Part shown: one piece after another, positions 1-34,763 of the stretch
Numbering within the stretch: the first letter of the stretch is position 1
How the letters are laid out: each line of letters opens with the position of its first letter
DNA from: a virus
DNA length: 34,763 nucleotides
IMG/VR virus record: IMGVR_UViG_3300050821_009471
Location: 1-34,763 of that record
Strand: one strand, 5' to 3'
Position numbers and translations under genes: made by a program
Notes under the pieces: model-generated
Databases searched by the model: none
Seen by the model: only the letters and a program-made list of their open reading frames with translations
Told to the model about the DNA's origin: nothing

Positions 1-46
1 TTGCAACGAAAATCTGGACATTCTCTTGGTACCTTGTTAAAGTTGT

Positions 47-319
47 TTACGCCGGTCTCACAGTGAGGCCGGTGTTATCTTTTAAAGTATGTTGGTTACG
101 TTCCGGTGCCTCGGATTTCAAATCGGTTTTCCGAGGCATTTTCATCCATCGTAAAGCTTCCTTGAAATCCATTGCTACCCAAATGTGACCGCAGTCTTTG
201 CATTCGATCACATCGTGCCAGAGAATCCCGCATCGCCCTTTATCGAACCTAACCTTGCATCTAGGGCAGCTCGTAGGAGAAACGCTGACAGAGAACTTAT
301 TAGGCGGCTTTTTAGACAT
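47..319 (-). CDS. Small zinc-ribbon protein (90 aa)
   Basis: Unrecognised small phage protein. Two Cys pairs are visible, CPRC near residue 18 and CKDC near residue 41, with a tryptophan between them, which is the spacing of a zinc ribbon; the C-terminal third is polar and probably disordered. The ATG overlaps the stop of the upstream 28-aa gene, so it belongs to the end of the same minus-strand operon. Its last codons lie in a 12-bp hairpin. Function unknown; a nucleic-acid-binding or regulatory role would be a guess. Confidence 0.6.
   Translation of the reverse strand: MSKKPPNKFSVSVSPTSCPRCKVRFDKGRCGILWHDVIECKDCGHIWVAMDFKEALRWMKMPRKTDLKSEAPERNQHTLKDNTGLTVRPA
49..75. terminator. Hairpin at end of minus-strand tail operon
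   Basis: A 12-bp stem with two G.U pairs and a CAG loop covers the last codons of the 90-aa gene. No strong U-run follows on either strand, so it may be a weak terminator or an RNA-protecting structure. Confidence 0.4.
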
Positions 320-398
320 TCTTCTTGATCCACGAGTAGAGCATGTAGCCGATTACGCACGTTCCGATGATGATTGTGACGCCTTGGAAGATTTGCAT
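312..398 (-). CDS. 28-aa single-pass membrane peptide
   Basis: Too short for most gene callers. The ATG overlaps the stop of the Gly-rich protein (TAATG) and its own stop overlaps the next ATG, so it is tightly coupled on both sides. The product is one hydrophobic segment (IIIGTCVIGYMLY) followed by a basic SWIKKNV tail, i.e. an inner-membrane helix with positive cytoplasmic end. A lysis or membrane role is possible but not shown. Confidence 0.5.
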   Translation of the reverse strand: MQIFQGVTIIIGTCVIGYMLYSWIKKNV

Positions 399-1096
399 TA
401 GGAAATGTACTCCGTAATTACTACGATACCAGCAGCTCCATCTCCCCCGTTGGCGGCGGCGCCTCCATCAGTGCTCAAACCTCCGGTACCACCTCCACCA
501 TAACTTCTACCTGTATTCCCTACTTGGGAAGCCGCTGAGTTTTGAGTGGTTCTTCCTTCTCTGGTTCCAGAAAAATATGAAGCACCCCCGAACCCCGAAG
601 AAGCTGCTAAGGTTAATGTAGTCAAATATGTCGCGAATCCAGAACCTCCGGCTCCTCCGGTTATATTCACATCGCCTCCACTAGAAGAGCCTCCCGCTCC
701 TCCTCCAGCTGTGGTAATAAGAGCGGCGGTTTCCGGTTCTCCGATTGCTCCTCCCACGCAAGAAATCAAAGCTCCCACAGAAGTCGTCCCGCCAGGAGAA
801 CCATTTGCTGAACCCACTCCACCAGCGCCACCAGCGCCGATAGTAATCGATTGAGACACTCCAATTGTTGAGGCAGAAGCCACAAGTCGAGAATAGCCAC
901 CTCCGCCACCCCCGCCTCCGGCCCCAACAGTTAGTACTCCTGCGGCTCCACATCCTCCACCTCCACCGCCACCACCAATAGCCTCTATAATGCAATAACG
1001 CATTCCAGAAGTAGGAGTATAAGTCCCGTTCGTAGTGAAGGTTTGAATGTTTATGCTCGAGAACTGGATGTTATTTATCGAATTGTTAGTGACCAT
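398..1096 (-). CDS. Glycine-rich tail/adhesin protein
   Basis: 232-aa probable receptor-binding or tail-tip protein. The N-terminal part has the FTTNGTYTP-type beta strand motif common in phage Gly-rich tail proteins, followed by long glycine runs (GGGGGGGG near residues 42 and 62) and further Gly/Ser blocks to the end, resembling polyglycine-rich adhesin folds. It is the last large gene of the tail-fibre cluster, consistent with a host-contact role. It has no enzyme motif. The glycine tracts make spurious ORFs on other frames. Confidence 0.7.
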   Translation of the reverse strand: MVTNNSINNIQFSSINIQTFTTNGTYTPTSGMRYCIIEAIGGGGGGGGCGAAGVLTVGAGGGGGGGGYSRLVASASTIGVSQSITIGAGGAGGVGSANGSPGGTTSVGALISCVGGAIGEPETAALITTAGGGAGGSSSGGDVNITGGAGGSGFATYLTTLTLAASSGFGGASYFSGTREGRTTQNSAASQVGNTGRSYGGGGTGGLSTDGGAAANGGDGAAGIVVITEYIS

Positions 1097-1103
1097 TGGA
1101 GTC

Positions 1104-1928
1104 CTATAAAACTGTTAAATTTCCTATCGAATCTTGCGCGACGAAGACTAAATTTGCAACTGCGCAGACGAGATACACTGAGTCCGTGTTCACGGTACTA
1201 GAGAGAGAACCAGTCGTTGCGGTCGTTTGCTTCGATCCGTACACAATCGATTGACCTGCGTTTTCTATGATCGTCCAGCCATTCCCTGTAGGCAAGCCGG
1301 AAACTCGAAACGAATCTCCAACAGCCGCCGAGTTCGGGAGCGTGTACGTAACGACTCCGCCTGCGTTCGAAAAGTATCCATTCCCCGCTACCAGGTTCTG
1401 AGAACCACTCGTTATCACAGACCACGTAAATCCTGCGCCAGTTGCGCTAATCATGGTTGTCCCGCCCAGGAACACGGGAGAGGCTGAGATAGAGATCCCA
1501 ACGCCCGCTACAAGCGTTATGGATGAATCTAGAAGAGCTGTGTTAGGGATTGCGGAGAGCACCGCAGTCAATGTATTGCCAGCCCCATGAAAAGTTGCGC
1601 CTGACAGGCCGTCTCCGACGATATTGATGTTCCCAGCCACAGGTGATATCGGACCGCCTGTGTCTCCTGTAAGCGTCTGGATATTTCCAGAGCCTCCAGA
1701 AAGCTGAGTCCAATTAGCTTGGACCACTCCTCCCGAAGAAATGTATCCGAGCAAAAAGTACTCCGCATGGCCGTCGCTGGCGTTCACCCATCGCTGACCT
1801 ACAAGGTATTTTTGGTTTGGGCCATCATTCCCTGTAGGCGCTCTGGATTCAATAATCGTGATGAAAGGATTTGTGGAGGCGCTGCCGACCGATTGCGCAT
1901 AATTGAATGTGCCGACTGGTGTATTCAT
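1104..1928 (-). CDS. Short tail-fibre protein (274 aa), paralogue A
   Basis: Probable virion fibre or adhesin. The N-terminal part (residues 1-75, ending in VVQANWTQL) resembles the N-termini of the two long fibres upstream (GPN...GQ.WV...SS...V.A.W). The C-terminal ~110 residues (GNGYFSN...GQSIVYG...DSVYLV...GNLTVL) are shared with the next two proteins and likely form a common beta trimer or receptor-binding tip. It therefore joins a fibre-type base to the small-fibre tip. Gene order and tight spacing place it in the tail-fibre operon. Confidence 0.7.
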   Translation of the reverse strand: MNTPVGTFNYAQSVGSASTNPFITIIESRAPTGNDGPNQKYLVGQRWVNASDGHAEYFLLGYISSGGVVQANWTQLSGGSGNIQTLTGDTGGPISPVAGNINIVGDGLSGATFHGAGNTLTAVLSAIPNTALLDSSITLVAGVGISISASPVFLGGTTMISATGAGFTWSVITSGSQNLVAGNGYFSNAGGVVTYTLPNSAAVGDSFRVSGLPTGNGWTIIENAGQSIVYGSKQTTATTGSLSSTVNTDSVYLVCAVANLVFVAQDSIGNLTVL

Positions 1929-1940
1929 TGATCCTCGTTA

Positions 1941-2540
1941 TTACACGACGGTGATGTTTCCGACTACGTTCGTTACGATCCAAGACGTGTTAGCTACGTT
2001 ACAAACTAAGTACACAGAGTCATGAGTTTGGGTAGAAGCCAGACTCCCAGCGACTCCAATAGTCGTAGACGAAGCTCCTATAAATACTTGTTGACCGGCG
2101 TTCTGGGCAATCACCCATCCTGTTGCATTATTCATGCCAGCGACAGCGACTACAGTACCTACAGCAGCTGTTGCCGGAAGGGTAACGGTTACAGTTCCTG
2201 CGTTGTTTGCAAAATAACCGTTGTTTACAGCAGCTGCTTGCGTTGTTCCTGTGACTACAGTCCAAGCAAGTCCACCGCCTGAAGCCGAAATCGTGATGCT
2301 TCCCGAGGCATTCACTACGGATATCCCAGTCCCAGCCGTAAGAGTAGCCGCGACAGGGTCAGCCCCTGTGGAGCCAATCGGCAATTGGCCGTTTGTGAGT
2401 GTAAGATTGGCAATTGTATGTGTATTAGAGCCGCCAAGCAACAAGGAGTGTTGGGTTAGTGAGCTGGAGTTAAACGTGCCGGCTCCATCATATCCGACGA
2501 TACCCGACGCTGAAATGTTTACTGCGTTTTGTGTAGTCAT
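1941..2540 (-). CDS. Short tail-fibre protein (199 aa), paralogue B
   Basis: Second member of the three-gene family with the C-terminal GYFANN...TLPA...GWVIAQNAGQQ...DSVYLV...GNITVV domain (about residues 90-199). The N-terminal part is a short Ser/Thr/Gly-rich beta region without the fibre base seen in paralogue A. Probably a trimeric tip or accessory fibre. The pattern suggests duplication followed by divergence; specific ligand unknown. Confidence 0.68.
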   Translation of the reverse strand: MTTQNAVNISASGIVGYDGAGTFNSSSLTQHSLLLGGSNTHTIANLTLTNGQLPIGSTGADPVAATLTAGTGISVVNASGSITISASGGGLAWTVVTGTTQAAAVNNGYFANNAGTVTVTLPATAAVGTVVAVAGMNNATGWVIAQNAGQQVFIGASSTTIGVAGSLASTQTHDSVYLVCNVANTSWIVTNVVGNITVV

Positions 2541-2562
2541 TTTGAATCCTTTTCTCTATTTA

Positions 2563-3075
2563 TTACACGATGGTCGGATTCCCTATAGAGGAAACTATCT
2601 GCCACCTTAAATTTGGTATCCTGTTCACGAGCCTGAGGCTATCCCCCTGCTGAGTGCTAGAAATACTTCCTCCCACACCAACGGTGGTCGTATTATTTCC
2701 GTATACAATGCTTTGCCCCGCTCCCTGGGCAATCGTGAAAGAAGTAGCTCCATCCAAAGCGACTGAGATCACGTCTCCCTGACTCGAAGTGGGGGGGAGT
2801 AATAGACTCAAGGCCCCGCCAGGCGACACACAAAAATAACCCACATTCGGGTCCATTGTCTGAGAGGCTGAGATGCTCACCCAGGCAGGTTCTGCGTTAG
2901 AGATGGTAAGCGTATTGGTCCCAGCATTTCCAGAAACCGTGATCGTGCCGGCTCCTACGACATTGATTATGCCGCCGCCGGTCGGCCCTATAGCTCCGCC
3001 TGTGTTCCCTTCCAAGAAGAGAACCGATCCACCTCCGCCTCCTCCGCTACCGCTCGCTAATCCCGATTGCGACAT
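2563..3075 (-). CDS. Short tail-fibre protein (170 aa), paralogue C
   Basis: Third member of the local family: VGYFCVSPGGALSLLLPP, then GQSIVYGNNTTTVG and a DSLRLV segment near the C-terminus match paralogues A and B. The N-terminus is a Gly-rich linker (SGSGGGGGG) followed by a TGGAIGPTGG segment, so this copy consists of little more than the tip domain. Probably a virion surface protein. Confidence 0.65.
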   Translation of the reverse strand: MSQSGLASGSGGGGGGSVLFLEGNTGGAIGPTGGGIINVVGAGTITVSGNAGTNTLTISNAEPAWVSISASQTMDPNVGYFCVSPGGALSLLLPPTSSQGDVISVALDGATSFTIAQGAGQSIVYGNNTTTVGVGGSISSTQQGDSLRLVNRIPNLRWQIVSSIGNPTIV

Positions 3076-3085
3076 CTAATTTTCC

Positions 3086-3442
3086 TTACAGTGGAATTGT
3101 TTGCGAAGGGGTCTTCGCGTACATACTTACCACATATACTAAACCAGTCCCTGCTGCCCCACTCGCGTAAAATTGCGTACCTGCCGGCAGAGCTGTATCT
3201 GCTGATGGGTTTCCCCTATTCGTACCAAGATCGTAAAGAGAAAAGGAATTAGCGGGAAGAACATCCATGGCTGTTGACCCATCCGTAGAAATAGTTATCA
3301 GAACGTTTGAATTGTTAACGATCTTAAAGATTCTTACCGTGGTAGGGATGGCAGTTCCTATCGGAAGGAAAGCCCCCGTGAAAGTGGCGCTATCTACGCT
3401 GCGGAGGGGGTTATACGAGATGCTCGTGCTTTGTGATGACAT
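3086..3442 (-). CDS. Small virion-associated beta protein (118 aa)
   Basis: Unrecognised. A beta-rich sequence without signal peptide or transmembrane segment, with motifs typical of small phage tail accessory proteins (VRIFKIVNNSNVLITISTDG, PANSFSLYDLGTN, PAGTQFYASG). It sits between the beta-helix fibre and the short fibre family in the same operon, so a structural role is likely. Confidence 0.55.
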   Translation of the reverse strand: MSSQSTSISYNPLRSVDSATFTGAFLPIGTAIPTTVRIFKIVNNSNVLITISTDGSTAMDVLPANSFSLYDLGTNRGNPSADTALPAGTQFYASGAAGTGLVYVVSMYAKTPSQTIPL

Positions 3443-3452
3443 AAATAATCCT

Positions 3453-5015
3453 TTATACGGGGGTTGCTACTGCAACAATTGCATCTACGGTAATCACTCC
3501 TGTCCCTGCAATAGCTAAATAATACATAGCCGGGACGTAAGCTGAAAAATAAACTACCGTCGCCGCTGCAAGACTTGGAGTAATGCCATTTCCTGTGGGA
3601 GTACTTGTAGGACCAACTCCTAGCGTTACAACGCCTCCGGCTGCCGCAGTGACGTTCACTGAACCTGAAATCGACACATCATAACCTAATGTGTTCTGGA
3701 CAGGAGTTCCAAATGTCGCTGAGAAAGCGGAAGAGGCTGGCGGAGCAGTTCGGAATTTAGAAACCATGAATGTTGAACCGATGGAGAGACCAGTCAATAA
3801 ACCAGATATTCCAGTACTGTTTATAAAATCACAGCCATAGATAAAAATATTAGATGCGGAAGATCCAGATATTGCATTGATCGCAGTGCTGTCCAGAGTA
3901 CACGATATCAATTCGCCTCCCGCTCCTCCATCGAACGTGATGGCCGTATTCCCAGCAGAGAACATGACGCAATCATTAAAAAGACCTGCCGCAGAAGACA
4001 CCACCGTTAAGGTGATGGTATTATTAAAATCGCACTGGTTTGCTACGATCGTGCCACCTGAGTTAAGCACTACTTCAAAAAAAGTACACCCATCAAAAAC
4101 CCAATTGCCTCCAGAGTTTTCGAAAAACCCTCCATTGGATGCGAATTGGCAATTGACAGCAGTTAGATCGCCAGAGAAAGCGACGAGAAATGTCCCACCA
4201 TCTATCACAAAAAGAGATTTCAGGTAGAAAACACTTCCTGTTGGCGAGAGTGTTGGGAAGTTGAAGAGAGATCCTACGGTTACTCTAGCCACGCAATCGG
4301 TCATTTGCAATTGCAGGGAAGTTGTTAAAGCAGAGGATAAAAGATTTCCTGTGCACGCAAAATCTATTCCAGAAGCTCCGATTCCTTGAACAGGTCCGGC
4401 TCCTTGAACAATCGTGTGGTTTCCTGAAATTATAGTAGGTTGGATCGCGGCCGTGTTTTCATTAGTAGGAATTATGCTGCATACATAAACACTAGTATAC
4501 CAAGTGAGGTTTTCTGTATACGTTCCAGGCTGAACATATACCATTCCGCCTCCCGCTGTGTTCGCGGCTGTGATCGCGGCCTGGACAGTCTGATACCCAG
4601 CTCTTCCAGAAGGGCCCACTACAAAAGGAGTGATGGGGAACGCCCCAGCAGACGAGGCGATAGTAAGATTGCCCGCTGATCCGGTAGTGGTGATCAAGCC
4701 TCCCGAACCGACTACGTTGATATTGGCGGCTATGGGAGTTGCAACCCCACTATTGCCAGTAAGCGTGTCTAAAAACCCTGAAGAACTGGCGATTTGATCC
4801 CAGGTAGCCGTTACGGAACCCTGGGAGGACGCCAGAGCAACGAGAATATAAGCTGTTTTGGTCGCAGAGTCTACCCAGATCTGGCCTATTTTAAAAGGAC
4901 CATTAGGCCCTGTGATGTTTGTCGGTGCTGGTGCATTAGGGGAAACAAAGACCGCCCCGGTGAACGCTGTACCATAACCTTGGGTGTATACTGGAAGTGA
5001 TGAGGGTGTAGTCAT
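3453..5015 (-). CDS. Tail fibre with parallel beta-helix (520 aa)
   Basis: Likely tail fibre/tailspike. Residues 1-80 are a conserved base (SSLPVYTQGYGT, GPNGPFKIGQIWV, SQGSVTATW) shared with the 383-aa fibre next door. The middle (about 130-400) has the GYQTVQAAITAAN...G..VYVQPGTYTENL signature and repeated short beta turns of a pectate-lyase-like beta helix. The last ~100 residues (TAPPASSAFSATFGTPVQNTLGYD...GVITVDAIVAVATPV) are again shared with the neighbour and probably trimerise or bind receptor. No catalytic residues can be assigned, so enzymatic depolymerase activity is unproven. Confidence 0.78.
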   Translation of the reverse strand: MTTPSSLPVYTQGYGTAFTGAVFVSPNAPAPTNITGPNGPFKIGQIWVDSATKTAYILVALASSQGSVTATWDQIASSSGFLDTLTGNSGVATPIAANINVVGSGGLITTTGSAGNLTIASSAGAFPITPFVVGPSGRAGYQTVQAAITAANTAGGGMVYVQPGTYTENLTWYTSVYVCSIIPTNENTAAIQPTIISGNHTIVQGAGPVQGIGASGIDFACTGNLLSSALTTSLQLQMTDCVARVTVGSLFNFPTLSPTGSVFYLKSLFVIDGGTFLVAFSGDLTAVNCQFASNGGFFENSGGNWVFDGCTFFEVVLNSGGTIVANQCDFNNTITLTVVSSAAGLFNDCVMFSAGNTAITFDGGAGGELISCTLDSTAINAISGSSASNIFIYGCDFINSTGISGLLTGLSIGSTFMVSKFRTAPPASSAFSATFGTPVQNTLGYDVSISGSVNVTAAAGGVVTLGVGPTSTPTGNGITPSLAAATVVYFSAYVPAMYYLAIAGTGVITVDAIVAVATPV

Positions 5016-5033
5016 TTTTATTTCCCTGTGTTT

Positions 5034-6182
5034 TTATATTGGGGTTGCTATAGCTAGAACAGAATCTACGGTAATAACCCCCGATCCAGCTAAACTCAAA
5101 TAGTAATTCGATGGCACGTAAGCAGAAAAACTGATCAATTGCGCTGCTCCAAGAGCCGGCGTGAGAGGGAAGGTGGAAGGCGTAGAGGTGGAGGCAACGC
5201 CCATTTGCACAGAACCCGCTGTCGCTGCCGTCACATTTATATATCCGGAGATTAAAACATCGTAGCCAAGAGTGTTTTGGACAGGTGTTCCGAAAGTGAT
5301 GGAAAAAGCGCTCGAAGCGGGAGGTGCTGATCTTATAGTGCCTCTTGTGGGAGTCCCGTTAGCCGTAACACCGCAAGAGATATCATCCGTATAAAGGGCA
5401 ACTCTGTTGACTCCAACCCCAGGATTAGCAAAGTATCCTGCGTAAGTGTTAGTAAGAGTTCCTCCGCTACCAGAAAAAGGAGCTACAAAAATCCCTATCG
5501 TTGTGGTGATAGTGCCCGCATTGCTGCCTAAAAAAGTTTGCACAGAAATTGTACTAGCCTGTACGGCAGTTACTCCGCCAGGTAAAGCGAAAGTGGCAAA
5601 CGACTGATACGCGCAGCAGGAACCTGCATTCGAAGTTGGGGAAAAAGTTAGCTGGGAGAAAAGACCGAATTGGTTAGCTCCTCCGTCTAAAGCCAGCATA
5701 GTGCCGAAAAGGTGCACGTCGTACACTGAACTTGCCAGAGGGGATAAAGTAGATCCTCCGTTGGTAGTTGGCGTCGAAGTTCCAACTCCCAATATCCCAG
5801 GCATGATTAGTCCACCAGGTGGGGGAGATATAGCTTGGTAAGATCCTAGGGACACGCCGTTTGTGAGGGCCAGGACTACATCTCCTGTGGTGGGAGAAGC
5901 TGATATTTGATTTGTGGTCCCAGTGACAGATGTAACTCCAGAGGAAACGGCATTCGTCAACTCTTCCCACGTAGCAGTCACCACCCCTTGGGAAGAAGAA
6001 AGAGACGTGAGAGCCCAGTACTTATTGCTCGCTGAATTGACCCAAACCTGTCCAATTTTGAAGGGTCCATTAGGCCCTTGAATATTCTGAATTGTTGGGT
6101 CGACGTTTGATACGAAGGGCGCTCCTGTGAAAGAAGTCCCGTATCCTTGCGTATATACTGGTAATGAAGAAGGACTCGTCAT
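5034..6182 (-). CDS. Tail fibre protein (383 aa), paralogue of beta-helix fibre
   Basis: Shares N-terminal base (SSLPVYTQGYGT, GPNGPFKIGQVWV) and C-terminal tip (SAPPASSAFSITFGTPVQNT...GVITVDSVLAIATPI) with the 520-aa fibre, but has a different central region rich in Gly/Thr beta strands in place of the beta helix. The two genes look like one fibre whose receptor-contact middle was exchanged. I chose the ATG at 6182 (MTSPSS), which matches the paralogue's start and has GGAG eight bases upstream; the longer reading frame to 6272 adds an unrelated basic stretch. Confidence 0.72.
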   Translation of the reverse strand: MTSPSSLPVYTQGYGTSFTGAPFVSNVDPTIQNIQGPNGPFKIGQVWVNSASNKYWALTSLSSSQGVVTATWEELTNAVSSGVTSVTGTTNQISASPTTGDVVLALTNGVSLGSYQAISPPPGGLIMPGILGVGTSTPTTNGGSTLSPLASSVYDVHLFGTMLALDGGANQFGLFSQLTFSPTSNAGSCCAYQSFATFALPGGVTAVQASTISVQTFLGSNAGTITTTIGIFVAPFSGSGGTLTNTYAGYFANPGVGVNRVALYTDDISCGVTANGTPTRGTIRSAPPASSAFSITFGTPVQNTLGYDVLISGYINVTAATAGSVQMGVASTSTPSTFPLTPALGAAQLISFSAYVPSNYYLSLAGSGVITVDSVLAIATPI

Positions 6183-6289
6183 AGAGAGGCTCCGAAGCTT
6201 GGATGTTGCTAAAAAAGAATTTACTTGTATCAGGGATTTGTTGAAAGAGGAATGGTTTGCGGGCGTCCGCAAAGTGATGAAACTAAAAG

Positions 6290-6330
6290 AAAGTCTCGGA
6301 CTGGGGCTTAAACTTGATAAATGCTAGAAT
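6290..6330 (+). promoter_or_regulatory. Possible plus-strand promoter with shared 13-bp motif
   Basis: AAAGTCTCGGACT (6290-6302) is followed by TTGATAAATGCTAGAAT, which has a -10-like TAGAAT at about 6325. The same 13-mer occurs at 9580-9592 before the tRNA/plus-strand block, again with an AT-rich TACATAAT about 20 bases on. I infer a phage- or host-specific promoter family; only two copies are visible. The rest of the 6183-6350 gap shows no gene. Confidence 0.35.
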
Positions 6331-6350
6331 GGAGGAAATTAGAGGTTGTT

Positions 6351-6416
6351 ATGTTCTTAGGTGTAATCGCCGGCATCGGCATGTATATATTTTTAGTCCA
6401 TTTTTGCGACAGATGA
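6351..6416 (+). CDS. 21-aa membrane micro-peptide
   Basis: ATG with AGAGG five bases upstream opens a 21-residue reading frame that is almost entirely one hydrophobic helix (FLGVIAGIGMYIFLVHF) ending CDR. It lies just after the putative promoter and overlaps the 3' end of the opposite-strand ejection gene by 24 bases. Could be a real regulatory or lysis micropeptide or a chance ORF. Confidence 0.3.
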   Translation: MFLGVIAGIGMYIFLVHFCDR

Positions 6417-7883
6417 GTTTTTGTCTTGAGAATATTTTTTTAGTAGAGATTGGCGTTTGGCTCCGATAGTTCCCTCTTCATGCTCTTTTCCGTATTTCTT
6501 CTCGTATCCTTTATTTAAGGAATTTATGTTTTTTAAGAAGGCGGATTGGTTCCCTTCTCTCAGAGCATTAACGGATTCCCAGTAGTAATGGGCTAAATTA
6601 GGGTCGTTCCAAACTCTATAAGCTATCTGGCCGGCTTTGTGAGCAGAACCAGTTGCCACAGCGGCAGAACCTACTAAAGCCGGTTCGCTAAGGGCAGCTT
6701 TTCCGAAGAGCCCTGCTGCGATGGTTTTTGATGTGGGGCCTTCCATCCATCTTTGAGCAAGATTGGAGAATCTCTCACTTTGGTTTATCACTGCAAAAGC
6801 TTGAACACCATTTTGCCAGGCTTGCAACCCCTGTGGATTGTGAGCCCCTATGGCCTCGATTTCATGCCTTACTACATCTCTAACCTGATTAATGTTTCTA
6901 ACGGCCGCAGCCCGATCTGTTGAGTTCAGTCCAAAAAGTCCTCTATCTCTTTTGGCAGCATTTATTGCGTCATATCTATTCATTAAATCCCGCATGGTGT
7001 TTTGACCATTCTGAATATCGTTATTAATACCAGCAATTTGCTGCTGGGCTAACTGACTCCTTGGATCCCCTTGAAGCATGTTTCTAGCCACTCCATTGAC
7101 TCTGTTGGTGTATCTAGGAATGTCTGCCGAGACATGGGGCCCAAAAGCTTGCCTCCCTTCGTTCATCAGATTTGCAGCGAAATGTCGACCATTCACGTTA
7201 TTCAAAAGAGAAAGAGCCGTCCATGAAGCCAACTTTGACCAAGTCCCTTTGTCTTCTCCAAAGCCTAATTCTTCAACGGCCGCTTTTGCTGCGGTCGCCG
7301 CCGCTGGGATACCAAAATTATTCACCAAAGGACCTCTTCGTCCGACTCCAGTTCTGTTTAATAACCTGGTTCCCAGAGAACCATAGTCTGAAGCCAGCTC
7401 TTGCATATACTTTTCTGCTTTACCTTTTGGTTTTGTATAATCTCCCGTCAGAGATTCCGTGACATCTCTCAAATCTCGACTGGTTGGAATTTTTATATTC
7501 GAAGGATTGCCTTCAGACCCCTTCCACATATTCTCCCACCCTTCTTGTCCCATTAGAGAATGAAGAGAGGACCCTAACAGACCTAAAGACTTGGGATTTT
7601 TGGAAAAGAAATTTTCTACGAACTGTTTAGCATCGCCATATCTTCCTAAAAATCCTTCAGCATATCTCAGCCCATGGGAGACAGCGTTTCTGGTCAGAGA
7701 CCCGAAAGTTGATTCATTGGAAGCCGGGTCGGCCTCCCCTTGATATGTAGAAGTATTCTGAAATCCTCCCCACGAAAAATCCTTCTCTGGCCCAGAAATT
7801 GAATTTTCTTTTGGATTGGGCTCAGGAACAGGCTGACTTCTGTTGTTCTGAAATTGGTTCCAAGAAAAAGATGGCGTTACCAT
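6393..7883 (-). CDS. Probable ejection/internal virion protein (496 aa)
   Basis: No catalytic domain recognised. The sequence is Asn/Gln/Lys-rich and mostly alpha-helical, with an Ala/Gly-rich central segment (IAAGLFGKAALSEPALVGSAAVATGSAHKA is the longest hydrophobic stretch, near residue 390) and a charged C-terminus. It is the third of three consecutive genes of similar character located just upstream of the fibres, the usual place for podovirus ejection proteins. It overlaps the preceding gene by 7 bases, implying translational coupling. Confidence 0.55.
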   Translation of the reverse strand: MVTPSFSWNQFQNNRSQPVPEPNPKENSISGPEKDFSWGGFQNTSTYQGEADPASNESTFGSLTRNAVSHGLRYAEGFLGRYGDAKQFVENFFSKNPKSLGLLGSSLHSLMGQEGWENMWKGSEGNPSNIKIPTSRDLRDVTESLTGDYTKPKGKAEKYMQELASDYGSLGTRLLNRTGVGRRGPLVNNFGIPAAATAAKAAVEELGFGEDKGTWSKLASWTALSLLNNVNGRHFAANLMNEGRQAFGPHVSADIPRYTNRVNGVARNMLQGDPRSQLAQQQIAGINNDIQNGQNTMRDLMNRYDAINAAKRDRGLFGLNSTDRAAAVRNINQVRDVVRHEIEAIGAHNPQGLQAWQNGVQAFAVINQSERFSNLAQRWMEGPTSKTIAAGLFGKAALSEPALVGSAAVATGSAHKAGQIAYRVWNDPNLAHYYWESVNALREGNQSAFLKNINSLNKGYEKKYGKEHEEGTIGAKRQSLLKKYSQDKNSSVAKMD

Positions 7884-8941
7884 ACTCGCTCTCCTCCGTT
7901 TTGCTCAGCCCATTTCATCGCTTCCGGGTCATTAGGAACGAATGAAACGGTCCCTTGAGGATTGAAAAAAGGAACTGTTCCTTTTGGAACCGACTTTATG
8001 CTTGACAGTTCTGTAAATTGCTTTGTTAGCTTCTGGACTCTTGGCAGTGAATTTTCGAAAACTTTTTGCTCAAAATCTCTTGGCAATCTTTCGTTTTTAT
8101 CGATAGCCGTCTGCTGAACATTTCTCATTTCGTTGTAGAAAGCCTGTTTTATTTCACCTAACTTGAGAGCATTCGAGGCTATCATTCTCCGACCTTCTGG
8201 GCTGTTGACAAGCCGTGGGATAGTTTTTAAATAGTTTTCTACTTCAACTTTCAGGATTCTATTACCATAAGTTTCAGGAAGACCTTTCAATAAATCTTGA
8301 GAAACTTTTTCATAGAGCTCATTACTAGGATTTTCTAACATTCCCAATGGAAGATTCATTATTTCTAAGAATTTAGCAGAGCTTGGGGATATCAACTGCT
8401 CGTTGTTCAGATTTTGAAGCTGCATGAGTCTAGGTTTTAGATCTGATTCAAAAGACTTATATGAATCGGTCGTCGATTTTATAAAATCCTTATTGAATTC
8501 ATAAGACCTATCAATTGAAGCTTCTTTTGCTTTATCTTTGGCGGCCGCCTGTTTTGATTTCAACTTTGCTTTTTCAGTTTCGAATCGACCTAATTCATCG
8601 AGGCCAACAGTATAAAAATCCTCAGCTTTTTGGAGCTCTGTATCGCCGACTTCTCCAGATGTTTGCTCTTGAGACGGAGACAATCCCTTCAAGTCTTTTA
8701 TCTTTTTGTCGATATCAGAAGAAGGTCCCTCTCCATCAGAGTTGCCGAATTTTTTGGTTTCGTATTTATCCTTAACAGATTGAATCAATTTCTGTTTCTG
8801 AGACAACTTCATTTGCTCCATCAGAGATTGTCCCGCTAGCTGTGCCGCGAGATCAACCCCTTTAGAAACTCCTGCGCCGATCGATTTAGCGAATTGAGAC
8901 CCGAAGCTTGGGATTTCTGGGAGTACGCCGAAAAATGCCAT
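7877..8941 (-). CDS. Probable ejection/internal virion protein (354 aa)
   Basis: Helical, strongly charged protein with heptad-like Lys/Glu stretches (residues about 45-160: KQKLIQSVKDKYETKK, ELGRFETEKAKLKSKQAAAKDK), predicted coiled coil, and a Gly/Ala N-terminus (FAKSIGAGVSKGVDLAAQLAGQSL). The start overlaps the stop of the 194-aa gene (TAATG). Position and composition fit an internal head/ejection protein; no family can be named. Confidence 0.55.
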   Translation of the reverse strand: MAFFGVLPEIPSFGSQFAKSIGAGVSKGVDLAAQLAGQSLMEQMKLSQKQKLIQSVKDKYETKKFGNSDGEGPSSDIDKKIKDLKGLSPSQEQTSGEVGDTELQKAEDFYTVGLDELGRFETEKAKLKSKQAAAKDKAKEASIDRSYEFNKDFIKSTTDSYKSFESDLKPRLMQLQNLNNEQLISPSSAKFLEIMNLPLGMLENPSNELYEKVSQDLLKGLPETYGNRILKVEVENYLKTIPRLVNSPEGRRMIASNALKLGEIKQAFYNEMRNVQQTAIDKNERLPRDFEQKVFENSLPRVQKLTKQFTELSSIKSVPKGTVPFFNPQGTVSFVPNDPEAMKWAEQNGGERVW

Positions 8942-9525
8942 TATGTCACCTGCTGATTACTATTATTTCCAAATAGACCTGCGGCCTTAGCTCCATATAA
9001 CCCTCCTAGGGTTCCACCGGCTGAACTTAGTCCCCCTCCCAGAGAAGAAGCTAATTCTTGCCACCAAGGCTTCTGCTTAGGGACTAGGCCAGTGCTGAAT
9101 ACATCTTGACCAAGTAATTGTTGATATAATTGCATCAATCTGTCCTGAGCGCCCTGCTGGAGTCCCAATCTCTGACCCTGAAGTCGTTCAGCAAAATCAG
9201 CCGCCGCGCCGCCCTGCGCATTGTTGAATCCACTTCCTCGTCGTGAGCTCATCGCTCCAGGGCCTCCACCGCCCGCTGAGAAGCGCGAAGCGATTTGCCC
9301 TTGCAATTGACCGAACTGTCGCAAAGCCGGGGCCTCTAATTTTCCCCAAGTCTCCTCATCGCCGCCGCCCGCGAGACCACGGAGTTGCTGTAGGATCGAT
9401 GAAATATCACCACTAGAGCCGGACCCAAGCTGACGGAATATATCCATCTGCTCGTTGCTCTTATTAGGGATCTGAAGGGCTTTTAGGCCAGTGCCGCCTA
9501 GGCCGCGAATCGCAGGTGTGCTCAT
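8941..9525 (-). CDS. Probable ejection/internal virion protein (194 aa)
   Basis: Gln/Gly-rich helical protein: GQLQGQIASRFSAGGGGPGAMSSRRGSG and a Gln-rich helix (FAERLQGQRLGLQQGAQDRL) followed by a Gly/Ala-rich hydrophobic end (LGGGLSSAGGTLGGLYGAKAAGLFG). This pattern (Gln-rich helix plus Gly-rich membrane-active tail) is common in small podovirus ejection proteins. First gene of a three-gene set transcribed away from the 9.5-kb intergenic region. The start has AGGTTCC upstream, a weak site. Confidence 0.55.
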   Translation of the reverse strand: MSTPAIRGLGGTGLKALQIPNKSNEQMDIFRQLGSGSSGDISSILQQLRGLAGGGDEETWGKLEAPALRQFGQLQGQIASRFSAGGGGPGAMSSRRGSGFNNAQGGAAADFAERLQGQRLGLQQGAQDRLMQLYQQLLGQDVFSTGLVPKQKPWWQELASSLGGGLSSAGGTLGGLYGAKAAGLFGNNSNQQVT

Positions 9526-9551
9526 AAGGAACCTCGTTTCTTTTAAGATAC

Positions 9552-9598
9552 ATGGTAAGGCATTTTTTGGGATTAAAGAAAAGTCTCGGACTTACCAT
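9552..9598. promoter_or_regulatory. Inverted repeat around shared promoter-like motif
   Basis: ATGGTAAG (9552-9559) and CTTACCAT (9591-9598) form 8-bp arms around a 31-base loop that contains the second copy of AAAGTCTCGGACT. It sits between the divergent ejection operon and the plus-strand tRNA/gene block, so it is a good candidate for promoters and an operator controlling both. TACATAAT at about 9613 could be a plus-strand -10. Confidence 0.4.
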
Positions 9599-9692
9599 AA
9601 ATTATGGCGCTCTACATAATACATACATATACTACATGACAGGAACTGATATGAATCGAGGCGAAGCCAGTCGAGAGGACGTCAGCAGAGAA

Positions 9693-9726
9693 GAATTGAA
9701 TTGTTTTTGAGTTTGTCCTTTCCAAC
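9693..9726 (+). repeat. TGTTTTT leader repeat, copy 1
   Basis: First of nine copies of a GAATTGARATGTTTTT element followed here by GAGTTTGTCCTTTCC. Copies are at 9693, 9909, 9985, 10708, 10784, 11322, 11413, 11529 and 11620. Three copies end in a ribosome-binding site and start codon; the others are followed by a TTGTCCTTTCC-like or ATATGYCC tail. Spacers are purine-rich on the plus strand. The stretch 9599-9783 holds no convincing gene. Confidence 0.6.
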
Positions 9727-9783
9727 TAGATAAGAATTGATAGAATCCGAAACGAGTTGAGGACACTTGAAATGAACTGCTTC

Positions 9784-9856
9784 GGGCTCGTAGCTCAGTG
9801 GTTAGAGCACTCGACTCATAACCGAGCGCGCGTAGGTTCAAATCCTGCCGGGCCCA
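9784..9856 (+). tRNA. tRNA with CAT anticodon (Met or Ile2)
   Basis: Cloverleaf is clear: 7-bp acceptor GGGCTCG/CGGGCCC, D arm AGCTCAGTGGTTAGAGC, anticodon loop CTCATAA (anticodon CAT) on a stem with one A.C mismatch next to the loop, T arm with GGTTCAAATCC, discriminator A. CCA is not encoded. Elongator Met or tRNA-Ile2 (lysidine-modified) cannot be separated by eye. It stands inside the repeat-rich intergenic block as a single tRNA. Confidence 0.92.
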
Positions 9857-9908
9857 TTAATATGACGTGACGAGAGTTGAATGGAAGTGACCTGTTTGGC
9901 CTTCATAT

Positions 9909-9940
9909 GAATTGAGATGTTTTTGAGATTGTCCTTTCCA
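9909..9940 (+). repeat. TGTTTTT leader repeat, copy 2
   Basis: GAATTGAGATGTTTTTGAG followed by the same TTGTCCTTTCC tail as copies 1 and 4. Stretch 9857-10006 holds only copies 2 and 3 and purine-rich spacer. Confidence 0.6.
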
Positions 9941-9984
9941 AAATGATGAGACTGGAATGGAGAGGAAGTCATCTGACCTGAACT

Positions 9985-10003
9985 GAATTGTTTTTAAGGA
10001 GAT
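9985..10003 (+). promoter_or_regulatory. Leader repeat copy 3 with ribosome-binding site
   Basis: GAATTGTTTTTAAGGAG: here the repeat ends in a perfect AAGGAG six bases before the ATG of the 215-aa gene. The U-rich stretch before the Shine-Dalgarno site looks like a translational enhancer. Confidence 0.6.
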
Positions 10004-10006
10004 AAA

Positions 10007-10654
10007 ATGTACGTAGACACAATGGATGTAGAAATTGTTGGTTTAACCCCAATGCTATTGCATAACGGGAGGACAGCTAATCCGCTTGATCCTTTTGCCA
10101 AGAGAATGAAAGCTCTCACCAGCAAGAGAAACAAGACTGAAGAAGACATTGAAGAGCTTTTGCTAGTTCAGTGGGAATCTTCTCTTTACTGGAACGATGA
10201 TATCGGCCTTTATATGCCTTCAGAGAATCTATACACTGCGTTCCATAAAGGCGCGAAGAAATTTAAACTTGGGTCTAAATGCTCTGCAATCACGTTCCCA
10301 GAACCAGTTGGATATCCAATCATTACCCAGAACCATACTAATTATTTAGAACTTAAGAAAGATCCTCTGAATAAGTTTGTCAAAACTGTCGTGGTCCAGA
10401 AATCTAAGACGATCTCTTGCCGGGGTATTTTTAACGTCTGGACCATGAAGTTTGGCTTAGAATTCGAGACGACCGTCTTCGATGCGAATGAGATCAAGAC
10501 TATTCTGGCAAATATGGGACAGCGGATCGGGTTAGGCGTATGGACCCCAAGCTCTCCCAAGCCAGGAACGCACGGAAAGTTTTTGATCAAATCCCTTAAA
10601 TGGACTAATTCCAAAACCAAAGAAGTCAAAACTCTCGAAATTGTTGAAAAATGA
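10007..10654 (+). CDS. Conserved-type phage protein of unknown function (215 aa)
   Basis: A compact globular protein starting with a beta strand (VEIVGLTPMLLHNGR), followed by a charged helical region (KRMKALTSKRNKTEEDIEEL), then W/Y-rich strands and a Gly-containing C-terminus (RIGLGVWTPSSPKPGTHGKF). I have the impression of a phage family with MLLHNGR...NPL.PF and G.G.W.P...G..G.F, but no function can be assigned. Strong AAGGAG site. It is paired with the following 154-aa gene, both preceded by the same leader repeat. Confidence 0.75.
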   Translation: MYVDTMDVEIVGLTPMLLHNGRTANPLDPFAKRMKALTSKRNKTEEDIEELLLVQWESSLYWNDDIGLYMPSENLYTAFHKGAKKFKLGSKCSAITFPEPVGYPIITQNHTNYLELKKDPLNKFVKTVVVQKSKTISCRGIFNVWTMKFGLEFETTVFDANEIKTILANMGQRIGLGVWTPSSPKPGTHGKFLIKSLKWTNSKTKEVKTLEIVEK

Positions 10655-10707
10655 TTTGAGGTCACTGGAACTCACAGGAGAATAGATCCCTAGAGCTGAG
10701 AATAAAT

Positions 10708-10800
10708 GAATTGAAATGTTTTTGAGCTTGTCCTTTCCAAAAAGAGAAGCGCGGAATTGATGGGAGGCGAGGTGAAAAGAAATGAATTGTTTTTAAGGAA
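10708..10800 (+). repeat. Leader repeats, copies 4 and 5
   Basis: Copy 4 (10708-10740) carries the TTGTCCTTTCC tail; copy 5 (10784-10800, GAATTGTTTTTAAGGA) provides the ribosome-binding site of the next gene. The spacing of a tail-type copy followed ~75 bases later by a gene-proximal copy repeats that of copies 2 and 3. Confidence 0.6.
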
Positions 10801-10803
10801 AAT

Positions 10804-11268
10804 ATGTCAAAAAACTTAATTATAAAAAAAAATAAATCACTACAACTGGTCACAAAGTTATATGAGCGTCTTAATTATAGCGGACTCATCCATCCGGGAT
10901 CTATTATCGACGGAGCGTTGATAGAAGAGATCGTGGGGACGAAATATGAAGGGTCTGATGATTGGAGATTTATTGGTCCTTATATAGGTTTAAAGACTCG
11001 ATTGGAGTCGGAAGGGTATTTCTTGACTCAAAAAGATTGCAATCCTCCTGGATTCCGAATCCTGGCAACGAGAGAGATGCCAGAACACGCCATGAACAAG
11101 CTCCACGACAACCTAAATTCGAACTACAACATTGCTTGCGTAATGGCTAATCACGACATATCTAAGCTTTCGGAGAATGAACAGAAGAAACACAAGTCTG
11201 TTCAATCGAAAGCTACGCAAGCGGCCATGATTCAACACAAGATGATCATGGATCAGAACTTTTTTTGA
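10804..11268 (+). CDS. Hypothetical protein (154 aa), paired with 215-aa gene
   Basis: Not recognised. Basic N-terminus (MSKNLIIKKNKS), a central region that could be a winged-helix-like fold (IHPGSIIDGALIEEI...IGLKTRLESEGYFLTQKDCNPPGFRIL) where a short 'reader' helix and wing are suggested but not proven, and a Gln/Lys-rich helical tail with many His/Met. AAGGA lies seven bases before the ATG. Could be a phage DNA-binding or replication-accessory protein acting with the upstream gene. Confidence 0.65.
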   Translation: MSKNLIIKKNKSLQLVTKLYERLNYSGLIHPGSIIDGALIEEIVGTKYEGSDDWRFIGPYIGLKTRLESEGYFLTQKDCNPPGFRILATREMPEHAMNKLHDNLNSNYNIACVMANHDISKLSENEQKKHKSVQSKATQAAMIQHKMIMDQNFF

Positions 11269-11642
11269 GCTGAATCGAAGGGAATAGAGGTCAGGGGAAA
11301 CGATCTGATTTGAGGTGAAAAGAATTGAGATGTTTTTATATGTCCGATGGGCTTTTTAAAAAGATGGGAACTGAGGTCAGACGAGCTGAACTCACCTGAG
11401 AAGAAAACACTACAATTGAGATGTTTTTATATGCCCATGAGGCTTATCAAGTCGAGCTGATATGACTACACTCGAGGAGAAACGAGGCGAACGGAGGCGA
11501 AAACAAGTCACGCGAGCAGAACTGACATGAATTGTTTTTAGAATTTGTCCTGTCTTAAATGAGGTCTCATGACGAGAGTAGAGTCGAACTGAGACGAATT
11601 CAGAAGATTAGATCTGAAATGAATTGATTCTAGGAGAATAAA
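11269..11642 (+). repeat. Repeat-filled intergenic region (copies 6-9)
   Basis: No gene is visible here. Copies 6 (11322, followed by ATATGTCCGATGGGC) and 7 (11413, ATATGCCCATGAGGC) form one subtype, copy 8 (11529) has GAATTTGTCC, and degenerate copy 9 (11620, GAATTGATTCTAGGAG) is the leader of the 81-aa gene. Between them is purine-rich plus-strand spacer made of short GA/TGA words, with strong strand asymmetry. Confidence 0.55.
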
Positions 11643-11888
11643 ATGAACATACACGAAGCGATCAAAGAATTGAAAAACGGGAATCCTATCTATCGGGCTT
11701 CCGACCCAAAGAAAGAATATTTTTTCATGGTATCTAACAAGGCAATTGGGAATTATTACATGTCGAATTTATGTGAAGAGAATGAATATTTCGGATCTGC
11801 TAATAAAACCGAACGATTCAACATCGAAGAGATTGAAGCAACAGACTGGGAGATTTACTCTAAGAATTGCTCAACCACTGGAGAATAA
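11643..11888 (+). CDS. Small protein resembling DUF2829/Tad2-like family (81 aa)
   Basis: Short acidic protein with the plan of DUF2829-type phage proteins: an N-terminal helix (MNIHEAIKELKNGNPIYRAS), a beta core with aromatic residues, and a terminal F..EEIEATDWEIY motif. Some members (Tad2) counter the Thoeris defence by binding its signal nucleotide; assignment of that role here is inference. AGGAG precedes the ATG. Its 3' end overlaps the convergent minus-strand tail gene by 29 bases. Confidence 0.55.
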   Translation: MNIHEAIKELKNGNPIYRASDPKKEYFFMVSNKAIGNYYMSNLCEENEYFGSANKTERFNIEEIEATDWEIYSKNCSTTGE

Positions 11889-12342
11889 TCCTGCCTGCAG
11901 TCAGAGTCGGAGCTCCAGCCCCAGTAACAAACACGATCTGGGTAGCTGTCATGTAAAATGATATCTGCCCAGCGATGGCCACGGAAGTTCCCCAGATCAA
12001 TCCGTAGCTATTAGTCCCATCCGTATAGCTTCCGAAACAGTTCGTGAACTGGTTTGGGACAACGTTCTGTATCCCGTGGTCAATGGCAGCCGTTGTGGTG
12101 AATATATAAGCCTGTCTAATGGTGTTTTGCTTCCCAGTCTGGCCGGCCATATACCATGACTCGCCTGTAATCGTTGAGGAAGTTGCAAAGAGGCCCGAGG
12201 TTCGATTATTTACCTGAGTGGCTATATCGATGTAGCTCTTGCTTAATTCAACTGCCAGAGCTTGCGAGTCGCTTGGGAAATTACGAGAGGTGGCTAAGAA
12301 GTTCCCTGGGTTAGCTATATTGCTTTGGACGGGTGCTGTCAT
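11860..12342 (-). CDS. Virion-associated protein (160 aa)
   Basis: Beta-rich with a helical N-terminal third (SQALAVELSKSYIDIATQVNNRTSG) and a C-terminal ISFYMTATQIVFVTGAGAPTLTAGRIILQWL segment typical of small phage tail/baseplate proteins. Last gene of the head-tail run that begins at the capsid gene; the start lies just after the 919-aa gene (TAATATG), implying coupling. Exact role unknown. Confidence 0.6.
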   Translation of the reverse strand: MTAPVQSNIANPGNFLATSRNFPSDSQALAVELSKSYIDIATQVNNRTSGLFATSSTITGESWYMAGQTGKQNTIRQAYIFTTTAAIDHGIQNVVPNQFTNCFGSYTDGTNSYGLIWGTSVAIAGQISFYMTATQIVFVTGAGAPTLTAGRIILQWLSNS

Positions 12343-12343
12343 A

Positions 12344-15103
12344 TTAACTCAATTGGGGTCCCGGAAAAACGTCGAGAATGATCCCCTGAAGGGCAATCTC
12401 GCTCGAGGCTAGGACAATGTCCCTCATCTGCGCGTCAGATAGCGTAAAGCTTAATTGCACCGTGTCTCCGATTAGCGACGTGTTGATCCTGTGCCAGATC
12501 TGATAAGAACCTGGAGCCACTGGGCTTTGAATATTGCTCAAGTAGTATTGCAGACTCGCTTTCGAAGGCTGAAGGTTAGGAGCGGCGCTGAAGTTTAGAA
12601 CCACGACTCCCGTCGTATAGCTGATAGTCGAAGATAATCCAGTCCCAGTCGCTGTCATAGTACCGTCCCCATTGTCCGAGAAAGTGGCTATAACTGGGGA
12701 CCCAATTTGAATGAATACCGTACCCGGAACGATTGGGGCATTAAATCCAAGTTCTGTGAATAAATTTACCGTGATAGCGGTAAGGACTCCGTTCCCGATA
12801 TCCTCGATTGGATCATTGGTGACAGTTTCCCTATCTGTTTCGGGACCGGTCAGCAAAATATTGCTGTAAACGAGCGAATTATTCGGCGAATTCATGGGGA
12901 CGATGCTATCGCTTGTCCAAGGGTCATCAGGATCTTGGCTCAAGTAAATATTAACCGTTATCTCTCCAGAAGTCGTATTGTCGAGTAAGTACTTCTGCAC
13001 ACCGAGTCTCACCTGTCTTCCATCGTTCCAATAGGTAGGAAACTGCTTAGTCTGGAAGAACGGTTGACACAGTCTCGCGAATAGACCACTTCCTGGGACG
13101 TATCCGCTCACGTATCCGTGCGGGAGAGTAAACGACAATATGAAATTGTTTGGATCGAAACTGTTCCCCGATGGAATCAATCTCACTGATCCGATTTGTC
13201 CATTTAATACGGTAGCTCCGGTCATGTTCTGAAGCTCTAAATAATCTCCAACCTGAAATTCTGGGCCTCCCGGCATTAAGCAATGATTTGTAGAATTGAT
13301 TTGGAGAGTATTTGCGTCTAAAACTGTGACTGTTTGCACATATCCGGAAGGGCCTTCAGCAGTACCTTGATCTAGTAACATCACGAATCCCTGCTGATTC
13401 CCCGCACACACAGTAGGGAATCCGAAAGTTACTGTGGATGAGTTCCAAGGTTGATCCCAACTTGCCCATGTGGGATAAGTGTTTCCTACGTTTGACCAAA
13501 CAAGTCCAAGCCCTCCAGTGCTGATTCTGAAAATCCCGTGGGAGGTGTAGTTCTCGAAAAAAACTCCCCACGTATCGTCTCTGTAATTATAGAAAAAACT
13601 CTGCGTTGGATATTTCCAAGGACTGGATGAGTATGGGTAAGTGAAGTACACCCATTCTCTATAAAAGTCTCTTGCCGCGCTAACGCGTTGAAGTCCATTG
13701 TTTAAATTGTTTATGTTGAAAATTAAATCTGGGATCTCAAGATCAATCCTTTGGGTGCTTACCTGCGTAGTCATGGCAAGACCGTAAGATCCAATAGTCA
13801 ATGCCCCTCTATCTAGGGTAATTCCCGAGAAGGTTGCCGCTGACCCAATCTCTGAGTTGATTGAATAAAAAGCGAACGGATCAAGATCGTTTCCGGTATA
13901 TACGAATCGAGTTTGTCGATTGGTGAATCCAATTAGAACAACATCCTCGTTTAAGTTCACTGTGACAATAGGTTGGGAAATCCCTGCGGCGAGATAACCT
14001 CCTTTTCCTGTCACGTTGGCTAAGTAGGCCGAAGGATCGTATCCATAAAGAAGACCGGATGGAGCTGCCGGAGTCGGAACAGAATAATAGGGGGTCCCAT
14101 TCCAGGACCAGAGAACTGTATCTATGAGTTGAGTGGGTTGTGTTCCATCTGCGGCTTGAATCCAGGGGCCAAAGAACAGCAATCGATCCTTAAATGCAAG
14201 AATCGCTGTGGCGCCGACAAGGTAGTATTGCTTCACAAGATAGTCGTCGAAGCCAAAAGTTCCTTGCGTTACTGGAGGAGAGAAATTCACCCATCCAGTG
14301 GAAGCCGGAGGCGTGGGAGCGTTTCCTGTTCCAGATGTTGGATCACCGTCAAACCATCGAATGCCATCCTGTCCCGCGGTTAAAGTTCTGGTTATAGACT
14401 GGACGATGCTCGTAGAGTTGTATGTGGAATTCGCATATGTGGCAGTGACTGGATTCGCGAGAGTTCCTACTGTCATGGTAAAGGGATTACCCGCAGCGGT
14501 AACTATGCCAGATACGCCATTCAAAGACGTTTGTCCCGCAGGAATGGGAGATGGATCAATTATCCCATACAAAAAGACATAGTCTCCCACTTGAAAAGTG
14601 TTGGGAACCGTTACAGTGAGGGTGGAGGTTGGAGCGGCTGTTGGAGTTATATTGCTAATAGGCCCGGTGTACTGAAACCCAGGTTTTCCATTCGTTGCCC
14701 AAAGAGCACCTTGATAGTTGGTTGTCCAAAACTGCTGATAATCCTGCCCAGACCAGACAGCTGGTGCTCCAGACCCTTTATAGAAGGAAACATTGTAAAA
14801 GAATCCCGGATTGGTCGTTTGATTGAACATATACGAGTTAGTCGTATCGAAGGCTAGCAAAAGAGGATAGACACCGTTTTGGAATATAAAATCTCGAAGA
14901 CCCATAACGGGATTGTTTTGAGGGTTAGCCCCATTTGTAAAAGCTAACCTTCCCAGGAGAGATGTTCCCCTTTTTTTCTTGATGCGCCCACGCCAAGAAT
15001 AGGAATTAAGCATCATGGGAAAAGCATCATTATCAATGACGAAAGGAAGCCTGTTTTGAGTCAGACCCTTCGAGAAGTTGCCAATGAATATTTTTTCGCC
15101 CAT
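12344..15103 (-). CDS. Large virion structural/tail protein (919 aa)
   Basis: The largest gene in the window. N-terminal FIGNFSKGLTQNRLPFVIDNDAFP...RGRIKKKRG is a motif I associate with a podovirus structural/tail stabilisation protein; the rest is beta-rich with Trp/Tyr/Gly repeats, without enzyme motifs. It lies between the adaptor genes and the small tail gene, as expected for a tail-hub or needle-type component. AAGGACAA precedes the ATG. The specific family is uncertain. Confidence 0.7.
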   Translation of the reverse strand: MGEKIFIGNFSKGLTQNRLPFVIDNDAFPMMLNSYSWRGRIKKKRGTSLLGRLAFTNGANPQNNPVMGLRDFIFQNGVYPLLLAFDTTNSYMFNQTTNPGFFYNVSFYKGSGAPAVWSGQDYQQFWTTNYQGALWATNGKPGFQYTGPISNITPTAAPTSTLTVTVPNTFQVGDYVFLYGIIDPSPIPAGQTSLNGVSGIVTAAGNPFTMTVGTLANPVTATYANSTYNSTSIVQSITRTLTAGQDGIRWFDGDPTSGTGNAPTPPASTGWVNFSPPVTQGTFGFDDYLVKQYYLVGATAILAFKDRLLFFGPWIQAADGTQPTQLIDTVLWSWNGTPYYSVPTPAAPSGLLYGYDPSAYLANVTGKGGYLAAGISQPIVTVNLNEDVVLIGFTNRQTRFVYTGNDLDPFAFYSINSEIGSAATFSGITLDRGALTIGSYGLAMTTQVSTQRIDLEIPDLIFNINNLNNGLQRVSAARDFYREWVYFTYPYSSSPWKYPTQSFFYNYRDDTWGVFFENYTSHGIFRISTGGLGLVWSNVGNTYPTWASWDQPWNSSTVTFGFPTVCAGNQQGFVMLLDQGTAEGPSGYVQTVTVLDANTLQINSTNHCLMPGGPEFQVGDYLELQNMTGATVLNGQIGSVRLIPSGNSFDPNNFILSFTLPHGYVSGYVPGSGLFARLCQPFFQTKQFPTYWNDGRQVRLGVQKYLLDNTTSGEITVNIYLSQDPDDPWTSDSIVPMNSPNNSLVYSNILLTGPETDRETVTNDPIEDIGNGVLTAITVNLFTELGFNAPIVPGTVFIQIGSPVIATFSDNGDGTMTATGTGLSSTISYTTGVVVLNFSAAPNLQPSKASLQYYLSNIQSPVAPGSYQIWHRINTSLIGDTVQLSFTLSDAQMRDIVLASSEIALQGIILDVFPGPQLS

Positions 15104-15109
15104 TTGTCC

Positions 15110-15694
15110 TTAAATTTGCTTCACTTCGAAGCTAAAAGAATTTGGATCTTCGCCAAAAGATCCACTTAGAGCTCTAAAATATAACTGAAATGTCATGGCA
15201 TTCGTTATTGAATACCCTGCAATTCCTCCGACGTTGAAGGCATTATTCATTTCACAGGAAACAATAACCGAATAATTAGCGCTCGACACTGCTCCGGCAG
15301 GCATAGTAACCGTATAATTCCCTACTGAGTTTCTAGTCACCGTTGCGTTATATCCCTGATTGGAAATGATACCTGAAGAGTTGGCAAATCCCCATGCTCT
15401 AATTGAGCTGGAATGAAAAGTGGCGTTTGCGTTTTTCCAGAACAATTGAGCAGTAGTGTTGCTTGCAGTTCCTGCTGCTGTATAAAGAGTTGACCCAAAA
15501 CCTGAAGGGGAACCGGCTGTTCCGACTCCAGGCAATGTCACTTGCTTATGCTGGCCGGCTGTCCCGCTAGAGAACTGGAAATGATCCACATTGGTCCAAC
15601 TATTGATTCCGCCAAAATTGGTGAGGAATTCTCCCTGGGATATGGAGGGATTGTCTCCAGGCTGCGGAATTGTACTATCATATGGAATAGACAT
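15110..15694 (-). CDS. Structural beta protein (194 aa)
   Basis: Beta-rich with VTRNSVGNYTVTMPAGAVSSANYSVIVS, a pattern of phage tail-associated or capsid-decorating proteins. I chose the ATG at 15694 (MSIPYDST): it overlaps the stop of the adaptor gene (TAATG) and has GGGAG upstream, whereas the ORF extension to 15739 only reads adaptor codons in another frame. Confidence 0.65.
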   Translation of the reverse strand: MSIPYDSTIPQPGDNPSISQGEFLTNFGGINSWTNVDHFQFSSGTAGQHKQVTLPGVGTAGSPSGFGSTLYTAAGTASNTTAQLFWKNANATFHSSSIRAWGFANSSGIISNQGYNATVTRNSVGNYTVTMPAGAVSSANYSVIVSCEMNNAFNVGGIAGYSITNAMTFQLYFRALSGSFGEDPNSFSFEVKQI

Positions 15695-16881
15695 TATTGA
15701 ACTCCCGTTCCCATGTTTGTGGTTGGATTTTGTCCCCACCCATCGCTAAAGATAGTCTGGGTTCGAGTGCTTGTGAATTGTCTCTGGCTACGCTTCCACA
15801 CAAGAAGCTCTTGCTTGAGGAAGATCGGCTCGTAAGCGGTGTATTGCTCCCAGTCCCCTGTATCGGAAAGGATCTTTTGAGCAGCACCCCGAGCAATATA
15901 CTCGCTCATATACCCGAACTGGATCGCGTTCGACGAGCTTAGGAAGGCTGCTGGAGTGAGATAGGCTCCGATCTCGACAGTGTACTGGGTATTTGGAGGA
16001 GGCCGAATCGACATGGTGTTGTCGTAGTACAGTAATGCTCTTGGAATCCCAGGCTGAAAGAACACGCATTGAGCCTGTATCTGGGCTCCAGAAGGCGGAG
16101 GGTTTAGAAAGGTAACATTCACCTTTCCTGTCTGATAATTTACTGTATTAGCAGTAGTGGAGTAGGTTGCCAGAGGTACTAATCCATTCGGGTAAGAACC
16201 GCTATTCTGTACTAGAAGGCCGTATAGTTGACCTCCGGTATCCCCTGTGAGAAATTGCCCCGAATCAATTACATTTACGTTATTCCCATTCTCATCTGTG
16301 TAGGAGATGGTGACTCCAGGATAGACGCTAGTCGTAGGAACTACCCAATTCCCAGCTGTGTTCAGATTGAGCGTGTTTTGGAAAGGAGGGTCTTGAATTG
16401 TACTTGTGGCATTATAAAGAGCCATAATCCCAGTGACATCGATATGTCCTGGTATGGCTGGAAAGTAAGGCAAAGTGAATGTGAAACTGGTCGTAGATCC
16501 ATTGCCAACAGCGACAGAAGATAATTGCTGCGTGTAATTTGGCCAGATCTTGGCGAACGGCTCCCTCTGGGTATAGAACCCACTTTCTACTCCATCAAAG
16601 AACACAGGGCCGAAAAAGCCCTGGTACACAGGGAAAGGAGCGATTATCTGTGAACCAGGTTGGCTTTGCGCGGAATAAAGAGGCATGTTGTAGTCGGTTA
16701 TGCCAGGGATCGTCTGAAAGATGTACTTCGTCTTGAAGTCGAATAGCTGCATACGCGCATCAACGTCCATAAGGACGAAACGATTCGTGTAGTCGATCAA
16801 TAAATTATCTGTGATCGATGAATTAGAGGGGGATTTAATGATCCGCCGGATGTACGTTAATATATCATTTAGAACGTTGAT
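15694..16881 (-). CDS. Head-tail adaptor-type protein with anomalous start
   Basis: Probable head-tail connector/adaptor (~390 aa). RRIIKSPSN...ITDNLL.DYTNRF...D.DARMQLFDFKTKY.FQT...YNMPLYS resembles an N-terminal motif of podovirus structural proteins. The conserved segment continues upstream of the first usable start (TTG at 16800) to about 16881, in frame, but without ATG, GTG or TTG there. An ATG with AGGTG lies at 16885, one base out of frame. Either a rare AUC/AUA start, a +1 shift near codon 2-6, or a sequence error is needed. The C-terminal half is beta-rich and ends next to the 194-aa gene. Confidence 0.65.
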   Translation of the reverse strand: MNVLNDILTYIRRIIKSPSNSSITDNLLIDYTNRFVLMDVDARMQLFDFKTKYIFQTIPGITDYNMPLYSAQSQPGSQIIAPFPVYQGFFGPVFFDGVESGFYTQREPFAKIWPNYTQQLSSVAVGNGSTTSFTFTLPYFPAIPGHIDVTGIMALYNATSTIQDPPFQNTLNLNTAGNWVVPTTSVYPGVTISYTDENGNNVNVIDSGQFLTGDTGGQLYGLLVQNSGSYPNGLVPLATYSTTANTVNYQTGKVNVTFLNPPPSGAQIQAQCVFFQPGIPRALLYYDNTMSIRPPPNTQYTVEIGAYLTPAAFLSSSNAIQFGYMSEYIARGAAQKILSDTGDWEQYTAYEPIFLKQELLVWKRSQRQFTSTRTQTIFSDGWGQNPTTNMGTGVQ

Positions 16882-16888
16882 ACATCAC

Positions 16889-17458
16889 CTAAAAGTTACT
16901 TGCGCGTTTGTTAAACCCAGCAGCTGGCTTAGCGTCCAGTCTCTGAATCTTATGGTCCGCCACGATCTGGCCGTAGTAAGATCCCACGCCGTCAGAGCCG
17001 GTCGCTTTGGTATCTTCCATCCTCAAGCGAGTGTAAGACTTATTTGCAATTTGTTCAGCAAGATATCGAGGGCCCACCACAACTCGATTAGTCGGCACCA
17101 TCCACTCTTCTGCTGGAACGCCGGCAAATTTTTTTGTCCAAATATCAATAGAGTCACCGATGATCTCTTTGTGCTCTGCGATGAAACGAACATACTCTTT
17201 TGCGAACTCATAGTCGGCGCGATATTTTTCATTGAACGGCTCTTTGCAAGACATCGTGCGGATCGGCTTCAGATAATAGCCGTCAGTCTTGTCGATCTCC
17301 CTGGTCGAGAGTTTTGTTTGAGGCTCCGTCTCTTTCACAGGCAGATTTCCCATAGGATCGGGGGTGATTGCCTTTACTTGAGCTTCAAAGTTCTGGATGT
17401 TTTCATGAGCTTTTTCGAGCTCTTTTTGCGATGAGCTATTCACTTTAGGTGTTGTCAT
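16889..17458 (-). CDS. Hypothetical virion or head-completion protein (189 aa)
   Basis: Mostly helical, charged. N-terminal ~45 residues are Ser/Lys/Glu-rich and probably coiled-coil or flexible; the middle YEFAKEYVRFIAEHKEIIGDSIDIWTKKFAGVPAEEW...TNRVVVGPRYLAEQI seems globular. AGGAG nine bases upstream of ATG. Located between the capsid-associated beta proteins and the adaptor, so a connector role is plausible; no family recognised. Confidence 0.6.
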   Translation of the reverse strand: MTTPKVNSSSQKELEKAHENIQNFEAQVKAITPDPMGNLPVKETEPQTKLSTREIDKTDGYYLKPIRTMSCKEPFNEKYRADYEFAKEYVRFIAEHKEIIGDSIDIWTKKFAGVPAEEWMVPTNRVVVGPRYLAEQIANKSYTRLRMEDTKATGSDGVGSYYGQIVADHKIQRLDAKPAAGFNKRASNF

Positions 17459-17474
17459 TAGGTCTCCTTGTCCC

Positions 17475-17915
17475 TCATCGAGGGGATATATTTCTAAAAC
17501 TTCCTGGAATGTAAGTTATGTTATTAGTACGACCAAGATTGATCGCTCCTGTATTCACATCGCCAACAGCTACAATCTGAGGCAAGGTCGGCCCGTAGGC
17601 AGGCATAGGTATAAATGCGTTAGCGTTCAAGGAATTTATGTCCAAAGTCACTTGATTCATGCCAGGGATCGCGATCACATAACCTAACTGATTATTGAGC
17701 TGGGAAGAGCCGTAAAAGGGAGGGATCAAAAGTCTCACAAGCTGACCGATCACGTAGTTGTTGTTGGCCCCATAGAAGGTGGGACTCATAGTCACAGTTG
17801 TAGTAACCCCCAGAGAAATGCCAACGATCGTGAAAGCGTCAGGAACATAGTACTGAGGCTGGATTGGGGGATTCGCATAGGCTGGCTTAGGAGGATTGAA
17901 GTATCCGTTGCTCAT
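17475..17915 (-). CDS. Virion protein paralogous to C-terminal part of 379-aa protein (146 aa)
   Basis: Shares GTTTTV...NNYVIGQLVR..IPP..GSSQLNNQ.GYVI...N.F...PQIVAVGDVNTG with the C-terminal half of the 379-aa protein encoded just upstream, so the two arose by partial duplication. Likely capsid-decoration or tail component. I chose ATG 17915 (MSNGYF); the upstream 21 codons cross a palindrome and have no better start. Confidence 0.6.
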   Translation of the reverse strand: MSNGYFNPPKPAYANPPIQPQYYVPDAFTIVGISLGVTTTVTMSPTFYGANNNYVIGQLVRLLIPPFYGSSQLNNQLGYVIAIPGMNQVTLDINSLNANAFIPMPAYGPTLPQIVAVGDVNTGAINLGRTNNITYIPGSFRNISPR

Positions 17916-17923
17916 GAATCTTC

Positions 17924-17949
17924 GTATGTTAAATTTTACTATAACATAC
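17924..17949. promoter_or_regulatory. 8-bp palindrome GTATGTTA/TAACATAC
   Basis: Perfect 8-bp inverted repeat with a 10-base AT-rich spacer, ending nine bases before the ATG of the 146-aa gene. It could be an operator or an RNA hairpin hiding the ribosome-binding region. No good promoter is visible beside it. Confidence 0.4.
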
Positions 17950-17989
17950 TTTTTTGTTCTTGTGATGTAAAGACACATTACACGGGCGA

Positions 17990-18067
17990 CCTGGGGGTAC
18001 TGATCCCCCAGGGGCCATGCGCCTGTTTTTTAAGCAGACTTGCAGGAGCTAAGTGCACCACTCCTGC
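17990..18067. other. Two strong intergenic hairpins
   Basis: CCTGGGGG/CCCCCAGG (17990-17997 with 18005-18012, 7-base loop) and GCAGGAG/CTCCTGC (18042-18048 with 18061-18067, 12-base loop). They separate the 379-aa gene from its partial paralogue. Neither has a U-run in the minus direction, so RNA processing or attenuation is as likely as termination; on the plus strand a TTTTTT run follows a small CAGG/CCTG stem. Confidence 0.45.
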
Positions 18068-18075
18068 CATTGACT

Positions 18076-19215
18076 TTAGACGCTATAGTCATAAAGATAA
18101 GCGGTCCAAACATACAAGCTAGACGCCGTTAAGAGAGGCGCATTAGCAGGAACTTCCTGAGCTGCTGCCGCCGCTCCTCTTCCGAGACCAACAATAAAAC
18201 CTTGTCTTGTATTGTTCACGAAAGACCCCTGAATAGCAGGTCCGTTAATGGTTGGAGTACCATTTACAAACGTTGGATATTTAGGGCTAGGATAGAGAGC
18301 GCCTCCAGAATAAGGAGTTCCTCCTGTGTTCACATCGCCTACAGCAACTACTTGCGGGAATGACAAGCCTGGGACAGACGCAACCGGTTGGTTCGCTGTG
18401 AAGGCTGTAAATCCAGTAGAGTTGATGCTGCAAATGAAGCTGCTATTACTCAACAACTGAGTTACATATCCATAGATCGGAGATCCAGGGATCTGAACGT
18501 TCGGCAAGGAATTTAGCTGAACAGTTCCCCAAGAAGATGGGATTCTGAAAGCAATTTCCTGACCTACTACAAAGTTGTGGTCATTCGCTGTGAAAACAGT
18601 AGTTGTGGTCCCCAGATTTATTCCGGAAATAAAAGATAGTTCCGGCTGATAAAGTCCTGGGTTCAGGATTTTTTTAACTTTAGCCCCCGCTGGAGAGGCA
18701 GAAAGCGCAGTATAGTTACCACCACTCGCATCCCAAGAAATTTGGAATGTAGTTGGGCTCAGAACCGTAACAACAAATGGGATTCCTGCCATTTGAGGCA
18801 TTCCAGTTGTTGGAGTCTGATACAGCCCTTGCATTACCACAACATCTTCAGATGAGAGCCCGTGAGCCCCCACTGTAGTCACTACGGGGTTTGTTACGGC
18901 AGTGATTGAGGCGATCTGGATACTAGGTCCGTATTGGAGAGCCAATCCGGCGCTAAATGTACTGATACCTCCTGTAGCAACATAGTCCGCAGCTATAGTC
19001 CATGGGAAAGAGGCCGCGCTGATGTATTCTTGGTCAGCGACTCCTTGTCCCATTGAAAAATCCCAATACGCCCTTACTGTGGAATATTGAGCAGGTGAGC
19101 TATGAGCAGTGACGTTTTCCAATTCGACCCTTTGGGGCTGGAATGGCAGAAAAATGGTTTGTGCCGCTCCCGATGTGGTAAAACTTCCTCGAGCAATTCT
19201 TGAATATTCAGCCAT
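18076..19215 (-). CDS. Capsid-associated/virion beta protein (379 aa)
   Basis: Encoded directly after the major capsid gene with AAGGAG before its ATG. The first ~80 residues (GSFTTSGAAQTIFLPFQPQRVELEN) are followed by repeated beta modules such as ASITAVTNPVVTTVGAHGLSSEDVVV and a C-terminal part duplicated in the 146-aa gene. The composition and position suggest a decoration, head-completion or tail protein. No enzyme motif. High expression is likely given its place behind the capsid gene. Confidence 0.65.
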   Translation of the reverse strand: MAEYSRIARGSFTTSGAAQTIFLPFQPQRVELENVTAHSSPAQYSTVRAYWDFSMGQGVADQEYISAASFPWTIAADYVATGGISTFSAGLALQYGPSIQIASITAVTNPVVTTVGAHGLSSEDVVVMQGLYQTPTTGMPQMAGIPFVVTVLSPTTFQISWDASGGNYTALSASPAGAKVKKILNPGLYQPELSFISGINLGTTTTVFTANDHNFVVGQEIAFRIPSSWGTVQLNSLPNVQIPGSPIYGYVTQLLSNSSFICSINSTGFTAFTANQPVASVPGLSFPQVVAVGDVNTGGTPYSGGALYPSPKYPTFVNGTPTINGPAIQGSFVNNTRQGFIVGLGRGAAAAAQEVPANAPLLTASSLYVWTAYLYDYSV

Positions 19216-19226
19216 GATACATCTCC

Positions 19227-19643
19227 TTAGTTTCCGCTGCGTGTGCAGAGTAGGTTTCTAATAGCGGTATCTTGGGTGATCGCCTGTGCTTGCGCGAACT
19301 TGACCGCGAGGGTCGCATTTTGCGCGAGCATGCCGGAGTAGTATGGATCTCTGTAAATGAGATTCATGCTAAAGCCGTCTTGGTTGATGTGCGTGAGCGC
19401 TTGCTTCCCAGCGACTGTGTTGTAATACACATCTCGCCCGTTAGCAGACGTTCCTCGCGCAACTGGAGCTTCTGAGCTTGCCAAGATACGGATGTTGTAA
19501 ACAGCTCCGTATTCAGATGGCAGCGCAGAGGCGTTGGTTGGATAGTTCCATTGGCTCAAAAAGCCGGAACCTGTCAAACCATCGAAGTCGGGTTGTAGCT
19601 CTGTAGAGCTGAGCATAAAATATGCAGAGCGAACAGGGCCTGT
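19227..19643 (-). CDS. Major capsid protein exon 6 (C-terminal 138 codons)
   Basis: Begins TGPVRSAYFMLSS immediately after intron 5 and runs to the stop. The long uninterrupted C-terminal exon contains the typical N4-gp56-like end (DGFSMNLIYRDPYYSG...ATLAVKFAQAQAITQDTAI). A gene finder would call only this part, from the internal ATG at 19616. Confidence 0.85.
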   Translation of the reverse strand, partial: TGPVRSAYFMLSSTELQPDFDGLTGSGFLSQWNYPTNASALPSEYGAVYNIRILASSEAPVARGTSANGRDVYYNTVAGKQALTHINQDGFSMNLIYRDPYYSGMLAQNATLAVKFAQAQAITQDTAIRNLLCTRSGN

Positions 19644-21756
19644 CAGTTCTATTACTTTTGTGACCTAACCTTGGCTAGGCGGGGAAACCTCTTCGGATCT
19701 CCCTCTCTGTGTTACCACAGAGATTAGACTATCGCATCTAGTGAAAATGGAACCGCATTTTGAGCACCTTTTTGATTTTTCATCTAGGTGAATCATTATG
19801 TTAATCCCACTGTGATCACAAGTCTCAGGATTTAGTCGTTCAGGCTGAGAATATTTGGATTTAATCATCTCACAAAGCGCTCGTCCAAAGGCTATTTCTC
19901 GACCTTTTAACTGTCCAAACATTTTTTTAATGTTCTTATTTTGCTTGTAAGAAAGATTCATTTTAAATTCCAATGTCATTCTCTTGCCCCTTGTTATCCT
20001 TCAGCTTACGCTGCGAGGAACTCCAAGTCAATTACCCAAGATTTTACTTCGGCACACACTTTACCGAATCGATCCATACCCTCAATGCCTGACATAAATT
20101 TATAGGCCACACTGTTACCGCCTCAGACAGGCGAGCTAGTCATTTCTGCTAGCTTCCGCGGTTTCTGATATATCCGCGGGTCGGACTGTTGCATACCGTG
20201 AAAAGAGACGTTCCCCTTACTCACAGTTCTTCTCGCTCAGTCTCTCACGCTGCAAATAGTGAGACGCTCCCACTACTCGCTTGCGCCTCGTTGCCCATGG
20301 GGGCTTCCGAGTCAATCAGAGAAGATTTTAGAACAACACGTATACTTCTATTGTTCGTATCAAGTGTCGCTGCAACCAAACTGAAGTCAGAGACTCCAAG
20401 GTTGGTTGGGTTGTCACCGTTGTTCCCGCCACCTGCATTGATCTCAGACGCTGCTGAGAGAATGTAGTCGCGGAGGATAAGCATTCTGTTACTTTTGTGA
20501 CCAACCTGCTACTCTTCTAAGAATGTCAATATTCCTAGAAATTTGCTTAGGCACTGTTCTTCTTTCTCTATCGGTCGCTCTTATTTTGTTCGCGATCGAT
20601 ACCTTTCGCATATAGTTGGCGGAACCCCCTCTTCGGAGGATTCTCACTGCCTTCATTTATCCGCAGTGCTCAGACTTTCGAATCCCTTTCGGGCCGGCTC
20701 GCTAAGTCGTTCACGGTGCATGTTCCTATAAGAAACTGAGTCGCGGCATTCGCTGCACTGATATCTGGAAAGAGTCCACAATCCGCAGACGCATTCATAG
20801 ACACCAGGTCTTATTTTCTTCAGTTTACTAATTTCCATACTTCCGCCTTGTCACCCCATCGGGCTTCCAAGTCTATCAGAGTCGGTTTATCGAGGACATT
20901 ATTCTATCCTCGGCTTGACGCATTGCTACCAATTTGGCGCCAAGACATGCTGGCCATAGCTTAGGCAGCCAGCCTTTCGGATACCCAAGCTAATACACCT
21001 TCCTGATCTTGTAATATTACCTGTTCATTTATAATACAACCAGTTCCAAAAAAAGCCATTTGAGCGTCAATTATATCTCTTTGAGGTACTTGAGCTGGTG
21101 GATCAATTCCTGAATTACCTAATTGTATAGTAGGGGGAGTTAAAGCCCTTGGTCTCATAAATCTGCAAGTAGTTCCGCCATTAGCTGGCATAGATACTTT
21201 ATCAGCAATGCATACTGTTACTTTAATAACCTGATACAGTTTAGTTGTATTAGGCGGGGAAGTTCTTCGACATTCCCTCAGCGGCTTTCGTCCACTGCTC
21301 AGACTGTTGCATCCCTTGCGGGTCAACTCGCTCAGTCGTTCACGCTGCTTTCGCTTGCGCCTCGTTGCCATGCCAAAAGGTTTAGGTTTCCGAGTCAATC
21401 AGAGTTGATTTTAATATCCCCAATTAAATGATAAGGATATAATTCATAGTTGGGGTGGGAACATAAAGCCGTTCTGTTACTTAATTATAACCTAACTAAC
21501 TTAACAAGTTAATTTAATTAGGCGGGGAAGCTCTTCGGCTATCCCTCTCACTGTCGCCAATGAGGTCGGACTGTCGCATCACCTTTCGGTGTCTCCTCAC
21601 TCAGTCTCTCACGCTGCTTTCGCTTGCGCCTTGTTGTCCTCTAGGGAGTTCCAAGTCAATCAGAGGAAATTTAACGGCGACACTTTAAGCGTCTATCGCC
21701 GGAGCTAAACTTTGGAGGATCATTGGCCCTAACTGAGAAGTAGTAGTAATTGACAT
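19227..21756 (-). CDS. Major capsid protein, split by five group I introns and one short insert
   Basis: Resembles the N4-gp56-type capsid family. Exons: 21756-21695, 21469-21434, 21210-20906, 20481-20350, 20107-20063, 19643-19227. Joining them and removing 37 nt (20966-20930) gives 960 nt, 319 aa, with no stop. Key recognisable stretches: YVPTPTMNYILIADKVSMPANGGTT (across exons 1-3; residues ~22-47), ERLA|VAMRQAED|LILRDYILSAAS, GDNPTNLGVSD and GIEGMDRFG|TGPVRSAYFMLSS. The ATG has AAGGA eight bases upstream. Each junction restores the expected family sequence, which is the main reason for the chosen sites. The 37-nt insert contains an in-frame UAA after codon 115 and is not explained by the introns. 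Confidence 0.85.
19644..20062 (-). ncRNA. Group I intron 5 (419 nt, with ORF)
   Basis: P1: exon TTCGGT pairs with GCCGAA in the intron, U.G at the splice site. P7 strands GACTA (about 19834-19838) and TAGTC (about 19727-19731). P9 loop CGAAGAG near 19690. 3' end AAGTAATAGAACTG. The P6-P8 region is enlarged and holds a 104-codon ORF. Joining exon 5 to exon 6 gives DRFG|TGPVR. Confidence 0.85.
19665..19979 (-). CDS. Intron 5-encoded small Cys-containing protein (104 aa)
   Basis: Entirely inside intron 5. Basic N-terminus (NLSYKQNKNIKKMFGQLKGREI), helix ALCEMIKSKYS, then a possible zinc site: C at ~53, H at 55 and CSKCG at ~71. No HNH, GIY-YIG or LAGLIDADG motif seen, so homing activity is not supported by motif. 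The SD (AAGGGG) is the ribozyme core sequence ACAAGGGGC, and the final ~30 codons run through P7-P9, so the end may be constrained by RNA and not by protein function. Confidence 0.5.
   Translation of the reverse strand: MTLEFKMNLSYKQNKNIKKMFGQLKGREIAFGRALCEMIKSKYSQPERLNPETCDHSGINIMIHLDEKSKRCSKCGSIFTRCDSLISVVTQRGRSEEVSPPSQG
20108..20349 (-). ncRNA. Group I intron 4 (242 nt)
   Basis: P1: exon GAACAAT pairs with GTTGTTC, U.G at splice. Core CTGATTGACTCGGAA near the 5' side, ACAACG/AGGCGCAAGCG, P7 GACTG (near 20238) with CAGTC (near 20185). 3' end GTAACAGTGTG. Extra stem-loops (GTGGGAGCGTCTCAC and CCGCGG...CCGCGG) enlarge it. No ORF. Splicing joins DTNN|AYKFMSGIEG. Confidence 0.85.
20350..20481 (-). 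CDS. Major capsid protein exon 4 (44 codons)
   Basis: Encodes LILRDYILSAASEINAGGG through DTNN, starting at CTT right after intron 3 (…CAGAATG). In-phase on both sides. The codon before ATC in the genome (CTT) supplies the residue expected between ED and ILRD. Confidence 0.85.
20482..20905 (-). ncRNA. Group I intron 3 (424 nt, with ORF)
   Basis: P1: exon CGAGGAT pairs with GTCCTCG (U.G). P10: 3' exon UUAU with AUAA just upstream of the guide. P7 GACTT (near 20707) with AAGTC (near 20674). P9 loop CGAAGAG. 3' end AAGTAACAGAATG. Peripheral insertion holds a 61-codon ORF. Splicing joins MRQAED|LILRDY. Confidence 0.85.
20653..20838 (-). CDS. Intron 3-encoded zinc-ribbon micro-protein (61 aa)
   Basis: Inside intron 3. 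CVCG at ~18 and CSEC at ~29 form a plausible four-Cys zinc site in a Lys/Arg-rich peptide, starting MEISKLKKIRPG. The SD overlaps the core AAGGCGG. The last ~20 codons (RERLSEPARKGFESL) read through P7/P8, and intron 2's core in the same frame would give a similar RERLSELTRKG, so this half is ribozyme-dictated. Could be a splicing factor, a remnant or a chance ORF; no endonuclease motif. Confidence 0.45.
   Translation of the reverse strand: MEISKLKKIRPGVYECVCGLWTLSRYQCSECRDSVSYRNMHRERLSEPARKGFESLSTADK
20906..21210 (-). CDS. Major capsid protein exon 3 (interrupted)
   Basis: Reads (L)IADKVSMPANGG through WVSERLA, then a 37-nt insert, then VAMRQAED. 305 nt minus 37 leaves 268, in phase with both introns. 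Standard decoding stops at UAA 20963-20961. Confidence 0.8.
20930..20966 (-). other. 37-nt frame-breaking hairpin insert in capsid exon 3
   Basis: Between GCT (20969-20967, Ala) and GTA (20929-20927, Val) of an otherwise continuous ERLA|VAMRQ. The 5' side forms GCUGGC/GCCAGC (20973-20968 with 20954-20949) with a 13-nt loop that holds GCC then in-frame UAA (20963-20961). GCC occurs again at 20938-20936; hopping GCC to GCC restores frame, giving ERLAAKLVAMRQ. Too small for any ribozyme intron. The bypass model is inference. Confidence 0.6.
21211..21433 (-). ncRNA. Group I intron 2 (223 nt)
   Basis: P1: exon TATCCT pairs with GGGATA, U.G at splice. Core CTGATTGACTCGGAA, AGGCGCAAGCG, P7 GACTG (21333-21337) with CAGTC (about 21302-21306). 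P8 hairpin CCCGCAAGGG. 3' end AAGTAACAGTATG. Splicing joins NYIL|IADKV. The frame is open into exon 3, making a misleading 145-aa ORF. Confidence 0.85.
21434..21469 (-). CDS. Major capsid protein micro-exon 2 (36 nt)
   Basis: Encodes (M)LYVPTPTMNYI plus two bases. Only 12 codon-equivalents between two introns; found because it restores AML.VPTP...IADKVSM, which the family shows, and fits P10 of intron 1 (GCUUUA with UAAAGU). Confidence 0.75.
21470..21694 (-). ncRNA. Group I intron 1 (225 nt)
   Basis: P1: exon CGGCGAT pairs with GTCGCCG, U.G. P10: 3' exon GCUUUA pairs with UAAAGU next to the guide. Core CTGATTGACTTGGAA, AGGCGCAAGCG, P7 GACTG (about 21602-21606) with CAGTC (about 21569-21573), P8 CACCGAAAGGTG, P9 loop CCGAAGAG. 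3' end AAGTAACAGAACG. Exon 1 is 62 nt (21756-21695). Confidence 0.85.
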
Positions 21757-21951
21757 AAGTGTTCCTTAAATGTCGTGTGTGCTATACTACATGTGAAGAT
21801 GATCCGTGGACGACGCGTAATACGTCCGTTCTCACTTCACGGACTAGAAGTTGCGACACTTCTTGGATAACGCTATGCCTCTGACGTGGGCTCCCGAGAA
21901 ATCCTTAACGCGGATTAAACGAAACTGCATAATAAAAATTTTGGTTGATTT
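21757..21951. promoter_or_regulatory. Structured leader between capsid and HNH genes
   Basis: 195 bases with no gene, between divergent genes. Nested pairing TCCGTG/CACGGA around GGACG/CGTCC, a second hairpin AGAAGT/ACTTCT, and AATCC/GGATT. TATAG near 21783 could be a minus-strand -10. Likely the capsid 5' UTR and promoters of both genes. Confidence 0.4.
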
Positions 21952-22623
21952 ATGTCAAATGAGATTGATCCTACAGAAATAGTTGCACTCTATCGAGTGT
22001 GGACTAGCATGCTCTATCGATGCACAAGACCAGACAACAAACAGTACAAAAACTACGGAGGAAGAGGGATTTTTCTCTGCGAAGAATGGATGGATTTCAA
22101 TAATTTTGTTAGAGATGTTGGGAAAAGGCCGTTTGAAGGATGTCATCTGGATCGAACTGACAACGACAAAGGATATAGCAAAGAAAATTGCAGATGGACC
22201 ACCCCAAAGGTAAATCATAGGAACAAGAGGAATAATCGATACTATGACACATCTTGCGGCAAAATATGCCAATCCGAACTCATCGAGAGAATGGGATTTA
22301 CCCGAACTCAATTTAAGAGAGCTATTGAAAAGCATGGAACAGATTGTGTTATCAGAATGTTTGATGAGAACAAAATCCCAACAAAGAAAAAAGTTGTGGA
22401 TTTAGAAGATATTGTAGGAAGAAAATTCGGAAGATTAACGCTAAATTCTGTAGACAGAACATCGAAAACAGGGGCAAGATATCACTGCGAATGTGAGTGT
22501 GGATATAAATCCACCATTACTAGATTCAAATGTCTACGTGGGTTGGCCACTGAATGTAAATCGTGCTGTCGAAAAGGAGACAAAAATCCAAAAAGGAAAT
22601 CTGTATCGAAATCGAGTCAATAA
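21952..22623 (+). CDS. Free-standing HNH endonuclease (223 aa)
   Basis: Resembles the phage HNH/AP2-associated endonuclease family. Visible: YKNYGGRGIFLCEEWMDFNNFVRDVG (residues ~29-54), then LDRTDNDKGYSKENCRWTTPKVNHRNKRNN (HNH-like core, ~63-92), a helix-turn region (ERMGFTRTQFKRAIE), and a C-terminal GRKFGRLT...CECECG...CKSCCRK zinc ribbon. It lies opposite the intron-rich capsid gene, the position expected of a collaborative homing endonuclease. The SD is weak (GGTTGA). Its 3' end is in a perfect inverted repeat. Confidence 0.85.
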   Translation: MSNEIDPTEIVALYRVWTSMLYRCTRPDNKQYKNYGGRGIFLCEEWMDFNNFVRDVGKRPFEGCHLDRTDNDKGYSKENCRWTTPKVNHRNKRNNRYYDTSCGKICQSELIERMGFTRTQFKRAIEKHGTDCVIRMFDENKIPTKKKVVDLEDIVGRKFGRLTLNSVDRTSKTGARYHCECECGYKSTITRFKCLRGLATECKSCCRKGDKNPKRKSVSKSSQ

Positions 22624-22650
22624 ATATACGACTCGATTTCGATACAGATT
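22598..22650. terminator. Perfect 21-bp inverted repeat, bidirectional terminator-like
   Basis: 22598-22618 is exactly complementary to 22630-22650, with an 11-base AT-rich loop. It covers the last codons of the HNH gene and the stop of the convergent zinc-ribbon gene. There is no U-run, so termination is uncertain; a boundary of an inserted homing cassette is another reading. Confidence 0.6.
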
Positions 22651-22885
22651 ACATCGGCTTGCTCTCCCACGGACTTTTTCCCTGCTTCCTAAGTTTCGCC
22701 GCTTTGCGAATGTTTTCGAACACCTTCCCCTCACAAAGCGGACCCATGAAATCCACCATTGTGATGGCAGGATGAGTTGCCAAGAAGTGATCGCAGTAAT
22801 CGCAGAGCCTAAAAGTCTTTCCCCCTGAGTTGACGAAAGACCCGTTTGTTGCATCCTCTTTGCACTTATCGCATTTAAGTTTCAT
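22649..22885 (-). CDS. Small zinc-finger protein (78 aa)
   Basis: Zinc ribbon plan: CDKC at ~5, CDYCDHF at ~28, in a 78-aa protein with a basic C-terminus (RKAAKLRKQGKS). It overlaps the next gene upstream by 11 bases. Could be a regulator or scaffold-associated factor; no clear family. Confidence 0.6.
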   Translation of the reverse strand: MKLKCDKCKEDATNGSFVNSGGKTFRLCDYCDHFLATHPAITMVDFMGPLCEGKVFENIRKAAKLRKQGKSPWESKPM

Positions 22886-23069
22886 CGCGTCTTCTTTTGA
22901 TTATATTTCTTATCTTTTCCAGATCGTAATCTTCACAGTTATTTCTTTCCAGGTGTTCCAAAAAGTTTTGCATGGAAGCGACGTCAGAAAACTCTATGCA
23001 ATCTACCATCATGCTATTTCCCATCGGTTTGCTCACGGCAATCAATGATCTTGCGGAATTTTCTGCCAC
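22875..23069 (-). CDS. Hypothetical protein (64 aa)
   Basis: Small acidic/helical protein (FSDVASMQNFLEHLERNNCEDYDLEKIRNIIKRRRDET), directly downstream of scaffold with overlapping stop/start. No motif recognised. Confidence 0.55.
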   Translation of the reverse strand: MAENSARSLIAVSKPMGNSMMVDCIEFSDVASMQNFLEHLERNNCEDYDLEKIRNIIKRRRDET

Positions 23070-23749
23070 TATCCTCTCCTCCCTTTAATCAGCGCCTGCT
23101 GTTTAGCATAAGCATTCTTCATGCCAGCGTCAGAGAAATCCCCTTGTGAGGCATAAGGAGGAGTGCTCCCGCCTGAGGGTTGATAGTATGGAGACTTGCG
23201 ATTCGCGTCGATCTTATCTTGGATATTAACTTTAGGCACCTCTGGGCGGTTAATCCCAAGAGCCTTGATGTTCTGAAATACCAGTTTCTTTCGAGCAAAG
23301 TTATCAGGCATCTCTAGGAGAGGATCGGCTATATCCGGATATTTCTCCACGAACTTTTGGAGCATAGTATCATCATTCATCACCTGCATAAAGTCGGGAT
23401 TAGAACGGACAAAGTTCTGTTGGCGTTCCTGTTCGATCATCTTATTCGCGTATTCCTGAGCCTCTTTAGAAGCCTCTTTCTTGAAATCCTGAGCAAACTG
23501 ATTTAGCTCTTTCTTAAGAGAGCGTCTATCTACATAGGGTTCATCGCCTCGATAGTCATCCTCCTCCGACTTCGCGGGAGCTTTAAATCGCTCTGCATGC
23601 TCCTGAAGCTGATGCTCAAGCTTAATACGCGCTGCCTTTTCCTCTTCCAAGGCTCTCGCCATCTTTCTCAAATTCATTTCGGAGGAATTTTCTTTTGGGG
23701 CAACTTGAGAAACTTCTTGAGTTTCAGATTGGGCGGCGTTTATAGTCAT
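23069..23749 (-). CDS. Capsid scaffolding protein (226 aa)
   Basis: Classical phage scaffold features: N-terminal coiled-coil (LRKMARALEEEKAARIKLEHQLQEHAERF), very Lys/Glu/Gln-rich helical body, and a Pro/Gly/Ser-rich flexible C-terminus (KSPYYQPSGGSTPPYASQGDF) ending in a basic helix (AYAKQQALIKGRRG) that would contact the coat. Located just upstream of the capsid gene in the same direction. Confidence 0.8.
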   Translation of the reverse strand: MTINAAQSETQEVSQVAPKENSSEMNLRKMARALEEEKAARIKLEHQLQEHAERFKAPAKSEEDDYRGDEPYVDRRSLKKELNQFAQDFKKEASKEAQEYANKMIEQERQQNFVRSNPDFMQVMNDDTMLQKFVEKYPDIADPLLEMPDNFARKKLVFQNIKALGINRPEVPKVNIQDKIDANRKSPYYQPSGGSTPPYASQGDFSDAGMKNAYAKQQALIKGRRG

Positions 23750-23816
23750 GTATGAATCCTGTGTTGAACATAGGTCGATTAAACTAAACTATTTAATTGT
23801 TATCAAGAGGCGATTT

Positions 23817-24095
23817 GTGGACAAGTTGGCGGATTTTTTAAAAGAACTGGTAAGATGCTACGACATTATCAATCGCCCTGAAAAAACATCTTTTGGCCAG
23901 GAAATCACCTTTTGGAGAACAAGATATTTAGACTCTTTAAATCTGTCCTCAAATAAAGAAGATGAGCTTCTAAGAACAATATTCATGTACAGACCGTGTG
24001 AGCCATTTCAATATGGAGAAAAAACCCCAGAGCAAGTAATAAAAGAAATAAGAAAGAGCACCGAAGAACAGCTACATGAAAATAAACCCTCTTGA
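23817..24095 (+). CDS. Hypothetical protein (92 aa)
   Basis: Starts at a GTG with GAGG six bases upstream; the longer frame from 23748 overlaps the scaffold start and has no SD. Helical, charged (VDKLADFLKELVRCYDIINRPEKTSFGQE...EQVIKEIRKSTEEQLH). First gene of the plus-strand six-gene block. Unknown. Confidence 0.5.
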   Translation: MDKLADFLKELVRCYDIINRPEKTSFGQEITFWRTRYLDSLNLSSNKEDELLRTIFMYRPCEPFQYGEKTPEQVIKEIRKSTEEQLHENKPS

Positions 24096-24567
24096 TGCGC
24101 ATGATCGCCTTTTGCACTTCAATAACACGCAGAACCTTGATATTTCGGAATGCTGTCAAGACCTCGTGAACAAAAAGCCATTTGGCGATCATCCTTTTTA
24201 CATATACGCTCATCCTCGCACTGAGGACGACGGAGTGAATAAGCGGCTCATATGGCAACCCAGGCTCACCAAGCCCAGCGCGCAGACCAATAGCATGCTT
24301 TTCAGGGCCTATCCAGGAACAGACAAGATCAAGATCATTTGGATGATCCCAGACCGAGCCTTATGGCCGCAGTTCCAGAAGGGGAACCTTACGCAGTCAT
24401 CGCTAATATGCCAGAGTATCCACGACTTTGAGCATGACAGGAAGAAGTTGGAAGCGCCCGAGCCTGATGACTTGATGGATGAAGTGATATTTAAGATTTA
24501 CCAAGAGATAGCCTGGCAGGCTTTAAAGGACAAGAGAAAATCTGATAACTCTACTTATGATGCATAG
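24076..24567 (+). CDS. Hypothetical protein (163 aa)
   Basis: Overlaps the previous stop by 20 bases. Contains HPFYIYAHPRTEDDGVNKRLIWQPRLTKP and MLFRAYPGTDKIKIIWMIPDRALWPQFQKGNL: a compact alpha/beta protein with many aromatic residues. Unnamed; the pattern recurs in phage small-gene blocks. Confidence 0.65.
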   Translation: MKINPLDAHDRLLHFNNTQNLDISECCQDLVNKKPFGDHPFYIYAHPRTEDDGVNKRLIWQPRLTKPSAQTNSMLFRAYPGTDKIKIIWMIPDRALWPQFQKGNLTQSSLICQSIHDFEHDRKKLEAPEPDDLMDEVIFKIYQEIAWQALKDKRKSDNSTYDA

Positions 24568-24581
24568 AAAAAGGACTAAAA

Positions 24582-24824
24582 ATGCCCGACATGTGGTTTG
24601 ATTTCAAAAAGACACCAATAACCGACACTTTAAATCCAGTCATCATCTTCACAGATTTTGATGAGCTGGCAATCGTTTATTGGCTTGTCAATGGATGGAA
24701 TGGCCCTCATTGGTATAGCGCTGATGAAGAACACTACTATACTGATGAAAATATCCTTTATTGGATGAAATCGCCAAAACCTCCCAAAAAACTGACAACC
24801 ACGGTGCCGACATGCCCGACATAA
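24582..24824 (+). CDS. DUF551-like small protein (80 aa)
   Basis: Acidic, Trp-rich, with an ILYWMKSPKPPKK end similar to the THWMPLPEPPK end of the DUF551 protein at 29979-30218; both share W and PP motifs. Function unknown. The stop region overlaps the next ATG. Confidence 0.55.
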   Translation: MPDMWFDFKKTPITDTLNPVIIFTDFDELAIVYWLVNGWNGPHWYSADEEHYYTDENILYWMKSPKPPKKLTTTVPTCPT

Positions 24825-25003
24825 CCATGTGCAACGACGAATCGTGCCCGATGAGGAACGAGTGCTACCGGTTCAGAGCAATCCCTGACAAGCGCATGCA
24901 AACATACTTCCTCGACTCTCCAAGAGATGGAGAGAAATGCGATCACTTTACATCCATAAAGGGATGGAGAAATATTAGGGATATCTCGGAGACGCCTAAA
25001 TGA
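24812..25003 (+). CDS. Small Cys-rich protein (63 aa)
   Basis: ATG at 24812 overlaps the preceding gene's end. CNDESCPMRNECYRF is a tight Cys cluster (C-x4-C-x5-C) followed by a C before HFTS, likely binding zinc. Typical small phage protein of unknown function; overlaps the phosphoesterase gene's start by 4 bases. Confidence 0.6.
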   Translation: MPDITMCNDESCPMRNECYRFRAIPDKRMQTYFLDSPRDGEKCDHFTSIKGWRNIRDISETPK

Positions 25004-25677
25004 TCATAGATTGTATTTCTGACCTCCACGGGCATTATCCAACCCTGGAAGGCGGCGATCTTTTGATCGTTGCAGGAGATTTAACGGCTTCGGACCAACA
25101 TCATCAGTATGAAGAATTTTTCATATGGCTCTCTAAACAAGATTACAGAAAAAAGGTATTCATTTCGGGGAATCATGATAATCAAGGTATGAGTCAATTT
25201 GACTGGCACGACTATGAATGGAGCGAAGTAGATTATCTCAAAGATTCCGGCACAAAATTCGAAGGTCTCAATATCTGGGGGTCTCCTTGGACCAGAACAT
25301 TCGAAGGGATGAATCCTCACTGCAAAGCGTTCACCTGCGAAACGGATGTTGAATTGAACGATAAATGGAAGTTAATCCCAGAAAATACAGACATCTTGAT
25401 TACCCACTGTCCCCCCTGGGGAATACAAGATTCGACTGGAAATAGCAAAAGAATTGGAAGCTTTTCCTTATTAGAAAAGTTTAATAGAAAAAGATTCAAT
25501 CCCAAGCTCCACGTCTTCGGACACTTACATGAAGGATACGGAGTGTATAAAAAAAAAGTTATTTTAAGATTGAAGCCTCAATTTTCCATTAAAGAGGTGG
25601 GATGTAAATTCGTAAACGCCTCCCACGTCAACGAAATATATCAACCCATTAACAAGCCCATTAGAATGACCCTATGA
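25000..25677 (+). CDS. Calcineurin-like metallophosphoesterase (225 aa)
   Basis: All the family motifs are present: ISDLHGH (D-x-H, ~6-12), GDLTASD (~26), SGNHDN (GNHD, ~49), THCPPWG (~130) and GHLHEGYG (GHxH, ~170). It should bind two metals and cleave phosphoester or nucleotide substrates. Length fits stand-alone phage MPE proteins. It is coupled by short overlaps to genes on both sides. Whether it acts on host RNA, DNA ends or nucleotide signals is not evident. Confidence 0.88.
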   Translation: MIIDCISDLHGHYPTLEGGDLLIVAGDLTASDQHHQYEEFFIWLSKQDYRKKVFISGNHDNQGMSQFDWHDYEWSEVDYLKDSGTKFEGLNIWGSPWTRTFEGMNPHCKAFTCETDVELNDKWKLIPENTDILITHCPPWGIQDSTGNSKRIGSFSLLEKFNRKRFNPKLHVFGHLHEGYGVYKKKVILRLKPQFSIKEVGCKFVNASHVNEIYQPINKPIRMTL

Positions 25678-25970
25678 GCAAATGTGAGATTGAAGAGATT
25701 GGCGATATGCTAACGATTTACACACGGTATGGGATTCCAATGGCATTGATGGATGCCATTTCCAGATACGCATTAGACGAGGGCTATCAATATTGGCTCC
25801 CTGGCGGCCCGAGAGGCGAGTGGAGATTCTGCAAAGAATTGACTCCCGAGAGGATCAAAGAATGCAACGAAGCCCTTAAGCGAGACTCTTGGGAGGAGTC
25901 CCAAGCTGCTTTCGACTTACAGGCATATAACCTACCGAATCCGAACGCATCCGCCCCACAGGATTCTTAA
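25674..25970 (+). CDS. Hypothetical protein (98 aa), antisense to a minus-strand gene
   Basis: Overlaps the phosphoesterase by 4 bases (ATGA). Helical start (IYTRYGIPMALMDAISRYALDEGYQYWLPGG) and a charged middle. The last 95 bases overlap the minus-strand 80-aa gene tail to tail, which is unusual for both being coding; each has a plausible start. Confidence 0.55.
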   Translation: MSKCEIEEIGDMLTIYTRYGIPMALMDAISRYALDEGYQYWLPGGPRGEWRFCKELTPERIKECNEALKRDSWEESQAAFDLQAYNLPNPNASAPQDS

Positions 25971-26118
25971 CCCCTGTGCCGTAATAAGTACCAGCGGCAG
26001 GGGACGGGCCTGCTCGCTGGTCAGCCATTGAAGGCTTAAACTCCCACGGAGCGCCAGGCTTTGGTCTTTTAGTCGTTGGCCTTACAGGCTGATTAAAGAT
26101 ACCGACTTTAGGTTTCAT
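25876..26118 (-). CDS. Small head-type protein, paralogue 1 (80 aa)
   Basis: Shares a core with the next gene: PVRPTTKRPKPGAPWEFKPSMADQRAG..PAAGTYYGTGVKNPVG versus RPKPKP...IWDFTCPTYDERTS...AGTNYGVGKNQPVG. Pro/Lys-rich and basic, without Cys pairs. Location between portal and scaffold suggests head assembly. Its ATG overlaps the paralogue's stop by 11 bases. Confidence 0.55.
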   Translation of the reverse strand: MKPKVGIFNQPVRPTTKRPKPGAPWEFKPSMADQRAGPSPAAGTYYGTGVKNPVGRMRSDSVGYMPVSRKQLGTPPKSLA

Positions 26119-26362
26119 CTGTCTTCATCGTGTTAACTCGTCCGAAAGGCATACAAGGAACACGCTCTTTAGCATCGCCTGAATGGCCTACAGGCTGATT
26201 CTTCCCTACGCCATAATTCGTTCCTGCATTAACAAAGCAGCTGGTTCTCTCGTCGTAAGTGGGACAAGTAAAATCCCAAATATCCGAAGGTTTGTGGTCA
26301 TTCGGTTTTGGTTTCGGGCGTCCGTTCTTGAAAGTATCCTTAAATCCTGAAGATCTTGGCAT
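26108..26362 (-). CDS. Small head-type protein, paralogue 2 (84 aa)
   Basis: Tandem paralogue of the previous gene; has two extra Cys. Preceded by AGG ten bases before ATG and by three phased GTATAAC repeats, which may regulate both genes. Confidence 0.55.
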   Translation of the reverse strand: MPRSSGFKDTFKNGRPKPKPNDHKPSDIWDFTCPTYDERTSCFVNAGTNYGVGKNQPVGHSGDAKERVPCMPFGRVNTMKTDET

Positions 26363-26373
26363 ATTTATACCTA

Positions 26374-26401
26374 GTTATACACGGTTATACCGTGGTTATA
26401 C
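26374..26401. promoter_or_regulatory. Three phased GTTATAC repeats
   Basis: GTTATAC at 26374-26380, 26384-26390 and 26395-26401, at 10- and 11-base intervals, i.e. the same face of the helix. On the minus strand they read GTATAAC and could be overlapping -10 boxes or an operator for the two head-type paralogues. Confidence 0.45.
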
Positions 26402-26409
26402 AAAATTGC

Positions 26410-26513
26410 ACCAACGAACCAGGGAAGTCCTTAACCGCATTAGCGGAGGCGAGCGGTGCCCTGCCTTATGAGTGCGCCGGGAATTACATCCTGAAGTCAA
26501 TGGATACGTTGGT
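26410..26513. ncRNA. Candidate multibranch structured RNA
   Basis: ACCAACG (26410-26416) pairs with CGTTGGT (26507-26513), closing a 104-nt unit with CCGC/GCGG, GGTGC/GCGCC and ATCC/GGAT hairpins, a cloverleaf-like layout on either strand. The GGTGC loop (CCTGCCTTATGAGT) resembles the loops of the terL and capsid inserts. No gene overlaps it. No known family recognised. Confidence 0.35.
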
Positions 26514-26595
26514 TCTTAACCTCACCATACTATTCTTAGGACGACCCAACATCCCTCTCAAGCTCAAAGGGGGTTACGCTTTTTACACGCACCCC

Positions 26596-26664
26596 AAACC
26601 CATGGAGGAATCGAACATCCGTTTCCTCCACTAAAGGAGGATTCTACCACTGAATTAATGGGCA
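26596..26664 (-). tRNA. tRNA-like gene with six-base anticodon loop
   Basis: Acceptor has six pairs (CCCAT/ATGGG plus G.U), D arm ATTC..GAAT with AGTGGTA loop, anticodon stem CCTCC/GGAGG closing only six bases (TTTAGT), four-base variable region, T arm with TTCGATT loop and one mismatch. The T1-T72 pair is missing, and CCA is absent. Possible anticodon UAG or AGU; may be degenerate or specialised. 26363-26669 otherwise has no gene. Confidence 0.5.
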
Positions 26665-26669
26665 ACTAA

Positions 26670-26885
26670 TTAGTATCTGTAACCAGACTTCATTTTGTGA
26701 GATTTAGCCTTGGAGTCTCCCATAGACTGAACCTCTTTGACGCCTTCTGTGGTATCCTTGTATTCAGATCCGAGATGGCCTGAGCCTTCAGCTGAGGAGT
26801 ATTTCTTGGTATGAGTCTTAGAACTCATCGACATTTCGGAAGTGTGTGGCATCCCGCCAAAGTCTGTAATTTTACGGCCCGACAT
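26670..26885 (-). CDS. Small Ser/Lys/Gly-rich head protein (71 aa)
   Basis: Low-complexity hydrophilic: SEMSMSSKTHTKKYSSAEGSGHLGSEYKD, without hydrophobic core, so probably disordered or a nucleoid-like packaging peptide. Located between portal and head-type genes. Not recognised. Confidence 0.5.
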   Translation of the reverse strand: MSGRKITDFGGMPHTSEMSMSSKTHTKKYSSAEGSGHLGSEYKDTTEGVKEVQSMGDSKAKSHKMKSGYRY

Positions 26886-26924
26886 ATTTACCTCGAGGTT
26901 GAGCTTTGAGATCCATTATAGCGT

Positions 26925-27134
26925 TCAAGTAATCTTTTGCAAGAAAGACTCTAACCACTCTGACTTAGCCTGTATTTCAGACTCAGTGAAGCTCTTTTCA
27001 GACCGCAATTCTCGATAACGGGCTTTAATTCCCTTCTTCGCTTCCTGCAAGAGAGGGTCGTTATCGCCGTCGAAAGGGTGAGCCAACAGGACTTTCACGA
27101 TAAACTCTGAGAGGAGCGGTATTTGATCGTTCAT
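26925..27134 (-). CDS. Hypothetical protein (69 aa)
   Basis: Helical (LLSEFIVKVLLAHPF...LLQEAKKGIKARYRELRSEKSF). ATG overlaps the lipoprotein's stop (ATGA). Unknown. Confidence 0.5.
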   Translation of the reverse strand: MNDQIPLLSEFIVKVLLAHPFDGDNDPLLQEAKKGIKARYRELRSEKSFTESEIQAKSEWLESFLQKIT

Positions 27135-27298
27135 GGGGCCTTTGGCACGTCTATGGGCATTACTTTAATGTCTATTCCTTCGTGTTTCTTAATAACTGTC
27201 TCCGTCATCGACTCAAGTTCATTAGTTGCAGCTTTGAAGCATGCATTAAGAGCGAATCCAACGAAGAATACCGATATAGGCCAAGCGTAATATCTCAT
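27131..27298 (-). CDS. Small lipoprotein (55 aa), possible outer spanin
   Basis: Hydrophobic leader (WPISVFFVGFALNAC) with a good lipobox L-N-A-C at residue 19, then a short charged periplasmic domain (ELESMTETVIKKHEG). AGGA seven bases before ATG. Small lipoproteins of this size can be o-spanins, but no inner spanin or endolysin is next to it. Overlaps both neighbours by ATGA. Confidence 0.5.
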   Translation of the reverse strand: MRYYAWPISVFFVGFALNACFKAATNELESMTETVIKKHEGIDIKVMPIDVPKAP

Positions 27299-27525
27299 TT
27301 CTTATCCTCAAAGGGCGTTTTAGGCCTCTCCCAGCAACGAAAGGGACACTTATCTTCGGCTCGTGGGTCATTAGGATCTACGCTACAACCTCCGTTAAGC
27401 CAAAGGTTGCAATCTTTGCAATACCCAGAGTCCCAATCGACGGCATATAGAGAGCTTTTTTTCCCGCATTGAGGGCATAGGGAAGGCTCTATATCATTCC
27501 ATGTTCTCAATCCATTCACTAACAT
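27295..27525 (-). CDS. Zinc-ribbon protein (76 aa)
   Basis: CPQCGKK (residue ~17) and CKDC (~36) form a zinc ribbon; two more Cys near the end. The ATG at 27525 has AGGA eight bases upstream; the upstream GTG at 27531 is less likely. Follows portal directly. Unknown role. Confidence 0.55.
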   Translation of the reverse strand: MLVNGLRTWNDIEPSLCPQCGKKSSLYAVDWDSGYCKDCNLWLNGGCSVDPNDPRAEDKCPFRCWERPKTPFEDKK

Positions 27526-27536
27526 AGTCACTGTCC

Positions 27537-29627
27537 TTACTGTTGCTGCCCACCACTTTGGCTCATAGATGCTAGCATTTGGGCGACAAAATCGTTAGCC
27601 AAAGATTCTTTTTGAGCGTCGCGTTTGGCTATATCTTCTTCTGTCTGGTTGTCACCTTCAAGAGTTTTGAGGTCATTTTGCTTCAAATGCGCTTCCATTT
27701 CCCCATATTTACTCGTAACTTCTACTATTTTAGCAAGCGCTTCCGCCTTAGCCTTAGTAGCTAATGCGTGATTCTTCGTAACTTCAGCTAATCTTTCCTC
27801 GTAAAGACCGAGGTCGGATTGAGCCCTTCCATGCCTTTCGCGTGCGGTCGCAATGTTCGATACCGCTTTGGAATACAGCTCTTTAACTTTGGCCTCTTCA
27901 AGCACACTCGCGACATTCTGCGCATGCTCCGCTTGAGCTGATTGCTGTTGTTCTTGCTGCGCCAGGATCTGAGTGAGCTCGTCTTTTCCTTGGATAACAG
28001 CGCGTTTCGCAATCTCTGATGGGGGGATGATCCCTCCGAGAGAAGCATTGAGGTCCATCCACTGCATAAACTCTTGGTTCTTCTGCGTCGCAGTATTTAG
28101 CCCTTCAGCTACAACCACTTGGTATTTAGCGAAGATACGCGAGTAGAAGTGAGGACTTGGATCTTCGCCGAGGAGCAATCCCACTTTAGCAGCGTTCCAG
28201 TTGTTGAGGATGATGCTGAGCAATTTGCCACCTAGAAGCTTTAGAGAGTAGTCCCACTGGTCAAAGTACTTCTGTAAGACCATGAGGTTCGCTCCCTGCT
28301 TTAAAAGCACGGTAAGTCCAGAGACTTGCTTATCGTCTTGCGCAGACCAGTTCTCTACGTTCACGCCGCTCGTAGCATAGATCAAACTCATAAGCTGATC
28401 GGCAAGAGCCATGTCGGAAGGCGGTACGGCATTGGGAATGATCTTCTCAACGTCGGTCATTTCATAGCCTTCGTTGACCAGAACATCCCAGCCTTGGCCA
28501 GACTTCTTCAGGTTGTCTTCGTTGGCCACAGCCCCGACTTTGCGCTTCCATCCGGTATTGATCGAACTCTCTGATATATCGTGGTTCAGAAGGACTCGGC
28601 GTGAAAAAAGCCACTGCGCTGAGCGCATTGGGCGCACGAGTGAGCGGACGCGGTCATTAAAATAATTTATGTGCGGGTCATAATTCCAAAAAACAGGAAT
28701 AAAAGGGCAATCATCAAAATGTAGAGGGTTATCACCTTGAAACATAAGCTGGTCATTGAGTACCGTCGCAAGTTTCCAAGTGGGCACTTCAACTTCGACC
28801 ACTTGTAGATCTGGAATATTATAAAGGATCTCATCTAACTGTTCCTGGCCTCCGCCAAAGTCAAAGAACTGATTCCTTGCTGGGCTATAAAGGCGCTTCT
28901 TTTTACGCTTCCATCTATACCACACATAAGAAAGAACCATTAAATCATTTCTTGCCATGTTATAATTTTCTGGAAGAAAATAAAAACTACCATATCTCTG
29001 AGGCGTTCCAGACATTGGAGCAATGCTTCCGATACTATCAGGGAACCGGGCTTCAGCTTCGTGCTTGGAGATGTACTCCTGGGTCCATATAAATTCGGCT
29101 TGATTGATATCAGATCTCCAATATGGGTCCATCAAGAAGCTGTTGTATTCCCAGATCTTTAATTTAAGAGATCCCTGAGCAGGATCATCACCTGTATAGT
29201 CCAAGTAGGGTTGGAGTAGAACCATTCCACTAATTGCAGCGAGTTCACAAGCTTTAGAAAACTGCTCATTTATCCCCTCCACATTGGCTACGTGATCGAC
29301 AATTCGAGTGTACTGGTCTGTAGTATGAGGGTCCGCGCCTTCAGTAGGAATGTAGTTAATCGACTTGCGGTGTTGGCGCTGAAATCCACCGACCATATTT
29401 ATGGGCTGTTGTATTATATTGAAATTAAAACGACTGGAATTGTTATTAGTTCCGGTTAACCCAAAGTGTTTGTTAACAAAGTCTTGAGAACCTGCGTAAA
29501 AGAGAGTGTCCACATTGCTTTCGTTCCATCGACTTTGCTCGATTGGCTGGAACTTACTATAGAGGTTGTCAAGCCATTGTCGGACATTTGTTTGATTCGG
29601 CTCATTGGAATTTTGCCATGGAGGCAT
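27537..29627 (-). CDS. Portal protein (696 aa)
   Basis: Large portal of the podovirus type: N-terminal FNIIQQPINMVGGFQRQHRKSINYIPTEGAD, wing and stem regions, LYSPARNQFFDFGG, SLIYATSGVNVENWSAQDDKQVSGL, and a C-terminal helical barrel that is Gln/Ala-rich (QILAQQEQQQSAQAEHAQN). It should form the dodecameric head vertex that docks terminase. Sits between terminase and scaffold. The nearest SD is weak and distant (AGAGG 23 bases up). Confidence 0.85.
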   Translation of the reverse strand: MPPWQNSNEPNQTNVRQWLDNLYSKFQPIEQSRWNESNVDTLFYAGSQDFVNKHFGLTGTNNNSSRFNFNIIQQPINMVGGFQRQHRKSINYIPTEGADPHTTDQYTRIVDHVANVEGINEQFSKACELAAISGMVLLQPYLDYTGDDPAQGSLKLKIWEYNSFLMDPYWRSDINQAEFIWTQEYISKHEAEARFPDSIGSIAPMSGTPQRYGSFYFLPENYNMARNDLMVLSYVWYRWKRKKKRLYSPARNQFFDFGGGQEQLDEILYNIPDLQVVEVEVPTWKLATVLNDQLMFQGDNPLHFDDCPFIPVFWNYDPHINYFNDRVRSLVRPMRSAQWLFSRRVLLNHDISESSINTGWKRKVGAVANEDNLKKSGQGWDVLVNEGYEMTDVEKIIPNAVPPSDMALADQLMSLIYATSGVNVENWSAQDDKQVSGLTVLLKQGANLMVLQKYFDQWDYSLKLLGGKLLSIILNNWNAAKVGLLLGEDPSPHFYSRIFAKYQVVVAEGLNTATQKNQEFMQWMDLNASLGGIIPPSEIAKRAVIQGKDELTQILAQQEQQQSAQAEHAQNVASVLEEAKVKELYSKAVSNIATARERHGRAQSDLGLYEERLAEVTKNHALATKAKAEALAKIVEVTSKYGEMEAHLKQNDLKTLEGDNQTEEDIAKRDAQKESLANDFVAQMLASMSQSGGQQQ

Positions 29628-29693
29628 GTAGAAGCTGATATGTCACCTCTTGTTGAGACGAAGATATCAACTAAAATTTTATTATGGAAGGAA

Positions 29694-29837
29694 CTACTTG
29701 TTGGAGTTGATCTTGACAGTCGGCCATTTAGGTTCTTCATCTTTAGGCTTAGGCTTAGGCTTTCCCGCAAGCGATTCGAATACATCTTTGAGAGGACCTT
29801 TCTTGAGATCGCCGAATAGGTCGTTAACGTCTTTCAT
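29694..29837 (-). CDS. Small basic protein (47 aa)
   Basis: ATG 29837 follows GGTGAAGAAG. Sequence DLFGDLKKGPLKDVFESLAGKPKPKPKDEEPKWPT: helix then Pro/Lys tail. Overlaps the 52-aa gene by 14 bases. Function unknown. Confidence 0.45.
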   Translation of the reverse strand: MKDVNDLFGDLKKGPLKDVFESLAGKPKPKPKDEEPKWPTVKINSNK

Positions 29838-29982
29838 CTTCTTCACCTTTGTGCACAATATTCCAAGCCAGCATAAATGCCACCCTAGCCTCATCATCCA
29901 AAGTAAGCGCCCAGTGAGCTACTTTTGCCTCTTCCGGCCGGTCTTTAATCAGATCGACTGCTTCTTGAACGAGTTGAATCAT
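29824..29982 (-). CDS. Small hypothetical protein (52 aa)
   Basis: ATGA overlap with the DUF551 gene. Helical acidic (VQEAVDLIKDRPEEAKVAHWAL...VAFMLAWNIVHK). Too short for default gene callers. No function can be assigned. Confidence 0.5.
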   Translation of the reverse strand: MIQLVQEAVDLIKDRPEEAKVAHWALTLDDEARVAFMLAWNIVHKGEEDERR

Positions 29983-30218
29983 TTAGGTGGTTCGGGTAAA
30001 GGCATCCAGTGAGTTATTTTTATTTGGTGATAGGAATCATCCCACTGACCTGGAAGAACTCCTCTAGATTGTCCACCGCAATAGTTACAAGACTCCCATC
30101 CTCCCGCTACGCAATAATCCCCATCATTTTTGAATGAATGTATTCCTTCCTTGGGACAATATCCAAGAAATAATTTAGAATCTGGGAATCGATCCTCGAC
30201 GCTAATCCATTCACTCAT
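29979..30218 (-). CDS. DUF551 family protein (79 aa)
   Basis: Begins MSEWISVEDRFPDS and ends ITHWMPLPEPPK, the diagnostic ends of DUF551, a common small phage protein of unknown function. Two Cys near residue 45 (CNYCG) may bind metal. Confidence 0.75.
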   Translation of the reverse strand: MSEWISVEDRFPDSKLFLGYCPKEGIHSFKNDGDYCVAGGWESCNYCGGQSRGVLPGQWDDSYHQIKITHWMPLPEPPK

Positions 30219-30469
30219 TTCTGCGAAGCCTCCAAATCAATCCAGTCCCAGTCGGTAAACTCCTTGAAGATATCCTTCCAGCAGGGAAGCCTCTCCGTAT
30301 CTATAGTTATGATAGCCACGGAGTCTAGTAAAGTCTCGCGCGTCATGCGCCGATGAGCGGGCTTCTTGGCCATCATTCCCTCCAAGATAGTTGGAACGCT
30401 CTCCAAGTCATCCAGAATCCATTTGCTTGGAGGAAGTCGATAGAGGGTGCGGACGTAGTATTTGATCAT
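30215..30469 (-). CDS. Hypothetical protein (84 aa)
   Basis: Overlaps the DUF551 gene by ATGA. YYVRTLYRLPPSKWILDDLES, then a second half with DSVAIITIDTERLPCWKDIFKEF. Not recognised. Confidence 0.5.
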   Translation of the reverse strand: MIKYYVRTLYRLPPSKWILDDLESVPTILEGMMAKKPAHRRMTRETLLDSVAIITIDTERLPCWKDIFKEFTDWDWIDLEASQK

Positions 30470-30519
30470 TTATTCCTCTAAAAATTCCCCAGCGTGATTT
30501 CGATAAAACTTTGTGAGGT

Positions 30520-31029
30520 TTATGCTCGCTGGGGCGCTAATTTAAATCTTCGTCTCTTTCCTGTCTTTTTGTCGATCGTTATGAGCTCTTCGGATTTCGG
30601 AGGATATTTTTCTGCCACTGAAAATGAGACTTTGATGCCTTCTTTGCATAGGTTATCAATCTTTACGTATAGGGCATCTAGACGACCTTCAATTCCGTCC
30701 ATTCGCTTTTGAATCTCTTCTACCTTCCAGGTGATTGAATTGATGCTCATAAATGTGTCGATTAGAGCTTTCAGGTTCATCTTATCCGAGTAAATATCGA
30801 GTGCCGCGACAAACTCCTCGATAGATTTAATAATCTGTCTATCGTCAATCTTCAAAGGAGAACTGAATTGAGTAATGAAGTTTTGAAGAATCCTGTCGGG
30901 GCCAATCAATTTACTAAGGCACTGAATAGGATGAATCAAATTGATCACATGAGTTTCAAGGTCCCCTATCTTTCGATAAATTTCGTTGAACTGAGCTGCT
31001 TTTTCGTCTTTTTTCGCTTCTTCTGTCAT
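30520..31029 (-). CDS. Coiled-coil hypothetical protein (169 aa)
   Basis: ATGA overlap with the terL stop. Amphipathic helices with heptads (EIYRKIGDLETHVINLI, VEEIQKRMDGIEGRLDALYVKID) and a basic tail (KKTGKRRRFKLAPQRA). Could be an oligomeric head or terminase accessory protein; unknown. Confidence 0.6.
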   Translation of the reverse strand: MTEEAKKDEKAAQFNEIYRKIGDLETHVINLIHPIQCLSKLIGPDRILQNFITQFSSPLKIDDRQIIKSIEEFVAALDIYSDKMNLKALIDTFMSINSITWKVEEIQKRMDGIEGRLDALYVKIDNLCKEGIKVSFSVAEKYPPKSEELITIDKKTGKRRRFKLAPQRA

Positions 31030-31943
31030 CTAAACCCAAAATCTGATGTTCGTTTAAAATCGGTAATCCCCTGAGGTCCCTTAGGGCCCCCACCCAAGGT
31101 CTTTCCGTCGGTATTCCCATTGTCGCCCCAACCTAGGTTCTTTTTGTGCCCGAAGGCTGTATAGAGGCAGTACCTAAGTCCATCGACCGCATGATCGTTC
31201 TTCTTGACAGGCTCCTCAATTCCTCTTTCAGCCTTAGCGCTGTCCCATACATATGATTCGATCTCTCCAATGAGATTGGGACAACACTCCACCACTTTAA
31301 GCTCATGATTAGAAATGAGGTTAGCAACAAACGTAATGCCAGGGAAGACGTCGTTCTTCGCTTGTATAACGCGCATTCCTCTCCTCTTGAGCTCCACCTC
31401 AAAGGACTCCGCAGATGGGTCAAGGTAGATTCCTCTAACATTATATCCCTCGATAAACTGTTGCAAATCATCCGCAAGCTCCGAGTTTAGTTTCTGTCTG
31501 TAGGTTTTCTTGCTATCCCAGTAAAACTCTTTTTCCACCCAAAAGTGAGGACTATGGGTATTGTTATGACCCACAAGCACAGCCGCAAAGGCATTGTGTA
31601 TTCCGTAATCAACGCCAACAAAAAAGTTATCGGCATAATGTGGAGCGCGATCCAAGACGTGCGAATCGCGGCTAAAATCACTATAAATGGCACCTTCCGC
31701 AGCAACCCACTCGCCCAGAATGTAGCGACGATAGAAGAGGCCCGTATATTTGCTCTTAAGCTCATTCTTCTTATCTTCGGACAGAGCGGGATTGTCATCA
31801 ACGGTGAAGTGCAGAGAGTAGCAATAACCAGGATCTGAAGAGTTAATCAACCTCGTTTTCACTGGGTGCACAGGCGAATTCGGGTTACAAGTGGCGATCA
31901 TTTTCGACCAATCATGACTGAGGCGAGTAGTAAGCATGTCCAC
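31026..31943 (-). CDS. terL: Terminase large subunit, C-terminal part (nuclease domain)
   Basis: Gene-finder version of the 3' half: starts at MDML but in-frame coding extends upstream to GCT at 32009 (AIQGNTHSLAYVDE, Walker B). Motifs: CNPNSP (coupling motif, SAT-like), VGVDYG (nuclease acidic residue), YLDPSAES, and KNDHAVDGLRYC (last metal-ligand region). With the N-part it makes a 430-aa enzyme that packages DNA. The true start is in the upstream ORF; see the 50-nt insert. Confidence 0.85.
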   Translation of the reverse strand: MDMLTTRLSHDWSKMIATCNPNSPVHPVKTRLINSSDPGYCYSLHFTVDDNPALSEDKKNELKSKYTGLFYRRYILGEWVAAEGAIYSDFSRDSHVLDRAPHYADNFFVGVDYGIHNAFAAVLVGHNNTHSPHFWVEKEFYWDSKKTYRQKLNSELADDLQQFIEGYNVRGIYLDPSAESFEVELKRRGMRVIQAKNDVFPGITFVANLISNHELKVVECCPNLIGEIESYVWDSAKAERGIEEPVKKNDHAVDGLRYCLYTAFGHKKNLGWGDNGNTDGKTLGGGPKGPQGITDFKRTSDFGFR

Positions 31944-32368
31944 GAAATTATAAGGGATAGTAGTAAGCTCGTCGACATATGCAAGTGAGTGGGTGTTGCC
32001 TTGGATAGCTCAAATTTCCAGCCCTTCGCCCCCCACCAATTAAGGCAGGGGGCGTCGGGCCGAACTGACCCTTCATCGTGCGCTCCGATTACGCGCACCT
32101 GCTTATCACCGATAATAAGCGTCTGCGTTCCAGGCTTCCAGATACAGTAGCCCCTAAGTATTTCGTCCGTCAAGAACTTAACAGCGTTTGTTTTAATCGC
32201 CCCAAAAGAGTTGCCGATCATGATGATCTTGCTATCGGGACAGTTGTGAACAAGTTCCACGAACCTGATAAGTGTCGCGTGTGTTTTCCCACTGCGCACA
32301 GATCCGTGAGCGATGTTAATCTTCGCTACTGACTCGTAGATGAATTTCTTTTGCTTTTCAGAGAGCAT
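31898..32368 (-). CDS. terL: Terminase large subunit, N-terminal part (ATPase domain)
   Basis: First 103 codons (to CGG at 32060) encode the ATPase start: GSVRSGKT (Walker A, ~21-28), IIMIGNS, and VIGAHDEGSVR. Beyond 32060 the reading is of the 50-nt insert and then out-of-frame sequence to 31898. No good SD before ATG 32368 and an overlapping plus-strand start region suggest unusual regulation. Confidence 0.85.
   Translation of the reverse strand: MLSEKQKKFIYESVAKINIAHGSVRSGKTHATLIRFVELVHNCPDSKIIMIGNSFGAIKTNAVKFLTDEILRGYCIWKPGTQTLIIGDKQVRVIGAHDEGSVRPDAPCLNWWGAKGWKFELSKATPTHLHMSTSLLLSLIISWTCLLLASVMIGRK
32010..32059 (-). other. 50-nt frame-breaking hairpin insert in terL
   Basis: Lies between CGG (Arg) and GCT (Ala) of an expected GAHDEGSVR|AIQGNTHSLAYVDE. 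Outer stem 32064-32057 with 32024-32017 (8 bp), GA/AA internal loop, inner stem 32054-32044 with 32037-32027 (11 bp), loop TTAATT. No slippery site; a TGA sits in the resume frame just before GCT. Possible hop from GCC (32053-32051) to GCT. Inference. Confidence 0.65.
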
Positions 32369-32411
32369 ATGGACATACTATGAGAAACTTGAGAAGGAAG
32401 TCAAACGCAAA

Positions 32412-32675
32412 ATGGGAATTTATTACTACGCTGTGGATTCTCAAGACAGAACTTTTTTTGAGCCGCCCAGATCATTCAATAATAAAACTCCGGGACTATA
32501 TACAAAGGGAAATCCATTTCCTTCCATGGTCGTTATGATGAATAGCCGAGGATATAATTATGAGATAGAGAACGATGGGGGAGCATTCTATGAAGAATTC
32601 TGTGCTTGGAAAGACGTTACAGAAGAAGTTTATAATGAGCTGTTAACCACTATACCGGGATGGGAAAATGGATGA
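32412..32675 (+). CDS. Hypothetical protein (87 aa)
   Basis: ATG 32412 (MGIYYYAVDSQDRTFFEPP); the longer frame from 32340 lies over the terL start. Aromatic-rich alpha/beta; ends ELLTTIPGWENG. Possible DUF-type small phage protein; function unknown. Confidence 0.5.
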   Translation: MGIYYYAVDSQDRTFFEPPRSFNNKTPGLYTKGNPFPSMVVMMNSRGYNYEIENDGGAFYEEFCAWKDVTEEVYNELLTTIPGWENG

Positions 32676-32817
32676 ACTAGACAGGCTTATTGAGTACTAT
32701 GAGAAGCTTTCTGAGTGGGAACCGCATCATCCTGTAAGGAACTGCGATCTTTTGACTGCGTTGCAATGTGTTCGGCGCGTTCTCCAGCCAGCTTACCAGT
32801 TAAAAGGTCAAGATTAG
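32668..32817 (+). CDS. Small ORF (49 aa) antisense to terS
   Basis: ATG overlaps the upstream stop. MDELDRLIEYYEKLSEW then NCDLLTALQCVRRVLQPAY: looks protein-like, but shares ~130 bases with the terS 3' end on the other strand. May be real or chance. Confidence 0.35.
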   Translation: MDELDRLIEYYEKLSEWEPHHPVRNCDLLTALQCVRRVLQPAYQLKGQD

Positions 32818-33130
32818 CTTTAATATCTTCTATGGCCTTCGAGTCGTCTTTTTCTTTCTGATCCAGACGCTGCTTCCCTAGCCAAATAAGCATAGTAGGA
32901 TTGCCCTCAAGAGCAACTTCATGCTGTTTTTTCTTAAGTTGCTTATCGCCTATTGCTCTCTTTTCTTGGGAGTAAAGGGAAAAAGAGGTCACACCTTTCT
33001 CTTTAATTGTATGATTATAAAGAGTTTCTGGGTGAATGCCGAGAGTGGCTGCGATCTCTACACCATGACAACCGCAGGCTAAGAGTTCATCAACAACCTT
33101 CCAATCGATCACTTTTGCATTGCTAGCCAA
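32687..33130 (-). CDS. terS: Terminase small subunit (147 aa)
   Basis: N-terminal helix-turn-helix (VIDWKVVDELLACGCHGVEIAATLGIHPETLYNHTIKE, residues ~8-45) that would bind packaging sites, central helix (KKKQHEVALEGNPTMLIWLGKQRL), and acidic/polar C-terminus. It is next to terL and has typical TerS length. Confidence 0.85.
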   Translation of the reverse strand: MASNAKVIDWKVVDELLACGCHGVEIAATLGIHPETLYNHTIKEKGVTSFSLYSQEKRAIGDKQLKKKQHEVALEGNPTMLIWLGKQRLDQKEKDDSKAIEDIKANLDLLTGKLAGERAEHIATQSKDRSSLQDDAVPTQKASHSTQ

Positions 33131-33134
33131 TGGA

Positions 33135-33317
33135 TTACCACGTCATATTTATAATTACTTGGACATCATCTTGAGCGCCGTTGAAGTTCTTAATAGCTTC
33201 TTCGACGAGATGAGTGAGAGTTGGATCGTTTCGATCTGCTTTGATGTCGGCACCAATCATGAGGTGCTTTTGCTTAAGAGTTCTTTCATCATTTGACACT
33301 TTAACCGTTACGATCAC
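33135..33317 (-). CDS. Hypothetical protein (60 aa)
   Basis: GTG start overlapping the preceding stop (TAGTG). Beta-alpha plan: VTVKVSNDERTLKQKHLMIGAD...LTHLVEEAIKNFNG...VQVIINM. Unknown; in the terminase operon. Confidence 0.5.
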   Translation of the reverse strand: MIVTVKVSNDERTLKQKHLMIGADIKADRNDPTLTHLVEEAIKNFNGAQDDVQVIINMTW

Positions 33318-33451
33318 TAGCAGCCCTTTTTCATAGCTTTCTTTCCCGCATCGACAGCTTTATCGCGCTTCTTGTCAGCTTTCTCAAGACCTTTAAGGGA
33401 TTTCTCGACGCCTTTGGTCTTCTTTTCAATCGATCTAATTTTTTTATCCAT
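33317..33451 (-). CDS. 44-aa Lys-rich coiled-coil peptide
   Basis: MDKKIRSIEKKTKGVEKS...DAGKKAMKKGC: highly basic amphipathic helix. Stop overlaps next start. Too short for most callers. Confidence 0.5.
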   Translation of the reverse strand: MDKKIRSIEKKTKGVEKSLKGLEKADKKRDKAVDAGKKAMKKGC

Positions 33452-33626
33452 AATAATATGCCTTAAGCCTTCGATTCAATTCATTCGTCTTTTCATGCAC
33501 ATCATGAGGAAGAGACTTACAATCCCCTTTGAATCCGCACAGACATTTAGGGAGCTCGTTATGGTTGTGAGTGCCGCATTTGTCGCATACCCAAAGCTGG
33601 GTATAGTCAATATCAGCTGCTCGCAT
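33444..33626 (-). CDS. Zinc-ribbon protein (60 aa)
   Basis: CDKCGTH (~14) and CLCG (~29) form a zinc ribbon; C-terminal helix HEKTNELNRRLKAYYYG. Start overlaps TAATG with the upstream micro-gene. Confidence 0.6.
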   Translation of the reverse strand: MRAADIDYTQLWVCDKCGTHNHNELPKCLCGFKGDCKSLPHDVHEKTNELNRRLKAYYYG

Positions 33627-33736
33627 TACTTCGCCTTGTGCTTGGCTTCTTTGTGCTTTTCAGCCATTTTCTCTTTCTTCTCGGGCTCTTTACCCTTCAT
33701 CATTTTTTCTTTGTGAGCTTTCGCTTTGTGGGCCAT
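33626..33736 (-). CDS. 36-aa Lys/His/Met-rich peptide
   Basis: AHKAKAHKEKMMKGKEPEKK...HKEAKHKAK: almost only K, E, H, A; could bind nucleic acid. Stop/start overlap with the zinc-ribbon gene. Confidence 0.45.
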   Translation of the reverse strand: MAHKAKAHKEKMMKGKEPEKKEKMAEKHKEAKHKAK

Positions 33737-33797
33737 GTTGAACTCTCAGGTTTTTCCGTATTGTTCAAATAAAGCATTTTCTTGAATTTAGGGGAAG

Positions 33798-33884
33798 TCA
33801 CTTCATGAAATTCGCAAGAGCTATGATGAGGGCAACCCCTATTCCGGTAGCGATAATACACAGAAGAATCTCATCATTGTTCAC
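33798..33884 (-). CDS. 28-aa membrane peptide
   Basis: GTG start overlaps the previous stop by 4 bases (GTGA). Single hydrophobic helix ILLCIIATGIGVALIIALANF with acidic N-end. May be membrane or lysis-related; second such tiny peptide in the window. Confidence 0.45.
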   Translation of the reverse strand: MNNDEILLCIIATGIGVALIIALANFMK

Positions 33885-34081
33885 ACAGCCCCCTCAAACA
33901 TATTCAACTGCTCGATCTTATCATCGGTCTTTTTCCTGGGTCTTATATTCTCAAGAGCCCTTTTTGTGATAGTCAAATCGTCTGTGACGCACTGCATTTG
34001 CTTTTGGAGGCGGCTCATCCACTTTTCGAGGCGAGCGAGTTTATTCAGGGCTGTTTCCTCGAAGAGGTCTAGTTGCTTCAT
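33881..34081 (-). CDS. Coiled-coil small protein (66 aa)
   Basis: Helical (LFEETALNKLARLEKWMSRLQKQM...LTITKRALENIRP) with LFEE/NMFEG ends. Unknown. Confidence 0.5.
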   Translation of the reverse strand: MKQLDLFEETALNKLARLEKWMSRLQKQMQCVTDDLTITKRALENIRPRKKTDDKIEQLNMFEGAV

Positions 34082-34129
34082 TTATCATCCTCATGGTAGA
34101 GTGGCGCAAAAATATACAGGAATGTGTTA

Positions 34130-34381
34130 ATGAAGAAAAGAGATCCGAAACCCGACGACGACGAGAAAGTTCGAAAGGCGTGCCATTTATCAGCAGAGAT
34201 CGTGGAAATAAACAGGGATATAGACCAAACTCTATGGGCATCTGCATTCGCTTTTACTTTAGCCGTCATGTTTAGCTCATCGGCTCCTTATGAGAAATTT
34301 TGCGATTTCTTGGATGAATTGAAAATTGTTTATAAAGACATGTGGGACAAAGAAGGAGCCTATGGCAAAGAAAGTGATTAA
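34130..34381 (+). CDS. Hypothetical protein (83 aa)
   Basis: ATG at 34130 with AGGA eight bases before. Basic N-terminus then hydrophobic ASAFAFTLAVMFSSSA segment, then acidic helix. Could be membrane-associated. Followed by an overlapping gene. Confidence 0.5.
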   Translation: MKKRDPKPDDDEKVRKACHLSAEIVEINRDIDQTLWASAFAFTLAVMFSSSAPYEKFCDFLDELKIVYKDMWDKEGAYGKESD

Positions 34382-34604
34382 AAAAGTTATCGAATTAAAA
34401 GAGAAAGAGCCTGCTCAGCAGACGAAGTGGGAAGTGATGGTTCCTTGCGGAGTAGACGAGTGTAAGGTAATCGAAATAACCGCTGACGGCTGGATTGACG
34501 ATGGGGAATTAACTATTTTCTGGAAAGGGGCGTCCTATGAAGAAGGAGAAGAAGTTGCCGTATTCAAAGAATGGATCTACGCAATAAAAAAACCCTTGGT
34601 TTAA
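34362..34604 (+). CDS. Hypothetical protein (80 aa)
   Basis: ATG 34362 (MAKKVIKK) has AAGGAG close by. Lys/Glu-rich start, then EVMVPCGVDECKVIEITADGWIDDGELTIFW, beta-rich. Unknown; the last codon lies in the terminator hairpin. Confidence 0.5.
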   Translation: MAKKVIKKVIELKEKEPAQQTKWEVMVPCGVDECKVIEITADGWIDDGELTIFWKGASYEEGEEVAVFKEWIYAIKKPLV

Positions 34605-34613
34605 TCCAAGGGT
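34585..34613 (-). terminator. Rho-independent terminator
   Basis: ACCCTTGG/CCAAGGGT 8-bp stem with six-base loop, followed on the minus strand by a seven-T run. It would stop transcription from the gene at 34643 onward. Confidence 0.75.
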
Positions 34614-34642
34614 CCATTTAGAGGATGGAGTCATGAAAACAT

Positions 34643-34763
34643 CTACTTTCTAGGCGTAGACTTACCTTTTTTAGGGATGTGAGCGCCGGATTCTCTAGCC
34701 TTTGAGAGAGCTATTGCAACTGCTTGCTTTTGGGGCTTTCCCGCTTCCACTTCAGCACGGACG
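34643..34763 (-). CDS. Small phage protein with GKPQKQAVAIALS motif (5' partial)
   Basis: Runs off the right end. EAGKPQKQAVAIALSKARESG is characteristic of small basic DUF6496-type phage proteins whose function is unknown. Ends in KKGKSTPRK, terminator downstream. Confidence 0.65.
   Translation of the reverse strand, partial: VRAEVEAGKPQKQAVAIALSKARESGAHIPKKGKSTPRK

What the first reader, a model, noticed from the sequence alone, without database searches (positions are those of the whole stretch)
32010..32059. 50-nt hairpin insert breaks the terminase large subunit between Walker A and Walker B
The N-part (GSVRSGKT...VIGAHDEGSVR) and C-part (AIQGNTHSLAYVDE...) join exactly if 50 nt are removed, giving a normal-sized 430-aa TerL. 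The insert and its flank fold into a near-continuous hairpin (8 bp, tandem G.A-type loop, 11 bp, TTAATT loop). -1 frameshifting does not fit: no slippery heptamer and a TGA just before the resume point. A coding gap of this size in an essential gene recalls T4 gene 60 (50 nt) and mitochondrial byps. Matching-codon options are GCC to GCT (Ala), or GGC 32023-32021 to GGC 32000-31998; neither is as clean as in T4.
Basis: partly seen in the sequence, partly recalled or inferred. Interest (0 to 1): 0.92.

Follow-up and report, generated by a model that had tools for sequence, protein, structure and literature searches.

The report
Hairpin insert splits phage terminase gene
A 50-base hairpin that no relative carries breaks the reading frame of this phage's essential DNA-packaging gene and fits no known way of being skipped, while the capsid gene of the same phage has another short frame-breaking insert that looks like a new kind of core-less self-splicing intron.

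Summary
TerL (minus strand) is split by exactly 50 nt (32059-32010). Every relative that covers the junction, among about 100 TerL loci, lacks the insert and reads straight across R|A. The insert is the strongest hairpin in the window.

No matching take-off/landing codons give the native product, there is no stop after take-off, and the best pair (GCC to GCT, +2 residues) is matched by 81% of shuffled inserts.

A surprise lies in the same genome. The major capsid gene has six introns that restore a 319-aa protein exactly. Five carry a group I-type core. The sixth is only 37 nt, with perfect P1/P10 guide pairing but no core. Several relatives carry such core-less inserts, each 24-54 nt upstream of a full intron.

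The TerL insert fails that test at its native junction, and no core lies near it. A weak 38-nt candidate (p about 0.03, product +4 residues) remains.

Verdict: a real, private, frame-breaking insert, most likely a lesion or assembly-level variant (0.45). Removal from RNA or ribosomal skipping is not excluded (about 0.4 together).

The parts
32060..32368 (-). terL 5' part (frame 0), with Walker A GSVRSGKT
   Evidence: translation; PHROG terminase hits; 67-79% aa identity to L082-L086
32010..32059 (-). 50-nt out-of-frame insert (placement may slide by 2 nt)
   Evidence: absent from all relatives that cover the site
32017..32064 (-). hairpin: 8 bp, 2x2 loop, 11 bp, UUAAUU loop; its base uses native codons GTT CGG
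   Evidence: z -6.2; rank 1 of 6942 windows
31026..32009 (-). terL 3' part (frame -1), with Walker B LAYVDE and the nuclease domain
   Evidence: PHROG terminase hits
32009..32046 (-). weak candidate mini-intron, 38 nt, U|...|G, frame-restoring, product +4 aa
   Evidence: score 21, p about 0.03 under two nulls; not accepted
20930..20966 (-). comparison case: 37-nt core-less mini-intron in the major capsid gene
   Evidence: guide GCUAUGGCCAG pairs 11/11 with the exon junction; exact restoration of 319 aa
19227..21756 (-). major capsid gene in 7 exons: 21756-21695, 21469-21434, 21210-20967, 20929-20906, 20481-20350, 20107-20063, 19643-19227
   Evidence: relatives L094 and L101 intact
21558..21665 (-). 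group I-type core 1 (the others: 21404-21291, 20881-20662, 20321-20173, 20037-19716)
   Evidence: covariance model R1, E 5.6e-27 to 4.5e-10; none near TerL

Best explanation
The 50 nt are a recent, private insertion of a hairpin-forming sequence into an otherwise intact terL. As assembled, the gene cannot give TerL by any known rule. The most likely reading is that this contig carries an inactivating or assembly-level variant: a lesion allele, a minority haplotype or a mis-join. On this reading it is not an evolved recoding device. Shown: the exact 50-nt frame break, its absence from relatives, the hairpin, and the lack of bypass or group I signals at the native junction. Inferred: that nothing restores TerL from this allele.
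For: All homologues covering the site are uninterrupted. No matched take-off/landing codons give the native product; chance-level matches otherwise. No guide sequence complementary to the native junction (p 0.28-0.69), and no group I core near TerL. No second copy of the hairpin in 2.9 million viral contigs by the tight patterns, nor in GTDB genomes. No ATG/GTG/TTG start for the C-part before GTG 31943, which lies after Walker B.
Against: A broken terL is hard to understand in the consensus of a phage from a clade without tyrosine integrases (the window and 17 virus relatives of 39-42 kb). Apart from the insert the 430 codons are flawless and under constraint. The same genome holds another short frame-breaking insert, in MCP, that is evidently tolerated. 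The hairpin's wobble pairs favour the mRNA strand.
Confidence: 0.45

Rival explanations
1. Core-less group I-type mini-intron. The insert is cut out of the mRNA by a group I core supplied in trans, or from far downstream on the same late transcript. The candidate is 38 nt, 32046-32009: 5' exon ...GCCCCCU|, guide GGUGGGGGGCG, terminal G. It leaves a 434-aa TerL with PDAPS in place of A.
For: Mini-introns of 35-68 nt exist in MCP of this phage and its relatives. The candidate has U|...|G borders, 10/11 guide pairs, the guide 9 nt in, and restores the frame; p about 0.03 under shuffled and hairpin-preserving nulls. Five cores are present in the genome.
Against: All nine MCP mini-introns tested restore the native protein exactly with 10-11/11 pairing; this one adds 4 residues at a site with no length variation. 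Sites of this score occur about 1.3 per kb. No core lies within 10 kb, whereas the MCP mini-introns have one 24-54 nt downstream.
Confidence: 0.17
2. Programmed translational bypass as in T4 gene 60: ribosomes take off before or inside the hairpin and land at or after GCT 32009, for example GCC 32053 to GCT 32009, giving SVRPDAIQG.
For: 50 nt, a strong mRNA-strand hairpin that includes upstream codons, exact flanks. Bypassing has been suggested for the terminase of Streptomyces phage Hau3 (PMC5009743).
Against: No codon pair gives the native product; the +2 pair is a chance match (81% of shuffles have one as close). No stop after take-off; no convincing 5' stem-loop next to the junction.
Confidence: 0.13
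3. Removal or skipping by another, unknown mechanism acting on the RNA hairpin.
For: The hairpin is the strongest in the contig and strand-biased; terL is otherwise intact in a clade without integrases.
Against: No positive signal for any particular mechanism.
Confidence: 0.12
4. Two-part terminase: the two halves are made as separate proteins that work together.
For: Both halves are open frames.
Against: The C-part has no ATG/GTG/TTG before GTG 31943, downstream of Walker B, and by eye no Shine-Dalgarno sequence there, so the ATPase would lack Walker B.
Confidence: 0.04

Closest known systems
T4 gene 60 bypass element (reviewed in PMC5009743)
   Same: 50-nt frame-breaking insert with a hairpin in an essential phage gene; [quoted passage not shown]
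   Different: No matched codons, no stop after take-off, no product shown; the flanks do not restore the native protein by any cognate hop.
Proposed terminase bypass of Streptomyces phage Hau3 (cited in PMC5009743)
   Same: Terminase gene.
   Different: Hau3's case is tied to a UUA codon; the insert here has no in-frame UUA.
Mitochondrial byps of Magnusiomyces (PMC5009743)
   Same: Short blocks inserted into coding sequence that break frames; matched codons are not always present there.
   Different: One copy here, in a phage gene; no relaxed mitochondrial decoding.
Group I introns in phage capsid genes, e.g. mycobacteriophage LittleE (PMC3706429)
   Same: Capsid gene interrupted; exon ends in U, intron ends in G (applies to the MCP introns of this window, not to TerL).
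   Different: LittleE has a single ~820-bp intron. Here one gene has five introns with a core plus a core-less 37-nt one.

Membership tests
[quoted passage not shown]
   none at delta 0; GCC/GCT gives +2 aa and is chance-level
T4 gene 60-type programmed bypass (TerL insert) | Stop codon directly after the take-off codon | tested here: not met
   frame 0 open to 31898
T4 gene 60-type programmed bypass (TerL insert) | Hairpin in the coding gap | tested here: met
T4 gene 60-type programmed bypass (TerL insert) | Nascent-peptide signal and fused protein product | not testable with these tools
   needs translation assays or proteomics
-1 ribosomal frameshift (TerL) | Slippery heptamer in the overlap of the two frames | tested here: not met
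   read by eye; a -1 shift inside the insert meets TGA 32012
Core-less mini-intron (clade-specific, defined here), MCP 20966-20930 | P1 with U.G plus P10 to the native exon junction, terminal G, no core | tested here: met
   11/11 pairs; no core inside; exact 319 aa
Core-less mini-intron (clade-specific, defined here), TerL insert | P1/P10 to the native exon junction, 5' exon ending in U | tested here: not met
   p 0.28-0.69; exon ends in C or G in every placement
Core-less mini-intron (clade-specific, defined here), TerL insert | Full group I-type intron 24-54 nt downstream | tested here: not met
   no core near TerL
Group I intron (the five longer MCP introns) | Core helices P4-P8 with covariation, U|...|G borders, U.G in P1 | tested here: met
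Group I intron (the five longer MCP introns) | Match to Rfam's group I family | tested here: not met
   no hit, so a divergent subgroup or a related kind
Group I intron (the five longer MCP introns) | Splicing in RNA | not testable with these tools
   no RNA data
Mobile palindromic element (REP/MITE-like), TerL insert | Other copies in phages or hosts | tested here: not met
   none (limited to close matches of the arms)

The most novel reading that the evidence does not exclude
The TerL insert is removed or skipped after transcription. Either it is a core-less, hairpin-type intron whose ribozyme core is supplied by introns of another gene, or it is a bypass that needs no matched codons.
Probability: 0.38. 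Interest if true: 0.9.

Novelty: new variant of a known kind. Interest (0 to 1): 0.6.

Why it matters
If this allele still makes TerL, it would be either a strong T4-like coding gap in a terminase or a case of RNA surgery in trans. The comparison case found on the way may matter more. In this phage clade the capsid gene carries 35-68-nt introns that hold only the guide (P1/P10) and no ribozyme core, always next to a full group I-type intron. One relative has a LAGLIDADG-like homing-endonuclease ORF inside such a core-less intron. That would be a division of labour in which one ribozyme core splices two introns. It would also make testable the old suggestion that T4's 50-nt gap is a degenerate group I intron.

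Tried and rejected
- Tight DNA searches for further copies of the hairpin: none. A loose palindrome pattern gave only unrelated GC-rich hairpins.
- Search for another contig of this strain across the insert with a 30-mer just downstream: none. The tool warns that very near records may be left out.
- Rfam on the TerL region at E <= 10: nothing of substance.
- 5' stem-loop next to the junction beyond codon constraint: no.
- Defective prophage: weakened by the absence of tyrosine integrases in the window and 17 virus relatives of 39-42 kb; two of them have a small resolvase.
- Terminator: none found near the insert.
- Target-site duplication: none by inspection.
- Literature: no held paper describes core-less group I mini-introns, but the library lacks most subscription journals.
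- The joined TerL was not sent to structure prediction, because only unaltered sequences may be submitted.

Full report
OBSERVATION. The window is an IMG/VR contig of a tailed phage (G000, 34,763 bp). On the minus strand, terL starts at 32368 and reads ...VIGAHDEGSVR in frame 0 to 32060. It resumes in frame -1 at GCT 32009 (AIQGNTHSLAYVDE...) and ends at 31026. Leaving out 50 nt gives one stop-free 430-aa TerL; both halves match terminase large subunit families. The placement of the 50 nt can slide by 2 nt without changing the protein. Frame 0 stays open through the insert to 31898. The C frame opens only after TGA 32012-32010.

RELATIVES. Five phages with 75-82% identical TerL (L082-L086) cross this point with no insert. 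So do about 80 more at 33-50% (a few of these contigs start downstream of the site) and three at 62-64%. In a diverse alignment the site has no length variation. The insert is therefore an addition private to this contig. Both halves evolve under strong constraint (non-synonymous differences 0.15-0.27 per site, synonymous differences near saturation). A second contig of the same strain (L002, 99.98% over 4.8 kb) covers only 26870-31683 and does not test the insert.

HAIRPIN. The stretch 32064-32017 forms 8 bp, a 2x2 loop, 11 bp and a 6-nt loop: -40.1 kcal/mol, z -6.2. It is the strongest of 6942 60-nt windows in this contig. All four imperfect pairs are G.U on the mRNA strand; the complement folds at -28.2. 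This hints at an RNA-level history but is not proof. No related hairpin was found in phage or bacterial collections with tight patterns. The loose pattern returned unrelated palindromes.

BYPASS. Compared with T4 gene 60 (features from PMC5009743): length and hairpin fit. Matched codons, stop after take-off and native product do not. The best option, GCC 32053 to GCT 32009, adds two residues; a match at least as close arises in 81% of shuffled inserts. Upstream structure next to the junction is within the range of synonymous shuffles. There is no ATG/GTG/TTG start that would give a C-part with Walker B.

A COMPARISON CASE IN THE SAME GENOME. Comparing all genes with relatives showed that the major capsid gene is also interrupted. 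Relatives L094 and L101 have uninterrupted genes. In the window the gene lies in seven pieces. With borders set by the rules 'exon ends in U, intron ends in G', the pieces join to exactly 960 nt and 319 aa, the length of the L094 protein. Five of the six introns (223-424 nt) share a core. An alignment of 12 such cores from this clade predicts 19 pairs, which I assign to P4, P5, P6, P7 and P8, with compensatory changes in 9 of them. A covariance model finds five significant cores in the window, all in MCP and none near TerL, and more in relatives. Rfam does not recognise them, so 'group I-type' rests on this structure and on the U|...|G borders with a U.G pair at the 5' splice site.

CORE-LESS MINI-INTRONS. 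The sixth MCP intron is 37 nt (20966-20930), far too short for a ribozyme. It contains GCUAUGGCCAG, which pairs 11 of 11 with the exon junction CUGGCU|GUAGC: P1 with U.G at the splice site, and P10. Relative G004 has a 46-nt insert at the same place with GCGAU/GUCGC, a compensated P10 change. A survey of 87 MCP loci found such inserts of 35-68 nt at three sites (q88|89, q104|105, q114|115) in the window, G004, L108 (a contig binned with a Simkania MAG), L190, L192, L193, L194 (with its twin L195), L196 and L197. The guide pairs 10-11 of 11 in all nine tested, p <= 0.001 each. G008 carries the same kind of guide in a 974-nt insert that holds a LAGLIDADG-like ORF and no core hit. Where it can be read, a full intron follows 24-54 nt downstream, and every one of these loci has at least one core hit in MCP (weak in L190, L193 and L196). 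The simplest reading is that the neighbour's core splices both. That is inference; no RNA data were available.

IS THE TerL INSERT ONE OF THESE? At its native junction, no: the exon does not end in U and the best guide is at chance (p 0.28-0.69). An exhaustive search over shifted borders gives one frame-restoring candidate, 32046-32009 (38 nt), with 10 of 11 pairs, U|...|G and the guide 9 nt in. It would add four residues (PDAPS for A) and has p about 0.03 under shuffled and hairpin-preserving nulls. Background sites of that score occur at about 1.3 per kb. There is no core within 10 kb. I keep it as a rival, not as the answer.

WEIGHING. Against a simple lesion: the gene is essential and otherwise perfect, the window and 17 virus relatives of 39-42 kb have no tyrosine integrase, and this clade harbours short inserts in another essential gene. 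For a lesion or assembly-level variant: the insert is private, and every tested mechanism for its removal fails on a defining feature. I put 0.45 on lesion or artefact, 0.17 on a mini-intron, 0.13 on bypass, 0.12 on another post-transcriptional mechanism and 0.04 on a two-part terminase, leaving the rest open. These numbers are judgement, not computed. Read mapping alone would settle most of this.

Noticed in passing
window 21756-19227 (minus strand): Major capsid gene with six introns: five with a group I-type core that Rfam misses, and one 37-nt core-less intron (20966-20930) with perfect P1/P10 pairing. The exons join to exactly 319 aa.
   Followed up: yes
L108, L190, L192, L193, L194, L195, L196, L197, L097 (G004): Other phages of the clade carry 35-68-nt core-less introns in MCP at three sites, each with 10-11/11 guide pairing and followed by a full intron. 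Possible core sharing between neighbouring introns.
   Followed up: partly
L104, about 4736-5709 (G008): A 974-nt core-less intron at MCP site 104|105 holds an ORF with two LAGLIDADG-like motifs (read by eye) in front of its guide: a possible mobile form of the mini-intron.
   Followed up: partly
L082 and L083, TerL after residue ~377: TerL of these close relatives is interrupted in frame by what looks like an intein (NDHA|CFTGDTIISLL...).
   Followed up: no
window 21952-22623 (+): 223-aa ORF that looks HNH-like by eye, opposite strand, just upstream of MCP; no Pfam hit.
   Followed up: no
window 22598-22650: Perfect 21-bp inverted repeat with an 11-nt loop, probably a terminator.
   Followed up: no
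window 9784-9856 (+): tRNA-Met (CAT) gene in the phage, found by ARAGORN and Rfam.
   Followed up: no
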